Shown: one piece after another, positions 1-64,000 of the stretch
Layout: every line of letters starts with the position of its first letter
Position numbering within the stretch: position 1 is the stretch's first letter
Assembly: GCA_030692565.1 (NCBI GenBank)
Contig: JAUYAO010000058.1
Span: 62,001 to 126,000 of the forward strand
Origin: Nitrospira sp.
GTDB taxonomy: Bacteria; Nitrospirota; Nitrospiria; Nitrospirales; Nitrospiraceae
Length of the DNA stretch: 64,000 nucleotides
Direction of reading: 5' to 3'
Notes under the pieces: generated by a model
Database searches by the model: none
The model's input: only the letters and a program-made list of their open reading frames with translations
Told to the model about the DNA's origin: nothing
Made by a program: the position numbers and the translations under genes

Positions 1-464
1 ATGCTCATGGTCTTCCCAGGAGCGCCGGCAATCTCTGGAAGCTTCTTGACGGACGAGATCACGCGATGGTTCTGCTCGGTCTCCGTGACGACAAACTCGA
101 CCAGGTCGGTCGTGCTGCCCGGAGGCACTTCCTTCGCCGCGGCCGGTCCGGAATGCGGACGGCCCATCTTCTTCAACTCTTCCCACGCACCCTTGTCTGC
201 ATAGAACTTGAGGTTCTTGCCCGGGTGAACTTTCTGCCAGAATAAGCCGCTCTCGGCGTTGCCGCCGAACACCGCGACATTGATCCAGACCGCCTCGTCG
301 TAGGGATCCAGCACAATCACTCGGCCCTGCAATGTGGTGGGCTTGCTGAGATCGCCCCACTCAAACCGCTCTTGAAATGCTTCGATGGCCAGTGCGCTGG
401 AAGCCATGCCGACTACCAGGGCAACAGCTGCCATCACGGCCCCGCCTTGCTTCTGAAGCTTCAT
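1..464 (-). CDS. Secreted protein of unknown function, C-terminus cut by window edge
   Basis: The reading frame is open from an ATG at 464 to the window edge, giving 154 residues. A Shine-Dalgarno (GGAGGA) lies just upstream. The N-terminus is a signal peptide: Lys-rich start, hydrophobic stretch around residues 10-24, Ala-x-Ala cleavage near residue 26. The mature part has no cysteine motif or haem site that I can see. It follows the 515..1024 gene after 50 bp on the same strand, so the two probably form one transcript of exported proteins. I do not recognise the family. Confidence 0.8.
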   Translation of the reverse strand, partial: MKLQKQGGAVMAAVALVVGMASSALAIEAFQERFEWGDLSKPTTLQGRVIVLDPYDEAVWINVAVFGGNAESGLFWQKVHPGKNLKFYADKGAWEELKKMGRPHSGPAAAKEVPPGSTTDLVEFVVTETEQNHRVISSVKKLPEIAGAPGKTMS

Positions 465-514
465 AATCGAATCCTCCTTCAACAACATGAAAGAATAAAG
501 CGTGATGAAATCGA

Positions 515-1024
515 TTACTTGAGAACCTTGAATCCGGTAATGGTCCGGCCGTCCAAGGTGACTTCCATGGCCACGAGTTCCTGCGCAGCCTTGATGATCT
601 GATCCATCAACGCCTTGTCCTTCACAGCCAAACGCACCGTCGTGGCGGCATGGTACCAGCCTGCGTAGGCGTTGTTCTTATCGGTGCCGCCGACAAAGCC
701 CCAGCCGCAGCAGGTGACCAAAGGATCCGGAGGCTTGACGTCCATCATGGTTGACGAACGGCCGGCCGGAGTGCCTGAAGCAGGATCACCGGTGTTCCAA
801 TACTGAATACCGAACAGCAATTCGCTATCGGGATTGTCGGCCCACTGCGACCAGACACGACCCTGAAGCGTCTTGGCGGCATCGCCCTTCATGACCTTTC
901 CACCGACCACGTCGGTGGCAGGACCACCTCCAGCTGGAGCATCGGCGGCCACGGCAAATCCGGCCGATAGCAAGCCAGCCACAGAGAACACTGCAACGGC
1001 GGCTAGTACTAAGACCCTCTTCAT
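515..1024 (-). CDS. Secreted protein of unknown function (169 aa)
   Basis: I chose the ATG at 1024 over an upstream start because it is preceded by GGAGGGA at good spacing and starts a textbook signal peptide (MKR, about 20 hydrophobic residues, Ala-Val-Ala-Ala cleavage near residue 25). The mature protein carries a Cys-Cys-Gly-Trp-Gly motif near the middle and a C-terminal alpha/beta segment ending in FKVLK. It leads the transcript that continues into the 1..464 gene. A promoter with a long leader lies upstream at 1214-1242. Family not recognised. Confidence 0.85.
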   Translation of the reverse strand: MKRVLVLAAVAVFSVAGLLSAGFAVAADAPAGGGPATDVVGGKVMKGDAAKTLQGRVWSQWADNPDSELLFGIQYWNTGDPASGTPAGRSSTMMDVKPPDPLVTCCGWGFVGGTDKNNAYAGWYHAATTVRLAVKDKALMDQIIKAAQELVAMEVTLDGRTITGFKVLK

Positions 1025-1363
1025 ACCTAGTCCCTCCTTCATAAAAATAAAACCCACAACCTAATGAACGTTCACTTTGAAAGCGATGAATACGTCTGCT
1101 ACCGAATGATCAGAGGCTACAAAGCTCAGGAGAAAGTGTTCGGCCACCCCCTTCCCTCTTTCTCTTTCGCGGTTGTTCCCCGTTTAAAATTTCTAGTTCA
1201 CTAGACCGGCGCAATCGTACTGAAACGGTCAATTAGTGTCAAGAAAATGTTTGACCCTCTAATAAAATTTTAATCCACAGGTAAACATCATATACAACAA
1301 CGCGTTATGCAGCATTCTCTTAATCATTTATTCTGTCCTAAATACAGCTCCATTAAAACCTTC
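1025..1363. other. Intergenic region, AT-rich, with leader and promoter
   Basis: No gene is visible here. The stretch is clearly richer in A and T than its surroundings and holds the promoter at 1214-1242 and its long leader. No convincing intrinsic terminator for the M16 peptidase gene ending at 1364 was found. Confidence 0.7.
1214..1242 (-). promoter_or_regulatory. Sigma70-type promoter for the two secreted-protein genes
   Basis: On the minus strand TTGACA (1237-1242) is followed after exactly 17 bp by TACGAT (1214-1219). Transcription would begin near 1207, leaving about 180 nt of untranslated leader before the ATG at 1024. The consensus -35 box and ideal spacing make this one of the best promoters in the window. 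Confidence 0.6.
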
Positions 1364-2614
1364 TCATCTCGCGAGCTGGAGTTGGCGCGCAGACAGAGGC
1401 CCAAGACCGGTGATAGCCATCGATCTTTCGTCAAGAAGTTCCTGTGCGACTCGCTCCATCTGCTTGAATGTGACGGCATCGATGGCCCGCGTCATGTCAT
1501 CGAGTGACGTGTGTTTGCCTTTGATCATCTCGTCCTTCGCCAGCTTATTCATCCGGCTATGCGAACTCTCCAAGCTGAGCATCAGGCTGCCCTTCATTTG
1601 ATCCTTCGTTCGCTTCAACTCATCCCGCGTGATGCCGTTGGCAGCCATGCGACGAATCTCGCGGCGAATGACGTCGAGCACCCGCTCGACTTCTTTCTGG
1701 CGCGTTCCCGCATACACGGTGATGGTCCCGCCGTCTGAATAGCCGGAAAGAAAGGAGTAGATCGAATAGGCCAGTCCCCGCTTTTCTCTGACTTCCTGAA
1801 ACAGGCGCGAACTCACACTCCCGCCCAGCACGCTATTCAACACATACGCGGCATACCGATCCGGATGGCCGGCAGATATGCCCTTCATGCCGATGCAGAG
1901 ATGAACCTGCTCCAATTTCTTTTGCTGCATCACCACGCCGCCGAGAATCTCCGGCGCACGGCGCACATGCGGCTGCGGCGATGACGGACGACGACGGCCG
2001 AACTCGCGCGCAATGGTCCGCTCAAGCGCTCGCTGATCAAAACTTCCCGCCACCGCGACGACAATCTCCTGCGGCTGATATCGCGCATCGATGTAATCGA
2101 GAAGATCCTGCCGCCGCAACGCCCCGATCGTCGCTGCCCGCCCAAGAATCGGACGGCCCAACGGATGACGGCCCATGACCTGGCCGGTGTGGAGCTCCTG
2201 GACAAGATCTTCCGGATCATCCTGCACCATGCGGATCTCTTCCAACACCACCTGTTTTTCTTTTTCGATATCCTTCGGAGCGAATTTAGAGCGGTGCAAG
2301 AGATCGGAGAGCAGGTCGAGGGCCTTCGGCAGATGCTGGTCGAGCACTTTCACATAAAACGTGGTGGTCTCGCGCGTAGTAAAGGCATTCATCTCGCCGC
2401 CCAGCGCATCGATCTCGCGCGAGATGTCGGTGGCCGACCGGCTGGTCGTCCCCTTGAAAAACATGTGTTCGATGAAGTGGGAATATCCGGCTTGTGCCGG
2501 CTGCTCGTCACGCGATCCGGCGTTGACCCAAATGCCGACGGTGACCGACTTGAGAGTGGGGATCCGCTCGCTGACCAAGCGGACCCCGTTCTCCAGAATG
2601 AGTTTGCGATACAC
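1364..2614 (-). CDS. M16 family zinc peptidase (processing-peptidase type, 416 aa)
   Basis: Insulinase/pitrilysin-type metallopeptidase. With the GTG start at 2614 the protein begins MYRKLILENG, as family members do. The inverted zinc motif HxxEH is His46-Phe-Ile-Glu49-His50. The C-terminal half has the usual non-catalytic M16 domain, and total length is normal for the YmxG/MPP-beta type. The open frame extends upstream to 2995, but that part overlaps pnp in another frame and is Arg-rich noise. The start lies 6 bp past the pnp stop, so translation is probably coupled. Bacterial homologues commonly sit next to pnp. Confidence 0.9.
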   Translation of the reverse strand: MYRKLILENGVRLVSERIPTLKSVTVGIWVNAGSRDEQPAQAGYSHFIEHMFFKGTTSRSATDISREIDALGGEMNAFTTRETTTFYVKVLDQHLPKALDLLSDLLHRSKFAPKDIEKEKQVVLEEIRMVQDDPEDLVQELHTGQVMGRHPLGRPILGRAATIGALRRQDLLDYIDARYQPQEIVVAVAGSFDQRALERTIAREFGRRRPSSPQPHVRRAPEILGGVVMQQKKLEQVHLCIGMKGISAGHPDRYAAYVLNSVLGGSVSSRLFQEVREKRGLAYSIYSFLSGYSDGGTITVYAGTRQKEVERVLDVIRREIRRMAANGITRDELKRTKDQMKGSLMLSLESSHSRMNKLAKDEMIKGKHTSLDDMTRAIDAVTFKQMERVAQELLDERSMAITGLGPLSARQLQLAR

Positions 2615-2619
2615 GAGGA

Positions 2620-4734
2620 TTACTCGGCCGCTGGTTCCTGTGAGCCTCCTGCCGGAGCCGGCATGGTCTCTTTCCGGCTCAAGCGGATCTTGCCCTGGCG
2701 ATCGATCTCCAGGACTTTCACCATGATCTGATCGCCCTCTGCAACTTCGTCGGATACGGCCTTCACGCGATGGTGCGCCAATTGAGAAATGTGCACGAGA
2801 CCATCGGTGCCCGGCAATACTTCGACGAATGCGCCGAAATCCATAATCTTCCTGACGGTCCCCATATAGATCTTGCCGATCTCGACTTCTTCGGTCAGCC
2901 GGTTGATCATATCCTTCGCCTTCTGCAACGACGCCTCGTCGGCGGACGCGATAGTGACGATACCGGTATCTTCGATATTGATCTTGACGCCGCAATCGGC
3001 CTGGATCGCGCGGATGGTTTTCCCGCCCTGGCCGATGATGTCCCGAATCTTATCCTGCTTGACCTTGACCGTATAGATACGCGGAGCAAACGGCGAGAGG
3101 TTCGCACGATGCGTCGTCAACGCCGAGGCCATCCGCTCAAGGATATGGATGCGTCCGGTACGGGCCTGCTCCAGCGCCTGCTGCATCAACGCCATCGTGA
3201 TCCCGCCGATCTTGATGTCCATCTGCAAGGCCGTCACGCCATTCTTCGTTCCGCAGACTTTGAAATCCATATCGCCCAAATGATCTTCGAGGCCGAGGAT
3301 ATCGGAGAGGATGATGACTCCGTCCCCTTCCTTAATCAGACCCATCGCAATACCCGCCACCGGTTCCTTAATTGGAATGCCGGCATCCAGCATCGCCAGG
3401 GTGCCGCCGCAGACGGTCGCCATCGACGAGGATCCGTTGGACTCCAGAATTTCGGACACGATACGGAGCGTGTAGGGAAACACGTCTTTCCCGGGAATGA
3501 CCGGCTTCAACGCCCGCTCTGCCAGCGCGCCGTGACCGACCTCGCGCCGACCCGGCGTGCGAAGGGGCCGCGCCTCGCCGACACTGAAGGGCGGGAAATT
3601 GTAATGCAGCATGAAGGTGCGGGTGTACTCGCCTTCCAGCGCATCGATGCGCTGCTCGTCGTCCGTTGTCCCCAGCGTCACGACCGCAAGACTCTGCGTC
3701 TCGCCGCGCGTGAAAATGGCGGACCCGTGCGCCCGGGGCAAAGCCCCGACTTCGCAGGTGATCGGCCGGATATCCGCCGGGCCGCGCCCGTCGGCGCGTG
3801 AACGCTTTTCGAGAATCATGTTTCGAACTTCGGTGTATTCCAACCCGTGGAAGACGATCTTGATGTGGCGCTCGGTGGTGGGCACCTCGGGATTCTTGAG
3901 CTTCTCGACGGCCTCGGCCATCACTTGATCCAACCGCTCCTGACGCGCGGCCTTGTTCGGGATCATGATTGCTTCGCGAATCGGCTGCGCGACCATCGCC
4001 TTCACTTTGGCAGCCAGCGTCGGATCGATCGCTTCAACTTTCACTTCGCGCTTCTTGCTCCCGACCAGCTTGGCCAGTTCGGAAATCTTCGCGACGATCT
4101 TCTTGATCTCGGCATGGGCCAAGGCCAGGGCTTCCAGCATGATGGCCTCGGGCAATTCATTGGCGCCCGCTTCGACCATCATGATGGCATCGGCCGTCCC
4201 GGCTACCACCAAATGGAGATCGCTGATTTCCAAGGTCTCCAGGTCGGGATTCACGACAAACTGGCCCTTCACCCGGCCGATCTTCACACCGGCCACGGGT
4301 CCTGCGAACGGGATATTCGAAATCGATAAGGCCGCGGAGGCCGCGGTAATGCCGACCACATCCGTCGCGCCTGTTTTGTCTGCGGACAAGACCGACGCGA
4401 TGACCTGGGTTTCGAAGTAGTAGCCTTCAGGGAAGAGCGGTCGCAAAGGACGATCGATCAAGCGGCTGGTCAGGACTTCCTTTTCCGCCGGACGTCCCTC
4501 GCGCTTGAAATATCCTCCCGGGATCTTTCCAGCGGCGTAGGCTTTTTCAATGTAATCGACCGTGAGGGGCAGAAAATCGATACCGGGCTTGGCGTTCTGT
4601 GACGCCACCGCGGTGGCCAATATTACGGTGTCTCCGTAGGTGGCCCAAATCGAGCCGTCGGCCTGCTTGGCCACTCGACCGGTTTCAAGCCGCAAGGTGC
4701 GGCCTGCAATCTCTAATTCAACAACGTGTACCAT
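2620..4734 (-). CDS. pnp: Polyribonucleotide nucleotidyltransferase (PNPase)
   Basis: 3'-5' phosphorolytic exoribonuclease of the RNA degradosome, 704 aa, normal length. Two RNase PH domains fill the first ~550 residues and include the conserved segment around FKREGRPAEKE and SRLIDRPLRPLFP. A KH domain follows (IIGQGGKTI), then an S1 domain (GAFVEVLPGTDGLVHISQL). GGAGG precedes the ATG by 9 nt. It lies downstream of rpsO with a strong hairpin between them, the arrangement known to control pnp in Escherichia coli. Confidence 0.98.
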   Translation of the reverse strand: MVHVVELEIAGRTLRLETGRVAKQADGSIWATYGDTVILATAVASQNAKPGIDFLPLTVDYIEKAYAAGKIPGGYFKREGRPAEKEVLTSRLIDRPLRPLFPEGYYFETQVIASVLSADKTGATDVVGITAASAALSISNIPFAGPVAGVKIGRVKGQFVVNPDLETLEISDLHLVVAGTADAIMMVEAGANELPEAIMLEALALAHAEIKKIVAKISELAKLVGSKKREVKVEAIDPTLAAKVKAMVAQPIREAIMIPNKAARQERLDQVMAEAVEKLKNPEVPTTERHIKIVFHGLEYTEVRNMILEKRSRADGRGPADIRPITCEVGALPRAHGSAIFTRGETQSLAVVTLGTTDDEQRIDALEGEYTRTFMLHYNFPPFSVGEARPLRTPGRREVGHGALAERALKPVIPGKDVFPYTLRIVSEILESNGSSSMATVCGGTLAMLDAGIPIKEPVAGIAMGLIKEGDGVIILSDILGLEDHLGDMDFKVCGTKNGVTALQMDIKIGGITMALMQQALEQARTGRIHILERMASALTTHRANLSPFAPRIYTVKVKQDKIRDIIGQGGKTIRAIQADCGVKINIEDTGIVTIASADEASLQKAKDMINRLTEEVEIGKIYMGTVRKIMDFGAFVEVLPGTDGLVHISQLAHHRVKAVSDEVAEGDQIMVKVLEIDRQGKIRLSRKETMPAPAGGSQEPAAE

Positions 4735-4773
4735 CTATGGTTTCCTCCAGGTTGGGTCCCACAGATGCCCACA

Positions 4774-4801
4774 GAGATACGCTCGCACGCGAGCGTATCT
4801 C
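4774..4801 (-). promoter_or_regulatory. Long hairpin in the rpsO-pnp spacer (possible RNase processing site)
   Basis: A perfect 13-bp inverted repeat (GAGATACGCTCGC and its complement) with a 2-base centre lies between rpsO and pnp. No T-run follows, so it is not a standard intrinsic terminator. In E. coli an RNase III-cleaved stem-loop in this same spacer underlies PNPase autoregulation. Position and stability suggest an analogous role here; that part is inference. Confidence 0.55.
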
Positions 4802-4846
4802 CGTGTTCACCTGTGCGACAGCGGCTTGCGTCCGTCTCTCTTCCGA

Positions 4847-5116
4847 CTACTTGCGAATACCGAGTCGTTCGATGACTGCGCGATACCGCGCTTCATCGAC
4901 GCCACGCAGATAGTCGAGCAACCGGCGCCGCCGTCCGACCAGCTGCAAGAGACCACGCCGTGAATGGTGATCCTTCTTGTGCAGCTTGAAATGCTCGGTC
5001 AAATAGGTAATCCGGTTGGTCAGCACCGCAATCTGAACTTCGGGGGATCCCGAATCCGTATCGTGCTGGCGATACTGCTTGATCAACTCCGTCTTTGCTT
5101 CCTTCAACAAGGCCAT
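4847..5116 (-). CDS. rpsO: 30S ribosomal protein S15
   Basis: 89 aa, the universal S15 length. It shows the conserved [13 protein letters not shown] segment, the [22 protein letters not shown] helix-turn and the [10 protein letters not shown]-terminal helix that bind 16S rRNA at the central-domain three-way junction. AGGAGGAG precedes the ATG. It lies between truB and pnp in the conserved translation operon. Confidence 0.98.
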
Positions 5117-5137
5117 GACTCGTACTCCTCCTGCCTT

Positions 5138-6082
5138 TTAATTGAGTGATTCACTGTCCACTAACACTTTGTCAATTCTGACCGACCCTTTACCTTGCCC
5201 GTCATACGCACCGATTGCCAACAACCGTCCCTGCTCATCCTTCAGGCGGATGGGCGACGAGGTGGGCGACAGATCGTGCGGCAATCCGATTGGCGCCCCG
5301 TGCAGCACGCGTGCGGCTTGCTCCATCGTCACCGTCGCAAGGGGCAGCTGCGCCAACACCTGATCCAGCGTCAATAAGATCGATTCAACCGAGCCAATCG
5401 TCACATGAGCGGCAATCTGGTCGACCGTCAGCCCCTGCTCGATCGTCAGCGACCCGACGCGCGTGCGCTCAAGCGACAGCAGATGTCCGCCGACGCCCAA
5501 TGCCTGCCCCATATCGGCGCACAACGTCCGGATATAGGTTCCCTTCGAGCAGACGACTCGCAATGCAATGTCGCGTCCGTCGACGGCCGTCACTTCGAGC
5601 TCGTGAATGACGATGTCCCGTTCTGCTCGCTCAACGGTTTCTCCGGCGCGGGCCGACTTATATAACGGTCGCCCGGCCACCTTCACCGCCGAATACATCG
5701 GAGGCATTTGCTTTTGTGGCCCGCGAAATCGAGCGACCACGCCGTCAAGAATTCCGGCACTCACACCCGCCGTCTCCACCCGCTGAAGCACGGTCCCGGT
5801 CGCATCCTGCGTATCCGTCGTTTCACCCAACCGCAGGACCGCACGATACTCCTTGTCCCAACCCACCAGATATTCCGCCACCCGCGTCGCTTTCCCGATC
5901 AGCAGCGGCAACACACCCGTCGCCGCGGGATCCAGCGTGCCGGCATGCCCGACCTTAGCCCCACCCAACAGGCCCCGTACTTTCGCCACCACATCATGGG
6001 AGGTCCAGCCCGCCTCTTTGTTCACGATGAGCACGCCATCGCCCACACGAGTCTTTTGCCGCCCTTCCGTCACCAACGCCAT
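5138..6082 (-). CDS. truB: tRNA pseudouridine-55 synthase
   Basis: Converts U55 of the tRNA T-loop to pseudouridine. The catalytic Asp lies in the GHAGTLDPAATG motif, and the N-terminal GVLIVNKEAGWTSHDVV strand and the KGTYIRTL motif are conserved. A PUA-like C-terminal segment follows. About 314 aa, normal. The ATG at 6082 overlaps the rbfA stop in a TGATG arrangement; a GTG one codon upstream (6085) is also possible. Either implies coupled translation. Confidence 0.96.
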   Translation of the reverse strand: MALVTEGRQKTRVGDGVLIVNKEAGWTSHDVVAKVRGLLGGAKVGHAGTLDPAATGVLPLLIGKATRVAEYLVGWDKEYRAVLRLGETTDTQDATGTVLQRVETAGVSAGILDGVVARFRGPQKQMPPMYSAVKVAGRPLYKSARAGETVERAERDIVIHELEVTAVDGRDIALRVVCSKGTYIRTLCADMGQALGVGGHLLSLERTRVGSLTIEQGLTVDQIAAHVTIGSVESILLTLDQVLAQLPLATVTMEQAARVLHGAPIGLPHDLSPTSSPIRLKDEQGRLLAIGAYDGQGKGSVRIDKVLVDSESLN

Positions 6083-6507
6083 CACTTCGTTCTCATCGGG
6101 GGAATGATCAACTCCGCTGGACCGGACGTGCCATCGGACGTGTCTTGGGCCGTCTCATGCGGCTGCAATTCATCGAGCAATTTCATGACTCGGTCACCGC
6201 GCGGGCCCGTCTCATCTCGCTTAAAGACGATTTCAGGCAAATACCGCAATGCCAATCGCCGACCCAGCTCGGCACGAACGAAGCCGCTGGCCTTCGATAA
6301 TCCGGCAAACACATCGCGCTCAGCCTGCTCCTTCTCCATCGTCGTGACGAAGATGTAGGCGATCCGTAGATCCGCCGTCAGTTCGACGTCTGTCACCGTG
6401 ACCGACCGCACGCGCGGATCCTTGATCTTGCGCATTAAGATGTCCGCCACCTCCATGCGAATCTGGTCGGCCACTCGGTCTGATCGCTTATAGGTCGTCT
6501 TGGACAT
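6082..6507 (-). CDS. rbfA: Ribosome-binding factor A
   Basis: 30S maturation factor, single KH-like domain, 141 aa from the ATG at 6507. It starts MSKTTYKRSDRVADQI and contains the typical DPRVRSVTVTDVELTADLR segment and the VRAELGRRLALRYLPEI helix. The frame is open 19 codons further upstream, but that stretch has no family similarity. Position between infB/DUF503 and truB is canonical. Confidence 0.95.
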   Translation of the reverse strand: MSKTTYKRSDRVADQIRMEVADILMRKIKDPRVRSVTVTDVELTADLRIAYIFVTTMEKEQAERDVFAGLSKASGFVRAELGRRLALRYLPEIVFKRDETGPRGDRVMKLLDELQPHETAQDTSDGTSGPAELIIPPMRTK

Positions 6508-6569
6508 CGCCCACCTGTCGCACGCTCGCTCTTCCTGCCTACTTCTTCCCGATCTCACACGCATGCGTG

Positions 6570-6851
6570 TTACAAGAGCTCCCGATGCACACGAACAACT
6601 TCAATGGTTGGCATACTCTTGATGACGTTGAGCGCCTGCTCGAGGACCTGTTCGACGTGGCTCCCGTCATTCGCCACACAGGCCATCCCGAGCACCGCTT
6701 TTTGCCAGAGGTCTTGCCCGTCCACTTCGGCAACAGAGAGGTTGAACTTGCCGCGCAGGCGATCCTTCACGCTATGCAAGACCTGCCGCTTATCCTTGAG
6801 CGACTGACTCTCCGGAATCCACAACTCGACGGTGCAGACTCCCACGACCAT
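6570..6851 (-). CDS. DUF503 family protein (YlxP-like)
   Basis: Small (93 aa) protein of the DUF503/YlxP family, recognisable by the MVVGVCTVEL strand and SLKDKRQVLHSVKDRL helix. B. subtilis YlxP lies in the same nusA-infB-rbfA operon and has been linked to ribosome assembly; the exact role is unsettled. I chose the ATG at 6851, which puts the family's usual first strand at the N-terminus; a GTG at 6860 would add three residues and is better spaced from a GGTAGG sequence. Confidence 0.88.
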   Translation of the reverse strand: MVVGVCTVELWIPESQSLKDKRQVLHSVKDRLRGKFNLSVAEVDGQDLWQKAVLGMACVANDGSHVEQVLEQALNVIKSMPTIEVVRVHRELL

Positions 6852-6885
6852 CCCAGCCACACATCACACCTACCGGCGCTGCGAC

Positions 6886-9471
6886 TTAGAGCTTCCCCGC
6901 GATCTTATCGATCGTATAGGCCTCGATCACATCGCCAGCCTTGATGTCGTTAAAGTTCTCGATGCTGATACCGCACTCGTATCCCTGCTGCACTTCGCGC
7001 ACGTCATCCTTGAACCGGCGCAACGAGCCGAGGCGGCCCTCGAACACCACCACGTTGTCTCGAATGAGCCTGACTCCCACCGCCGCTCGAGAGATCGTGC
7101 CCTCGACCACGTAGGAACCGGCCACGACGCCGGCCTTGGGAATCGTGAAAACCTGGCGCACTTCGGCCCGGCCCAACGACCGCTCCTTAAGCGTGGGGTC
7201 CAGCAACCCTTCCATCGCGGCCTTAATGTCGGACAAAGCTTCATAAATAATCGTATACAACCGAACGTCGACCCCTTGCTGCTCGGCCAGGGACGCGGCT
7301 TTCGGTTCAGGACGAACATTGAACCCGATAATAATCGCGCGCGAGGCGGCAGCCAGGAGCACATCGGACTCCGTGACTCCCCCGACGCCGTTGTGAATGA
7401 CCCGGATCCTCACCGCAGGAGTTGGAAGCTTTTCAACCGCCGCGGCCAGCGCTTCAGATGAGCCCTGCACGTCCGCCTTAATGACGATGGCGAGCTCCTT
7501 GGCTGACCCTTCCTTAATTCTGGCAAAGAGATCGTCGAGCGAAACCTTCGTCTGACCCGCGAGATCCGCCGTGCGCTGCTTCTGCGCCCGCTCATCGGCA
7601 ATTTCTCGCGCCACTCGCTCGTCGGAGACCACTTGGAAGACATCTCCGGCGGAAGGCACTCCCGGCAACCCGATCACCTCGACCGGAATCGACGGCGTCG
7701 CCTGCTGCGTCTTGACACCCTGGTCATTGAGCAAGGCCCGGACGCGACCGCTGAACGTTCCGACCACAAACACATCGCCCACTTTGAGCGTACCGCTCTG
7801 AACCAGGACCGTTGCAACAGGGCCACGGCCCCGCTCCAACTTGGCTTCCACGACCGTCCCCTTGGCCTGACGGTGCGGATCGGCCTTCAACTCCAACACT
7901 TCCGACTGAAGCAAAATCATTTCGAGTAAGGTGTCGAGACCGGTCTTCTGCTTGGCTGAGACCTCCACCATAATGGTGTCGCCGCCCCAGGCTTCGGAAA
8001 TCAGCCCGTGCTCGGACAGCGCATTGCGCACCCGATCGGGGTTGGCCTCAGGCTTGTCGATTTTATTCATCGCCACAATCAGTGGCACCCCTGCCGCCTT
8101 CGCATGGTTGATCGCTTCGATGGTTTGCGGCATCACGCCATCGTCGGCAGCCACCACGAGAATGACGATGTCCGTCACCTTGGCTCCACGCGACCGCATG
8201 GCGGTAAAGGCTTCGTGGCCCGGCGTATCCAGGAATGTGACCTGCTTCCCATGAACCGAGACGGTATAGGCCCCGATGTGCTGCGTAATCCCGCCTGCCT
8301 CGCCCTCGGCCACCTTCGTTTGCCTGATCGCATCCAGGAGCGATGTTTTTCCGTGGTCGACGTGGCCCATGATGGTGACGACCGGAGGCCTGGGCTCAAG
8401 GCGCTCATCGCCCTCTCCCGCTTGCACCACGGCCTCCAGGAGTTCATCGCCGGCCTTCTCAACGGAGATTTCTATCTTGACGCCGGCTTCTTCGGCAATC
8501 ATCGAGGCCACATCCATGTTCATCGGCTGATTGAAAGTGAGCATCTGCCCCATCTCCATCAACTTTCGAACGATGTCAGCCGGACGTTGCCCGATCAACT
8601 CGGCAAACTCTTTCACCGTCGTCCCCACCGTCACCTTGACGCTCTTTCTACGCGGCTTGGTAATTTCTGAAGGCGCACTGTGATGCAGATGCCGGGACCG
8701 ATCATCGCGGCGCTGCACAGTCGGAATGGCACGAAGATCCTGCCACCGGGCTGCATCTTCACGATGCTTCACATCCGGCTCTTCTTTGGGCCGACCGGTT
8801 TTTTTGGCTTTTTTGAGCTTTTCCTTGAGCCCTTCCGCTTCAATCGCTTCGAGCGCCAAGCTCTTCTTCTTCGCTGCGAGCGCTTCCGGCGTCAGTACGA
8901 TTCCAGGCGCCGCTCCCGGCGTAACAGCCGCGGACTTTACAACAACCTTCTCCACCGGAGGAGGCGGAGGTTGCGCGAGGATCGTTCCGATTTCCGGCAA
9001 CTCCGGCAGGACCACAGGGGGAGGAGGAGGGGGCGGTTCACTCACCGCCGGGTGCGCAGCGGACGTTGCTGCGACGGCTGACGTCTCGATCTCACTCGGC
9101 GGGGGAGCCACCGGACTGCTGGCTTCAATCGGCTCATCTTCCTTCTTGCGCTTGATGAGGATGCGCCGCTTGTCCGTCTTTGCCGGCTCCTCCACAATCG
9201 CCGCCTTGGAGGCAGACGCCTTGGCGCCATGCCCGCTTTCGTGCTTTACCTCAGTGTCGCGTGTTTTTCCGACCACATCGTCGCCTGACGCCTTCCCACT
9301 CGCCTTCACGGCCCCTTTGGCTTTCGGGCTGAGTTTGTCCAGAGCTTTTTGCACCGTGTCGTCATCGAGCGCACTGCTGTGAGAGGCGACAGGCACACCC
9401 ATCTTCTTGAGTTCAGGGATGAGATCTTTGTTCTCGATCCCCAGCTTCTTCGCTAATTCATAGACGCGCAT
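6886..9471 (-). CDS. infB: Translation initiation factor IF-2
   Basis: GTPase that positions initiator tRNA on the 30S subunit. The N-terminal IF2N domain begins [13 protein letters not shown] long low-complexity Pro/Ala/Lys linker follows (about residues 60-270) with a run of prolines. The G domain has [23 protein letters not shown] and NKID. Domains II-IV complete the 861 aa. The ATG at 9471 is preferred to a GTG three codons upstream because the family starts at this methionine. Confidence 0.98.
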
Positions 9472-9495
9472 TGCAGACACTGGTTGAACTCGATT

Positions 9496-10647
9496 CTAGT
9501 TCGATTCGTTTTCTTCGGCCCTGGCGGCTTGCCGGGCTTCTTCCTGCAATCGCTGCGCTTCGGCCTCGTCGGCCATCGCAGCTTTGATTTCCTTGTCGCG
9601 CTCCACTTTTTCTTTTTCGTATTCCGTCGCGCTGATGATATCGATCTTCCATCCGGTCAAACGAGCCGCCAACCGCACATTCTGCCCGTTCTTCCCGATC
9701 GCCAGCGACAGCTGCGAATCGGCGACCACGACCAACGCCGACTTCTTCTCGTCGTCGATGCCGACTTTTTCGATCGTAGCCGGATTCAGCGCCTCCGCAA
9801 TAAACACGCGAGGATCCTGCGTCCAGGTGATGATATCGATCTTCTCACCTCGTAACTCGCGGACCACCGCCTGCACGCGCGATCCCTTGATGCCGACACA
9901 GGCGCCGACCGGATCGACCGCTTTCTCACGCGAGGTCACCGCAATCTTGGTGCGATCGCCCGGCTCTCTGACGATCGACTTGATCTCCACGATCTTTTCC
10001 ATGACTTCCGGCACTTCCAGCTCAAACAGCTTCGAGACGAATTGGGGATGGCTCCGCGTCAGAATGACCTGCACGTCTTTCGGCGTCCGGCGGACTTCCA
10101 ACAACATCGCCTTGACCCGGTCGCCGCGCCGATACGTCTCGCGCGGAATCTGCTCCTGAATCGGAAGGACGGCTTCCGTCTTGCCGAGATCTACCAGATA
10201 ATTCCGGCGTTCCATGCCCAAGATAATGCCGTTGACGAGGTCGCCCTGCCTGGTCGAATATTCTTTCTGAACCGCTTCCCACTCGGCTTCACGCACCTTT
10301 TGGAAGATGACCTGTTTCGCCGTCTGTGCCGCGATACGGCCGAGCTCGTCCATTTCGATGAGCGAGCCGATTTCGTCTCCCACTTCCGCTTCGCTATCAA
10401 GTTGGCGCGCTTCCTGAAGGGAGATTTCCGCCTTCGGGTTGCTCACGTGATCGACAATCGTCTTCTTCGAGACCACGGAGATCTCGCCGGTCTTGGAGTC
10501 GATCTCGACTTGGATATTCTCCGCCTGCCCGAAGCGCTTCTTGGCAGCGGTTTGGAGGGCCGACTCGATGGCCCCGATGACACGGGACTTTTCGATGCCC
10601 TTTTGGCGTCCAATCTCATCGATGACTGCGATTAATTCTCGGTTCAT
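9496..10647 (-). CDS. nusA: Transcription termination/antitermination factor NusA
   Basis: 383 aa: N-terminal RNAP-binding domain, S1 domain (around DLVNGIILGMERRNYLVDLG), then two KH domains (GACVGIKGSRVQAVVREL and LAIGKNGQNVRLAARL). It lacks the acidic C-terminal repeats of E. coli NusA, as most non-gammaproteobacterial homologues do. A Lys/Glu/Arg-rich coiled tail ends the protein. GGAG precedes the ATG. Sits between rimP and infB. Confidence 0.97.
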   Translation of the reverse strand: MNRELIAVIDEIGRQKGIEKSRVIGAIESALQTAAKKRFGQAENIQVEIDSKTGEISVVSKKTIVDHVSNPKAEISLQEARQLDSEAEVGDEIGSLIEMDELGRIAAQTAKQVIFQKVREAEWEAVQKEYSTRQGDLVNGIILGMERRNYLVDLGKTEAVLPIQEQIPRETYRRGDRVKAMLLEVRRTPKDVQVILTRSHPQFVSKLFELEVPEVMEKIVEIKSIVREPGDRTKIAVTSREKAVDPVGACVGIKGSRVQAVVRELRGEKIDIITWTQDPRVFIAEALNPATIEKVGIDDEKKSALVVVADSQLSLAIGKNGQNVRLAARLTGWKIDIISATEYEKEKVERDKEIKAAMADEAEAQRLQEEARQAARAEENESN

Positions 10648-10700
10648 AAATTTAGGCTCCTGCTCGATCGTGCGGGACTGTGACCACTCCTGACCATCGG

Positions 10701-11210
10701 CTAAATCTCAATCACTAACCGGGCCTCCGCGACAGAGTGGCGATCCAGCTTCACTGTGTCCGTCGTAGCGGCCTTCGACGCGATCGCTAAAACGACCGAG
10801 TCCTCATCCGCCTCCACTAGCTCTCCGATAATACGCCATTGGCCGTCAAGCGGCTGCTTCAGCTTGACGCTCACCCGCTTCCCGACCGCACGCTGATAGT
10901 CTTGGAGCCGCTTGAACGGGCGGTCAAGCCCGGGTGATGACACTTCCAGCGTGTAGGTATGTGGAAATGGATCGGCAACATCCAGCGCGGGACCTACCGC
11001 CAAATGGGCCCGCTCACAATCTGAAACGGTCACACCACCTGGTTTGTCGATCAGCACTCGGACAACGGATCGGGAACCTTGCCCGACGCACACCACGTCC
11101 ACTAATTCCAACCCTAGTGTCCAGAGAATCGGAGAAAGAATGTCCTGAATCCGATCAATGGAAGACCGGGATCCATGCTCCGGAATGCTCAATGCGGTAT
11201 CCTCTGACAC
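10701..11210 (-). CDS. rimP: Ribosome maturation factor RimP
   Basis: 30S maturation factor, about 169 aa from a GTG at 11210. The two RimP domains are visible: the N-terminal alpha/beta part (LGLELVDVVCV, RVLIDKPGGVTVSDCERAH, YTLEVSSPGLDRPFK) and a C-terminal SH3-like barrel. The frame is open to 11267, but that extension would read through a transcription terminator at 11235-11254, so the start must lie at or after 11210. No good Shine-Dalgarno is visible before the GTG. First gene of the nusA-infB operon. Confidence 0.9.
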   Translation of the reverse strand: MSEDTALSIPEHGSRSSIDRIQDILSPILWTLGLELVDVVCVGQGSRSVVRVLIDKPGGVTVSDCERAHLAVGPALDVADPFPHTYTLEVSSPGLDRPFKRLQDYQRAVGKRVSVKLKQPLDGQWRIIGELVEADEDSVVLAIASKAATTDTVKLDRHSVAEARLVIEI

Positions 11211-11228
11211 TGCCGTACATCTGCCCAA

Positions 11229-11254
11229 ACAAAAAAGTGGGCCTGAGCCCACTT
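11229..11254 (-). terminator. Rho-independent terminator of the dat operon
   Basis: Stem AAGTGGGC/GCCCACTT (8 bp, loop CTGA) followed on the minus strand by a run of six or more T. It ends the transcript from the genes at 11287-13385 only about 20 bp before the rimP GTG, so rimP needs its own promoter in very little space, or the structure acts as an attenuator. Confidence 0.75.
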
Positions 11255-11286
11255 CCAGCGACGGCACCTTAACATGGCCCCCCCCC

Positions 11287-12147
11287 TCAACGCAAGGGGG
11301 ACGACCCCGTCAATGCCGCCCAGCGGGAAGCCAGAGCCTCGACAACCGGACCGGGTCGACCGGCCCCGATCACCCGCCCATCCACCTGAACCACCGCAAG
11401 GACTTCCACGGTCGTCCCGGTCAGAAACACTTCATCCGCGGTATAGAGCGACTCGACCGGCAGAAACTCTTCACGCACCGGGAACCCCGCCGCCCTCGCC
11501 AGGCTCAAGACCACCGTGCGGGTTACTCCCGATAGAATTCGCGGGCCTTCCGGAGCGGTCACCACGGTTCCCGATTGAACCGCCATCACATTGCTCACCG
11601 ACCCTTCCGTGACCAGGCCATCTTTCACCAGGATCGCCTCAAACACACCGGCCCTCTTCGCCTCTTCTCGTGCCAACACATTCGCCAACAAATTCACGCT
11701 CTTGATGTCGCAACGCCCCCAGCGCAAGTCCTCACAGGTCTTAGCAATGACGCCGGCCTCCCTAGTCTTCGCCGGAAACGGCGCCAACTCTCGAATCGTC
11801 ATCACCACCGTCGGAGCCACGTTGGACGGAAACGCGTGGTCTCTCGCAGCAACCCCGCGGGTGATCTGGAGATAAACCTTCGCCTCTGCATATCCAGCCG
11901 CCCGAATGCCCTGCTGAATCCACTCGGTCCACTGGGCTCTCGTATAGGGCTGAATCAGGCTCAGTTCACGCGCACTGCGGTCAAGCCGATTGAGATGCGC
12001 ATCCAGTTCAAAGGGACGGCCGCGATAGGTCCTGCTGACTTCGTACACACCATCGCCGAACTGAAACCCACGATCTTCGATCGATACGGTAGCCTCATGC
12101 CAGGGAAGGAATCGCCCGTTGATAAATGCAATATCCGGCACGGCCAT
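11287..12147 (-). CDS. dat: Class IV PLP aminotransferase, probably D-amino-acid aminotransferase
   Basis: Fold-type IV pyridoxal-phosphate enzyme, 286 aa. The N-terminus FINGRFLPWHEATVSIEDRGFQFGDGVYEV and the segment CDIKSVNLLANVLAREEA (containing the PLP lysine) match D-alanine aminotransferases closely. The C-terminal EVFLTGTTVEV loop is also typical. Branched-chain aminotransferase or aminodeoxychorismate lyase are alternatives within the family, but the DIKS-NLL motif favours Dat, which supplies D-alanine/D-glutamate for peptidoglycan. The start overlaps the upstream stop (ATGA). Confidence 0.85.
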   Translation of the reverse strand: MAVPDIAFINGRFLPWHEATVSIEDRGFQFGDGVYEVSRTYRGRPFELDAHLNRLDRSARELSLIQPYTRAQWTEWIQQGIRAAGYAEAKVYLQITRGVAARDHAFPSNVAPTVVMTIRELAPFPAKTREAGVIAKTCEDLRWGRCDIKSVNLLANVLAREEAKRAGVFEAILVKDGLVTEGSVSNVMAVQSGTVVTAPEGPRILSGVTRTVVLSLARAAGFPVREEFLPVESLYTADEVFLTGTTVEVLAVVQVDGRVIGAGRPGPVVEALASRWAALTGSSPLR

Positions 12148-12491
12148 CAACCTTTCCCGGTTGGCGCAACCTGAATCAGGAATATCCGACGATCTTCCGC
12201 GGTGAATTTCCACCCCATGCGCTTTTCGAATACTAATTCATGGGTTCCGGGCAGCATCCCCTGAAACTCGAACGTGCGTTGACCATTCTCGACTGCGTTA
12301 TTACTGGCGACTCGGAGAAATTGATCATCCACAAGGGTCAACGCCTTGGTGTTGTAGCTCGGAACCCATTGCTCGCCACGGGTACGGTCTTCCCACAGAT
12401 GAATGGTAAACGCTCGCCCAAGGACGGCCTCGATCGCCCGACTCCCTTGGCCTTCCGAGGAGCCCGAGATATTCTGCCCGGCACTATTCAT
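12147..12491 (-). CDS. Chagasin-like (I42 family) protease inhibitor
   Basis: About 114 aa with an Ig-like beta fold pattern of inhibitor family I42: a strand FTIHLWED, a first loop with RGEQW (family consensus NPTTGxxW), a TFEFQGMLPGTHELVFEKRMGWK segment corresponding to the GxxxLxLxYxRPW region. The family blocks papain-type cysteine proteases. No signal peptide is visible from the ATG at 12491; a GTG at 12539 that overlaps the Rieske stop (TAGTG) would add 16 residues, some hydrophobic. Family assignment is moderately sure. Confidence 0.65.
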   Translation of the reverse strand: MNSAGQNISGSSEGQGSRAIEAVLGRAFTIHLWEDRTRGEQWVPSYNTKALTLVDDQFLRVASNNAVENGQRTFEFQGMLPGTHELVFEKRMGWKFTAEDRRIFLIQVAPTGKG

Positions 12492-12538
12492 AACTGCCCA
12501 CCAGCTCCATAGACCACAATCTCCCCCTCGACCCAGCA

Positions 12539-12856
12539 CTACGCCTTTCGACGGGGACCCACAAAAATATCGGCATCCTCGACACGCACCTCATAACTCC
12601 CGATGCAATAGCCGCCGCCGTCGGTTCCCTGCCCGCTCCGAATGTCGAAAGCCAGATCGTGCCAGGGACAGGCCACCACATACCCTTTCAATCGACCTTC
12701 GTTCAACGGCCCGCCTTCATGCGGACACAAATTGTGAATCGCATAGAACTTCCCGTCGATGTTGAACAGGGCAATGGCCTTGTCATTGACCTTCACCACT
12801 TTCGATTGCCCGGGGGCCACTTCGTTCAGTCCGGCAACCCGTTGGAACCCCTCCAT
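12539..12856 (-). CDS. Small Rieske [2Fe-2S] protein (assimilatory nitrite reductase NirD/ferredoxin type)
   Basis: 105-aa single-domain Rieske protein. The cluster ligands are the Cys-Pro-His of LCPHEGG and the Cys-x-x-His of ACPWHDLAF, separated by 16 residues. No membrane anchor, so it is probably a soluble ferredoxin or the small subunit of an oxygenase. GGAG precedes the ATG at 12856. It sits between the inhibitor-like gene and the DUF192 gene in a tight run on one strand. Confidence 0.88.
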   Translation of the reverse strand: MEGFQRVAGLNEVAPGQSKVVKVNDKAIALFNIDGKFYAIHNLCPHEGGPLNEGRLKGYVVACPWHDLAFDIRSGQGTDGGGYCIGSYEVRVEDADIFVGPRRKA

Positions 12857-12884
12857 ACCCGTCTCCTCGATTTCCCTCACACCA

Positions 12885-13385
12885 CTACATGCGCAGGAAA
12901 TACTTCAGCTCGTCCCCGTTTGCAACACCAACCCGCTGGATAAATCCAGCCTCGGTTTCCAGCACATAGCGCGCCGCCACCGGTGGAGGGCCGAAGAACG
13001 GACAGGGATCTTTCTCGCAGGGGCTCGCGCGCTCGACTGTATGCACTACATGATGGCTTTCATCGACCCAAATCATATCCACCGGGAATCGAAATTCCTT
13101 GGTCCGGACCCGATGGAGCCCATTAGACTCAAAGATATAAAGCATCCCCGTGTTGGGCGGCAACTGATCACGAAACGCGAGCCCGAACAGCAGCTTTTCT
13201 GGCGTCTCTGCAACTTCCGCTTCGATCGTTTCGCCATGAGGGAAGGTCACCACAATGATGTCGGTGTCCTTCTGCGGCACCAGAAACATGGACACGCTCA
13301 TTAAGAGGATCGCCAGCAGGATCATCATGATGATCCGCTTTTTTTTCTGTTCCCGATCGCTCCCTTGAGTCTGCGTCAAACCCAT
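12885..13385 (-). CDS. DUF192 family protein with N-terminal membrane segment
   Basis: 166 aa. One transmembrane or uncleaved signal segment spans about residues 20-38 after a basic KKKR patch, so the DUF192 domain lies outside the cytoplasm. The domain shows the typical AETPEKLLFGLAFRDQLPPNTGMLYIF, FPVDMIWVD and ARYVLET segments. Function of DUF192 is unknown. ATG at 13385 chosen because upstream residues have no family similarity. Confidence 0.85.
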   Translation of the reverse strand: MGLTQTQGSDREQKKKRIIMMILLAILLMSVSMFLVPQKDTDIIVVTFPHGETIEAEVAETPEKLLFGLAFRDQLPPNTGMLYIFESNGLHRVRTKEFRFPVDMIWVDESHHVVHTVERASPCEKDPCPFFGPPPVAARYVLETEAGFIQRVGVANGDELKYFLRM

Positions 13386-13484
13386 AACATTCGCCTTCGG
13401 TGTCAATAAAGATTAGCGCGCCAGACTGGGTCTCATGGGCCATATTCCCGTGAATTCTAGGCCTTCTGACCGGAAGCCGTTCTG

Positions 13485-13514
13485 TTGACTTGGAAAAGAA
13501 TCACAGAATAGAAT
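13485..13514 (+). promoter_or_regulatory. Sigma70-type promoter for the ferredoxin gene
   Basis: TTGACT (13485-13490), 18-bp spacer, TAGAAT (13509-13514). The predicted start near 13521 gives an 84-nt leader to the ferredoxin ATG at 13605. Confidence 0.5.
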
Positions 13515-13604
13515 GGCCTCCACACAGCGCACGCACTATGGTCGGGGCGGCGCGATCTTGTCAATATTGTTTGTTGTCTCAGAAGTGAGAAGGAGGCGTG
13601 GGTC

Positions 13605-13952
13605 ATGGCACTGCTGATTACCGACGAATGCATTTCCTGTGGGGCTTGCCTGCCTGAATGTCCCAACGAGGCGATTTTCGAAACCCGGAGCGATGCTGAG
13701 GGCAAGGGCCATCACGTGGGCGACGGTCAGGGCGTAGGCGACAATATCTACATCATCACCCATGATCGCTGCACGGAATGCGTCGGGCACTTTGATGAAC
13801 CGCAGTGCGCGGCCGTCTGCCCTGTCGACAATTGCTGCATCTCCGATCCGGCCTATCCGGAAACAACGGACGTGTTGATGGCAAAGGCCAAAACCTTGAA
13901 CCCTGACAAGGCCATCGACGAGAGCAAGATCTGGAGCGGCGTCCGGAACTAG
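13605..13952 (+). CDS. 2[4Fe-4S] ferredoxin, Allochromatium/YfhL type
   Basis: 115 aa. First cluster motif CxxCxxCxxxC at Cys9-Cys12-Cys15-Cys19 followed by Pro; second motif CxxC-x8-CxxxC in CTECVGHFDEPQCAAVCP, whose extra loop defines the Alvin-type ferredoxins, plus a C-terminal helix. GAAGGAGG precedes the ATG. A soluble low-potential electron carrier; the partner is not in the neighbourhood. Confidence 0.95.
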   Translation: MALLITDECISCGACLPECPNEAIFETRSDAEGKGHHVGDGQGVGDNIYIITHDRCTECVGHFDEPQCAAVCPVDNCCISDPAYPETTDVLMAKAKTLNPDKAIDESKIWSGVRN

Positions 13953-13980
13953 CGCACGCCTCAGGGCTTCGTGATGTAAC

Positions 13981-14014
13981 AGAAGGCCTTGCGGTGATCA
14001 CCGCAAGGCCTTCT
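13981..14014. terminator. Perfect 34-bp palindrome, terminator-like
   Basis: 17-bp perfect inverted repeat (AGAAGGCCTTGCGGTGA and complement) 28 bp after the ferredoxin stop. The T-tract behind it is weak (CCGTTT), so termination efficiency is uncertain. Confidence 0.6.
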
Positions 14015-14155
14015 CCGTTTCTCCTGACCTCGCCGACCGCAACATTCCACTAGAATTACGATTGAATCAGCTGTAGGATTTTATCGTCGCAGTCGATCCT
14101 TCATAGACTGCCGCGCTTCGATTGAGCCGCTCCCTCTTACCCTGGAGGTGCAGTC

Positions 14156-14488
14156 ATGCGTCCACGCTTCTGGTTCCTTAGCACGCTCCTCTTTTTTACC
14201 CTTACTGCCCCCGGATGGGCCCACGCCAGCACAAGCGAACTGGGAACGATCATTGAGGGCTTCGTCACTCGCCACTTTCCTGATGCCACCAGTCATATGT
14301 GGGTTGTGAATGACACCCAATGGGACGGGGACGAGATGGTCGTCGATCTTTATACCTATGTCATCGAGAAGCAGCAGCCCGCCACGCAAGAAAGCCGCTA
14401 CCTGCTCTTGATCGTGGCGGGGAAACTGACAGCTGTGCAACGAGTCCCGGTGGAGAATGCACCAGGCTGCCAACCGGAAGAGGCGTAG
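14156..14488 (+). CDS. Small secreted protein of unknown function
   Basis: 110 aa with a clear signal peptide (MRPR, hydrophobic stretch to residue 22, AHAS cleavage). The mature part is mostly beta and has no motif I recognise; the segment around HMWVVNDTQWDGDEMVVDL suggests a PepSY-like small fold but this is weak. CTGGAGGTG precedes the ATG. A terminator follows at 14525. Confidence 0.8.
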   Translation: MRPRFWFLSTLLFFTLTAPGWAHASTSELGTIIEGFVTRHFPDATSHMWVVNDTQWDGDEMVVDLYTYVIEKQQPATQESRYLLLIVAGKLTAVQRVPVENAPGCQPEEA

Positions 14489-14524
14489 CAAATCATTTCG
14501 GCTGGCGAATCTAAGATGAAAGAC

Positions 14525-14559
14525 AAAGGCCCCGGGGAATTGCTTCCCCAGGGCCTTTT
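14525..14559. terminator. Bidirectional intrinsic terminator
   Basis: Stem AAAGGCCC-c-GGGGAA / TTCCCC-a-GGGCCTTT with loop TTGC, then TTTTATC on the plus strand and an A/T-rich flank on the other. It lies between the convergent genes 14156..14488 and 14594..15070 and can serve both. Confidence 0.8.
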
Positions 14560-14593
14560 ATCTCAACTTTTGTCCTACTCGAATGACGACAAA

Positions 14594-15070
14594 CTACTTC
14601 AGCATCAACAACTTACCACCGACGTGCGCCGGATGGAGATGGCAGCGGTAAGTCAGGACGTTCCCCGCAGCATAGAACAGATCGCTGGTCGGAACACCAA
14701 TATACTTGGTCTCGCCTGGCTTAAGCACCAGCTTGGTATCCAACACGGTGGGTGCAGACTGATTCACGGCAGCAGTAAGCTGAAACCCATGCTCAGCGGT
14801 CGAGTTATTGGTCACCTTCAGGAGCACTGGAGAACCGGGGCGAGTCTTGAAATCAATCACGGTCGTCGGCGGATACCAGGTCTTCATAGTGCCGATTTCG
14901 ATGGCATAGAATGTGGCGTCCACATCGAGCTCCTTGAATGACTGGCCCACGACTGATCCTGTTTCAAGGTCGCCGATCTCAACACCGCCGGCTTGGAGTG
15001 CAAATACAGCCGAGGCTCCAGCGACTGTCAACCCGAGGCCAAAGAGGACCGATAACATCGTCTTGCCCAT
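14594..15070 (-). CDS. Periplasmic cupredoxin-like copper protein
   Basis: 158 aa with a signal peptide (residues 1-25) and one cupredoxin domain. Likely type 1 copper ligands are His94 (AEHGFQL) and Cys143-x-x-His146 (YRCHLHPAHVGG). The axial position at Cys+6, Met in amicyanin, is His149 here, with another His at 144. Shine-Dalgarno TAAGGAGG before the ATG. Probably a periplasmic electron carrier or a copper-binding protein; the histidine-rich site leaves both open. Confidence 0.85.
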   Translation of the reverse strand: MGKTMLSVLFGLGLTVAGASAVFALQAGGVEIGDLETGSVVGQSFKELDVDATFYAIEIGTMKTWYPPTTVIDFKTRPGSPVLLKVTNNSTAEHGFQLTAAVNQSAPTVLDTKLVLKPGETKYIGVPTSDLFYAAGNVLTYRCHLHPAHVGGKLLMLK

Positions 15071-15319
15071 GACCTACCTCCTTAAGAAAAAAGAAGAGAT
15101 GTGATTAGGTTGGTAAATAACTTCCGCCAAGCTCTGTTAGCCTTGACTGATCCGATGCCGTCCGACACTCACACATACACCCTGTGCCAACAATTGCTAC
15201 ATCACGAGGCGCAACTTATAACATAGGGCTCAAAATGGAAGCAAGCAGCTTCTCCATGTGCAGAACCATGATAGCCCGATTCAACACTTGCCTTACAATT
15301 CCAATATACAGCAGTAACA

Positions 15320-16894
15320 TCAATTAGTTGCGCGATTGAATTCGGCCTGACGCACATCCGGCACATCTCTCCCGGTCAGAACATCATAGGGAGCAAAATC
15401 GTCTGTCAGTTCAAATCCCATTGGCCACGGATCAGTCCGGTGAGAGCCGAGCAGCGCAACGGCCTCGCTAGGCAGTTGTCGATTCATAGCCATCGCGGTC
15501 ACTTTTGCGATGAAAGCTTCATGTCCGTGTTCCGTGACCGGGCCCCCTGCAAAAAAAATCAAATTCTCCGCTTTGGTCTGGCCGCTCTTCCATGGCCCTT
15601 TAACCGCAAATGTTTCAATCATAGGGAACTCACCGCGCATCGTCTGGACGACAGCCGCCGCCCGCGCGTTATCGAGCTCTTCTCCGGATGACGCCAAATT
15701 CAACGCCACAACTCCATCCGGTTTCAGATGCATTCGCACCGCCGCATAGAATTCTTTTGTGGTCAGATGAAACGGAATCATGTGGCGGGCAAACGCATCA
15801 ATCCAAATCACATCATAAAGGTGGTCGGTGGTGTTCAGGAACGCCCGCCCGTCCTTGACCCGCACATGGTGATTGGCTGGAGGATGATACTCAAAATAGT
15901 CTTCTGCCATCCGCACCACCACCGGATCGAACTCGATGACGTCCATTTCCAGATCGGGCCAGTAGTGCGCCAGCCACTTGGCCAGCGAGCCGCCGCCATG
16001 TCCGAGAATCAAACCCCGTTGAGGCTGATCCACCAACGCCAATGACGCGACCATGAGCTGGCTGTAGGGCAGAAACAGCGGAAGGGGATCGGCCTTCCAC
16101 ATCACCGCATGAAAGGTACGATCGAGCACGAGATAACGGAACAGTTGGTCATCCCGCACCCGCACTTGCTGATAGGGACTATCCTCCTGATAAACCGGCG
16201 GATTCAATTTCTGAATAGGATGGAGCGCCAATGCGACGAAAAATCCACTGCAGACCAGCCCGCACAATTTTCCGACAGCCCCGACCTTCGCTCCTCGCCA
16301 GAGCCACAGCAATCCCAACACCACTTGGATTGTTCCCAGCCAAGCCACCAGCGCCTGGCTCCCGATCCACGAGAGCAGAAAGAACGCGGTTCCCCAGGTG
16401 CCGATCAGACTTCCCACTGTTGACAAGGCAATCATGCGGCCCGTGTGGCGGCCCACATGCCCCATATCAGAGACGGCCAACCGCAACATCGCGGGCAACA
16501 CCCCGCTCAATCCAAACGCAGGGGGAGCCAGGAGAATCGTGGCGGCGAGGCAAGGACCCCACCGTGGATCCTGTATCCAGGCATCCACTTGAAACAGGAT
16601 CGGCTGGCTGGCCCAGGCGACCAGAAAGGTCCAGGACCCTGAAAAGAGCAGCAGCCCCGCGAGCACGCTCCCCCCTGCATACCGATCTGACGCCCATCCG
16701 CCGAAGGCATAGCCGCTGCTCATCGCAGCAAGGATGACCCCGATCAGCGCCCCCCACACAAACAGGGAGTTTCCGAACACGGGGGCCAGCAGTCTGCTGC
16801 CGAGAATTTCCAGCGCCATCACGACCGCTCCGGTTATCAGCGCGGTGGAGAGCAGGAACGCACGCGAGATTGGAGGGGTCCCTTCAGCAGTCAT
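15320..16894 (-). CDS. Membrane-anchored spermidine-synthase-like protein
   Basis: 524 aa from the ATG at 16894. The first ~215 residues form about seven transmembrane segments, starting FLLSTALITGAVVMALEILG. The C-terminal half is a spermidine-synthase/methyltransferase fold with the nucleotide motif LILGHGGGSLAKWL and an acidic strand end VIEFDP. Such fusions are widespread and their substrate is mostly unknown, so polyamine synthesis should not be assumed. The longer open frame overlaps the CBS gene and is not used. Confidence 0.85.
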   Translation of the reverse strand: MTAEGTPPISRAFLLSTALITGAVVMALEILGSRLLAPVFGNSLFVWGALIGVILAAMSSGYAFGGWASDRYAGGSVLAGLLLFSGSWTFLVAWASQPILFQVDAWIQDPRWGPCLAATILLAPPAFGLSGVLPAMLRLAVSDMGHVGRHTGRMIALSTVGSLIGTWGTAFFLLSWIGSQALVAWLGTIQVVLGLLWLWRGAKVGAVGKLCGLVCSGFFVALALHPIQKLNPPVYQEDSPYQQVRVRDDQLFRYLVLDRTFHAVMWKADPLPLFLPYSQLMVASLALVDQPQRGLILGHGGGSLAKWLAHYWPDLEMDVIEFDPVVVRMAEDYFEYHPPANHHVRVKDGRAFLNTTDHLYDVIWIDAFARHMIPFHLTTKEFYAAVRMHLKPDGVVALNLASSGEELDNARAAAVVQTMRGEFPMIETFAVKGPWKSGQTKAENLIFFAGGPVTEHGHEAFIAKVTAMAMNRQLPSEAVALLGSHRTDPWPMGFELTDDFAPYDVLTGRDVPDVRQAEFNRATN

Positions 16895-16952
16895 GCGAGA
16901 GGCAGCGCAGGCAGGTATCGACCAAGACGAAGGAGGCAAGAGGCCACGAGGA

Positions 16953-17342
16953 TCATTGATGCCCCCAATTCTTGAAATAACGCAGCAGATCTCGTACGGA
17001 GAGTAGTCCAGCCACTTCTCCGCCTTCAACTACTGCCAGATGGCGAATACCAGCCTGCGCCATCACGTCGCTGGCATCATGGGCCGACGCAGCAATATCG
17101 ATCGTAATCAGCGGGGCACTCATGACTGACCGCACAAGCGTGTGAGCCGGAACCAGCGATTCCGCCAAGACCTTCCGAACCAGATCCGCTTCACTGATAA
17201 TCCCGAGGTAGCAGGTGCCCTCCCGAACCAAGAGCGCCCCGACTTTCGCCACGCGCATTTGCCGCGCGGCATCGCAGGCCGTCGCATCAGGCGAGATCGC
17301 CTGAGCCACCGACCGCATCATGACCGCAAGCGGACGCTGCAT
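16953..17342 (-). CDS. Tandem CBS-domain protein
   Basis: 129 aa, almost entirely two CBS domains (about residues 10-60 and 70-125), which bind adenosyl nucleotides. No effector domain is attached. ATG at 17342 preferred; a GTG at 17357 would add five residues. It lies 58 bp upstream of the spermidine-synthase-like gene on the same strand. Confidence 0.88.
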   Translation of the reverse strand: MQRPLAVMMRSVAQAISPDATACDAARQMRVAKVGALLVREGTCYLGIISEADLVRKVLAESLVPAHTLVRSVMSAPLITIDIAASAHDASDVMAQAGIRHLAVVEGGEVAGLLSVRDLLRYFKNWGHQ

Positions 17343-17468
17343 CCCTACGGAGTTCACGGCAACAGTGCTCCATCTCGTAGAAGTATCGGATTCTACTCAA
17401 CCAATTTTCATAGAGTCAACGCCGTGTCACCTCCCTGAAACATTAAGCAACTGATTTTAGCCATTTCA

Positions 17469-17497
17469 TTGCCCACTGTTTGATCCATTGCTATACT
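17469..17497 (+). promoter_or_regulatory. Sigma70-type promoter for UDP-glucose dehydrogenase
   Basis: TTGCCC (17469-17474), 17-bp spacer, TATACT (17492-17497). Expected start near 17504, 35 nt before the ATG at 17539, with AAGGAG in between. Confidence 0.55.
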
Positions 17498-17538
17498 TCG
17501 CTCCACCAATACCCTAGCTACCAAGGAGAAACAATCCC

Positions 17539-18861
17539 ATGCATATCAGCGTCATTGGAACCGGTTACGTCGGCCTTGTCACAGGGGCCTGCTTTGCGGA
17601 GTTCGGCGTCAACGTCACTTGCATGGATAACGACGCCCGTCGGGTTGAGAAGCTGGAAAAGGGAGAGGTGCCATTTTTCGAACCGGGCATCACCGAATTG
17701 GTCGCCAAAGGAATCAAAGAAGGCCGGCTGAGCTTCACGACAGATGTCGTCAAAGCCGTTGATAAAGCTCTCGTCATTTTCATTGCTGTGGGCACTCCCC
17801 CAAAGAGCGATGGATCTGCTGACTTGTCGTTTGTGGAGGAAGTCGGCCGTGGCATCGCCACACACATGACCGGCTATAAAGTGATCGTCACCAAGTCGAC
17901 TGTCCCCGTCGGAACCGGCGAGCGGCTCCGGGAGGTCATCCGAAAACACCAGACGAAACCCATTAATTTTGACATTGTCTCCAACCCTGAATTCTTGCGT
18001 GAAGGATCCGCAATTGAAGACTTCATGCGCCCGAACCGCGTGGTGCTCGGCGCCGATAGCGATCAAGCCGCGGCCATCATGAAAGACCTCTATCGGCCGC
18101 TCTACCTGCTTGAAACGCCCTTTGTCGTCACCGACGTCCCCACAGCGGAAATGATCAAGTACGCGTCAAACGCTTTTCTCGCCGTCAAGATTTCGTTCAT
18201 CAACGAGATGGCCACGGTCTGCGAGCGCGTCGGCGCGGATGTGCAATTGGTTTCCAAGGGCATGGGGCTGGATCATCGAATCGGCGGTAAGTTTCTCCAC
18301 GCGGGGCCGGGATTCGGTGGATCCTGCTTCCCCAAGGACCTCGCGGCGCTGGTCCAGACCGGTGAGCGCGTGGGCTATCCATTCCAAATTGCGGGTGCAG
18401 CCGCCAAAGTGAACTACGAACAGCACCTCCGAATGGTCGCGAAAATCCGCGAAGCTTGCGGCGGGCTCGCCGGGAAAACCCTCGGGGTGCTCGGACTGTC
18501 GTTCAAGCCGAATACGAATGATATGCGGGAGGCCCCGTCTCTGACGATCCTGAAAGAACTCATGAAGGAAGGCGCCACCGTGCGTGCCTACGACCCGGTG
18601 TCAATGGAGGAAGCCACGAAGCTCATCCCGGGAATGATTCCATGCAAAGAAGCCTACGATGTGGCTGAAAATGCCGACGGACTCATCATCATGACCGAGT
18701 GGAACCAGTTCCGGAATCTTGATTTCGAGCGGCTCAAACAATCCATGCGGCAGAGGCTGCTGCTTGATCTGCGCAATGTCTACGACTCCGACCGGGTGAC
18801 GGGACACGGGTTCCGCCACGTATCAGTCGGTCGACCCACCAGAGAACCGCGGCCTGCCTAG
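17539..18861 (+). CDS. ugd: UDP-glucose 6-dehydrogenase
   Basis: Oxidises UDP-glucose to UDP-glucuronate in two NAD steps. 440 aa. Rossmann GTGYVG at residues 7-12, the substrate-binding FFEPGI segment, and the catalytic cysteine Cys263 in GGSCFPKD. The C-terminal UDP-binding domain contains LGLSFKPNTNDMREAPS. AAGGAG precedes the ATG. The product feeds the UDP-glucuronate 4-epimerase encoded at 34280. Confidence 0.97.
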   Translation: MHISVIGTGYVGLVTGACFAEFGVNVTCMDNDARRVEKLEKGEVPFFEPGITELVAKGIKEGRLSFTTDVVKAVDKALVIFIAVGTPPKSDGSADLSFVEEVGRGIATHMTGYKVIVTKSTVPVGTGERLREVIRKHQTKPINFDIVSNPEFLREGSAIEDFMRPNRVVLGADSDQAAAIMKDLYRPLYLLETPFVVTDVPTAEMIKYASNAFLAVKISFINEMATVCERVGADVQLVSKGMGLDHRIGGKFLHAGPGFGGSCFPKDLAALVQTGERVGYPFQIAGAAAKVNYEQHLRMVAKIREACGGLAGKTLGVLGLSFKPNTNDMREAPSLTILKELMKEGATVRAYDPVSMEEATKLIPGMIPCKEAYDVAENADGLIIMTEWNQFRNLDFERLKQSMRQRLLLDLRNVYDSDRVTGHGFRHVSVGRPTREPRPA

Positions 18862-18879
18862 GCCGCGGCCGGTGGTAAT

Positions 18880-19587
18880 TTAGGTCAGGCGGGGCAATTC
18901 AGCCCCGGTCTCCTGCTTGGCCTTCGGCTTGTAGCCCATCCGATCCAGCACTTTCATGATCCGGGTCTTCAACCGGTCATCGGCATCCGTCAACGCCGTC
19001 GCCAATGGCTCCACGGCCGGCTTGCCGATCTTCCGGATAATCTCCGTCGCTGATTGCCGGATTTCATCCTCTTCAGACACCAGCAACGGCACCAGTGAGG
19101 ACACAGAAATCCCGCCCAGCTTGATCAGCGAATCATAGGCACGCTGCCGCACATCGCCGACCTCATCCACCAAAGCCTCCACCAGCGGCGTCACCGCGCG
19201 GCTATCCTTGAGCTCGCCCAGTACTTCCGCCGCATACTTCCGATTGAGCCAGTGCGGATCCTTAAGGTCCAGCAACATGGCATCGGCTTTGGCCGCGTTC
19301 GGATCTTTCGAACGAATCCGGAAACTCTTCGCGACGCGCTTCCCACCCTCTTCGACGACCCGGATGGTCGCCCCGTCGCCGACTTTGAGCTTCTTGAGGT
19401 CTTCAAGCGCCTCTTCGGCGACCTCGAGCACCACCGTCTTGCCATCGTATGCGAGCAGCTCAACTTCGAGCTGTTTGGCTTCGGGGTTGATCGCCACCAC
19501 CCGCTCAGTCACCAGGTTGAACCCGTCTTTCTTTTCCCCGCCCTTCGGACCGATCTGAATCAATTTCACCGGTGCTTCATCAGCCAT
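18880..19587 (-). CDS. HEAT-repeat protein with N-terminal beta domain (235 aa)
   Basis: Residues ~20-100 are beta-rich (KQLEVELLAYDGKTVVLEV, GDGATIRVVEEGGKRVAKSF), unlike the other HEAT genes here, and may form a small barrel. Residues ~105-215 hold three to four HEAT/PBS-lyase-type repeats (NRKYAAEVLGELKDSRAVTPLVEAL). No signal peptide, so cytoplasmic. Last gene of a five-gene HEAT cluster on this strand, 38 bp behind the previous one. HEAT solenoids are protein-binding scaffolds; the partner is unknown. Confidence 0.88.
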   Translation of the reverse strand: MADEAPVKLIQIGPKGGEKKDGFNLVTERVVAINPEAKQLEVELLAYDGKTVVLEVAEEALEDLKKLKVGDGATIRVVEEGGKRVAKSFRIRSKDPNAAKADAMLLDLKDPHWLNRKYAAEVLGELKDSRAVTPLVEALVDEVGDVRQRAYDSLIKLGGISVSSLVPLLVSEEDEIRQSATEIIRKIGKPAVEPLATALTDADDRLKTRIMKVLDRMGYKPKAKQETGAELPRLT

Positions 19588-19625
19588 AACGTGTATCCTT
19601 CTTGTCTATAAGGTAAGAGGAGCGA

Positions 19626-20390
19626 TTACTGTTTCGCGGTCCAACCCAAGCTCGCGAGTACGCCTTCAACGGTTTCTTGCACCATCGTATTTTCATCTTC
19701 CAGCAGAGGCAAGAGCGGCTGAATCGCCTCCTTCGCCCCAAGGCGCGCCAGCGATTCCGCCGCGTTCCGCCTGACCAGCCAATCTTCGTCCTGCAATGAT
19801 TCAATCAACGGGCCGACCCCGCGGTGATCCCCGATCTTCCCCAAGGCCTCTGCGGCATGGCGCCGCACCATCCAATTATTGCCCAAGAGGCCGTCGATCA
19901 ACGCATCCACCGCACGCGCATCGCCGATTTTCTTCAAGACACGGGCGACATCCTCCCGAAGAGTGTTGTCGCTCAGCACATCGACCAGCCCGGGAACTGC
20001 ACGCGCATCGCCGATCCGCTCCAGCGCCCAGACCGCCGCCGTCCGCACGGCTCCATCTTTGTCTTTGAGAGACTTGACCAACGGCTCGACCGCGCGGGGG
20101 TCTTTGAGTTTGCCCAGTCCGGATGCCGCCTGTTCGCGAATCGCCCACTCATCATCCTGCAACGCATCCAAAAGCGCCTCCACCACGGAGGGCCCGATCC
20201 GTACCACCGCCGTTGTCGCGGCCTCTCGAATGACCACATCTTCATCGGCCATCAGCCCGATCAGGCGCGGCACGGCGTCGGACCCCATCTGCCCGAGGCT
20301 CGCGATGGCGTGATCACGCAACGCTTCATTCTCGTCACGCAATGCCGAAATGAGGAGATCAATCCGATCAGATTCTGTCTCGTTACTCAT
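19626..20390 (-). CDS. HEAT-repeat protein (254 aa)
   Basis: Made almost wholly of about eight 31-residue HEAT/PBS-lyase repeats with the consensus D.xVRxxAAxALGxIGDxRAVxPLIxxL. It starts MSNETESDRIDLLISALRDENEALRDHAI. No signal or catalytic motif. Its ATG overlaps the end of the upstream HEAT gene by 8 bp, so the two are translationally coupled. Confidence 0.92.
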   Translation of the reverse strand: MSNETESDRIDLLISALRDENEALRDHAIASLGQMGSDAVPRLIGLMADEDVVIREAATTAVVRIGPSVVEALLDALQDDEWAIREQAASGLGKLKDPRAVEPLVKSLKDKDGAVRTAAVWALERIGDARAVPGLVDVLSDNTLREDVARVLKKIGDARAVDALIDGLLGNNWMVRRHAAEALGKIGDHRGVGPLIESLQDEDWLVRRNAAESLARLGAKEAIQPLLPLLEDENTMVQETVEGVLASLGWTAKQ

Positions 20391-21483
20391 CCTCGTGATT
20401 CCCTTCCTGACCTGTGATATCGGTTCCGCCTAAGGCTTCAAGTTTATCAGCGATCAATCCCGCATTATAAGCCACCAGCCCATCGCGGTCCGTCCGCAGC
20501 CGATCAAAGAGCTCCTTATGGGGGCGCAACACTTCTACATCCTTGATCTTGGCCAGCGCCTCCATCGCATACACCCGGAGCGGCCGGATCGGAATCGCTT
20601 CCAGATAGAGCTGCGTCGGACGGGCATCGCCGATCAATCCCAGCGCCTTGATCGCCAACTCCTTCACGCCGGTATCCTTGTCGCGCTCCAGTCGCCGCAT
20701 CAATGGCTCGACTGCCCGCACATCCGCAATTTTTCCCAACAAATCGGCCGCCGCTTCACGCACCAGCCAATCATCGTCTTCGAGATATTCGATTAAAATC
20801 TCCACGCTCGGCCGCCCGATGCCCAAGAGATAGATCACCGTCGACATCCGCGCTTCTTCGCGTTCGCTCGCCCCTTCCACATCCCGAAGCGCGTTGAACG
20901 TCTCATCGATCCGCTCGCGGATCGCGCTCAGCTTCTTCAACGTGCTGACCGCAATATCCTGCACCGCCGGTTGACCCATCGCATCGATGAACGCATCGAT
21001 GGAACGGGGATCCAGAAGCTGGTCGAGCATCAACGCCGCCGTTACCTGCGCTGACGGATCCGGGTGCTTCAACATGTCGCACAGCGGGATCACCGCCGTT
21101 GGAATAGCTCCGACCAGATGGGTCATCAGTTGCCGCGCCTCGCCCTCCTGATACTTGGGAAGCAACGCCACCAGCGCTGCAGCGGTGTCCGTATCGAGCA
21201 CCCCGGCCATCTGCTCTAACGCATTGGCACCCGCCTTACGCACCACGTCATCTTCGTCTTCCAGAAGACCGACCAGCGCCACGCCGGCCTGCGGATCTTT
21301 GATGCGCGACAACATCGCGGCCACTTCTTTTTTCAGCTCGGGTGTCCCGGTCCGAAGCGCTTCGACCAGCGCTTGGACGGCACGAGGTCCGCCGGCCACA
21401 CAGGCCGCCGTCGCCCGCATGCGCCGCCAGTCCTCTTCATGGACCAGCTCCGAGACCAGCGTTTCAATCGTCTCTTTGGACAT
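20383..21483 (-). CDS. HEAT-repeat protein (366 aa)
   Basis: Starts MSKETIETLVSELVHEEDWRRMRATAA. HEAT repeats cover residues ~10-320 but are more diverged in the middle (residues ~120-210), and the last 50 residues form an irregular alpha tail. No signal peptide. The stop overlaps the next gene. A 118-bp inverted-repeat element separates it from the HEAT gene upstream. Confidence 0.92.
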   Translation of the reverse strand: MSKETIETLVSELVHEEDWRRMRATAACVAGGPRAVQALVEALRTGTPELKKEVAAMLSRIKDPQAGVALVGLLEDEDDVVRKAGANALEQMAGVLDTDTAAALVALLPKYQEGEARQLMTHLVGAIPTAVIPLCDMLKHPDPSAQVTAALMLDQLLDPRSIDAFIDAMGQPAVQDIAVSTLKKLSAIRERIDETFNALRDVEGASEREEARMSTVIYLLGIGRPSVEILIEYLEDDDWLVREAAADLLGKIADVRAVEPLMRRLERDKDTGVKELAIKALGLIGDARPTQLYLEAIPIRPLRVYAMEALAKIKDVEVLRPHKELFDRLRTDRDGLVAYNAGLIADKLEALGGTDITGQEGNHEDE

Positions 21484-21545
21484 CTAGGTTCTCATTAGAA
21501 ACACTGTACACACAATGCACACTGATACATTTTTCTACACTGCAA

Positions 21546-21663
21546 GGATGCTCAAAAAGGCTGTCCAGCAAGACCGCAGCAAGCACCGGGACCAGGAGTA
21601 CTGCTTAGCACGTTGAGTCTCGGCGCGACGCGAGAACGCCGCTGGCGGACGTTTTCAGCATCC
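21546..21663. mobile_element. 118-bp element bounded by 12-bp inverted repeats, MITE-like
   Basis: Left end GGATGCTCAAAA (21546-21557) and right end TTTTCAGCATCC (21652-21663) are inverted repeats with one mismatch. The interior is GC-rich and has no open frame. The right end stops 2 bp before the stop codon of the HEAT gene at 21666. The structure fits a small non-autonomous mobile or REP-type repeat; only one copy was noticed in this window. Confidence 0.5.
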
Positions 21664-21665
21664 GA

Positions 21666-22748
21666 CTACACTCGCCCGGCTCGCCATCCCGCCAGCGCCA
21701 GGGTTTCCTTCACGTGATACCGCATATTTTCATCGGGGTGGCCGGTCAACAGCGGGATAAGGAGCGGAACCACTTTCGATCCAAACTTGGCTAACGCCGC
21801 CGCCGCCTCAGCTCTGGTAAACGTAGACTCCAATGCGGTGACCAGCGCAGGGACCGCGGCGTCATCGCCGATGATACCCAAAGCCCTGGCGGCCGCAGCC
21901 TGAGTGATGACTTCTTCGCTCCATTGATCGCCACAGCCGGCGACAGCCCGCGTCACGTCAGGCGGACAAGTCCCTAACACCACTTCCATCAATACCGGCA
22001 CCGCCCGCCGGTCACCGATGCGTCCGAGCGCTTCTACCGCAAGAGTGCGCAAGCCCGGTTCCCGCATCGCCGTGAACAAAAGCTCGACTGCGAGCGGATC
22101 GCCGATCTCGCCCAAGGCTCGCACCGTATCTTCGCGAACAGCGGAATCCTGGTCGTTGAATAACAGCGCGAGGAGCGGCTCAACGGCACGTGGCGATTTC
22201 GTTTTGCCGAGCGACTCCACCGCATGGAGTCGAACCAGCCATTCCGTATGCTGCAACGCCTCGAGCAACGAAGGGATCGCGGCTTCCCCGATCGAGGCCA
22301 GGGCGGTCGCGACTTCTTCCCGCACGGCTTTGACTTTATCTTGCAGCAGCGGAATCAACGGCTCGACCGCCGCCATATTTTTCACCCGCCCTAAGGCCTT
22401 CGCCGCATGCATGCGCACGATCCAGTCGGCACTCCGCAACGCGACGACCAAGGGCCCATACACGCGTTCATCGGCGATGGAGGCGAGGATGCCGGAGGCC
22501 GCTTCCTGCACCGACAATTCGCGGTCGACGAGGCAGGCGCCAAGGGCTTCGACCGAAGGCGCACCGATCGACGTCAGCGCCCCGATTGCCGCTTCCCGAA
22601 CCGCGCGATCAGGATCGCGAAGGATCGAGACTAACGGCTGAACCGCACGCGGATCTTTGAAGGTTCCGAGTAAACCGGCGGCTTCCTCTCGAATAGCCCA
22701 GTCCTCGTCTTTGAGGGCTGCAATCTGCTCTGCCACGGGATCCTCCAC
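21666..22748 (-). CDS. HEAT-repeat protein (360 aa)
   Basis: The GTG at 22748 is the start: AGGAGG lies 6 nt upstream of it and the protein then opens directly with a HEAT repeat (AEQIAALKDEDWAIREEAAGLLG). The solenoid runs through about eleven 31-residue PBS-lyase-type repeats to the C-terminus. The interval of ~60 residues around VVLGTCPPDVTRAVAGCGDQWSEEVI is an insertion with two cysteines. Cytoplasmic. 114 bp separate it from the upstream HEAT gene. Confidence 0.92.
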   Translation of the reverse strand: MEDPVAEQIAALKDEDWAIREEAAGLLGTFKDPRAVQPLVSILRDPDRAVREAAIGALTSIGAPSVEALGACLVDRELSVQEAASGILASIADERVYGPLVVALRSADWIVRMHAAKALGRVKNMAAVEPLIPLLQDKVKAVREEVATALASIGEAAIPSLLEALQHTEWLVRLHAVESLGKTKSPRAVEPLLALLFNDQDSAVREDTVRALGEIGDPLAVELLFTAMREPGLRTLAVEALGRIGDRRAVPVLMEVVLGTCPPDVTRAVAGCGDQWSEEVITQAAAARALGIIGDDAAVPALVTALESTFTRAEAAAALAKFGSKVVPLLIPLLTGHPDENMRYHVKETLALAGWRAGRV

Positions 22749-22862
22749 TCTGGACCTCCTGAATCGAGCCGATAACCCTAGCACACGGTTTTTTACAGGG
22801 TCAACGGAACCGGAACGCAACTGGCGAGGAGATGAGGAAGGACAACAGCAGCTCCAGGATGC

Positions 22863-24227
22863 CTAACTGGACTTGGCCACATCGCCTGACGGCCCAAACC
22901 GGCCGGTATCCCCCAAGGGCCGATCGACCCGGAGATTGTCCGCCTTGCTGGAGCTGATCTGCACTTCTTCGGCAGGGGGCGACCATCCCAGCGTTTCCAA
23001 CGTTTCAAGGACGATCAACCGGAGTGCATCTTTGGCCGTCAACCGAACGGACGCATACGACAGCACCCGCTCGCCCTCGGCCTCGACTTCGGACGCTTTC
23101 GGGTCATAGAGAAACGCGATCAATGGTTCAATGGCCGTGTCCCCGATCACCGTGAGGGCTTGAGCGGCTTTTTCCCGCAACACCCCGTCCTTCAACAACA
23201 TAATGAGATCGGGAATGACCGAGGGGTCGCGGAACTGGCCGAGGGCCGTGGCCGCCGCTTCCTTGATGAAGGCGTCTTCGCTCACAATACAACCCGGCGT
23301 CGGCGTGCCCTCCTGCTTGATACCCTTTCCCTTCAAGGCATCCAGGACGGCCGGCAATGCCCGCGGATCGCCGATCATACCGAGAGACGCGATCGCATGC
23401 CGCTTCACGACACCGTCTTTCATGGCTTCCAACAAAGCGTCGATGGCTCGTGAGTCACCGATCATGCCTAAGGCAATCGTAGCATCCTCACGAACGGCCC
23501 GATCCGGATCTTTTAACGTGGCAATCAACGCATCGACGACGTTGGCATCGCGAACCCAGGTCCGGCCGATTTGATAGTCGGTGGTCATCCCTCCCAGCGC
23601 CCGGGCCGCATGGCACCGCACGACGAAATCCTTGTCTTTCAGCGCCTCGACCAGCGGGTTGACCGACGGTTGCCCGATACAGATCAGCGCAGTCCCGGCG
23701 GTTTCACGCACGATCTTGGACGAATCCCGGAACAACTTGATCAACCCCGGAACGGCCTTCGTGTCGCGAATCTTCCCCAGGGCTTCGGCCGCAGCACTCT
23801 TCACCGCGCCATCGCGATCACGACAGACGGCGATGAGCGCATCGACCGCCGCCTTGTCACGAATTTCTCCACAGGTCTTTGCCGCATGCTCCCGGACCCG
23901 CCACCGTTCATCTTTCAACGCCGCGATCATGCGATCGACGACCGCCGGGCCCAGCTTCGCCGTCGCCTCGACAGCCTGATTGCGCACTTCCATGATGGTA
24001 TCGTTGAACAGTCCGACCAGCGCTTCCAGCGCCTTCGGCCCGCCGATCTTCGCCACGGCGCAACCTGCATAGGCCCGCACGGACCAGAAATCGTCACTGC
24101 ACGCGCTCACCAGGGGGTCGATGGTCTTAGGATCGCCGAGTTCGGCCAAGGCCTTCGCCGCCTCCTCACGCGTCGCATCATCGACATCCTCGAGCGCTTC
24201 CAACAAATCTTCTAGCGATTGCGTCAT
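22863..24227 (-). CDS. HEAT-repeat protein (454 aa), largest of the cluster
   Basis: Starts MTQSLEDLLEALEDVDDATREEAAKALAELGD at the ATG 24227. About twelve HEAT/PBS-lyase repeats fill the protein. Two insertions interrupt the solenoid, one near MTTDYQIGRTWVRDANV and one near GKGIKQEGTPTPGCIVSEDAF. The C-terminal ~40 residues are polar and disordered. The ATG lies 5 bp after the stop of the secreted-protein gene at 24233, so it belongs to that operon. Confidence 0.92.
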   Translation of the reverse strand: MTQSLEDLLEALEDVDDATREEAAKALAELGDPKTIDPLVSACSDDFWSVRAYAGCAVAKIGGPKALEALVGLFNDTIMEVRNQAVEATAKLGPAVVDRMIAALKDERWRVREHAAKTCGEIRDKAAVDALIAVCRDRDGAVKSAAAEALGKIRDTKAVPGLIKLFRDSSKIVRETAGTALICIGQPSVNPLVEALKDKDFVVRCHAARALGGMTTDYQIGRTWVRDANVVDALIATLKDPDRAVREDATIALGMIGDSRAIDALLEAMKDGVVKRHAIASLGMIGDPRALPAVLDALKGKGIKQEGTPTPGCIVSEDAFIKEAAATALGQFRDPSVIPDLIMLLKDGVLREKAAQALTVIGDTAIEPLIAFLYDPKASEVEAEGERVLSYASVRLTAKDALRLIVLETLETLGWSPPAEEVQISSSKADNLRVDRPLGDTGRFGPSGDVAKSS

Positions 24228-24232
24228 AGTAG

Positions 24233-24688
24233 TTATGGCTTCTGTTCGTAATACTGATCTCGTTGCCCCCCGTGGGGATAGGTCCGCTTGCACTTGATCA
24301 CCAGCGTCTGGGTACCGCGACCTTCGACACATTGATCCAACGCCTTCGAAAACTCCAACATCCCGGAAAGATTCACGGCAAAGGGGAAATCGAACGTAAA
24401 CGAGATGAATTTGTACTTGCCCGGCTTAAGCTGCAGTTCCCGTTGCTCGGAAGTCTTCGGCGCATCCAGCGAATCCGGATCAGAGTGATAGATTGACGGC
24501 GTCGCGCCCGGGATTTGCCACCAGGAGGCCGGCACCAGCTGCGTCGCATCGATCGTAATGAGATGCTCCTTGAGATGCGCCGGCGGCGGGCCGGCTTGCC
24601 CGATCAGCGGCTGGGCGCATATCAGAGCTCCGAACATCGCTGTTCCTGCGAGTCCTAGGCACCATTGACGGGAAAATCGCTTCCTCAT
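24233..24688 (-). CDS. Secreted protein of unknown function in the HEAT operon
   Basis: 151 aa from the ATG at 24688. Signal peptide MRKRFSR followed by a hydrophobic stretch to about residue 30 (CAQPLIGQA). The mature protein is beta-rich (LQLKPGKYKFISFTFDFPFAVNLSG) with two cysteines (CVEGRG, IKCKRTY) that could form a disulphide. It sits 8 bp after the phosphatase-fold gene and 5 bp before a HEAT gene. I do not recognise the family. Confidence 0.82.
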   Translation of the reverse strand: MRKRFSRQWCLGLAGTAMFGALICAQPLIGQAGPPPAHLKEHLITIDATQLVPASWWQIPGATPSIYHSDPDSLDAPKTSEQRELQLKPGKYKFISFTFDFPFAVNLSGMLEFSKALDQCVEGRGTQTLVIKCKRTYPHGGQRDQYYEQKP

Positions 24689-24696
24689 ATATCGCC

Positions 24697-25719
24697 CTAT
24701 TGTTTCTTGGACGAGGCCGCTGCCGGCGCGACCGCTGCCGCTTGAAAAATCTCTTCGACCGCTTTGCTTTCCCATTCCGTATGGGTCTCGAGCCCAAGAA
24801 TGCGCATGACCGTCGCTCCGGTATCGATGATCGACACCGGCTGGTGGATGACCTGCCCATGCTTGATCCCCACTCCTGACGCGATCCACGGGACCATTGG
24901 GGTGCCTGCCGTGGTGGCCGCTTCACCGCTCAGATCCGTCCCGGGACCACTGAGTGCCGTCACCAGCACGGTGGTCCGGTTTAAGAGCCCGTGCTCTTTG
25001 AACACGTCCAACACAGACTTCATCGCGCTGTCCACCGCCTGCAACCCCTGGCGATACTCCTTGGAATTCCATCCATGCGCCACCCCTGCCCGGCCGGCTT
25101 CCGGCAGATGCACGACCAGTAGATGGGGCACCGAGAGAATCGCATGCCCATAGCCAGAGCCGCTCGTGGCTTTCTGGAAGTACTGCCGGATATAGGACAC
25201 AATCTTCTCGGAACGGCACTCGGGGCGCAACGCGCCGCATAATTGATAGTCGGTATACACCTCCGGCCTGGCCAGCTGGTAGAGCGACTCGTCCATATAG
25301 AAAATGGCGCTGTCGCGGCCGCCGCTTAAGTCCAGATAATCGAACATGCTGGGCGAGCGCGGATAGCCGCGGCTGAATTCGAATACGTTCCATGTGATGC
25401 CGTGCTTTTCGACCGGCATCCCGGTCACGATCGATGCCATCGTCGGCAACCGTAAGGCCGGATTGACCCCTGTGGCGGACCAGGTTGCTGCGCCATCTTT
25501 CACCAGTTTACTGATAACCGGCATAGCACCGCCCTTGAGCGAATCCTGGCCAAATCCCTCAAGAACAAACAGTATGACGTGCTCGGGAGCCCCCTGGGCC
25601 AGCTCACTCGCTTTGGACGTTGATGAAGCAAGAGCGCCGGCCGGCCCTCCCAGGATCTCAAGCCCCAGCACAGAGAGACCGACAACAACGGTAAGCAAAA
25701 AGCGGGGTAAGCTGTTCAT
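24697..25719 (-). CDS. Secreted alkaline-phosphatase-superfamily protein, probably catalytically inactive
   Basis: 340 aa from the ATG at 25719, with a signal peptide (residues 1-31). The fold is that of type I phosphodiesterases/nucleotide pyrophosphatases: LRLPTMASIVTGMPVEKHGI (nucleophile region, Thr93) and GVGIKHGQVIHQPVSIIDTGATVMRILGLE. The metal ligands look lost: the first Asp is Glu54 (VLEGFG), the usual D-x-x-x-H is PEAGRAGVAHGW, and the S/T-D-H-G motif reads TALSGPG. So it may be a binding protein, not an enzyme. First gene of the HEAT operon. Confidence 0.82.
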   Translation of the reverse strand: MNSLPRFLLTVVVGLSVLGLEILGGPAGALASSTSKASELAQGAPEHVILFVLEGFGQDSLKGGAMPVISKLVKDGAATWSATGVNPALRLPTMASIVTGMPVEKHGITWNVFEFSRGYPRSPSMFDYLDLSGGRDSAIFYMDESLYQLARPEVYTDYQLCGALRPECRSEKIVSYIRQYFQKATSGSGYGHAILSVPHLLVVHLPEAGRAGVAHGWNSKEYRQGLQAVDSAMKSVLDVFKEHGLLNRTTVLVTALSGPGTDLSGEAATTAGTPMVPWIASGVGIKHGQVIHQPVSIIDTGATVMRILGLETHTEWESKAVEEIFQAAAVAPAAASSKKQ

Positions 25720-25923
25720 GGACGTGTGTCGTTTCCTTTCACCCAATAAGGGGATGCGTACCTTAGCACGCGAATTTTCTGGAAGGCAAGGTGGCTGCAG
25801 AAGGCGCGGATCGCCTGGCGAAACGGGTTTCCCGGTGTTATGCTGAATTCGTCTGGTCCGTCAGAGTTGCGTCAACCAACGGGGTCCTGGTGCGTCAGTC
25901 CTCTTATGGAGAGGGTGAAGGCA

Positions 25924-27192
25924 ATGCTGGCTCAGTCAGGACAACAGGCAGCCTCCCTGGCCGCTCAGCAGCTTCCGCAAATCTTGTTGTCCTCGCTCCT
26001 TCTGATCGCAATCCCGCTCCAGATGGCATCTCCTGCGAATGCTGAAGTTCGAGTGGTTACCGCTCAAGGTGAATATCGGATGGGAGATCGTGACACCCGC
26101 GAGGAGGCGATTCGAATGGCTACGGAATCGGCCAAACGGACTGCGCTCGAGCAGGTGGCGACCTATCTCGAAAGTATCACAGTTGTAGACGGCATGGATG
26201 TCACGAAAGATGAGATCCGGACCTATACCGCCGGTCTCGTCCTCGTGCTGGACCAACAAACCAACACGACGATTGACGGTGATACCATCGTCGTCAAAGT
26301 CGATCTCGTTGCCCAAGTCGATACGGAAGAAGTCGGTCACGCCATTGCCGCGCTCCGGGAGAACGAAGATGCGCGAGTCCAGCTGGTGGCATTGAAACAG
26401 GAAAACGAACAGCTCCAGCAGGAACTCGAGGCGGCAAACCAGGCCCTGGCGAGCGCGTCAACCCCAGACCAGACGCAACAGGCATTTCAGCAACGGCAAG
26501 AGATTCTCAATCGCGTTCAGTCGAATGCGATGGTCTCGCAGGCCTGGACTGACTGGGTGATCGTCTCGCCGGTCGTCTATCCTTATCCCTGGGTCGGCCT
26601 GGCCCAGACGCATGCGCTTTTAAACGTCGCCCGGGGCCTCTACCCGAACAGCCCTCACGTGGTTGTGGCCCAGCAAGTGATCACCACCAGGCAGCCCCCG
26701 GCGCCGCCTCAACCGCCAACTCCGCCGACACCCGGCAGTATTCCGTCCCACATGCCGACTCATCAGATTGTTCCCGGCCCCGGATCTCCGGGCATGCCGC
26801 GCACACTGAACGAAATCACCCATACCACCCCAACCGGGCCGCCACAAATCAGCCATCAGCCGGGATCGCGCAACTTGACCGATGTCCATCAACTGAATCC
26901 GTTTCTGCCGCCATCGGCGGGCCAACAGCTGCCGCCGCGCGCCTCCACCCGAATGCAACAATTCCTGCAACAGAACGGCAGCTTCACACAAACGCCGGGT
27001 GCCGGTTCCGGCAATCAGCCTCCCGCCGCTCGACGCCTGCCCCCGACGATTAACCAGATCCACCCCCCCATACCCCATCAAGTCCCACGGATTCCCTATC
27101 GATTAACTCCCCACATGCCCGGCGGCAGCGGACAAGGTGGTGGTGGAAATCGAGGAACAGGAGGGGGCGGTGGGGGAAAACGAGCAAAGTAG
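25924..27192 (+). CDS. Secreted protein with LPP20/FlgT-like N-terminus and Pro-rich C-terminus
   Basis: 422 aa from the ATG at 25924 (GGAGAGGGTGAAGG in front); ATG at 25906 is also possible. Signal peptide ends at SPANA, residue ~39. The mature N-terminus (VRVVTAQGEYRMGDRDTREEAIRMATESAKRTALEQV) resembles the LPP20/FlgT N-terminal domain. A coiled coil follows (ALKQENEQLQQELEAANQAL). The last ~180 residues are Pro/Gly/Gln-rich and end in a poly-Gly stretch. Operonic with 27196. Confidence 0.82.
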   Translation: MLAQSGQQAASLAAQQLPQILLSSLLLIAIPLQMASPANAEVRVVTAQGEYRMGDRDTREEAIRMATESAKRTALEQVATYLESITVVDGMDVTKDEIRTYTAGLVLVLDQQTNTTIDGDTIVVKVDLVAQVDTEEVGHAIAALRENEDARVQLVALKQENEQLQQELEAANQALASASTPDQTQQAFQQRQEILNRVQSNAMVSQAWTDWVIVSPVVYPYPWVGLAQTHALLNVARGLYPNSPHVVVAQQVITTRQPPAPPQPPTPPTPGSIPSHMPTHQIVPGPGSPGMPRTLNEITHTTPTGPPQISHQPGSRNLTDVHQLNPFLPPSAGQQLPPRASTRMQQFLQQNGSFTQTPGAGSGNQPPAARRLPPTINQIHPPIPHQVPRIPYRLTPHMPGGSGQGGGGNRGTGGGGGGKRAK

Positions 27193-27195
27193 GCC

Positions 27196-27762
27196 ATGAA
27201 GAACTCGGTCAGACTGACAATTATGGAATTCGCGCTCGGGAGCACCCTGCTTCTCCTGCCTTATCAGAGCGATGCGGCCGAGCCAGGCGAGGTCAGAACT
27301 CGAGCAGAACGGTCATTCGAGCGGCTCAAACAGCAACCAGCACCAGAGGGATCGGTCAAACCAGTGAGCGGAAGCCAACTGCCAACCGAAGAGGGTCAGG
27401 GCTCCTATTCGTCAGAGCGCTATTGGATCGGAAGAGGCCAAGGTGATTTGGCGAAGGGCACGATCGTCTGTCAGCGCGTCTCGGAACTCTCGGCGCGGAC
27501 CGACCTGGCCAAGCAGATTCGTGTGATGGTGAAGGAGCATATGGTCGACCGCGTCCGTGAACGGACCGGACGTGAGAGCGAACAGGATATTGAACTCACC
27601 CGCGAAGAAATTGTTCAGGAATATCTGTTGGGGGTGAAGATTGTCGAGCGCCGGATCGATGAGGAGCATAAAATCTGTACCGCCACAGCGGTGATGCTCA
27701 AGAGTCCCCTCCAGCCGAAGCAAGCGCCGGACCTCGATCCACTCCCTCCCGCATCCCGATAA
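27196..27762 (+). CDS. Secreted protein, possible LPP20-like companion
   Basis: 188 aa, starting 3 bp after the preceding stop. Signal peptide to residue ~27 (SDAAE). The mature protein has a charged linker and then a helical/beta part that starts RYWIGRGQGDLAKGTIVCQRVSELSARTDLAKQIRVMV, reminiscent of LPP20-type lipoprotein domains (an amphipathic helix full of Arg/Lys). Two cysteines. Presumably works with its upstream partner in the envelope; function unknown. Confidence 0.78.
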   Translation: MKNSVRLTIMEFALGSTLLLLPYQSDAAEPGEVRTRAERSFERLKQQPAPEGSVKPVSGSQLPTEEGQGSYSSERYWIGRGQGDLAKGTIVCQRVSELSARTDLAKQIRVMVKEHMVDRVRERTGRESEQDIELTREEIVQEYLLGVKIVERRIDEEHKICTATAVMLKSPLQPKQAPDLDPLPPASR

Positions 27763-27813
27763 ATGAGAACTCCGTTGCACTTCCGCGTCCACTTGCGGTA
27801 GATACCTCATCCC

Positions 27814-29091
27814 ATGCCGAACGAGAACAACTTCCAGCACGACGAGCTCTCACGAAAGAGCCCCGGCGAACGATTGACGACCGCCGAGCTGACCGGCGGC
27901 GCGCTTCCGGAATCTCCGGCCTGGTTCGAGGGTATGGCCGACTACGGCACGCGGCTGGCCAGCGCGGGCGTCCGCGCCATCATGCTCCTCCATGGATCGA
28001 TCCACGGCAGCGATGTGTTCGGGATGCAGCGGCTGGATGATGTCGGCGGACTCAAGCGCGGCTATTCGCGCGGCGTTTCGGGTGTCGATGCTCTGCTCGC
28101 GGCCATGCGTGAAGGAGGAAACGGAATCCCGGCCCTCTCGGGGGGACTCAAGCCCCCGCTCTCGAACGATGAGGCCACCCGGAAGATCGTCGATGACCAA
28201 GTCGGTGAGGCCGGCAACTTCACCAACGCGTACACGGCGCTCTTTCAACAAGCCATCAACAAGCGCCTGCCTCAACCGATTGCCTGTCGGCGCGTACTCT
28301 GGGCCTCGGAACATCATCACCTGGGTCGTGCTGCAGCCGCTGTCCGCGTACTCCATGAACTGCACGCCCTCTGCGAGACTCAACAACTCGGCAAGGGAGA
28401 CCGGATCCTCGTCCAGGCTCACGGACAGGCGGGGTTAGTCCTTGCCTTGGCCTCCAATCTGCTCTGTCCCAGCCCCATTACGAAACGGCCGAAACTCCTG
28501 GGCCTGCTGGCCGCCTTTGCTGAACAACACAACCAAGCAGACCTGGCCACCATGGCCCGGCACATCGAGCCGCTGCTCGCCGACCATTCCTTGATGAACG
28601 GCGCTACCCTCGATGTCGTTACCATGGGCACTCCCGTACGATATGGATGGGACCTCTCGGGAATGGGACGCCTGTTGCACATCGTCAATCACCGGAATCT
28701 CCGGACGGATGGCAAAACCTGGCTATCCAAGATGGAGCTGCCGCAAGTCACGATGGAAATGCCCATCGCATGGGGCGGAGACTATGTCCAGCAGTTGGCC
28801 GTCGCGGGAAGCGATGCCGTCCCGGCGACTGAGGCCGCGAAAGCGGTCAACAAGACCGTATGGGAAATGGTCGAGCCCTACGATGGGTTCGAACGCTGGC
28901 TGGAATGCGCCCGCCGCGCCGTGCGGTTTCCCAGCGAAGGCAGTTGCCTGCTGGTCGACTACAAAGACTGTACGAACTCCACCAATGTCCAGGAGCACTA
29001 CTACGGTCACGCCGCCTACACCAGATCAAACGCCATGCTCTTCAACACGGCTGAGATCATTCGATCCCTGTATAAGGACGCCGGGCGCTAA
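27814..29091 (+). CDS. Unknown protein with alpha/beta-hydrolase-like core (425 aa)
   Basis: No signal peptide. The region ~55-70 (VRAIMLLHGSIHGSD) and ~210-225 (RILVQAHGQAGLVLAL) look like the oxyanion strand and nucleophile elbow of an alpha/beta hydrolase, but the expected Ser in GxSxG is Gly (AHGQAG). A late His/Asp context (LLVDYKDCTN) exists. The gene ends convergently with 29088..29954, overlapping by 4 bp. No Shine-Dalgarno is obvious. Not recognised with confidence. Confidence 0.78.
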   Translation: MPNENNFQHDELSRKSPGERLTTAELTGGALPESPAWFEGMADYGTRLASAGVRAIMLLHGSIHGSDVFGMQRLDDVGGLKRGYSRGVSGVDALLAAMREGGNGIPALSGGLKPPLSNDEATRKIVDDQVGEAGNFTNAYTALFQQAINKRLPQPIACRRVLWASEHHHLGRAAAAVRVLHELHALCETQQLGKGDRILVQAHGQAGLVLALASNLLCPSPITKRPKLLGLLAAFAEQHNQADLATMARHIEPLLADHSLMNGATLDVVTMGTPVRYGWDLSGMGRLLHIVNHRNLRTDGKTWLSKMELPQVTMEMPIAWGGDYVQQLAVAGSDAVPATEAAKAVNKTVWEMVEPYDGFERWLECARRAVRFPSEGSCLLVDYKDCTNSTNVQEHYYGHAAYTRSNAMLFNTAEIIRSLYKDAGR

Positions 29092-29954
29092 CCCTCTCTC
29101 AGCTGCACCGCCAACGGTTCCCACGAAAAGATCCCATCCAGATAGGCATGCCCGTTCGGGGTGGTTGCGACCAGCTCGATGCTCTCATACACACTGATCG
29201 TCGTGCCGCTGCCGGCCGATGCCGAGACCTGCATCGTCAACGCCGCGCTCGGCGCCGGTGATGGAATATCGTGATGGGTCCGCATCTGCGTCGGCGTCGC
29301 CAGGACGTTCACGAATATCGCCGGTGGGGCTTGACGAAACTCTCCATCGTAGGTGACCCAGAGTCGGGCCGTGGCCGAGACATGGGCATACCATTCGTCG
29401 CCCACAGCATTGGCTTCAACCCAATTAAACAGCGTATTCAGACGCGACATGATCGACACGATGGTCGGTTCCAACGAGGCAGGAATCCCCAGTTGCGTCA
29501 CATAGCCGACGTGAATATACCCCAGCGTGTCCCAGAGCGAGGCGTTGGCCCCAACCCGCGCATGGGCGGATTTGTTCGGCATCACATGTTCCACATAGTG
29601 GGGATTCGCGCTCAGGCGCAGATAGGTGGTGTCTTCGAAATAGCGAATCTGATCCAGCTTGCAGAGCGTTTCATCGCGGTCGCCGAACCCGATCGTATTC
29701 GGCGCCGACACACTGTCCGCACCGGTAAAAATCAGCTTGCTCCAGCCGATCGGCGCGATGCAGGTGGCACTGGCGGACCCGTTCAATCTCTCAAGCACCC
29801 CCACCCGAGTCTTGATATCGTTGAAAACCGATTCAGCGCCCTCTTTCGTTCCGCGGACCCGTTCAACCAGCAGCGTCTTTTCGAGTTTGTGTTGCTCTTC
29901 CAGCTGCCACACGAATGAAGCCGTCTGTTTGTCCAGATCAAGCATTGTTGCCAT
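29088..29954 (-). CDS. Unknown cytoplasmic protein (288 aa)
   Basis: Starts at ATG 29954 behind a GGGGG purine tract. The first ~60 residues are a coiled-coil-like helix (ASFVWQLEEQHKLEKTLLVERV). The rest is beta-rich with many aromatic residues and a Ser/Thr-rich late segment (MQVSASAGSGTTISVYE). No signal peptide or known motif. The convergent overlap with the alpha/beta-hydrolase-like gene may link the two functionally; that is a guess. Confidence 0.75.
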   Translation of the reverse strand: MATMLDLDKQTASFVWQLEEQHKLEKTLLVERVRGTKEGAESVFNDIKTRVGVLERLNGSASATCIAPIGWSKLIFTGADSVSAPNTIGFGDRDETLCKLDQIRYFEDTTYLRLSANPHYVEHVMPNKSAHARVGANASLWDTLGYIHVGYVTQLGIPASLEPTIVSIMSRLNTLFNWVEANAVGDEWYAHVSATARLWVTYDGEFRQAPPAIFVNVLATPTQMRTHHDIPSPAPSAALTMQVSASAGSGTTISVYESIELVATTPNGHAYLDGIFSWEPLAVQLREG

Positions 29955-30138
29955 CGCATCCCCCTTTTCATATGAAACCCTCTGTGTGAAAGCAGAACTC
30001 TGCGAAGATCCGCAAGAGAAGTGCCGCGCCGAACCCCGCGAAAGATGGCGATCGCAAGAGACCGGACGAAGGGATCTATCCACCCGTTGCACAGGTTTGA
30101 ACGAGGGAGGAGGAGCTGGAAGAGGATCTGCGAGGCGA

Positions 30139-30978
30139 TTAGCGGCGCTTCGAGGCGAGCAGCGGAGCAACCTGTTCGGACAATTCCTTTACCAGCACGC
30201 CCATCTTCCCATGCGACGGCTCAAAGTCCACAGGAAGGTCGTAGTGCCGGAGCCGCTCGCTGGCGGTCGGGCCGATGGAGGCGATGACGATCGCCTTACA
30301 GGCTTCTCTAAACAGAGGAACTTTGCCCTCCTGTTCAAGAAGCTGCATCACGTGATCGATCTGCGCCGCGTTCGTGATCAGCATCACGGAGATATCGCCC
30401 GCAACCACGTCTGCCAAGACCTGCCTGAGCGGAGCCAGGTCTTCTGGAAGTCCCCACTTATAGACCGGAACGGGAAACACATCGGCGCCACGAGCCGTTA
30501 ACGCCTCTAAGAATTCAGGATTGGCATTCCCATATTCCTGCACCGCCACACGCAGCCCTTTGACCGGCCGATACTCATCGAGCGTCGACACCACATCGAC
30601 CCACGTATTGGGCTCCGGAACAATGAGCGTCGGCGAAATCCCCAGCGCTTTCAACGCCGCCACCGGCTTCGGCCCGCGTGCGACGAGAGCGCACTGCTTT
30701 ACCCCGACCATGATGGAGGACATAGGATGGCGGGATTTGAGTATGTCAAACAACGCGGTCGTCCCGACGCCGGTCATCAGCACCAATACATCGACCTGGC
30801 CCTCGATGAGCCGGACTCCAAATCGCAGGGCAGTGGGATTATCTTGGATAGGGAGTTCGCGGAGGGCGGGGGCCACCGATGGGCGGCCCCCGTATCGTTC
30901 AATGAGCCGGGTCATCTCGACTGCCATCCGGCTTTCAAATGCGGCAACAGCGATTCCTGACAACCCCTTCTCACTCAT
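30139..30978 (-). CDS. hemD: Uroporphyrinogen-III synthase family protein
   Basis: 279 aa from ATG 30978. It has the two-lobe HemD pattern: GIAVAAFESRMAVEMTRLIERYGG at the N-terminus, VLVLMTGVGTTALFDIL, a linker GLRVAVQEYGNANPEFLEAL, and ISVMLITNAAQIDHVMQLL with IASIGPTASERLRHY near the end. The family is poorly conserved in sequence but the IGPTAxxxL signature is diagnostic. It closes hydroxymethylbilane to uroporphyrinogen III. Alternatively a HemD-like protein of other function, since no other haem gene is nearby. Confidence 0.82.
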   Translation of the reverse strand: MSEKGLSGIAVAAFESRMAVEMTRLIERYGGRPSVAPALRELPIQDNPTALRFGVRLIEGQVDVLVLMTGVGTTALFDILKSRHPMSSIMVGVKQCALVARGPKPVAALKALGISPTLIVPEPNTWVDVVSTLDEYRPVKGLRVAVQEYGNANPEFLEALTARGADVFPVPVYKWGLPEDLAPLRQVLADVVAGDISVMLITNAAQIDHVMQLLEQEGKVPLFREACKAIVIASIGPTASERLRHYDLPVDFEPSHGKMGVLVKELSEQVAPLLASKRR

Positions 30979-30986
30979 AGCGAATG

Positions 30987-31817
30987 CTACTTTGCCCGCG
31001 CATCCATCGCGCAACGGAACCCGGTCGATTCGTTGCGGATAGTCGGATCGCTGTCCACGCGAGTGAAGATGCGGACGGTCGGCGTTTCGTTCTGCCAGCC
31101 CGATCCACGGAGCACGCGCTTGGTGCCGGTTTCCGGACCCGTGGGATTTTTCGCCGGGCTCTTTTCGTAATACTTGGCGGCATACCAATCGTTGACCCAT
31201 TCCCAGACGTTGCCCGCCATGTCGTAGACGCCGAAGGGGCTCTTCCCGAGCTCATAGCTTCCCACCGGCATAAGGGTCTTTTCCCCGATCCACTGCTGGT
31301 TGAAATTCAGATGCTTGTTCGTCGGCTCGACGTTCCCCCAAGGGAATCGACGATCGGCTGTCCCCTTGGCCGCTTTTTCCCATTCTGCTTCCGTCGGTAA
31401 CCGCTTGCCGGCCCACTGGCAATAGGCATTCGCATCGGCCCAATCCACATTGATGACCGGTCGATCGGCGAGTGACTCGGTAATGGTATCGCCCTGCCAG
31501 AGGTTTCTCGTGGCATTCTTGGGATTCTGCGGAATACGGTGGTTCGTCGCCTTGACGAACTCAAGATAACGACCGTTCGTCAGCTCATATTTGTCGATAT
31601 AGAAATTATTCACAAATACGTCGTGGCGGGGATATTCGTCCCGTCCTCCGTCGCGGTCGCCATGCGGAACACCCATCGGGAAGGCACCTTCGGGAATCAA
31701 CACCATCGGGGCTCCGTCTTTTCCCTTTACTTCCTTCTCAAGCCCTTGGGCCGCTGTGACGGCCGGCGCTGCAACCAGAACGATCCCCACAAGCATCATA
31801 GAACGTAGAGCATTCAT
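30987..31817 (-). CDS. Secreted SUMF1/formylglycine-generating-enzyme-type protein
   Basis: 276 aa with signal peptide (residues 1-23). The SUMF1 domain is complete: MVLIPEGAFPMG, a YIDKYELTNGRYLEFV strand, KRLPTEAEWEKAAKG, YDMAGNVWEWVNDWY and RVLRGSGWQNETPTVRIFTR. It lacks the paired cysteines of the oxygen-dependent FGE active site in the C-terminal motif, and there is no sulfatase nearby, so a binding or structural role is likely. AGGAG precedes the ATG. A paralogue lies at 51817. Confidence 0.88.
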   Translation of the reverse strand: MNALRSMMLVGIVLVAAPAVTAAQGLEKEVKGKDGAPMVLIPEGAFPMGVPHGDRDGGRDEYPRHDVFVNNFYIDKYELTNGRYLEFVKATNHRIPQNPKNATRNLWQGDTITESLADRPVINVDWADANAYCQWAGKRLPTEAEWEKAAKGTADRRFPWGNVEPTNKHLNFNQQWIGEKTLMPVGSYELGKSPFGVYDMAGNVWEWVNDWYAAKYYEKSPAKNPTGPETGTKRVLRGSGWQNETPTVRIFTRVDSDPTIRNESTGFRCAMDARAK

Positions 31818-32094
31818 GCCACGACACTCCTTTGTGCAACGATCAATGGGCCATCGTATCACAGCCGCCCTGGCTTCCGCAGGGGCTGAATTCCGGGATT
31901 TCCTGACTTAGAACCCCTGCTTCGTATGGAAGTAGGATGCAGGAGATCGGAAGCCTGCGAGACAACCGTCCGAAGCGCAGCCCGTCACCCATCCGACTTT
32001 CTGAAGGGCAGAATTTCCGTTGACGGGTGAGGCAATGCCTCCCTACTATACGGTTGTTTCCAACCGGCTGATTTGTGAGGGCAGGATCGGTTCC

Positions 32095-32538
32095 ATGTCT
32101 ATTCCGCTTCATCGAGGACTCCGTCATCTGGCGCTCCGTGTGACCGATCTTCCTGCGTCACGCCGGTTCTACGAAGAGTTGCTGGGCATGAAGGTCGTCT
32201 GGGAGCCGGATCCCGACAATGTCTATTTCAGTTCGGGAAGCGACAATCTCGCGCTCCATCAAATTTCTCAGAATGAACTCAGCGCCTATCGCCAGCCCCA
32301 GGGCCAATTGCTGGATCACGTCGGTGTGATCCTCGACAATCCCCAAGCGGTCGACCGGATGTTCGCGGAGATCTCCCCGAAGATTGCCCAGCTCGGTGGA
32401 ACGATCGTCAAACAACCGAAGCAACACCGGGACGGCAGCTACTCATTTTATTTTTCTGATCCAGACGGCAATGTGATTCAGGCCCTCTATGAACCCACGA
32501 TCAGCAAACTCCGATGGAAAGTAACGGGTAACGCGTGA
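32095..32538 (+). CDS. VOC/glyoxalase-family protein
   Basis: 147 aa from ATG 32095. One vicinal-oxygen-chelate domain with two beta-alpha-beta-beta-beta modules: HRGLRHLALRVTDLPASRRFYEELLGM, LDHVGVILDN, YSFYFSDPDGNVIQALYE. Metal-ligand candidates are His (RHLALR), His (LLDHVGV) and the late Glu (ALYE). Substrate cannot be told from sequence; glyoxalase I is only one possibility. GAGGGCAGG precedes the start. Transcribed divergently from the SUMF1 gene. Confidence 0.85.
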   Translation: MSIPLHRGLRHLALRVTDLPASRRFYEELLGMKVVWEPDPDNVYFSSGSDNLALHQISQNELSAYRQPQGQLLDHVGVILDNPQAVDRMFAEISPKIAQLGGTIVKQPKQHRDGSYSFYFSDPDGNVIQALYEPTISKLRWKVTGNA

Positions 32539-32575
32539 CTGGTGAACGGTCGAAACACATCCGAACATCTTTGCA

Positions 32576-32607
32576 TCACTTGTCACTTGTCACCCGTCAC
32601 CTGTCAC
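32576..32607. repeat. Tandem heptamer repeat, TCACNNG
   Basis: TCACTTG, TCACTTG, TCACCCG, TCACCTG and a final TCAC follow each other without gaps, about 4.5 units, between the VOC gene and the MBL-fold gene. The last unit ends 4 bp before the ATG at 32612, so it occupies the ribosome-binding region of that gene. Confidence 0.7.
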
Positions 32608-32611
32608 TACT

Positions 32612-34240
32612 ATGAACATCTGGGACCGTTTGCCCCACCAGCGTTACCTGAGCCTCGCTCCCTGGTGTTGGGTGCAATTGGAAAGCGGGGAAGCGCCCGG
32701 GCCGTTCCCATTCGTGGCCGGCATCGCCCCGGAGGTCGTGGCCAGTCTGCACGAAGCCCACAGCTTATTGTCCAGCTCCATCGATACGGCCATCAGCGAC
32801 GTCTTTTCGAAGCGGGCATCGCTGGATGACCCCGACCGGCAACGGCGGCTGGAAGATGCCTATGCGGAACTGGTGAACTCCCGCCCTTACTTGAAGCAAC
32901 ATATTCGCTGCGGCAGGAAACCAGACGGCACGTTTCAATGGGAATTTCCGACCGATCCGACGAAATCTGCGACGGTCACCAACGGCGGCCTGCGCATTTT
33001 CCATTCCGTCAAACGGCAGGCCATTCCGATCGGATTCGATCAGCGCCTCCTCGGCCCGGCAGTGGGGAAAGTCCTCGGCATGCTGGACGGCACGCATCAA
33101 GCCGAGGAAATCAAAACGGTGGTCATGGCCGCACCGCGCGAAGCCCAGCCGCTCCTCCTCAAACTGATTGAGTCGCTGCACCAATACGAGTGTCTGCTCA
33201 GCGCCGCCCAGCCGACCGTCCGGCAGCGCTGGCTCGACGCGGTGCAGGATCGTGATCTCGTGCATTTGGGACATGCGGCGCTGCTCTACCGCCAGCAATC
33301 GCAGATGCTGCTCTTCGATCCCTGGCTGCTTCCCTGGTTTGCGGAATCGTCGGTCCCGTCGTTGTGGGGCGCGTTGCTGCCGAAACCGGCCGCCGTGTTT
33401 CTCACGCACGACCACGACGATCACGTCGACCCACGAACGCTCCTGCATCTTCCCAAAGAAACGCCTATCATCGTGCCCAGCCGGCGCAATCGCAAGAAGC
33501 TGCACTACGACTACCTCGGGCTGTTACGCGAGATGGGCTTCGGACGAGTGGTTGAACTGGCGCACGGCGAGCGCTGGGACTTCGACGGGGGAGCCGTCGT
33601 CTCGGTCCCGTTTTACGGAGAAGACCCCTGCGATCTCGAAATGCCGAGAAACTGTTATCTGATCCACGACCGCGGGCAGAATATCCTTGTGCATGCCGAC
33701 AGCGGCCCGACGAATAACGGACGGTCGGCGCTTAAGGAACAGATCATTCAGCAACTGGTCGTGAAATACGGCCCCATCTCGCTCGTGCTCGCGTCACAGC
33801 AACAACTGCTGGAGGTGCGGAGTTATGCGGCCCATGCCTCGCTGTCCCACCCCGGAAAGTGGCTGGACGTGGGTGAAAACGGCTACCTTACCAATGCCTA
33901 CCTGTCAGATCTCTGCGCCTCCGCGCAGGCCAACTTGTTTGTCTCCTACGCCACCGGAGGGGCGGACTGGTATCCTGACCATCTCTCATTCATGTTCAGT
34001 CAGCGGAATCCCGCCAGAACTGCGCTGCTCACGGCCCATTGGGAACGTCCGGAAAAGCTGAAAGATCTTCTCGACCCTCAGGGTTGCGGGTATCATTGCG
34101 CTCGAGCGCTCGATATCTATCGGGCCGACCAGGACGGTCGTGTGGAAGTGGTCTCGTCGGGCGAATCCTTGACCCCACTGGCCTTACACCGCCTGGACCA
34201 CGGCGATCCCCCGTTCATGAAGTCAACCGGGCGGGCATAA
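32612..34240 (+). CDS. MBL-fold metallohydrolase with N-terminal PqqD-like segment
   Basis: 542 aa. The first ~200 residues are helical and contain a PqqD-like stretch (LLGPAVGKVLGMLDGTHQAEEI). The metallo-beta-lactamase domain begins near residue 210 (DLVHLGHAALLYRQQSQMLLFDPWL) with the zinc motif THDHDDHVD and a later HADSGPTNN. The layout resembles UlaG/NAPE-PLD-type lactonases and phospholipases. No Shine-Dalgarno is available because the heptamer repeat lies in its place. Substrate unknown. Confidence 0.82.
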   Translation: MNIWDRLPHQRYLSLAPWCWVQLESGEAPGPFPFVAGIAPEVVASLHEAHSLLSSSIDTAISDVFSKRASLDDPDRQRRLEDAYAELVNSRPYLKQHIRCGRKPDGTFQWEFPTDPTKSATVTNGGLRIFHSVKRQAIPIGFDQRLLGPAVGKVLGMLDGTHQAEEIKTVVMAAPREAQPLLLKLIESLHQYECLLSAAQPTVRQRWLDAVQDRDLVHLGHAALLYRQQSQMLLFDPWLLPWFAESSVPSLWGALLPKPAAVFLTHDHDDHVDPRTLLHLPKETPIIVPSRRNRKKLHYDYLGLLREMGFGRVVELAHGERWDFDGGAVVSVPFYGEDPCDLEMPRNCYLIHDRGQNILVHADSGPTNNGRSALKEQIIQQLVVKYGPISLVLASQQQLLEVRSYAAHASLSHPGKWLDVGENGYLTNAYLSDLCASAQANLFVSYATGGADWYPDHLSFMFSQRNPARTALLTAHWERPEKLKDLLDPQGCGYHCARALDIYRADQDGRVEVVSSGESLTPLALHRLDHGDPPFMKSTGRA

Positions 34241-34279
34241 GCACCATCGTTTTATCTACATGTGAAGGAGTGCATGCGA

Positions 34280-35302
34280 ATGGCTGGAGCACCATCCCCG
34301 ATTCTTGTCACCGGCGTGGCCGGATTCATCGGTTTCCACGTGGCCCAGCGCTTACTGGCGCGCGGCGAACAGGTCATCGGCCTGGATATCGTCAATGACT
34401 ACTATGATGTCCGCCTGAAGGAGGCGCGCCTGGCCCAACTGGCCAACGCCAGCGGCCATCGCTTTCTCAAACTGAATTTGGCCGATCGCGCAGGCATGAA
34501 GGCGCTCTTTGCCGATCACGGAATCAAGCGCGTGGTGCATCTGGCCGCCCAAGCCGGCGTCCGCTACTCGCTGATCAATCCCCACGCCTATACCGAGAGC
34601 AACATCGAAGGCTTCATGAACATTCTGGAAGGATGCCGGCACGCCAAGGTCGACCATCTGGTCTACGCCTCCTCCAGTTCCGTCTACGGCGGAAATACCC
34701 ATATGCCGTTCTCGATCCACGATAACGTCGACCATCCGGTCTCGCTCTATGCCGCGAGCAAGAAGGCTAACGAGCTCATGGCCCATTGCTACGCGCATCT
34801 GTATCGCATCCCCTGCACCGGCCTGCGCTTCTTTACCGTCTATGGCCCCTGGGGACGCCCGGATATGGCTCTGTTTATTTTCACCAAGGCGATTCTCGAA
34901 GGAAAACCGATCGAGGTCTTCAATCACGGAAAAATGAAACGCGATTTCACCTACGTAGACGACATTGTCGAGGGCATCATCCGTACCCTCGATCATCCGG
35001 CGACACCGAACCCGGCTTGGACCGGCGAGCAACCGGATCCCGGCACCAGTTCGGCTCCGGCACGGGTCTATAATATCGGCAACCACCAACCGGTAGAGCT
35101 GCTCCATTTTATCGAAGTGTTGGAAGACGCCCTGGGCAAGAAGGCGGAGAAACAGCTCGTGCCTTTGCAGCCTGGTGATGTGCCGGCGACCTATGCGGAC
35201 ATCGACGACCTGGCCAATGATGTGGGATTCAAACCCGCGACACCGATCGAAGAAGGCATTCCCCGCTTCGTGAAGTGGTATCGGGAGTTCTATAAAGCCT
35301 GA
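34280..35302 (+). CDS. UDP-glucuronate 4-epimerase
   Basis: Short-chain extended epimerase, 340 aa. Rossmann GVAGFIG at the N-terminus, catalytic Tyr157-x-x-x-Lys161 in [11 protein letters not shown], Ser-Ser-Val-Tyr just before it, and the [14 protein letters not shown] strand typical of the CapI/LspL group that converts UDP-GlcA to UDP-GalA. ATG 34280 is 9 nt after AAGGAG; upstream GTG/ATG codons in frame are too close to it. Uses the product of the ugd gene at 17539. Confidence 0.92.
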
Positions 35303-35328
35303 GCCGGGTGATTTCCCCTGTTGCCAGG

Positions 35329-35706
35329 ATGGTCACGAAAGGACTGAAGCTGCCGCTCTCACCCGACGACATTCGCAACCGCGTCGACCGGTATTTCGCC
35401 GCTTGGCGTGCCCTGGATCCCACGGCCTGGACGGCCTGTTTCGCCGTCGATGCGATCAGTCACGAACCCTATGGGGCCACACCCGTGCAGGGGCATACCG
35501 CATTGAAGACGGTCTTTCACACCATTGCCAGCGCCCTGCAGGAAGTCACCATCCACGCACAGGAGATACACATCGCCCACAATCGTGCGGCGGTTGTCTT
35601 TCATGGCCAAGGGATCGGGAAGAACGGAAAGCCGGTCGAGGTACACGGGATCGACGTGTTCGAGTTCAACGAGGCCGGAAACATTCAGACGCTCTGGGCC
35701 TACTGA
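35329..35706 (+). CDS. SnoaL/NTF2-like protein
   Basis: 125 aa. The alpha+beta NTF2-like cone fold is suggested by DIRNRVDRYFAAWRALDPTAWTACFAVDAISHEPYG, HTALKTVFHTI, and the antiparallel strands ending VHGIDVFEFNEAGNIQTLWAY. Such domains bind or isomerise small hydrophobic ligands. ATG 35329 chosen; GTG 35308 is an alternative. No strong ribosome-binding site. Confidence 0.82.
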   Translation: MVTKGLKLPLSPDDIRNRVDRYFAAWRALDPTAWTACFAVDAISHEPYGATPVQGHTALKTVFHTIASALQEVTIHAQEIHIAHNRAAVVFHGQGIGKNGKPVEVHGIDVFEFNEAGNIQTLWAY

Positions 35707-35754
35707 GACCCCGCCACGGTCCTGGCGAAACTGCGCGGCTAATCCGGTCGGCTG

Positions 35755-36306
35755 CTACTGACAACCGACCGGGATAAACCCTGACCCAAAAATTCTTGCC
35801 AACGCGGCATACCGCGCTTGATCGTAGAACGAGTAACTGGCGCCCCGCTGGTTTTGTCCACTCGGATCACCGCCATAGGATGGATCAGAACCAAAGAAAA
35901 ATCCGCCTCTGGTTCTTTCATTCAACCGGACCCATTCCCAAAACATCCCGCAGATGTCACCGCGATTTCCCGTCGCTGAGGCATGCCAGTCTTTGGCCCA
36001 ATCCGGCACATTCTGCGCTCCGCTGACAGGCCCATATCCCTGCGACACAGGAGCCAGGATGGGCGGATTGCCGATCGAGCGGGGAATCAGCGGCATGTTG
36101 TCCAATGAAGGAACCACCGACAACGGCTTCAGCGTCATCGGCCGGCAACCGGGTTTTTCTTTATTCGTGTACACCGACGTCCCGTCGGCTTGGGGACATT
36201 CCCACGTCTGGGACGGCTCCGACGGAGGCGGAGTATCACTCTGCGCAGGGCTTACCGCAGCAAACGTGACGAGCGTAATGACTGGCAGCATCTGGTACAG
36301 GCCCAT
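35755..36306 (-). CDS. Secreted protein of unknown function (183 aa)
   Basis: ATG 36306 follows GGAGGTG. Signal peptide ends near residue 22 (SPAQSD). The mature N-terminus has ECPQADGTSVYTNKEKPGCRPM, which looks like the DUF4124-type cysteine motif, and the rest contains a Gly/Ser/Asn/Tyr-rich part (FFFGSDPSYGGDPSGQNQRGASYSFYDQARYAAL). The longer open frame to 36654 has no coding character. Confidence 0.8.
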   Translation of the reverse strand: MGLYQMLPVITLVTFAAVSPAQSDTPPPSEPSQTWECPQADGTSVYTNKEKPGCRPMTLKPLSVVPSLDNMPLIPRSIGNPPILAPVSQGYGPVSGAQNVPDWAKDWHASATGNRGDICGMFWEWVRLNERTRGGFFFGSDPSYGGDPSGQNQRGASYSFYDQARYAALARIFGSGFIPVGCQ

Positions 36307-36493
36307 AGAACACCTCCGGGAAAGATTGTGACCGCGCACCGGACGCCCGTGAGAACCAAGATGCGAGTCGCACTGTAATAAATACAGTCTACGCAAGGAG
36401 GGCCGCGGGAGTCTATGCCACTTTGGAGGGGGAATCGCATATCTGGAGCGGATTTTCAGCGATTGAGTGCGCGAGATTGAACACTCGTCGGCC

Positions 36494-37174
36494 TCAGGGA
36501 AATTGCCGGAGAAACGGCCCGGGATCGACGCCGGCCAATGAGGGCATGACGCGATCCGCCTCGCCCAATTCATCGAGGTGGTAGGTCGTCGCCAGCGCGA
36601 GCACAGGCATCCCGGCCGCGCGGGCCGCGCGAATGCCGGCCTTCGAGTCTTCAATGACCAGGCACTCGTCGGCCCCCAACGGAGGCCGAACGACGTCGTT
36701 CAACCGCTTCAACGTCAACAGATAGATAGCCGGATCAGGTTTCCCGACCGAACAATCCTCTGCCGATACGATGAGTTCAATGGCCCGTTCGTTCACCGTC
36801 CCGCGAAGGGCCCGATCAATCTGCTCGCGCCGGCCACCGGAGGCGATCGCCAGATGACACAGCCGCCGGGCGGCTTGCACAAACTCAATCACGCCGGGAA
36901 ACAGTTCCGGTTGCTGTGCGCGGGGATGGAGCCGGAACAACTCGGCCTTCCGCTCCTGAATCCGCTGGACCAACCCGGCGTCACTCTTTCCATCGCGCGC
37001 CGTGAGGAGAAGCGCGGTGCAGGTCCGTTCATCCATTCCCAGATACGTCCCGTAATACTCGGCTTTGGAAAGCGTCAGGTCGAATTCTTGGAGCGCCTGA
37101 CAGAAACACCCCACATGGGTCGTCTCATCGTCCGCGATGACGCCGTTAAAATCGAACAAGATCGCGCGAATCAT
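36494..37174 (-). CDS. HAD-superfamily hydrolase, beta-phosphoglucomutase-like
   Basis: 226 aa. HAD motif I is Asp8-Phe-Asn10-Gly-Val, so the usual second Asp (general acid) is Asn. Motif II is ASGGRR, motif III Lys in VGKPDPAIY, motif IV ECLVIEDSKAGIRAARAAGM. A helical cap domain lies between. Sequence is nearest to beta-phosphoglucomutase/phosphatase types. The D-to-N change may lower phosphatase turnover or shift the enzyme to a different reaction. Confidence 0.85.
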   Translation of the reverse strand: MIRAILFDFNGVIADDETTHVGCFCQALQEFDLTLSKAEYYGTYLGMDERTCTALLLTARDGKSDAGLVQRIQERKAELFRLHPRAQQPELFPGVIEFVQAARRLCHLAIASGGRREQIDRALRGTVNERAIELIVSAEDCSVGKPDPAIYLLTLKRLNDVVRPPLGADECLVIEDSKAGIRAARAAGMPVLALATTYHLDELGEADRVMPSLAGVDPGPFLRQFP

Positions 37175-37363
37175 TCGATTCCTTTCCTCACTCCCCGGGC
37201 CACTCTACGCATCTCCGATAAGTCGGACAAGAAGCTTTACCTTGTTCGGGACCCTCCGCTGAGGTATTCTCCGCTCTGAATCATGTGAATCGTGAGGCGC
37301 GCTCCGCACGGGATGATCAAGCTCCCCGCCTGACTTTTCACACCCAATCCGGCAGCCTATCGC

Positions 37364-39376
37364 ATGACCGACTACAGCGTTCTCAGCAATCTGCTCGTCA
37401 TCTTCACGGTGTCCATTGCCGTCGTGTTTGTCTTTCATCAATTCCGGCTCCCGTCGATCGCGGGATTTCTGGTGGCCGGGGCACTGATCGGCCCCCACGG
37501 ATTCAATCTGATCTCCGACTCCAGTACGGTTCAAGTACTGGCCGAGATCGGCGTGGTCCTACTGCTCTTCACGATCGGCATCGAATTTTCGCTCGTGCAG
37601 CTGGCTTCGCTGCGGCGCCTGCTCTTTATTGCCGCGCCGATTCAGGTTGGAGGCGTCATCGCCATCGTCTGGGCCGGAGCGACGCTCGCCGGTGTGCCAT
37701 GGCAACAAGGCATCTTCTGGGGCTTCCTCCTCTCCCTCAGCAGCACCGCGATCGTCTTGAAAGCCCTCGCGGCGAACGGTGAAAGCGAATCGCTCCACGG
37801 CCGCGCGACGATCGGCATACTCGTGTTCCAGGACCTGGCCGTTGTCCCGATGATCCTCCTCGCGCCGATCCTGTCCAGCCCCAGTGAAGGAGCCGCGCTC
37901 TCCATTCTCCTCACGCTCGGGAAATCTGTGATAGTCGTCGGTCTCGTCGTAGCCGCTGCGTGGTATCTCGTACCGAAACTCCTCGAGCACATTGTCCGGA
38001 GCCGCAGCCGCGAACTCTTTCTGCTCACGATCATCGTGCTCTGCCTCGGCATCGCCTGGCTAACCTCGCTCGGCGGTCTCTCGCTGGCGCTGGGCGCCTT
38101 CATCGCGGGGCTCGTCATCTCTGAGTCGGAATTCAGCCACCAGGCCATGGCAGAAGTGTTGCCGTTTCGGGACAGCTTCAACAGCCTGTTCTTCGTGTCC
38201 ATCGGTATTCTTATGGATTGGCGAATCTTGCTCGAATATCCTGTCGTGGTCACCGGCCTCCTTGCTGCCATCCTCGTAATCAAGTTTGTGACAGGGACCG
38301 GAGCCGTCCTCGCCGTCGCCATCCCTCCACGTTCAGCCGTCATGGCTGGCGTGGCCCTCGCCCAGGTCGGCGAATTCAGCTTCATCCTCGCGCAAGTTGG
38401 ACAAGAAAATAAGTTGCTGACCGGCGCCCCCTATCAAGTGTTTCTGGCCGTCTCCGTCTGTTCGATGATTATTACTCCGTTCCTCATGCAATGGTCCCCG
38501 CATCTCGCCCGCCGGGCCGAAGCGATGCAGCGGCTCCGCCACTGGTTCCCCGGCCGGACGACGGCCCACGTGCTCGAAGCGGAAGGCCGGCATCTCCGGA
38601 TCAAGGACCACGTGATCATCGTGGGATATGGTTTGAACGGGCGCAACCTCGCGCGAGTGCTGGGCGAAACCGAAGTGCCCTATATCGCGCTGGATCTCGA
38701 TGGCGATACGGTCCAACGGGAAACCAAGCATGGACTCCCGCTGTACTACGGCGATGCGACCAATCCGAACGTGCTCCGCCATGTGAAGATCGAAGATGCA
38801 CGTGTGCTGGTCGTCGCGATCTCCGATCCCTTCATGGCCAGACGCACCGTCCAAGTCGCCAGAGGCTTGAATCCGAAACTCCACATCGTAGTACGGACCC
38901 GCTACCTGCGGGAGCTGGAAGAACTCCATCAACTCGGGGCCGATGACGTGGTGCCGGAGGAATTCGAGACGTCGATTGAAATCTTCGCCCTGGTCCTCCG
39001 CACCTACAACATGCCGCAGGAATTCGTCATGCGGAAGGCCGAGCAAGTGCGCCGGGAAGGCTACGCTCTGCTGCGCCGGAACGACTTGCCGGAACTGGCG
39101 CATCATCTCCGCGGCGGAACACTCAGCGATGTGGAAGTAGAGACCTGCCGGATTGAAGACGGCTCGCCGGCGGCCGGGAAACTGCTTTCCCAGCTTTCGT
39201 TGCGACCACGGACCGGAGCCTCGGTCATTGCCTGGACCAGAGCGGGAATCACCGAATCAAACCCGTCGGAAAAAACCAAACTGCTCCCCGGCGATATTGT
39301 GGTCCTGCTCGGTTCCCGTGCTCAGATCCGCCGGGCTATGGAACTCATCCTCCCGACTGAATCGAAAGAACGTTAG
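37364..39376 (+). CDS. Kef/CPA2-type cation:proton antiporter with TrkA domains
   Basis: 670 aa in the inner membrane. About twelve transmembrane helices (residues ~5-385) of the Na+/H+ exchanger CPA2 family, starting LLVIFTVSIAVVFVFHQFRLP. A TrkA-N (RCK) domain follows (HVIIVGYGLNGRNLARVL, GxGxxG NAD site), then a TrkA-C domain from ~590. Exports K+ or Na+ in exchange for protons, gated by nucleotide. No clear Shine-Dalgarno before the ATG. Same layout as KefB/YbaL. Confidence 0.94.
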   Translation: MTDYSVLSNLLVIFTVSIAVVFVFHQFRLPSIAGFLVAGALIGPHGFNLISDSSTVQVLAEIGVVLLLFTIGIEFSLVQLASLRRLLFIAAPIQVGGVIAIVWAGATLAGVPWQQGIFWGFLLSLSSTAIVLKALAANGESESLHGRATIGILVFQDLAVVPMILLAPILSSPSEGAALSILLTLGKSVIVVGLVVAAAWYLVPKLLEHIVRSRSRELFLLTIIVLCLGIAWLTSLGGLSLALGAFIAGLVISESEFSHQAMAEVLPFRDSFNSLFFVSIGILMDWRILLEYPVVVTGLLAAILVIKFVTGTGAVLAVAIPPRSAVMAGVALAQVGEFSFILAQVGQENKLLTGAPYQVFLAVSVCSMIITPFLMQWSPHLARRAEAMQRLRHWFPGRTTAHVLEAEGRHLRIKDHVIIVGYGLNGRNLARVLGETEVPYIALDLDGDTVQRETKHGLPLYYGDATNPNVLRHVKIEDARVLVVAISDPFMARRTVQVARGLNPKLHIVVRTRYLRELEELHQLGADDVVPEEFETSIEIFALVLRTYNMPQEFVMRKAEQVRREGYALLRRNDLPELAHHLRGGTLSDVEVETCRIEDGSPAAGKLLSQLSLRPRTGASVIAWTRAGITESNPSEKTKLLPGDIVVLLGSRAQIRRAMELILPTESKER

Positions 39377-40044
39377 CGCCCGCCCCCGGTCATCGCCTCG
39401 TACGCCTCAGCCAACGTACGAACCTGAATCAGCGCGATGCGCAATCGAGCCGCCGCTTCTTCACCTTGAGGCCAATCCGAGGTATAGGGTTGATGGCGTG
39501 AGATCACCAACGATCGATATTGCCCCCCGGCAGCCGCCTCCAGCTTGCTTGGCAAGCCGCCCACGACATCGATCCGCCCATCCGGCGTAATCACGCCGGA
39601 CACCGCGATATCCGACCTCAGGGCATCGCCTCTATAGGCAGCCAGAATGCCGACCGCAATGGCACCGCTCGAACTTCGACCGTCCGTCACAGCCGTCACC
39701 GCCCGGTTCTTCAATGTGATCCGCCAATCATGTCCGTCCTCTCCCACGAGCCTGGCGACGGCCTGCACGGCATGGCGTACTCCGTCTTTCCACTCCTCAC
39801 CCACCAGAGAACCTCCGCCCAGATTGATTTCATTGAAATCAAGGACGGGACCGTGCTGAACAGGAATTCGCTCAAATTGAATCAAGACCTGATTGATCAC
39901 GCCAGGCAAGCCGTCGGTCCGCACACCCAGCGTGGGAACGGACACAATCCGTGCGGCTTGAGCGGCGACCGGAGCGGGACACCCTATTGAGGCAAGACTG
40001 ACAAGCAACCCGAGATAGACGAGGAAGAACCCTAGCTTCGCCAT
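39373..40044 (-). CDS. Secreted free-standing Lon-type (S16) protease domain
   Basis: 223 aa from ATG 40044, with a hydrophobic signal segment (residues 3-29). The Lon proteolytic domain is recognisable without its ATPase: ITLKNRAVTAVTDGRSSSGAIAVG holds the catalytic Ser125 (SAG position reads SSG), and SGVITPDGRIDVVGGLPSKLEAA holds Lys167. The N-terminal lobe lacks further known domains. It ends convergently with the antiporter gene (4-bp overlap) and starts inside the end of the Rieske gene. Confidence 0.8.
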   Translation of the reverse strand: MAKLGFFLVYLGLLVSLASIGCPAPVAAQAARIVSVPTLGVRTDGLPGVINQVLIQFERIPVQHGPVLDFNEINLGGGSLVGEEWKDGVRHAVQAVARLVGEDGHDWRITLKNRAVTAVTDGRSSSGAIAVGILAAYRGDALRSDIAVSGVITPDGRIDVVGGLPSKLEAAAGGQYRSLVISRHQPYTSDWPQGEEAAARLRIALIQVRTLAEAYEAMTGGGR

Positions 40045-41120
40045 CGCAGCGTAACAGGTCCTTTGAGTGGATGCTCGAACGGTTGTCCGGTCTGGAGCGA
40101 CGCGACATGGGCCGCTTTCAACTTGTGATACCACTTGGCCTGCTGATCGGCATCGCCGACCAGACGGAACGGCGGCTTGTGCTTGAGCCCGATCGACTGG
40201 CGGTCCATCGCCACCTTGTCCTGCGCCAGAAAGCCCTTGGCGAAATATCTGAAAATCGACTTGCCGAACGGCAGCCAACGGAAGGCATTCCAGGCCGCAC
40301 AGAAATCCATGCGGGTTTCGTGTTCGGTAATCGGCGTCATCAAGACCCGGATCGAGACCCACAGCGAACCGCATTGGATGAACTCATACCGCTGATTGGG
40401 CAACACGAAATCGATGGTGGTGCGTAATTCTCCCCCGGAAACCCACTTCAACAATTGATACGGCGGACTGTTTTTCGACGGCGCATGGCCGATCATCCGG
40501 AACCCGTTCGGGATCGGTTCAAAGGTCTTCGCTTTGTCGTGCTGGCTGGCGGGCTTCCGCCACAAACCGCTCTGATGCACATAGGGGCCATGCGCCGGAT
40601 CCATCAACCCCACCACGCCGTCATCGAGCGTGCTGGACAACATCTGTGAATGCTGGAACATCAGATAGGGGCTCGAAGGAAGGGGATGTCGCATCAACGG
40701 AGGAATCGGTCGATCGGGATAACGGCTGTCCGCCATATAAACCCAGATATACCCGTCCTGGTCCTGACAGGGATAGGACGTGACGCAGATCTTCTTCGGA
40801 TCGATCGGGGAATCGCTCACCAGGGACGGAATCGCCGTGCACCGTCCATCCGTCCCGAATTGCCAGCCGTGGTAGTAACACTCCACCCGATCCCCATCCA
40901 TCCGCCCGAAGGATAGGGGCATCCCCCGATGGGGACAGAGATCGAGCATCGCAAAGACGCCGCCGTCTTTGGTACGACAGAGAAGAATCGGCGTGCTCAG
41001 CAGTACCACGCCCTTCATGGCGCCAGGGGCCACATCGGAACTGGGCGCGGCCGCATACCAGAAGCCCAGCAGCGGAGGACTGCGTAGCGGCGTCGTATCC
41101 TGTTCGAGAACGGTGCTCAT
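40032..41120 (-). CDS. Rieske non-haem iron oxygenase
   Basis: 362 aa, alpha-subunit type. Rieske ligands Cys62, His64, Cys81, His84 (LCPHRG and CYYHGW). The catalytic domain has the mononuclear iron region (LMDPAHGPYVHQSGLW) with its two histidines and an Asp nearby. Resembles the PaO/VanA/KshA group that hydroxylates aromatic or isoprenoid compounds; substrate unknown. The last 13 bp overlap the protease-domain gene, so the two are likely co-transcribed. Confidence 0.88.
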   Translation of the reverse strand: MSTVLEQDTTPLRSPPLLGFWYAAAPSSDVAPGAMKGVVLLSTPILLCRTKDGGVFAMLDLCPHRGMPLSFGRMDGDRVECYYHGWQFGTDGRCTAIPSLVSDSPIDPKKICVTSYPCQDQDGYIWVYMADSRYPDRPIPPLMRHPLPSSPYLMFQHSQMLSSTLDDGVVGLMDPAHGPYVHQSGLWRKPASQHDKAKTFEPIPNGFRMIGHAPSKNSPPYQLLKWVSGGELRTTIDFVLPNQRYEFIQCGSLWVSIRVLMTPITEHETRMDFCAAWNAFRWLPFGKSIFRYFAKGFLAQDKVAMDRQSIGLKHKPPFRLVGDADQQAKWYHKLKAAHVASLQTGQPFEHPLKGPVTLRWRS

Positions 41121-41203
41121 GGGATGGCAGTATCCAACGTCTGGTCAAAACCCGATCGGCTGGGACTATAGCCAGCCGCACGAGTGCGGTCAAGCGCGTT
41201 GCC

Positions 41204-41233
41204 TTGACAAGAAAAAGATACGGAGACTATAGT
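41204..41233 (+). promoter_or_regulatory. Sigma70-type promoter for the DsrE-TusA operon
   Basis: TTGACA (41204-41209), 18-bp spacer, TATAGT (41228-41233). Predicted start near 41240, 58 nt before the DsrE-like ATG. Confidence 0.6.
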
Positions 41234-41297
41234 CAAAACACCTTGAAAACAGCGGCTGTTCGCATCGCACGGTCATATCACGCAGATTGAGGCACCC

Positions 41298-41828
41298 ATG
41301 CAGATGACGCAGATAGAACCTTCCGCCACATTGGCGCAACTGCAAGAAACGAAACCCGACAAGGTGACCATTGTCCTCTTGAGCGGCGATTTGGATCGCG
41401 CGATGGCCGCGTTCATCATCGCCACCGGCGCCGCCGCAATGGGCATGCAGGTCACCGTCTTCTTCACCTTCTGGGGATTGAATACGATCCGCAAGAAAGG
41501 GGCCACCAGCTCGGCCAAAGACTGGCTCCGCCGCATGTTCGGCATGCTGAACAAGGGAGGCGCCGACAATCTCCCCCTCTCACGATTCCACTTCGGCGGT
41601 CTCGGCACGAGCATGATGAAACTCGTCATGAAACAGAACCGGATGCCGGGAGTTCCCGAGCTGATGGAGACGGCACTGGATTTGGGCGTGCGGTTCATCG
41701 CCTGCACCACGACGATGGGCCTCATGGGCATTACGAAAGACACGTTGATCGACGGAATCGATCAATTCGCCGGGGTCACGACTTACTTGGCGGAGGCCAA
41801 GCAGGGTAGCGTCAACCTCTTTATATAA
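41298..41828 (+). CDS. DsrE/DsrF/DrsH-like family protein
   Basis: 176 aa. DsrE-type fold with VTIVLLSGDLDRAMAAFIIATGAAAMGMQVTVFFTFWGL at the N-terminus and a C-terminal helix-strand with ALDLGVRFIACTTTMGLMGI, the Cys (AC) being the likely persulfide site. The middle insertion (GMLNKGGADNLPLSRFHFGGLGTSMM) is typical of DrsH-like proteins, predicted peroxiredoxin or sulfur-relay members. Followed by TusA after 26 bp, so a sulfur-transfer pair is plausible. Confidence 0.9.
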   Translation: MQMTQIEPSATLAQLQETKPDKVTIVLLSGDLDRAMAAFIIATGAAAMGMQVTVFFTFWGLNTIRKKGATSSAKDWLRRMFGMLNKGGADNLPLSRFHFGGLGTSMMKLVMKQNRMPGVPELMETALDLGVRFIACTTTMGLMGITKDTLIDGIDQFAGVTTYLAEAKQGSVNLFI

Positions 41829-41854
41829 ATCGATCACAGACGGAGATACCGACG

Positions 41855-42097
41855 ATGCAGGCTGATGTGAAGCTCGATACACTCGGATACTTTTGCCCCA
41901 TGCCGATTATTCTGACTTCGAAGAAGATCAAGGAACTCACCCTCGGGCAGGTGCTCGAGGTGGTATCCGACGACGAAGGCATCAAGAAAGATATGCCCGC
42001 CTGGTGCGACACGACGGGACATCAACTGGTCGGCATGGAAGAAGAGCAGGCCACGTCAGGCCGGATCTATAAAGCCTTCGTCAAGAAGACCAAGTAA
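41855..42097 (+). CDS. tusA: TusA-family sulfur carrier
   Basis: 80 aa. The conserved sulfur-accepting Cys lies in the GYFCPMPIILTSKKI helix-cap motif (CPxP), and the second part DDEGIKKDMPAWCDTTGHQLVGM also holds a Cys. TusA carries persulfide sulfur between sulfurtransferases, e.g. to DsrE-type proteins or to tRNA thiolation/molybdopterin pathways. Terminator at 42129. Confidence 0.93.
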   Translation: MQADVKLDTLGYFCPMPIILTSKKIKELTLGQVLEVVSDDEGIKKDMPAWCDTTGHQLVGMEEEQATSGRIYKAFVKKTK

Positions 42098-42128
42098 CCG
42101 CACGACGGCTTCGCAGGCGAAGCCATAG

Positions 42129-42162
42129 AAAGCCGGAGGGAACGTGAACCTCCGGCTTTTTC
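42129..42162 (+). terminator. Rho-independent terminator of the DsrE-TusA operon
   Basis: Perfect 11-bp stem (AAAGCCGGAGG / CCTCCGGCTTT), loop of 9 bases, followed by TTCG. It stops the transcript before FTCD, whose ATG is at 42186. Confidence 0.85.
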
Positions 42163-42185
42163 GTTTCCGGACGATGAGAGCGTTG

Positions 42186-43679
42186 ATGGGAAAGATCATC
42201 GAGTGCATCCCCAATTTCAGCGAAGGCCGGAATCCCGCCACCGTTCAGGCGCTGATCGCAGCGGTGGAATCGGTCCCGGGCGTCTGGCTGTTGGATCGGA
42301 CGAGCGATCCCGATCACCATCGGTCTGTGTTGACCTTTGCCGGCGATCCCGATGCGGTCCTGGAAGCGGCGTTTCAAGCAATACAAATCGCGACGAAGCT
42401 GATTGATCTGCGTAACCACACGGGAGTCCATCCACGCATCGGGGCGACGGATGTCGTTCCCTTTGTCCCAATCCAGGGCACGACAATGGAAGACTGTGTG
42501 CAGCTCGGCCTCCGACTGGGCGAACGGATAGGAACCGAACTGCTGATCCCGGTGTTTCTGTATGAGCAGGCGGCTGGCCATCCGGACCGAACCAGGCTGG
42601 AAACGATCCGACGGGGAGCACTGTCCGGGCTGGGAGCGAGAATGGCGACCGACCAAAACTGGCGCCCGGACTTCGGACCCGCCCGTCTCCATGACACGGC
42701 GGGAGCTATTGTGATCGGCGCCAGGCCCCCCCTCATTGCCTTCAATGTGAATCTGAAGACCCCCGATCTCACGATCGCGAAGGCCATGGCGCGCACGATC
42801 CGGCACTCCAACGGCGGCCTGCCCTGCGTCAAAGCGATTGGAGTGGCGCTGGCCAGCCGCGGACTCGTGCAAGTCTCGATGAATCTGACCGACTACCATG
42901 TCACATCAATGGCCGCAGCCTTCCGTGGAGTGCAAGCCGAGGCAGCCAAGGTCGGTGTGGAGATCGTCGAGAGCGAACTGATCGGTCTCGTTCCCCAAGC
43001 CGCGCTGGATCAGGCCGCTGCGTCGCTCTTACAGATCGTGAACTTCGACTCCACTCAAATTCTGGAAACAAGACTGGCGGCCGCCCAGGGCGCCCGGCCC
43101 GACCCCGGATCGGAATCAACCATCAGTGAGTTTCTCTATGCCCTGTCGGCCCCCACGCCGGCACCGGCCGGCGGCGCGGTCGCAGCACTGGCGGGAGCCC
43201 TCGCGGCATCTTTGGGCACCATGGGAGCACGAATCGGGAAGCAGTCGACGGCCGAGCAATCCCTCAACAGCCTTAGTCAAAAACTGGCGGCCTTGATGCA
43301 GAACGACTGCGCGGCCTATGCCGCAGTCTCACAAGCCCGACGCCTCCCCGCGGATCACGCTGACCGTCCACAGCTTCTCTCAACGGCCCTTGAGCAAGCG
43401 ACCGAGGTTCCGCTCACAATCGCGGAACTCGCCTGCGAAGCAGGACTGACGATCGCCGCCATTCGACAGTCTCTGTCACCGGCAGTGCAATCGGATCTCA
43501 CTGTTGGAATGATCTGCGCGATCGCCGCGACCGAAGCCGGACTGCATACCGCACAAACCAACGTAAAACTGCAACGAAATCAGTCTGTTGCTGCAAATCA
43601 TGCGCGCCGAATGACCAAGATCGCCAACGGTCTTGAGGAACTCAGGGGGCTATGCTACACTCCGCCGCCTAGTACGTAG
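42186..43679 (+). CDS. Glutamate formimidoyltransferase / formimidoyl-THF cyclodeaminase fusion
   Basis: 497 aa, both parts of vertebrate-like FTCD in one chain. Residues ~1-300: formimidoyltransferase (IIECIPNFSEGRNPATV, SDPDHHRSVLTF, HTGVHPRIGATDVVPFVP). Residues ~310-495: cyclodeaminase (LYALSAPTPAPAGGAVAALAGALAASLG). Together they move the formimino group of formiminoglutamate onto THF and release ammonia to give methenyl-THF. No hut genes are in the window. ATG 42186 chosen because upstream codons overlap the terminator. Confidence 0.92.
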   Translation: MGKIIECIPNFSEGRNPATVQALIAAVESVPGVWLLDRTSDPDHHRSVLTFAGDPDAVLEAAFQAIQIATKLIDLRNHTGVHPRIGATDVVPFVPIQGTTMEDCVQLGLRLGERIGTELLIPVFLYEQAAGHPDRTRLETIRRGALSGLGARMATDQNWRPDFGPARLHDTAGAIVIGARPPLIAFNVNLKTPDLTIAKAMARTIRHSNGGLPCVKAIGVALASRGLVQVSMNLTDYHVTSMAAAFRGVQAEAAKVGVEIVESELIGLVPQAALDQAAASLLQIVNFDSTQILETRLAAAQGARPDPGSESTISEFLYALSAPTPAPAGGAVAALAGALAASLGTMGARIGKQSTAEQSLNSLSQKLAALMQNDCAAYAAVSQARRLPADHADRPQLLSTALEQATEVPLTIAELACEAGLTIAAIRQSLSPAVQSDLTVGMICAIAATEAGLHTAQTNVKLQRNQSVAANHARRMTKIANGLEELRGLCYTPPPST

Positions 43680-43729
43680 TGTCATGGGTGCAGACAGGCA
43701 CGGCCTGAGAAAGTGGAAAGTCGGACCGG

Positions 43730-43924
43730 ATGGAAATTAAAGTTTTCAATAACAACGTTGAAAAAGCTCTGAAGGTTGCCAAGAAGAAGCTGGCAGGCGA
43801 AGGTTTGTTCCGCGAACTGAAGCGTCGCCGTTTCTATGAAAAGCCGAGCGTCAGAAAGAAAGCGAAACTGCGCGAAGCTCAACGCCGCCGTCAGAAGTGG
43901 TTGTCCAAGCGGAAGCCTGAGTAG
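43730..43924 (+). CDS. rpsU: 30S ribosomal protein S21
   Basis: 64 aa, highly basic, with the typical MEIKVFNNNVEKALKVAKKKL helix, ELKRRRFYEKPSVRKKAK and RRRQKWLSKRK tail. It lies 50 bp after the FTCD stop. Function: S21 at the 30S platform near the anti-Shine-Dalgarno. Confidence 0.97.
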   Translation: MEIKVFNNNVEKALKVAKKKLAGEGLFRELKRRRFYEKPSVRKKAKLREAQRRRQKWLSKRKPE

Positions 43925-43987
43925 CTGATCGTTCACTCGAGCGCTCTCCTCGGTCAGCATTCCCCCACTCCACGCTAGTCGGACCAG

Positions 43988-44647
43988 ATGCGTCAGGATC
44001 AGATCCATGCCGCCATCAGGATCGTCAGGCGAGAGATCCGTCAATGGCAGGAACCGGTTGTGGGGGTCGTGGCGCGAGAGTCGAACCGCGATCCGTTCCG
44101 TATTCTGATTTCCTGCCTCCTCAGCCTCCGCACCAAAGACAAAACCACCGGTGAAGCCAGCGAGCGGCTGTTTGCCTTAGCGCACAAACCCGCCCCGATG
44201 CTGACGCTTCCGCTCGAAACGATAGAACAGGCCATCTATCCGGTCTGCTTCTACCGGACGAAAGCCAAATCCATTCATCAGATCTGTCAGCGGCTCTTGG
44301 AAACGTACGGCGGAGTCGTGCCCGATTCCATCGACGAATTGGTCACGCTCTCAGGGGTAGGACGAAAGACCGCCAACCTGGTCGTCACGGTGGGCTACGG
44401 CAAACCAGGCATCTGCGTCGATATTCACGTGCACCGGATCAGCAACCGCTGGGGCTACATCAAGACCAAGACTCCTGACGAGAGCGAAGAGGCGTTGCGC
44501 CGGAAACTCCCTCCGCAACATTGGATCACCTTCAACGATCTCCTGGTGCCCTTCGGGCAGAACCTCTGCCAACCGGTCTCTCCCTGGTGCAGCAAGTGCA
44601 AACTGAAGGACTATTGCGATCGGGTGGGAGTAGAGAAATCCCGCTAA
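43988..44647 (+). CDS. nth: Endonuclease III (base-excision DNA glycosylase/AP lyase)
   Basis: 219 aa. Helix-hairpin-helix LSGVGRKTANLV carries the catalytic Lys; VDIHVHRISNR carries the catalytic Asp. The C-terminal [4Fe-4S] ligands are Cys-x6-Cys-x2-Cys-x5-Cys (CQPVSPWCSKCKLKDYC). Removes oxidised pyrimidines. The 3' end overlaps the convergent DsrE gene by 4 bp. Confidence 0.96.
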   Translation: MRQDQIHAAIRIVRREIRQWQEPVVGVVARESNRDPFRILISCLLSLRTKDKTTGEASERLFALAHKPAPMLTLPLETIEQAIYPVCFYRTKAKSIHQICQRLLETYGGVVPDSIDELVTLSGVGRKTANLVVTVGYGKPGICVDIHVHRISNRWGYIKTKTPDESEEALRRKLPPQHWITFNDLLVPFGQNLCQPVSPWCSKCKLKDYCDRVGVEKSR

Positions 44648-45063
44648 ATAAACAACTTCGTCTCCGCCTCGGCGGTCAAACTTAAAATGGCGGGGAGCCC
44701 GAGAACTTCATCGACCTTGGCCTCAACCGCCTGGCCGTCCACGCCCATGTATTCCAGGCCGGCGCTACAGGCGATCAGGCGAAAGTGGCCGACCTGCTTG
44801 GCATCGTGAAACATTTCGGAAATCTTCGGAACCTGCTTCTCTTTCAACAAGCGTGCGACTTCCACGGCAGAGTCCGCATACTCCGGGGGAAAGTCGATCT
44901 GATCGATCTTCCCTTCGGCCAGTTTCTTGATCGTCCAGAACAACAGCACGACGATCACGTCTTTGCCCATCGCGGCAGCCGTCATGCCGAGCGTCGCGAC
45001 TTGATGCAACTTGTCGTAGGTGGCGTTATGGGCAAAGATGACAAACTTGGGCTTCTTCGACAT
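44644..45063 (-). CDS. DsrE-family protein (second copy in window)
   Basis: 139 aa. Fold and motifs of the DsrE/F group: FVIFAHNATYDKLHQVATLGMTAAAMGKDVIVVLLFWTI at the N-terminus and FRLIACSAGLEYMGV with the likely sulfur-binding Cys. Shorter than the 41298 protein, without its insertion. It lies 7 bp before the secreted-protein gene at 45071 in transcription order reversed (i.e. downstream of it), so the two may form an operon. Confidence 0.88.
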   Translation of the reverse strand: MSKKPKFVIFAHNATYDKLHQVATLGMTAAAMGKDVIVVLLFWTIKKLAEGKIDQIDFPPEYADSAVEVARLLKEKQVPKISEMFHDAKQVGHFRLIACSAGLEYMGVDGQAVEAKVDEVLGLPAILSLTAEAETKLFI

Positions 45064-45070
45064 AAGACCG

Positions 45071-45427
45071 TTACTTCTTCTTGGCGCGGGCTTTCACGCT
45101 GTTAATATAATCGGCAATGGCCGCGTCCACTTCGGCAGACACCAGCGGACGGTCGTGGGTTTCGCTTTCATCGACGAGATACTTGTCATGATCCTTTTCT
45201 TGCCGAACCACCACCGTATTCTCCGGCGTCACTTCAATCATCATGAACCACTCTTTGGCCCCCTGCGTGATCACGACCTCTTTCCCAAGCCCCTTCTTAC
45301 TGACTTCGATCTGAAGCTCATCGCTCTCGGCGGCCAGAGACAGACCGGAAACCGGTCCGCCGCCGAAGAGCAGACACAGCAGCAGAACAGGGAGAAACCG
45401 CCAGGGCATGAGGGGACGGAGGGCCAT
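45071..45427 (-). CDS. Secreted protein of unknown function (118 aa)
   Basis: Signal peptide residues 1-33 (long hydrophobic core LPVLLLCLLFGG, ending SLAAES). Mature part: LQIEVSKKGLGKEVVITQGAKEWFMMIEVTPENTVVV, then an acidic segment with DKYLVDESETHDRP and a basic KARAKKK tail. No motif recognised. 7 bp upstream of the DsrE gene on the same strand. Confidence 0.8.
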   Translation of the reverse strand: MALRPLMPWRFLPVLLLCLLFGGGPVSGLSLAAESDELQIEVSKKGLGKEVVITQGAKEWFMMIEVTPENTVVVRQEKDHDKYLVDESETHDRPLVSAEVDAAIADYINSVKARAKKK

Positions 45428-45546
45428 ACAGGACTCACTCGCTCCGGAAATGCTGCGCCATTATATGACGCCGTCCTTTCCGAGGTAAACCATGCAAGCC
45501 CCAGCCCTTCCGGTTGAGAGGATCCCCGTGCTAGGATCCCTCCCCC

Positions 45547-45978
45547 ATGGATGCCATTCTTGCGACCATTACACAATATGTCCCAGTCCACGTGCTCATC
45601 TGGCTGACGGTCGGCTCGTTGATCGGGTTCATCGGTACCCTGATTGCCATCCCCTTCATCATGGTGCGCCTGCCGGAAGACTATTTCGATACGCGCACCC
45701 CGCGGCACTGGATGAAAGATCATCACCCGGTCCTGCGATTGGTCGGACTGATCGTCAAGAACGCCATCGGCGCCGTATTCCTCCTGGCCGGATTCGCCAT
45801 GCTGTTCCTGCCCGGCCAGGGAATTCTGACCATGCTCATCGGTATCTCGCTCCTGGATTTTCCTGGGAAGCGGAAACTGGAAGCGAAAATCGTCGGCCAG
45901 CACACCGTGTTGCAGGCCCTCAACGCGATTCGCGCGAAGTTCGGCAAACCACCCCTGACCCTCGCGCCGGATTCGTAA
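45547..45978 (+). CDS. PGPGW-family membrane protein
   Basis: 143 aa with two transmembrane segments (residues ~15-38 and ~65-98). The signature PGPGW-type loop reads LPGQGILTMLIGI, and the helix ending LLDFPGKRKLEAK follows. Such proteins are inner-membrane with no assigned function. Polymerase gene polA starts 6 bp after its stop. Confidence 0.82.
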   Translation: MDAILATITQYVPVHVLIWLTVGSLIGFIGTLIAIPFIMVRLPEDYFDTRTPRHWMKDHHPVLRLVGLIVKNAIGAVFLLAGFAMLFLPGQGILTMLIGISLLDFPGKRKLEAKIVGQHTVLQALNAIRAKFGKPPLTLAPDS

Positions 45979-45984
45979 ACCGCT

Positions 45985-48639
45985 ATGACGACTGACTCCA
46001 GCCGCAAGACGCTCTATCTGATCGATGGGAGCGCTTACATCTATCGCGCCTTCTTTGCCCTCCCCGCCCTGAATAATTCCAAGGGCCTCCAGACGAACGC
46101 GGTCTATGGCTTCATGACCACGCTCCTGAAGATCCTGCGTGAGCGGAAGCCGGACGGGATCGTCGTCGCATTCGATGAGCGGGGTCCGACACTGCGCCAC
46201 CAGGAGTTTAAAGAATACAAAGCCCAGCGGCCCCCGATGCCCGACGGTATGAGCGCACAAATCCCCTATATCCATCAGGCCGTCGAAGCCTTGAACATTC
46301 CCGCCGTCAAGCAGGCCGGCTACGAGGCGGACGACCTGATCGGCACGCTCGCCAAGAAAGCAGAGCGCGCCGGCGATGACGTCGTGATCGTCACCGGCGA
46401 CAAGGACATGCTGCAGCTCGTCACGCCGCACATCCGCATCTACGACCCGGTGAAAGATAAATGGTCCGGCGAAGCCGAATGCGTGGAGAAGTTCGGCGTC
46501 GAACCGGCGCGGGTCATCGAGATTATGGGGCTCATGGGCGATGCCTCGGACAACATCCCCGGCGTCAAAGGTATCGGTGAAAAAACGGCAATCAAGCTCA
46601 TCGCGCAGTTCGGCACCATCGACGAATTGCTCCGCCGCGTCGAGGAAGTCACGCCGCCCCGCATCAAAGCGATGCTGATCGAACAGGCCGACAACGCCCG
46701 GCTCAGCCGCAAGCTCGCGACCATCGACGTGAACAGCCCGGTCGAATTCGACGCGGAGGCCTTCCGGGTCAAGCCGCCGCACCAGGATCAACTCACCGAC
46801 CTGCTCCGCGAACTGGAATTCACCGCCCTGCTGAAGACGCTTCAACCGGCAACCAAGCCACCGGAGACTCCGGCGGCAGCACTCACGATCATCCAAGACG
46901 AGCCCTCCGCAGAACGGTTCGTCAAAAGCCTTCCAGTAGGAAGTCCGCTCGCCGTGCAATGCCTGCTCTCAGGCGGGGCCAGCGTCAGTGCCGACGTGCT
47001 CGGGTTCGCGCTCTCATCGGGAGGCCACACCGCCTTTTTCCCGCTCGACGTGCATACCTACATGCGCCCGATCACGACCCTGTTGCATGACCAGACGCGC
47101 ACCAAGGTCGTCCATGACCTGAAAGCCACGCTGCTCGCGTTCCATCGCATCGGCGTCACCGTCGCCGGCCCCTATCTCGATACGATGGTCGCAGACTATC
47201 TGCTCAACCCCAATCGCCGCGACCACAGCCTCGCTACCATTGCGATGGAGGCAGTCGGCCATCGCCTGGGCGAATCCCGCCCCGAAGCCAAGGCGCCGCA
47301 ATCGCTCTTCGATGAAGATACCGGCTCGCGCGATGAAGCCGCCGAACAGGCCACCGTGCTGGCCCAGCTGGCCCCGGTGATGATCGAGCGACTGACCGCC
47401 CAGGGCAGCCTGAAACTCTTCCATGAGATTGAAATGCCGCTCGTGCCGGTGCTGGCCGAGATCGAACGAAACGGTTTCCTGCTCGACGTCGAGGGGCTCA
47501 AGGTATTGAGCAAGGAATTGGAGCACGAGCTCGACAAGATGATGGAGACCATCGCTGGCCTGGCGGGCGGCGAGTTCAACATCAATTCGCCGAAACAGCT
47601 GGCAGTCATACTTTTCGAGAAACTCGGCCTTAAGCCAGGCCGCAAGACCAAGACCGGCTATTCGACCGACGAAGACACGCTTACGCAGCTCGCAACCCAG
47701 CACGATTTACCTGCGCAGATCCTGACCTATCGCAGCATCAGCAAACTCAAATCGACCTACGTCGATGCCTTGCCGGAACTCGTGAATCCCGAAACCAAGC
47801 GGCTCCACACATCGCTCAATCAAACCGTCGCCGCGACCGGCCGGCTGTCATCGACCGATCCTAATCTGCAGAACATTCCGGTCAAGGGCGACTACGGTCT
47901 GCGCATTCGCGAAGCCTTCATCGCGCCGAAAGGTCATACCCTGCTCTGCGCCGACTATAGTCAGATCGAACCGCGCATTCTCGCGCATTTGTCGCAGGAT
48001 CCGCGCTTGCTCGAAGTGTTCGAGAAAGGCGAAGACATTCACATGGCGACGGCCATGGATATTTTCCACCTCCCCGCTTCGCAGATCACGCGCGAGATGC
48101 GACGCGCGGCCAAGAGCGTCGTCTTCGGCATCGTTTACGGCATCAGCCCCTTCGGCCTCTCGCAGAACATCGGCGTGCCACAGGCGGAAGCCAAGAAATA
48201 TATCGAGACCTATTTTGAAAAATATGCCGGCGTGCGCGCCCTGATGGATCGGAATATCGCCGAAGGCAAAGAGAAAGGTTTCACCACCACAATACTGGGA
48301 CGGCGGCGGCCGATTCCAGAACTGCAGAGCGGTGATCCGGTGCAGCGCGGCTTCGGGGAACGCATGGCGGTGAACAGTCCCATCCAGGGTTCAGCCGCCG
48401 ACTTGATCAAAGTCGCCATGATCAATGTGAGCAAGGCCCTCCATCACGAGATGCCGCACACGAAGATGATCCTCCAGGTCCATGACGAATTGATTTTCGA
48501 AGTGCCTGAAAGAGAATTGGACGAAGCCAAGCGGCTGGTGAAACACGAGATGGAAGGCGTCGGCAAGCAACTGAAACTCTCCGTCCCGCTCAAAGTCGAT
48601 CTCGGCACCGGCCACAACTGGCGCGTCGCGCATCCATAA
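45985..48639 (+). CDS. polA: DNA polymerase I
   Basis: 884 aa. Residues 1-~290: 5'-3' exonuclease (LIDGSAYIYRAFFAL, GYEADDLIGTLA, GDKDMLQLV, MGDASDNIPGVKGIGEKTA). ~300-480: 3'-5' exonuclease-like domain in which the catalytic D-x-E reads QCLLSGG and the second Asp site reads HDLKATLLAF, so proofreading is probably lost as in Bacillus/Thermus enzymes. ~490-884: polymerase (DYSQIEPRILAHLS, RRAAKSVVFGIVYG, QVHDELIFEV). Its last 59 bp are repeated at 49677-49735. Confidence 0.97.
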   Translation: MTTDSSRKTLYLIDGSAYIYRAFFALPALNNSKGLQTNAVYGFMTTLLKILRERKPDGIVVAFDERGPTLRHQEFKEYKAQRPPMPDGMSAQIPYIHQAVEALNIPAVKQAGYEADDLIGTLAKKAERAGDDVVIVTGDKDMLQLVTPHIRIYDPVKDKWSGEAECVEKFGVEPARVIEIMGLMGDASDNIPGVKGIGEKTAIKLIAQFGTIDELLRRVEEVTPPRIKAMLIEQADNARLSRKLATIDVNSPVEFDAEAFRVKPPHQDQLTDLLRELEFTALLKTLQPATKPPETPAAALTIIQDEPSAERFVKSLPVGSPLAVQCLLSGGASVSADVLGFALSSGGHTAFFPLDVHTYMRPITTLLHDQTRTKVVHDLKATLLAFHRIGVTVAGPYLDTMVADYLLNPNRRDHSLATIAMEAVGHRLGESRPEAKAPQSLFDEDTGSRDEAAEQATVLAQLAPVMIERLTAQGSLKLFHEIEMPLVPVLAEIERNGFLLDVEGLKVLSKELEHELDKMMETIAGLAGGEFNINSPKQLAVILFEKLGLKPGRKTKTGYSTDEDTLTQLATQHDLPAQILTYRSISKLKSTYVDALPELVNPETKRLHTSLNQTVAATGRLSSTDPNLQNIPVKGDYGLRIREAFIAPKGHTLLCADYSQIEPRILAHLSQDPRLLEVFEKGEDIHMATAMDIFHLPASQITREMRRAAKSVVFGIVYGISPFGLSQNIGVPQAEAKKYIETYFEKYAGVRALMDRNIAEGKEKGFTTTILGRRRPIPELQSGDPVQRGFGERMAVNSPIQGSAADLIKVAMINVSKALHHEMPHTKMILQVHDELIFEVPERELDEAKRLVKHEMEGVGKQLKLSVPLKVDLGTGHNWRVAHP

Positions 48640-48644
48640 CCATA
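48586..48644 (+). repeat. polA 3'-end repeat, copy 1 (functional gene end)
   Basis: 59 bp spanning the last codons and stop of polA. 58 of 59 bases recur at 49677-49735 in the same orientation. The two copies bracket the BrnTA and Phd-type genes. Confidence 0.9.
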
Positions 48645-48646
48645 GA

Positions 48647-48847
48647 TCAGGAAAAGGCCTCAAGCAGTTCGACATCTTTCTTGAGGAGCTGATTAACCAA
48701 GTCTCCGACTTCCGTGTGCTTTTTCTTGGCAATCCGTTCGAGTTGCCGGTGGACTTTGGCATCAAGATAAACGGGGAAGTGCAGGGCCGCGGCCTTCCGA
48801 AAAAACTTTCCTCGCACGCCCTTTGAAAAATCGTACTCTCGTTTCAT
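48647..48847 (-). CDS. brnA: BrnA-type antitoxin
   Basis: 66 aa. Starts MKREYDFSKGVRGKFFRKAA, the usual opening of BrnA/CopG-like antitoxins, then LHFPVYLDAKVHRQLERIAKKKHTEVGDLVNQLLKKD, a ribbon-helix-helix pattern for DNA binding and toxin neutralisation. The ATG directly follows the toxin stop (TAAATG), and CAGGAGG inside the toxin end serves as ribosome-binding site. Confidence 0.85.
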   Translation of the reverse strand: MKREYDFSKGVRGKFFRKAAALHFPVYLDAKVHRQLERIAKKKHTEVGDLVNQLLKKDVELLEAFS

Positions 48848-49150
48848 TTACGTCCTCCTGTACTGTTTAGTCTCGTTTCTTGTCGCCTTACGGGCTGAGA
48901 TGATACGAACTCTGGCACCATCAGCGGCTTCATCGAAGGTGTGACACACAACCAATACCGTGTCGGCTGTGTCTAGTCCCAATGTGGCCCACCGATCTTC
49001 ATGGCCACTATGTTTCTCGTCAAATTCAGAAAGCGCTTCCGAGTCGAGAAATACTGTGGCCGCTCGCTCGAAAGCAATTCCGTGCTTCCGAATGTTTTGC
49101 CGAGCTTTGGCGGGATCCCACTCAAATTTATACCGAAACAGTTTAGCCAC
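48848..49150 (-). CDS. brnT: BrnT-type toxin
   Basis: 100 aa. BrnT ribonuclease-toxin family: YKFEWDPAKARQNIRKHGIAFERAATVFLD, then DEKHSGHEDRWATLGLD and VVCHTFDEAADGARVRIISARKATRNETKQY. The family's Lys/His/Arg/Glu catalytic residues lie in these blocks. GTG start at 49150 without a visible Shine-Dalgarno. Toxin precedes antitoxin, the standard BrnTA order; the pair normally represses its own promoter. Confidence 0.88.
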   Translation of the reverse strand: MAKLFRYKFEWDPAKARQNIRKHGIAFERAATVFLDSEALSEFDEKHSGHEDRWATLGLDTADTVLVVCHTFDEAADGARVRIISARKATRNETKQYRRT

Positions 49151-49323
49151 GCGGTTATTATTTCATAAACTCGCGGTGAGGCCAAGAAGTGTTGCTTGAA
49201 GCAATTGATGCACTATTTCCAAGCATTCGCCAGAGCTCAGAATTCCTGGCGCACGTCCCACCTATGGGACGAGGTTGAAGACGATCACATAGCCTGTCAG
49301 ACTGTGCCCACTTCGGTGACCAC

Positions 49324-49653
49324 ATGAAGACCGCAACTGTCAGACAATTTCGCGATCGCGCCACCAGTCTCCTCAAGCAGGATGAGCCGATCATAGTCAC
49401 AAGACACGGAAAGATCGTGGGGTTCTTCCTACCAGCCGCCGGCGAGGCCCTCCCGTCCGAAATCAAGGAAGACCTGTTCTCGACCCTGACCGATGAGATT
49501 CGGGCTTCGATGAAGAGCCATCGTCTCACCGAGGCCGCCATCCTTGCCGACTTCGAGAAAACCAGAACAGCTCGTCGCCGACGCTCACCCGAATCTGTCC
49601 GCATGGCTCAAAGAAAAGCAAAGCAACGAGTGAAGCATGAGTGGCGGGCATGA
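49324..49653 (+). CDS. Phd/YefM-type antitoxin without a toxin
   Basis: 109 aa. The N-terminus MKTATVRQFRDRATSLLKQDEPIIVTRHGKIVGFFLP is a Phd-like DNA-binding fold. The C-terminus is a basic helix (RTARRRRSPESVRMAQRKAKQRVKHEWRA). No toxin ORF follows; instead the polA-tail copy begins 24 bp later, so a toxin may have been lost. The end of the frame (VKHE) resembles the polA C-terminal LVKHE, which suggests the duplicated polA DNA may reach into this gene. Confidence 0.8.
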   Translation: MKTATVRQFRDRATSLLKQDEPIIVTRHGKIVGFFLPAAGEALPSEIKEDLFSTLTDEIRASMKSHRLTEAAILADFEKTRTARRRRSPESVRMAQRKAKQRVKHEWRA

Positions 49654-49753
49654 TAAAGCACTTGGGGCTATCCATGCCGCTCAAAGTCGATCTCGGCACC
49701 GGCCACAACCGGCGCGTCGCGCATCCATAACCATAAGCTGAGTGAGGTGACCT
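49654..49753 (+). pseudogene. Displaced polA 3'-end copy (copy 2 of the 59-bp repeat at 49677-49735)
   Basis: 49677-49735 matches 48586-48644 in 58 of 59 bases. The one change turns the Trp codon TGG into CGG. In frame, upstream, it reads IKHLGLSMPLKVDLGTGHNRRVAHP and stop, next to polA's KQLKLSVPLKVDLGTGHNWRVAHP, so a weaker similarity extends further left. It is not expressible as a polymerase and marks the right boundary of the toxin-antitoxin insert. Confidence 0.85.
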
Positions 49754-50011
49754 ATGCAGAACGCACGTCTTTCAATAGCGTGGCTGATCACGGGCGTAAG
49801 CCTTGGCGCATTGGGACTCCTGCTGCTCATGGGGCAGCCGTTCACCGCGAAGGCGCAAGAGCAGAAACAGTTTCAGTACAGAATCGTTGAGGTGCTTCCT
49901 GACACGCAGAATATGCAATCCAAGCTGAACGAGTTTGGATCAAGCGGGTGGGAGCTGGTGGCGGCCTCGATGGGAAACATGACGGAGCCGAGGTTGATTT
50001 TTAAGAAGTGA
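49754..50011 (+). CDS. Small secreted or membrane-anchored DUF4177-like protein
   Basis: 85 aa. An N-terminal hydrophobic segment (residues 8-30, ending TAKAQ) acts as signal or anchor. The short domain QYRIVEVLPDTQNMQSKLNEFGSSGWELVAASMGN, with its N-x-x-GxxGWELV pattern, is typical of DUF4177. GAGGTGA precedes the ATG. Confidence 0.82.
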   Translation: MQNARLSIAWLITGVSLGALGLLLLMGQPFTAKAQEQKQFQYRIVEVLPDTQNMQSKLNEFGSSGWELVAASMGNMTEPRLIFKK

Positions 50012-50077
50012 GAGGGCTCAGCATATATAAGGAATTCCGGTGAACCCTGGCGAGCGACCAGGAGAAGTGAGGCGGGC

Positions 50078-51010
50078 ATGAAAAAAGTCTTCGTCTCTCA
50101 GAACTTAGTCGAAATAGAAATGCTTAAAGAGCGCCTTGAACGGGCAGGCATCCCCTGCACGATCAAGAACCAGCGTTCATCCAGTCTCGCCGGAGAGGTC
50201 CCATTTACAGAAGTCTTCCCCGAGTTGTGGGTAGTACGAGACATAGACAACGATCAGGCTCTTGAGCTGATTGAGGAACCATCGGCTTTCGATATGCCCA
50301 GCCAGAACGGGTGGGCCTGTGCTGCATGTGGAGAGCATCACGATGGCCAGTTTGGGACTTGCTGGAAGTGCGGCAGAGAAAGAGGCCCAGATTCCAAAGC
50401 CGCGCACCCCCCTTCTCCAGATCCAGACTCACCGAATCCATTGCCGCTAGTTCCAGATGTTGTGAGAGGCTTTCTTCTAGGTGCCCTCTTCACTGTAGCT
50501 GGGTTTGCCCTCTGGAATTACCTGTCGCTGACAGGTACCCCTTATGATCGCAATGGAGATGGCAAAGACGATGTTATTTATGAATACCTGGGGCGAGTTC
50601 TGCAGAGCATAACGTATGACAACAATTTCGATGGATTCTTCGAAACTAGGTCCATCTTCAACCGTAATGGAGATGTGGTCAGCACGGAGATCGACCGTAA
50701 TCGGGACGGAAAACCTGATGTAATCGGACACAATACCTTGGGCAAGCTAGATTTCGTCGAGATCATCGATCTAGAAACCGGGAAAGTCAGAAAACGGATG
50801 TATTACAATCTCGACATGAAGACTCGAGAGGAATTCGATCAGGATGGTGATGGAGCACTTGAGACAGTAACGCAGTTTGACGAGTATGAGAATTCTCTTC
50901 TTAAGGAAGGTCTGATTAATTCCCGCTTTCGATCAGTCAGTGGCAGAAAATCGGGGAATTCCACTGATTCCCGTCCGCAATTTCGAATTAATCAGACCTT
51001 CCTTAAATGA
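50078..51010 (+). CDS. DUF2007-like, zinc-ribbon, membrane protein with four calcium-loop repeats; C-terminus altered by insertion
   Basis: 310 aa. Residues 1-70: DUF2007-type signal-transducing domain (KVFVSQNLVEIEMLKERLERAGIPC). Zinc ribbon Cys81-x2-Cys84...Cys95-x2-Cys98. Transmembrane helix ~126-150. After it, four D-x-N-x-D-G-type loops (DRNGDGKDD, DNNFDGFFE, DRNRDGKPD, DQDGDGALE) look like calcium-binding dockerin/EF motifs outside the membrane. The last 34 residues come from an inserted TIR element; without it the protein would end ENSLLK. Confidence 0.85.
   Translation: MKKVFVSQNLVEIEMLKERLERAGIPCTIKNQRSSSLAGEVPFTEVFPELWVVRDIDNDQALELIEEPSAFDMPSQNGWACAACGEHHDGQFGTCWKCGRERGPDSKAAHPPSPDPDSPNPLPLVPDVVRGFLLGALFTVAGFALWNYLSLTGTPYDRNGDGKDDVIYEYLGRVLQSITYDNNFDGFFETRSIFNRNGDVVSTEIDRNRDGKPDVIGHNTLGKLDFVEIIDLETGKVRKRMYYNLDMKTREEFDQDGDGALETVTQFDEYENSLLKEGLINSRFRSVSGRKSGNSTDSRPQFRINQTFLK
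50901..51006. mobile_element. MITE-like insertion, TTAA-flanked, 22-bp perfect terminal inverted repeats
   Basis: TTAAGGAAGGTCTGATTAAT plus TC (50901-50922) recurs inverted at 50985-51006. If TTAA is the target duplication, the inserted unit is 50905-51006, 102 bp. It is AT-richer than its surroundings, encodes no transposase, and sits in the last codons of the 50078 gene. Removing it restores CTT AAA TGA as the end of that gene. Confidence 0.75.
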
Positions 51011-51312
51011 TAACCCTATGCTCATCAGTAAGAATGCTGACGACTGACTACTCCACCTCCGGCAACTCTCCGTACACCGACTCCACCACGTTCTTCATTT
51101 CCTCGTCGGACACCGGGATGTTGTAGATTTCTTCGCCGGCTTCCTACATCGACTTCAGATCGAGCCTCGTGCCCGTTACGAGGTCTTCACCTTTACCGAG
51201 TTTACCTTTGACGGCATAAGGCCTTCGAGGGAGAGCGCAAGGCAAGACATGTCTGCCGCGGCTAGGATGGTATGCGCGCCGAGATGCGCCTGAAGGTGTT
51301 CGCCAAGCAGGC
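51011..51312. other. Intergenic stretch with decayed coding remnants
   Basis: No intact gene. Minus-strand remnants lie at 51048-51230 (annotated separately). On the plus strand a short segment near 51263-51314 reads RAEMRLKVFAKQA then stop; too short to interpret. Confidence 0.6.
51048..51230 (-). pseudogene. Gene fragment with in-frame stop, unidentified
   Basis: One minus-strand frame reads AVKGKLGKGEDLVTGTRLDLKSM, a TAG at 51144-51146, then 31 sense codons with a coding-like composition (EEIYNIPVSDEEMKNVVESV...ELPEVE) and a stop at 51048. The uninterrupted acidic helix after the TAG suggests the C-terminus of a former protein. I cannot name the family. Confidence 0.45.
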
Positions 51313-51534
51313 CTAAGCGCCAGTCTGATAGATGGCGGGACGATAGCGGGGTTTCGGAATAGGCTTCCGCTCGGCACGGGCGGCAGCCAGCCACGCGCGC
51401 TTCGCGATTTCGGCCTGCTTCAACGCCTCAGCCGGCGTCTTGCCGAACGCCGAACAGGCTTCAAGGTCAGGAATGTCGGCAATGTACCCGCCGTCCGCCT
51501 TGCTGTAAAAAATGTTGATGTGGTAATGCGTCAT
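51313..51534 (-). CDS. hicB: HicB-type antitoxin
   Basis: 73 aa. RNase-H-like HicB half: THYHINIFYSKADGGYIADIPDLEACSAFGKTPAEALKQAE. A basic, Pro-rich tail (KPIPKPRYRPAIY) takes the place of a DNA-binding domain. Its ATG overlaps the toxin stop (ATGA). Neutralises the HicA toxin encoded just upstream. Confidence 0.88.
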   Translation of the reverse strand: MTHYHINIFYSKADGGYIADIPDLEACSAFGKTPAEALKQAEIAKRAWLAAARAERKPIPKPRYRPAIYQTGA

Positions 51535-51791
51535 GATTCCTCGCCCGGCTGCAATTCTAGATCATAGCGTTCCACGATCTCAAGCAACTGGCGAACCTGA
51601 TACGGCTTGGCTTTTCCATCGACTTCTTGAAGATTGACCAGTTCGCGGACATGGGAATGTACGAAAATATGGTGGCTCCCCCTTGTGCGCGAAAGACGAA
51701 ATCCAAACGCCTTTACAAGAGTGACCGCTTCACTAAAGCGAAGATTCTTTGAGCCACCCAGTGCTTTCGCCAGCAGCTTTCTCTTATTCAT
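51531..51791 (-). CDS. hicA: HicA-type mRNA interferase toxin
   Basis: 86 aa from ATG 51791 (GGAGGGG in front). Double-stranded-RNA-binding-like fold with the active-site His in SRTRGSHHIFVH, and VRELVNLQEVDGKAKPYQVRQLLEIVERY. Starts MNKRKLLAKALGGSKNLRFSEAVTLVKAFGF. The longer frame to 51890 is an Arg-rich extension without family similarity. Toxin gene first, then HicB. Confidence 0.88.
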   Translation of the reverse strand: MNKRKLLAKALGGSKNLRFSEAVTLVKAFGFRLSRTRGSHHIFVHSHVRELVNLQEVDGKAKPYQVRQLLEIVERYDLELQPGEES

Positions 51792-51816
51792 CCCCTCCGC
51801 CCACCTTAAGAAGCCA

Positions 51817-52758
51817 CTATGGCAGGATCGGCTGCGCCGGCGTGGTCTCCGGCGCGGCGCCGTCTTTCGCATCGCGGGCGCAGCGGACACCCATCCAGTT
51901 CATCGAGGTCTTGGGGTCCGTGCCGTTGCGTTGTGAGACCCGCACGCTCGGCGTGCTGTCGATCCAGCCTCCGCCACGGAACGCCTTCTGCGAGCCCTTG
52001 TCCGGCCCCTTGGGATTCTTGTCCGGTGCGGTTTTGTAATAGTCCTTATCGTACCAGTCGGCCACCCACTCGGCGACGTTGCCGGCCATCTGAAACACGC
52101 CATACGGGCTCGCGGCGTTGTCGTACTTGAATACGGAGATGATCGGGGGATAGAGCAAGAGCCGCTCGGGGCGATCGCGCACCGGACCTGACAGGCCGGT
52201 CCGGCCGAAGTTCGCCCGCGATAGTCCGGCCATCTCGTTGCCCCATGGATAAATGCGGCTATCCGTCGCGCCCCGCGCCGCCTTTTCCCATTCGGCCTCA
52301 GTCGGCAACCGCTTCCCCGCCCACTTGCAGTACTCATCGGCTTCGTACCACGTTACGTGCATGATGGGATGCGACACCATGGTGTCTTGAAAGTTGCCAC
52401 CGTCAAACTTCCAATCCACTTGAGGTGGACGATTGGTCGCCAAGACGAATTTCAAATATTGGACGGTCGTCACTTCGTATTTATCGATGTCATAGGCATC
52501 AAGGTAGATCGAGCGCTGCGGCATCTCCACCAGATAGGCGTTCTTATCCGTTTTCTTATCACTGCCCATCGTGAACGGCCCCGCCGGAATATGGACCATG
52601 TCGTCGTACGCCGGCAGCTTGATGCGTTCGGCGGCCAACTTGCGCCCCTCTGCCGTCCACTCCTGCTTCACATCGCCCACATCCATCGCCCATGCCGATC
52701 CAGCGGCTCCCACCAAACCTGCTATCCAGACTGCACTGATGAACCCTGTCTTTCTCAC
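51817..52758 (-). CDS. Secreted SUMF1/formylglycine-generating-enzyme-type protein (second copy)
   Basis: 313 aa from the GTG at 52758, which lies 7 nt after AAGGAGG and begins a signal peptide (VRKTGFISAVWIAGLVGAAGSAWA). The ATG at 52776 usually preferred by gene finders lies before that Shine-Dalgarno. SUMF1 domain: MVHIPAGPFTMGSDKKTDK, YDIDKYEVTTVQYLKFV, KRLPTEAEWEKAARG, FQMAGNVAEWVADWY, AFRGGGWIDSTPSVRVSQRNG. No sulfatase nearby. Same family as 30987..31817. Confidence 0.88.
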   Translation of the reverse strand: MRKTGFISAVWIAGLVGAAGSAWAMDVGDVKQEWTAEGRKLAAERIKLPAYDDMVHIPAGPFTMGSDKKTDKNAYLVEMPQRSIYLDAYDIDKYEVTTVQYLKFVLATNRPPQVDWKFDGGNFQDTMVSHPIMHVTWYEADEYCKWAGKRLPTEAEWEKAARGATDSRIYPWGNEMAGLSRANFGRTGLSGPVRDRPERLLLYPPIISVFKYDNAASPYGVFQMAGNVAEWVADWYDKDYYKTAPDKNPKGPDKGSQKAFRGGGWIDSTPSVRVSQRNGTDPKTSMNWMGVRCARDAKDGAAPETTPAQPILP

Positions 52759-52777
52759 GATCCGGCCTCCTTGCATG

Positions 52778-53368
52778 CTACATCCCCGGTTCAATCTTCT
52801 CCGGCTCCGCACCTTTATTGAAATCTTCCAATGGCTGAAAGTTCAGCGGGAGCTGGAAGAGGTAATCTGTCACCGCCCGTAGCTTCACATGTTGGTATTC
52901 CACGATCCAACTCCCGTCCTTCTTTGCCAGCTTCATAGGGAAACGAATGTCCGTCGCCAGCCACTGATAATAGACCTCGGTACGCTCTCCGTGCTTCGTC
53001 ACGACTTCATAGAGGATCGTCGGATGGCCCTCGCGGACTTCCTGCCCGATTTCCTCGCGGGACACTTCCCCGTCCAACTTCTCCGTCACCCACAAATCCT
53101 GATCCGCGCTGTAGGGTATGGTCTTGAAATGTTTCATCCGTGACAGCAGCATCCACACCACTTGCTTGTCTTTGCGCACAATGCTGACATTGACCGGCCC
53201 CATCGTGTGGTGCTCGATGCGCCACATGTTATCGCGGTAATAGATGTTGGCTTTGCCCGTGCGGCCGTCGATCTTGGTGATGCGATCGGCGGTAAACTCC
53301 AGAGCCCAGGCGGCTCCGCCGAAGCCGATCCCCAGGGTGACGATCAGTGCTGAAATGATGTGACGCAT
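52778..53368 (-). CDS. Secreted DUF4412-like protein
   Basis: 196 aa. Signal peptide residues 1-22 (AAWALE). The mature protein is a beta-sandwich type: FTADRITKIDGRTGKANIYYRDNMWRIEHHTMGP, VVWMLLSRMKHFKTIPY, and later DIRFPMKLAKKDGSWIVEYQHVKLRAV. It looks like a DUF4412/LolA-type lipid-binding-like fold. It precedes the SUMF1-type gene by 19 bp, so the two are likely co-transcribed. Confidence 0.8.
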   Translation of the reverse strand: MRHIISALIVTLGIGFGGAAWALEFTADRITKIDGRTGKANIYYRDNMWRIEHHTMGPVNVSIVRKDKQVVWMLLSRMKHFKTIPYSADQDLWVTEKLDGEVSREEIGQEVREGHPTILYEVVTKHGERTEVYYQWLATDIRFPMKLAKKDGSWIVEYQHVKLRAVTDYLFQLPLNFQPLEDFNKGAEPEKIEPGM

Positions 53369-53418
53369 AGCCGTTCAATCTACCTAATCTACATTGTTGA
53401 TTGCTAGATGGTGCCGAG

Positions 53419-54417
53419 TCAGATCGTGAGGACGGCGGCGCCTTGAAACGATCCAGCCTTGAGCGCTTGCAGCGCCTGATTGGCTTGCAGCAAGGGAAAG
53501 CGGACGGTATGGGGTTTGATCGGAATGGCGGCTGCTTCGCGCAACAGCTCAATGCCGTCCTGGCGCGTATTGGCCGTGACGCTGCGCAAGACACGCTCCC
53601 CGAAAATGTCGCGATCGTAGTTCAGTGACGGAATCGGCGACATGTGGATACCGGCCAGTGCGAGGGTGCCGCCCCGCTCCAATGCGCGTAAGGCCGGAGG
53701 CACCAGCTCGCCCGCCGGCGCAAAGATGATCGACCCATGAAGCTTGTCAGGCGGCTCATCGTGCGCGCCGCCGACCCACGCAGCACCCAACTCGCGCGCC
53801 AGCGCCTGGTGCTCGGCCTTGAGCGAGCTGACGTACACCTGACACCCCCAATGATGCGCGATCTGGATCGCGATATGCGCGGAGGCGCCGAACCCGTAGA
53901 GCCCAAGCCGCTGGCCTGGCTTGATGCCGCTCAATCGCAACGCGCGATAGCCGATGATGCCGGCGCAGAGCAGCGGCGCCGCTTCGTCATCGGTAAAGCC
54001 CGGCGGGATGGGATAGGCAAACCGCGCCGGCACGACTGCATATTCCGCATAGCCGCCGTCGACTTGATAGCCGGTAAATCGCGCCTTCAGGCATAAATTC
54101 TCCCGCTCACTCGTGCAGAACTCGCAGGCCCCGCAAGTCCCTTGGAGCCAGGCGATCCCGACGCGATCGCCCGTGCGAATCTCCGTCACCCCGACCCCCA
54201 GTCGCGCGACCGTGCCGACGACCTGATGACCCGGCACCAGCGGCCACTTCACATCGGCTAGCTCTCCCTCGATGACATGCAGATCGGTGCGGCAGACTGC
54301 GCAGACATGCACCTTCACCAGCACTTCGCCAGGACCCGGCAGCGGCATGGGGATGTCGCGAAGCTGCAACGGGCTGCCCGCCACATCTCCGACATGGTCG
54401 AGGACCATGGCCTTCAT
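53419..54417 (-). CDS. Zinc-dependent alcohol dehydrogenase
   Basis: 332 aa, medium-chain MDR family. Catalytic zinc region VCAVCRTDLHVIEGE and GHQVVGTV; structural-zinc lobe CGACEFCTSERENLC with four cysteines; Rossmann LGLYGFGASAHIAIQIA. Nearest to AdhA/AdhP-type NAD(P)-alcohol dehydrogenases. Alone in its neighbourhood, between the DUF4412-like gene and YceI; substrate unknown. Confidence 0.92.
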   Translation of the reverse strand: MKAMVLDHVGDVAGSPLQLRDIPMPLPGPGEVLVKVHVCAVCRTDLHVIEGELADVKWPLVPGHQVVGTVARLGVGVTEIRTGDRVGIAWLQGTCGACEFCTSERENLCLKARFTGYQVDGGYAEYAVVPARFAYPIPPGFTDDEAAPLLCAGIIGYRALRLSGIKPGQRLGLYGFGASAHIAIQIAHHWGCQVYVSSLKAEHQALARELGAAWVGGAHDEPPDKLHGSIIFAPAGELVPPALRALERGGTLALAGIHMSPIPSLNYDRDIFGERVLRSVTANTRQDGIELLREAAAIPIKPHTVRFPLLQANQALQALKAGSFQGAAVLTI

Positions 54418-54449
54418 AAACTCTCCGATGAATCGCGATAGGTAAGTGC

Positions 54450-54480
54450 CCCGGCCGGCTCACCAGGTGAGCCGGCCGGG
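54450..54480. terminator. Perfect 15-bp-stem palindrome, possible terminator
   Basis: CCCGGCCGGCTCACC and its complement around one central A, between the alcohol dehydrogenase and YceI genes. No T-run on either side, so a different role (processing, pausing) is as likely. Confidence 0.45.
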
Positions 54481-54502
54481 ATCTAGGAGGAGCGGGAAAC
54501 GG

Positions 54503-55114
54503 CTACGGCTTTTTGGCCTTGATGCACTCGATATCGAGCCGGATATTCACCTCGTCGCCGACGACAAACCCGCCGGTGTCGAGCGTCTTGTTCCAGACCA
54601 TGCCGAAATCTTTCCGATTCACTTTTCCCTCGGCGGTAAATCCCCCGCGTGTGTTGCCCCAGGGATCTTTGGTGACGCCGTTAAAGGTTCCGACTAACGT
54701 GATCTCTTTCGTTACGCCATGGAGCGTGAGGTCGCCAAGTGCCGTATAGCCCTCGCCGGTCTTCTTGTAGCTCTTCAATTTGTAGGTCATCGTCGGAAAC
54801 TTTTCGACATCGAAGAAATCCGCGTTCCGGAGATGCGCATCCCGCTTCTCGTGGTTGGTGTTGACCGACCCCGTGTTGATCGTCGCTTCGATCGTCTTGA
54901 ACTGGTGCGCCTCCGCATCCATCTCCACCACACCCGTGTAATCCATAAACTTGCCCGCCGTCTTCGAGACGACCATGTGGGCGACGCGAAACTCAATGAT
55001 GGAGTGATCGGGATCCAGATCCCAGCGCGCCATCTCGGCCCCTGCCCCCGCCGGCCATCCGGCCAGTAACACCGCACACAAGATGCCAGCTTTCACGATT
55101 GTCCGTTGATACAT
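54503..55114 (-). CDS. YceI-family periplasmic lipocalin-like protein
   Basis: 203 aa from ATG 55114, with signal peptide (residues 1-25). YceI beta-barrel: WDLDPDHSIIEFRVAHMVVSKTAGKF, HLRNADFFDVEKFPTMTYK, LTLHGVTKEITL, VNRKDFGMVWN. The family binds isoprenoid/fatty-acid-like ligands. The frame upstream of 55114 overlaps the TonB-like gene end. Confidence 0.94.
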   Translation of the reverse strand: MYQRTIVKAGILCAVLLAGWPAGAGAEMARWDLDPDHSIIEFRVAHMVVSKTAGKFMDYTGVVEMDAEAHQFKTIEATINTGSVNTNHEKRDAHLRNADFFDVEKFPTMTYKLKSYKKTGEGYTALGDLTLHGVTKEITLVGTFNGVTKDPWGNTRGGFTAEGKVNRKDFGMVWNKTLDTGGFVVGDEVNIRLDIECIKAKKP

Positions 55115-55167
55115 GCACCCTCCATGAGATGAACTGCCCGAGAACACTGCCCCGCACTTCTGTCCCG

Positions 55168-56163
55168 TCACTTTTTAGACGACCCGGCACCGGCCTCAGG
55201 CGAGGCGGCTTGTTTGTTCGTAATCGATTGCACCTCTCGTGCTCCGGTCTTCGCCCCCGTCCGCATCCGCACATGGACATCGACCGCTTCCGACTCGATA
55301 TTATCCGGAAACGGGGGGAACGGCTGGGCATGGACCACCGCATAAATCCCCGCCTCATCGACTTCCCGCGCGCCGGATCCTTTTTCAATCTGAATCAACT
55401 GCACGCGTCCGCTGGGGTAGAGCCTGAACTTCACCCGGACCGTCTCGCTCGTCGGTGCGTGCCGCACATGGCGGACCGTACGGCTCCAGCTGCGGCTTAC
55501 CAGATGACTGATCTGCTGCCAATAGGCCTTGCCCTGCCCTGGTGTCGGCATCGGAAGCAAATCTTCCTCGACCACCAACCCGCCCGAGACCGGCAAGGCG
55601 TCCGGCTGCACTTCGTCCTGCGCCGACTCCCCGCCCGGCGGCTCCTCGGAACTCGGCAGCGGCGTATCGCTGCCTTCGTTGGCCGCCTCCTGCTTCCCCA
55701 TGGTGACATAGACGACACGCGTGAGCACCCGCTCAAACTTGTCTTTCTTCACGCGGGCAATGGTTACTTGCACTCTGGCGGCTTTGGGAGGGACCGAGAG
55801 TTTTCCTGCTGGAATCGGCTCCATCGTGGCCGATCCCTTCATCACCATCTCGACGGTGTCAGGCTCCAACGCGACCACGCGCTTCTGAAACAGAACCGAT
55901 TCGCAAATCGCCACCAGCGGCGCGCCGCCTTGGGTCACCCCGCCAACAGCGATCGACAAGTCAAACGGCTTCCCCACTTGAATATCGCCGGACGCATCGG
56001 CCGTCGCCAGGTCAATTTTGACCCAACGCGTGCCGATTGGCGCAGGAGAGGCTTCTGACGGGGATCCTGCCGCCTGGCTGACTGGCATGAGACTGAGCGG
56101 AAGGAGACAGAGCCCGAGGGCGCCGGCCAGCAAGGCGAGAGGACTGGGCGCGGGGTGGTACAT
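55168..56163 (-). CDS. Secreted TonB/TolA-C-terminal-domain protein
   Basis: 331 aa. Signal peptide or anchor to residue ~32. Residues ~45-150 are a beta-domain with VKIDLATADASGDIQVGKPFDLS and QVTIARVKKDKFERVLTRVVYV. A Pro/Glu/Ser linker follows. The C-terminus (YWQQISHLVSRSWSRTVRHVRHAPTSETVRVKFRLYPSGRVQLIQIEKGSG) is a TonB-like domain. No exbB/exbD nearby, so an energy-transducing role is unproven. Confidence 0.8.
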   Translation of the reverse strand: MYHPAPSPLALLAGALGLCLLPLSLMPVSQAAGSPSEASPAPIGTRWVKIDLATADASGDIQVGKPFDLSIAVGGVTQGGAPLVAICESVLFQKRVVALEPDTVEMVMKGSATMEPIPAGKLSVPPKAARVQVTIARVKKDKFERVLTRVVYVTMGKQEAANEGSDTPLPSSEEPPGGESAQDEVQPDALPVSGGLVVEEDLLPMPTPGQGKAYWQQISHLVSRSWSRTVRHVRHAPTSETVRVKFRLYPSGRVQLIQIEKGSGAREVDEAGIYAVVHAQPFPPFPDNIESEAVDVHVRMRTGAKTGAREVQSITNKQAASPEAGAGSSKK

Positions 56164-56253
56164 AGAGGCATCCTACTCAGCCCCGTGATCGAGTGCAACC
56201 CGATTTTTCGGCAAGCACGTGCCTCCTTCACAGGGTTACGTTAGAATACAGCT

Positions 56254-57288
56254 ATGCGCGCACTCGTGAAAACATCCGCTGGCCCCGGGCTGACAGCAAT
56301 GACTTGTCCGGACCCGACTCCAGGACCGAACGATGTCATCGTGAAGATCAAAGCCACCTCGCTCTGCGGCACCGATGCCCATATCTACAACTGGGACCCC
56401 TGGGCGCACAGCCGCATTCATCCGCCCCGCATCATCGGCCATGAAATGTGCGGCGAGGTCGTCGAGATCGGCAGGGATGTCAGGCGAGTGAAGATCGGCG
56501 ACTACGTTGCGGCCGAATCGCACATCACCTGCGGCCACTGTTTCCAGTGCCGCACCGGCCAGGCCCATGTCTGTCGAAACTATCGCATCCTCGGAGTCGA
56601 TCGCGACGGCTCCTTTGCCGAGTATGTCGTCCTGCCGGAGAATGTGCTCTGGAACACCTCTCCGTCCATCCCGCCGGAATACGCCTCGGTCCAGGAACCA
56701 CTCGGCAATGCGGTCGATGCCGCCCTCGCGGAAGACCTCACCGGCCATACCGTTTTGATCACCGGCTGCGGACCGACCGGATTATTCTCGACCGCCGTCG
56801 CCCGCACCGCCGGCGCGGCGACGATCATTGCCACGGATGTGAGTGACTATCGCCTCGGCCTGGCCAAACAGGTCGGCGCCGACTACGTGTTGAACGCCAA
56901 GACCCAGACGCCCGAGCAGATCGCGGCGGCGATTCGCGAGATCACCGCCGGAGAAGGTGTCGATGCCTCGTTGGAAATGTCCGGCCACCCGAGCGCGCTG
57001 CACCAGGCCTTCGGCGCGGTCAAGAACGGAGGACGGGTGACCCTCTTCGGCATTCCGACCGGGCCGATCTCGTTCGACCTGGCCAACGAAATCATCTTCA
57101 AAGGGATTCGCGTGCACGGCATTACAGGCCGGCGCCTCTTCAGCACGTGGTATCGCCTGGCCGGGCTCTTCAAAGCCGGGCTCAACATCAAGCCGATCGT
57201 CACGCATACCTTCCCGATGAGCGACTACGCCCGGGGGTTTGAGTTGATCAATTCCGGACAGTGCGGCAAAGTGGTTTTGTTTCCCTGA
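56254..57288 (+). CDS. tdh: L-threonine 3-dehydrogenase
   Basis: 344 aa, MDR zinc enzyme. Catalytic zinc region [18 protein letters not shown] and [12 protein letters not shown]; structural-zinc cysteines [15 protein letters not shown]; Rossmann [19 protein letters not shown]. These match bacterial Tdh, which oxidises threonine to 2-amino-3-ketobutyrate. Seven bp later starts kbl, the next pathway enzyme, which confirms the assignment. Confidence 0.96.
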
Positions 57289-57295
57289 TCCAGCC

Positions 57296-58483
57296 ATGGC
57301 GTACCAGTCACTCAAGAAAGTGCTCACGCAACAACTCGCCGACATCCGCGCGGCGGGGCTGTATAAGCACGAGCGGCAACTTCTCAGCCCGCAAGGGACC
57401 GACATCCGCGTCGCGCAAGGCCCGGCGCTCAACCTCTGCGCGAACAACTACCTGGGCCTCGCCAATCATCCGGACATCCGGCAAGCCGCCGTCGACGGAT
57501 TGACCGAACACGGATACGGCATGGCCTCCGTGCGCTTCATCTGCGGCACCCAGGATCTGCACGTGCAGTTGGAACAGGCGATCAGCACCTTTCTCGGAAC
57601 CGAGAACACAATTCTCTATAGCTCCTGCTTCGACGCCAACGGCGGCCTGTTTGAGGTGCTGCTGAGTGAAGAGGACGCCGTGATCAGCGACGCGCTGAAT
57701 CATGCCAGCGTGATCGACGGCATTCGGCTCTGTAAGGCGAAGCGCCTTCGATACGCCCATGCCGACATGGCCGAGCTTGAAACGCAGCTACGAGAAGCCC
57801 GTTCCTGCCGGCTGCGCCTGATCGCGACCGACGGAGTCTTTTCCATGGATGGAGATCTCGCCAAGCTCGATGAGATTGTCGAGCTGGCCGATCGCTACGA
57901 CGCCATCGTCATGGTGGATGACAGCCACGCGACCGGGGTGCTGGGTCCGAACGGACGCGGAACGCCGGCGCATTTCGGGGTGGTCGATCGAGTGGATATC
58001 GTGACGAGCACGCTCGGGAAAAGCCTCGGCGGCGCGGCCGGAGGATTCACCTCGGGACGGGCGGAAATCGTCGAGTTGCTGCGTCAGCGCTCGCGTCCGT
58101 ACCTCTTTTCGAATGCCCTGCCGCCGGTGATCGCGGCAGCCGCGCTGCAAGCGGTGCAACTGGTCGCACAAGGCGATGTGTTGCGCGCGCACCTGCGTGA
58201 CAACGCCGCATTTTTCCGCACACAATTGACTGCGCTCGGATTCCGGCTCGTCCCCGGGCATCACCCTATCATTCCGGTAATGCTGGGTGATGCCACCCTC
58301 GCGTCACGCATGGCAGAGAAACTGCTCCAGGAAGGCATTTACGTGGTCGGCTTCAGCTTTCCCGTCGTGCCGAAGGACCAGGCGCGCATCCGCGTGCAGA
58401 TGTCCGCCGCGCATACGAGGACGCAATTGCAACAGGCTATCGGCGCCTTTGAAAAGGTTGGTCGAGAACTCGGAGTGATCTAA
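57296..58483 (+). CDS. kbl: Glycine C-acetyltransferase (2-amino-3-ketobutyrate CoA ligase)
   Basis: 395 aa PLP enzyme of the alpha-oxoamine synthase family. Conserved [60 protein letters not shown]; the PLP lysine lies in [18 protein letters not shown]. Splits 2-amino-3-ketobutyrate with CoA into glycine and acetyl-CoA, completing the tdh-kbl threonine route. Confidence 0.97.
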
Positions 58484-58545
58484 GCGCGCGCGCTGCTGAG
58501 ATCGTTCAAGACAGTCGCTCCCCGTCCTGTTAGAATCTTCCCCGC

Positions 58546-60615
58546 ATGAACGGCACGTTGATGAAGCGACTCCTCGTCAGCACGGCGCTCGCGCTGCCGG
58601 TCGGCGCACTGCTGATCGCGGCGTACCATCGACAGGTCTTCGCGACGGCGCAGGTACAAAGCACGGACTTTCTCTTTGCCGCCCGGGCCGGCGAACAATC
58701 CCGGACCACCGTCATCGTCGGCATCGATCAACGCAGCTACCGCGAACTCCTCCCGACATATGGCCCGCTGGTGAACTGGCCTCGCACACTCTATGCGCAG
58801 GCCCTGCAGGCTCTACGCGCAGCCGGCGCGCGCACGGTCGTGCTCGATATCTTCTTCGACGCGGCCAAATCGGACGACCCGCATCTCATCGCCGCCATGC
58901 AAGAGATGGGCAACGTGATTGCGCCGCTCGAAGCGCAAGGACCCAAAGCGCTTCATCCACGACCCGGGGTCGCGCAGGAGTTCGAGGTGTTCGTCTCTCC
59001 AGCCGCCGCCATCCGGTCCGCGGCAGTGGCAGAGGGGACGGTCAACGTCACCACGGATCGCGATACAGTGGTCCGCAGTCTACCCCTCTTATTGGAAGCG
59101 AAGGGGCAGGTGCATCCGGCATTGGCGCTTTCAGCCGTCGCGCGCTATGTCCGGCGGCCGGCCGTGCTCGACGCCGACGCCACGGACGAGACCGCCTATG
59201 GAGCGGGGCGAGCCATTCCATTGATCGACAACGGCCGCATGCTCATCAACTTCCTCGGGCCTCCGTCGAGTCCGGAGCGAGGCGGTGCGTTTACCATTCT
59301 TCCTTTCGTGGACCTGCTCAACAAGTCGTTCGAGCCCGACCTCGTACGAGACAAAATCGTGCTGCTGGGGTTGACCATTCGCGGCGTGGACGAGTTTGCC
59401 ACGCCCACAACGGCGGAAACCAGAATGTGGGGCGTGGAAGTCCAGGCCAACATCGTCGAAACGATTCTCGGCCAGCGCTATCTCGTGCCGAGCTCTGCAC
59501 CGGCGACGAGCCTGCTCGTATGCGCGGCCGCGTTGATCGGAACCTGGCTCGCGGCGCTGCTCCGCCCCATTCGCGCGGCGATGGGATTGTTGGGATTGCT
59601 GCTCCTGTATTTCCTGGCCGGCGGGATCCTCTTCGATCAGGGGACGCTCTTGAATCTGATTTATCCGCCCGCCGCGCTGGCGCTCGGCTTTGCAGTCAGC
59701 CAAGTCTATCGCCTGCTCTTCGAACAAGCGCAGCAACGGACGATGCGGGACGTCATGGCGCGCTACCTCTCGCCTTCCGTCAGTCAGTGGGTCCTGAACC
59801 AGCCCGAGCGTCTCACGCTGGGAGGTGAAACCCGCACGATGACCGCCTTCTTCTGCGACCTTCGCGGCTTCACGACCCTGTCCCAAGCCATGGAGCCGCA
59901 AGCCCTCGTGGCGCTCCTGAACGACTACATGAGCGCGATGACGGAGATCGTGTTCCGGCATGACGGCGTGCTGGACAAATACATCGGCGACGAGATCATG
60001 GCGTTTTGGAATGCGCCGATGGATCAACCCGACCATGCCGCCAGGGCCTGCGCCACGGCGCTCGATATGGTCCAGCGGCTGCACGAACTGCGCACGCAGT
60101 GGAAAGAACGGGGCAATCCGCAACTTGACCTGGGTATCGGGATCAACACCGGCCCGATGGTGGTGGGGAATATGGGATCGCGTGACCGGCTCGCATATAC
60201 CGTCCTCGGAGACGCCGTCAACATTGCGTCCCGCCTGCAAGGCGTCAACAAAGACTATGGAACCAGAGTGCTGGTCAGCGAGGCGACAATGAACGCCGCC
60301 GGAGAGTCGTTCACGTATCGGTATCTCGACCGCGTACAAGTGAAAGGACGAACCGAACCGCTGGCGGTGTATGAGGTGGTGTCCTACCGGCATCAGCTCG
60401 ATCCGAAAACGGGGACGCTGCTGGAGCGGTATGCGAGCGGCATCGAACGGTATCACGCCGGGCAATGGGCGGCGGCGGCCGAACTCTTCGACAGGCTCCT
60501 GGCCGATTATCCGGGAGACGGCCCGAGCGCTCTCTACCTGCGCCGCAGCCGGGAGTTTGCCGCAACTCCTCCCCCGCCTGATTGGAACGGGGTCACGATC
60601 CTGACAACCAAATAG
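58546..60615 (+). CDS. CHASE2-domain adenylate/guanylate cyclase
   Basis: 689 aa. N-terminal transmembrane helix (~8-26), periplasmic CHASE2 sensor (~35-310; IVGIDQRSYRELLPTYGPLVNWPR), three transmembrane helices (~320-400), then a class III cyclase (TAFFCDLRGFTTLSQ and DKYIGDEIMAFWN carry the two metal-binding Asp; NIASRLQGVNKDYG the transition-state part). The last ~70 residues look TPR-like. Makes cAMP or cGMP in response to an external signal. Convergent with the FecR-domain gene. Confidence 0.93.
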   Translation: MNGTLMKRLLVSTALALPVGALLIAAYHRQVFATAQVQSTDFLFAARAGEQSRTTVIVGIDQRSYRELLPTYGPLVNWPRTLYAQALQALRAAGARTVVLDIFFDAAKSDDPHLIAAMQEMGNVIAPLEAQGPKALHPRPGVAQEFEVFVSPAAAIRSAAVAEGTVNVTTDRDTVVRSLPLLLEAKGQVHPALALSAVARYVRRPAVLDADATDETAYGAGRAIPLIDNGRMLINFLGPPSSPERGGAFTILPFVDLLNKSFEPDLVRDKIVLLGLTIRGVDEFATPTTAETRMWGVEVQANIVETILGQRYLVPSSAPATSLLVCAAALIGTWLAALLRPIRAAMGLLGLLLLYFLAGGILFDQGTLLNLIYPPAALALGFAVSQVYRLLFEQAQQRTMRDVMARYLSPSVSQWVLNQPERLTLGGETRTMTAFFCDLRGFTTLSQAMEPQALVALLNDYMSAMTEIVFRHDGVLDKYIGDEIMAFWNAPMDQPDHAARACATALDMVQRLHELRTQWKERGNPQLDLGIGINTGPMVVGNMGSRDRLAYTVLGDAVNIASRLQGVNKDYGTRVLVSEATMNAAGESFTYRYLDRVQVKGRTEPLAVYEVVSYRHQLDPKTGTLLERYASGIERYHAGQWAAAAELFDRLLADYPGDGPSALYLRRSREFAATPPPPDWNGVTILTTK

Positions 60616-60640
60616 CCGTGGGCTGCCGTCTTCAGCCCGC

Positions 60641-61717
60641 TCACTCCCAGGGAGACAGCAAGAGCACGCCCGGCAGGGGGGCATCCATCGGCTGAAAGGG
60701 TGTCGCCGTGAGACCGACCACTTTCGCCGTCTTCGGATCGCCCGCCGTCGCGTCATCAAGTTGCGGCAGAATCGTGCTCACCAGCCGCTCTCCTTTTTTG
60801 ATCGTCCCGGAAAGCCGCTGTTGGGAGACCTGCACGCCCTTGTGCAGCCCTGCAATCGTTACCTCGAACGAGCCGCTGATTTCCCCTTCCACGATCAGGG
60901 TGAAGGGCGCCGCAACACCGGCCGGGACTTCGACCACGCGCCCGCCCTGTTCCGTCAGCCCGGTGAATGAGCCGAATACCTGATTCACCTCAAACCGAGG
61001 AGAGACAAATCCCGCCAGCCTGGCCTTGTCTGCCATCAGGGTTAAAGGCAAGACGCCCGACGACGTCGCCACACGCAGCGCGCTGTCATTGGAGAAAAAC
61101 GGATGCGGGTTGGACGGCTGGCCGGTTTTCACGACGTCCATTTGGCCGGGCTGCAACTCCGAGATGATGCGGCCGCTCGGGTCGACGAGAAAGAGGTTGC
61201 CGGCGCGGGTCCAGCAGGTAAAGGTGCCATCGGCCTCCTGCCTGGCGCCGATGAGGCCGTCATGGACCGTGGCTGTCGCACTGTTGGATTCGAGCGAGAA
61301 GCTCGATCCTGAATCCACCAGCTTGGCGACACGAGCCCACACGGTACCCAGATTGACCTTGATCCGGACAGTCGATTGCTTCTTGCTGAGATCGGCCTGC
61401 TTGACCGTCGCATCCGAGTCAGGTTGTACGGTCAACGTACTGCCGTCGAGGAAGGTCACCAGCGCCGTGGATTTAGGACCGGTCACCACATGCGCTCCGA
61501 CGGCCAGGTTCATGCCGTCTTTCGCGGCCCGAGCCGGGCCGCCCTCAGAAGGAACCACTTGCACGTCGCCCGCGATGATATTCAGGGTCGCAGTGGCAGA
61601 GGCAACCGGCGGCCCGGCGGCCCCGGAAGAGGTCGCCCCACCGAATAACGCGATCACGATCACCGCCCCGGTCCACAACAGGATGAGCGCTCTTCGCAGG
61701 CTCAGAACTGGACGCAT
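60641..61717 (-). CDS. Secreted FecR-domain protein
   Basis: 358 aa. Signal peptide to ~residue 33 (SSGAAG). Periplasmic FecR domain ~45-170: IAGDVQVVPSEG, LAVGAHVVTGPKSTALVTFLDGSTLTVQPDSDATVKQ, STVRIKVNLGTVWARV. The C-terminal part has no clear family. GAGGAGG before the ATG; a TATAAT-like box lies at 61779-61784 on this strand. FecR-domain proteins frequently pair with CHASE2 cyclases, as here; the two may form one signalling unit. Confidence 0.9.
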   Translation of the reverse strand: MRPVLSLRRALILLWTGAVIVIALFGGATSSGAAGPPVASATATLNIIAGDVQVVPSEGGPARAAKDGMNLAVGAHVVTGPKSTALVTFLDGSTLTVQPDSDATVKQADLSKKQSTVRIKVNLGTVWARVAKLVDSGSSFSLESNSATATVHDGLIGARQEADGTFTCWTRAGNLFLVDPSGRIISELQPGQMDVVKTGQPSNPHPFFSNDSALRVATSSGVLPLTLMADKARLAGFVSPRFEVNQVFGSFTGLTEQGGRVVEVPAGVAAPFTLIVEGEISGSFEVTIAGLHKGVQVSQQRLSGTIKKGERLVSTILPQLDDATAGDPKTAKVVGLTATPFQPMDAPLPGVLLLSPWE

Positions 61718-62016
61718 AGAGACCTCCTCGTCGATCGATCAGGCGGACGTCAACTCCTCCGGTCGCCAATCATCCGTCATTATAGTAGGAATAGAACTGA
61801 GGACGCCAACGGCAGATCGTTCGAATGACGGCTGGATCAACCGGGCGCGATCATAACAATGAGATCCACCGCATCCGTCCCGATTGCCCCGGCTGGCCAC
61901 GGGCGCTGCCTCCCGATGAATGAGCAAGAAATACGGTCAACCCGATGGTCCCGAAAGGGCAGGCGCGCATTCGCGTGCGAATGCCTGCGCCGTTCACGAA
62001 GACTGATTGATGGGTA
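61718..62016. other. Intergenic region
   Basis: No gene found. It holds the leader and possible -10 box (minus strand, 61779-61784) of the FecR gene. A GC-rich imperfect inverted repeat near 61958-61991 (GCAGGC...GCATTCGC/GCGAATGCCTGC) lies behind the CBS gene and could terminate it, though no T-run follows. Confidence 0.6.
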
Positions 62017-62658
62017 TTATCGGGTCGGGGTCAACGAAGGAGGCCCAGGTTTCGGGTCGGCATGAGGGGACTGCGTCGCCTCCGTAGAGGGCTTGCTTGA
62101 TCGGGCGGATTCCGTCACGTGCAGTGACGCGACAGAAGCCGAACTCCACGGGCTCCAGTAGCCCACCGCGACCAGAGAGATGACCGCACCGATCGCCGCC
62201 AACGCGATGGTGGCTCCGATCCAACGGGCGTGCTGACGGACCTCCTGCTGCAAACCGAAGAGCACCCGCCTGAACTTCCGGCGCTTCACCATCGGGACCA
62301 TCGCCGTCGATCGAACCAGCCTGGCACCGAAGGGGCCCGAGCCGTTAGCGGCTTCGGTGAGGTTCCAGGAAGCCAACCCGGCCACATTCCCTTCGCCGTC
62401 GACCAGCGGAACCTGTCGTACCAGGCTCTGCGCCAGCACGTGCAATACCTGTTCATCGGACGCCTCAGCCGCCGCTGTCACCAACGGCGCGGTCATGATC
62501 CGACCGAGCGTCGTCGACCGGGGGTCAAGGCCATTGGCCACGACCCGGGTCGTCAGATCCCGATCGGTGACGATTCCCACCGGTCGATGATGCCGCACCA
62601 CGAGCACGACCCCGACCTTCCGCCAATGCATGATGCGCGCAGCATCGTAGACCGACAC
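62017..62658 (-). CDS. CBS-domain protein with C-terminal membrane helix, 5' end uncertain
   Basis: 213 aa from a GTG at 62658. Two CBS domains (VYDAARIMHWRKVGVVLVV... and a second from ~RIMTAPLVT), a polar part, then a transmembrane helix (TIALAAIGAVISLVAVGYW) and a Pro/Ser tail. In-frame codons upstream of the GTG read AAVHTAPPEV, which looks like the missing first CBS strand, but no ATG, GTG or TTG precedes the in-frame TGA. The GTG also has its GGAG touching it. The gene may be truncated or frameshifted at its 5' end. Confidence 0.65.
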   Translation of the reverse strand: MSVYDAARIMHWRKVGVVLVVRHHRPVGIVTDRDLTTRVVANGLDPRSTTLGRIMTAPLVTAAAEASDEQVLHVLAQSLVRQVPLVDGEGNVAGLASWNLTEAANGSGPFGARLVRSTAMVPMVKRRKFRRVLFGLQQEVRQHARWIGATIALAAIGAVISLVAVGYWSPWSSASVASLHVTESARSSKPSTEATQSPHADPKPGPPSLTPTR

Positions 62659-62873
62659 CTCCGGCGGCGCCGTATGGACGGCGGCGGAAAAGCCCGGGCT
62701 CTGACTGAATGCAGGAGTATTCCTAAAAGAGATGCCGCCTGGCAGGTTGATTCACAAGGCCCGCATCTCCTTGTCGGAGACCTACAGGGAGAACTGAAGT
62801 AAACCGGCGCGGAACGCCGACGGGCCGGCCGCTGGCGGCCGGACATGAAGCGGTTCGACGTCGTTCTTTGCGG

Positions 62874-63752
62874 TTACTCGCGGATCGCCCGCGCACGCTT
62901 TTGGAGGTAGGCGTTGCGGACGGCGGCGTACAGATCCAGCGTGGCTTCTTCAACCCCCTGGAACTTTTCGAGGTTCAACGAACGGTCGTTCACAATTTCA
63001 AACACCCGGCCCCCGAGCTGCACTACCGTACTGGTGGCCCGATCCGTATGGCCGATCACCGAGGGAATTCCTTCGACTTCGATGATCGGCGCCACCAGCC
63101 AGTTGAACGGATTGAGCGCGATGTCGCCAGCAAATCCGATCAGGTCGCGAACATTAAACGGAGGCAGCAGCGGCAACACCACATACGGCCCCGGCTTGAC
63201 GCCATAGAACCCTAACGTTTGACCGGTATCTTCCTCGGGCGTGGTAATGTCCATGTCTTTCGCCACATCGTACAGACCTCCGAGTCCGAAAGTCGTGTTC
63301 AACATGAACCGTCCCATCTCTGTCGCAGCCCCCCGCACCTTGCCCTGAAACACATTATTGAGAAATCGGCTGGGAAACCGGAGATTGTAGAAGAGGTTGC
63401 TGATTCCGACTTGAACAGGGTTGGGTATGACGACGTTGTAACCCTGTGCCACCGGCTTGAGCACCCACCGGTCCACCTTCCGGTTAAACTCAAAGACCTT
63501 CGTATTCAGCGATTCCCACGGATCATATTCCTCAACACCTTCTTCGCCGGACTTCGCGAAGGGATCGAAGGGCTCGTCTGACGCTTGTTCCGTGACATCA
63601 GCGGCAGGAGTCGGCGTCACCGATGCATCGGCGAGCAGCACCGGCGGCGTGGGAGGTTCGAGCATAGCTGTTGGCACGGCGGGCGCGCCGGTCCGGCCGG
63701 CACAGCCCGGCAGCCATAGCAACGCCAGCAAAATGAGAACGCCAAATCGCAT
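62874..63752 (-). CDS. mlaA: MlaA/VacJ-family outer-membrane lipoprotein
   Basis: 292 aa from ATG 63752: lipoprotein signal MRFGVLILLALLWLPGC with lipid-modified Cys17. MlaA domain: YDPWESLNTKVFEFNRKVDRWVLKPVAQGY, VGISNLFYNLRFPSRFLNNVFQGKVRGAATEMGRFMLNTTFGLGGLYDVA, and TGQTLGFYGVKPGPYVVLPLLPPFNVRDLIG. In other Gram-negatives MlaA removes misplaced phospholipids from the outer leaflet. An upstream ATG (63794) is possible but puts acidic residues into the signal. No mlaBCDEF in the window. Confidence 0.92.
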   Translation of the reverse strand: MRFGVLILLALLWLPGCAGRTGAPAVPTAMLEPPTPPVLLADASVTPTPAADVTEQASDEPFDPFAKSGEEGVEEYDPWESLNTKVFEFNRKVDRWVLKPVAQGYNVVIPNPVQVGISNLFYNLRFPSRFLNNVFQGKVRGAATEMGRFMLNTTFGLGGLYDVAKDMDITTPEEDTGQTLGFYGVKPGPYVVLPLLPPFNVRDLIGFAGDIALNPFNWLVAPIIEVEGIPSVIGHTDRATSTVVQLGGRVFEIVNDRSLNLEKFQGVEEATLDLYAAVRNAYLQKRARAIRE

Positions 63753-63913
63753 AGCTCTCTGATCGGTCGTTACGTCTTCTCTCTTGATCGTCATTCCGTC
63801 ATGCCTCGTTTCAACTGCCCCGGACTGGGATGCGCGCGCGATGCCCGGCGCACTGTACCAAATGTGGCGACCAATCACCAAATGCATAATTCATGGACGC
63901 GCGCACTGTTCGG

Positions 63914-64000
63914 CTAAGCTGCAATCGCGGTTCGAACGAAATCAGCAAACCGGCGAAAGTACACGCTCCCGCCCACTTGATAGGTATTGTTGTGATCCGC
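63914..64000 (-). CDS. C-terminal end of a gene running off the window
   Basis: The minus strand is open from the edge to a TAG at 63914 (28 residues: ...NTYQVGGSVYFRRFADFVRTAIAA). The alternating polar/hydrophobic pattern with aromatic residues is compatible with an outer-membrane beta strand, but too little is present to identify it. Confidence 0.5.
   Translation of the reverse strand, partial: ADHNNTYQVGGSVYFRRFADFVRTAIAA

Follow-up and report, generated by a model that had tools for sequence, protein, structure and literature searches.

The window analysed here, a 64,000-nucleotide stretch of a Nitrospira sp. contig, carries on its plus strand an open reading frame of 310 codons (50078-51010) whose 3' end runs through a long palindrome, raising the question of what this palindrome is and what it has done to the encoded protein. 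The two arms (50901-50922 and 50985-51006) form a perfect inverted repeat of 22 nt separated by 62 nt, the one repeat of this length in the window; in five mononucleotide shuffles of the window, perfect inverted repeats of at least 16 bp within 300 bp were absent. When boundaries are set by comparison with other copies, the element measures 98 bp (50905-51002, plus strand), begins with GGAAGGTCTG and ends with CAGACCTTCC. Its left terminal inverted repeat (TIR), GGAAGGTCTGATTAATTC, occupies 50905-50922 and is perfectly complemented by the 18-bp right TIR on the opposite strand (50985-51002). On either side lies a copy of the target duplication, TTAA (50901-50904 and 51003-51006), which is its own reverse complement and therefore extends the apparent repeat from 18 to 22 bp. 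Element and duplication (98 + 4 bp) make up 102 bp, or 34 codons, and the right TTAA returns the frame to the original CTT AAA TGA. The original prediction, a TTAA-flanked TIR element next to the stop codon that adds 102 bp and 34 residues without loss of frame or stop, is thus borne out at this site, including the coordinates of the 22-nt repeat.

The element is short, without capacity to code for a transposase, and belongs to a family that occurs across the Nitrospiraceae. A covariance model built from 25 copies detected it in 52 of the 175 genomes of this family that were searched. An exact-TIR scan of named genomes returned 15 stretches, 13 of them labelled Nitrospira, Nitrospiraceae or Nitrospirota; the other two are contigs of one assembly labelled uncultured Nitrosospira, but in lengths and positions they match those of a genome (G056) that the search placed in the window's own genus. 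Among 89 copies delimited in related Nitrospiraceae genomes, 76 are 98 bp long, seven are 97, four are 99, and one each is 96 and 100, a count that is somewhat biased because the search model itself has 98 positions. Across loci L061-L150 the 62-bp centre has diverged, matching the window copy at a median of 34.5 of 62 positions, while the length holds at 98 bp; this constancy possibly reflects a spacing constraint between the paired ends. A perfect 4-bp duplication flanks 64 of the 89 copies (CTAG in 25, CTAA in 18, TTAG in 14, TTAA in four, others in three), and 61 of these 64 fit YTAR, the experimentally determined IS5 target motif (PMC10359306), as does the TTAA of the window copy. The earlier proposal of TTAA as the target accordingly stands for this site and fails for the family, which uses YTAR; a TTAA-specific, piggyBac-like element is ruled out by the four TTAA duplications among 64.

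YTAR contains TAA and TAG, and stop codons are therefore potential targets. At 12 of 77 element sites the target is the stop of an open reading frame of at least 100 codons, compared with 9.3% of the remaining YTAR sites of these loci, with no clear excess at stop codons. In these 12 loci (L070, L082, L083, L104, L109, L118, L121, L129, L138, L146, L147 and L149) the duplicated YTAR is itself the TAA or TAG stop of the adjacent frame, so that its near copy preserves the stop.

A full-length partner insertion sequence (IS) of 1178 bp lies on the same contig (G000:C58), flanked by a CTAG duplication. Its ends match the TIR at 18 of 18 and 17 of 18 positions, the left end being identical to the left TIR of the window element, and it encodes an intact 318-aa transposase, found as a single copy in the genome, that matches NCBIfam NF033581 (transpos_IS5_4, E = 8e-110) and Pfam DDE_Tnp_1 (E = 1e-33). 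Many further genomes of the genus carry full-length partners of about 1.18 kb that share these ends and mostly lie within CTAG duplications. The genome also contains two more 98-bp copies, flanked by TTAG, which are identical to each other and share 77% identity with the window copy, giving three in all; the nearest copies elsewhere agree with the window copy at just 76-78 of 98 positions. Both the further copies and the transposase gene with matching ends that the original prediction anticipated are therefore present. One same-genome copy (L026, 474-571; G000:C58:479173-479270) ends a gene for a LuxR-type response regulator (Response_reg, GerE), whose reading frame runs into the element and terminates after RKV; its empty site would extend the frame by 53 nt. 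On the evidence of its ends, target duplication and partner transposase, all of them shared with IS5 and IS5-family MITEs (a 4-bp YTAR duplication, GGAAGGT... ends, a same-genome DDE transposase matching an IS5-family model), we identify the window element as a MITE belonging to an IS5-family insertion sequence. The 98-bp family and its 1178-bp partner are found in Nitrospiraceae, and a search of the available literature returned nothing relevant on MITEs of Nitrospira or on an IS5 MITE resembling this one.

The interrupted gene encodes a protein with an N-terminal DUF2007 domain (PF09413, E = 3e-13). By eye, a zinc-ribbon-like CxxC..CxxC motif and one hydrophobic or membrane segment can be recognized, and the C-terminal half contains DxDxD repeats; a structure prediction based on three sequences has too low a confidence (mean pLDDT 44.5) to inform on the tail. 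With the element in place the frame ends at the TGA originally named as its stop. When the flanks are joined at a single TTAA, the computed empty-site allele reads ...CTTCTTAAATGA and encodes 276 aa ending in FDEYENSLLK. The insertion has thus kept frame and stop and lengthened the predicted protein by 34 residues (50906-51007, plus strand; EGLINSRFRSVSGRKSGNSTDSRPQFRINQTFLK), running from EGLINSRF to NQTFLK, the last two of which (LK) repeat the pre-insertion ending. A tryptic peptide such as SGNSTDSRPQFR lies within this predicted tail.

Tail-less orthologues of the 276-aa form were likewise expected, and two full-length orthologues were found, with 51% (G010) and 44% (G094) identity. Neither has the element; they comprise 275 and 276 aa and end in FDKYESPLP and FDKFENPIN, respectively, at the position where the empty-site protein of the window would end, which indicates that the 34-residue tail is new. 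The empty site itself is inferred from orthologues at these identities, with one genome per species compared.

The passage of translation through the element depends on the frame of entry. The TIR closes two of the three frames with stops (GGA AGG TCT GAT TAA and AAG GTC TGA), and the gene enters by the third. In the alignment, the centre of family members often reads TTTTGATCA, which is a TGA in the frame of the gene, and the window copy has TTTCGATCA instead. We propose that a DDE transposase of the IS5 family, like the one that this genome encodes at another locus, acted in trans to move the 98-bp MITE, and that the MITE inserted in a TTAA (YTAR) site overlapping the last sense codons of the DUF2007 gene, ahead of its TGA. 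The 4-bp target duplication would bring the footprint to 102 bp and, this being 34 codons, the frame would be kept. The gene would then enter by the only same-strand frame that the TIR leaves open and, as this copy lacks the central in-frame TGA, translation would cross to the old stop. We hold this course of events, an insertion in trans that restored the frame and added 34 C-terminal residues, to be very probable. The transposase of this genome is the likely agent of the move, the predicted longer protein is presumably produced, and the tail, sited at the extreme C terminus, would be tolerated without a function of its own. Basic residues are abundant in the tail, which the host protein might have put to use, for example in binding or localisation, in which case the tail would be an exapted transposon segment; we consider this very improbable.

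Another reading extends from this gene to the whole family, namely that the elements are selected for translation within genes and that the 98 bp (102 bp with the duplication) are kept for divisibility by three. Selection for translation applies to the palindromic elements of Rickettsia described by Ogata et al. (cited in PMC10969869), which are about 150 bp long, are read in frame inside host proteins, possess a conserved open reading frame and often lie in genes. The window element resembles them in being small, palindromic and read in frame, and this in-frame reading, together with the constancy of length in the face of diverged centres, could be cited in favour of selection, with the reservation already made about the search model. 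The frames of the family tell otherwise. The 98-bp copies give 152 strand readings, and the one frame that can be passed is open in 21 of them, compared with 33 expected with shuffled centres, and in 62 of the 89 copies neither strand has an open frame. Upstream reading frames of at least 80 codons enter an element in 18 cases, many of which may not be genes; 16 stop inside, mostly after RKV or GKV, and the two that pass through are the window copy and one doubtful frame (L139). With open frames fewer than expected by chance and entering frames mostly stopped, family-wide selection for translation is rejected, and we give it very little credence: unlike the Rickettsia palindromic elements, the Nitrospiraceae MITEs show neither a conserved open frame nor frequent in-frame insertion, and passage in frame is exceptional. 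Because other entering frames nearly always stop within the element, the window case appears as one fortunate outcome, probably harmless owing to its C-terminal position.

It is about equally hard to sustain that the hairpin is a regulatory or transcription-terminating structure at the 3' end of the host gene and a transposon in looks only. The strand does fold strongly (-52 kcal/mol, z = -5.7) and the gene does end at the hairpin, but other copies that share the ends and are flanked by target duplications occur in unrelated contexts, and a full-length relative bearing a transposase exists. Searches for promoter or terminator function at the element gave no sense-strand hits; no terminator followed by a T run turned up on the sense strand, and the antisense strand gave only a weak one. 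A side effect of the hairpin on mRNA stability is possible. That the 34-residue tail is ancestral and was lost in the orthologues is scarcely credible: the full-length orthologues number only two, but both stop at the identical position, the tail corresponds precisely to the element and a single target duplication, and the flanks joined at a single TTAA yield the same ending.

The surroundings of the gene contain other small reading frames whose nature is suggested by inspection. Two on the minus strand at 48647-49150 (66 and 100 aa) resemble a BrnA/BrnT-type toxin-antitoxin pair, and two more at 51313-51890 (73 and 119 aa, minus strand) resemble HicB/HicA. The interval between the MITE and the latter pair (51011-51300) looks like degenerate gene remnants.

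The in-frame MITE insertion described here joins a kind of event whose principle has already been published in other bacteria. In Coxiella burnetii Dugway, an in-frame QMITE2 at the 3' end of enhC provides the last 33 residues of EnhC, with a stop directly downstream (PMC5896051). The two cases are alike in that a MITE situated at a gene's 3' end contributes C-terminal residues in frame; they differ in MITE family and host and, unlike enhC, the Nitrospira gene reuses its original stop, with the duplicated target restoring the frame. The locus provides a clean example of a non-autonomous transposon that lengthens a protein without breaking it, and the definition of a 98-bp IS5-type MITE family and its full-length partner across the Nitrospiraceae helps to annotate the genomes of nitrifiers.
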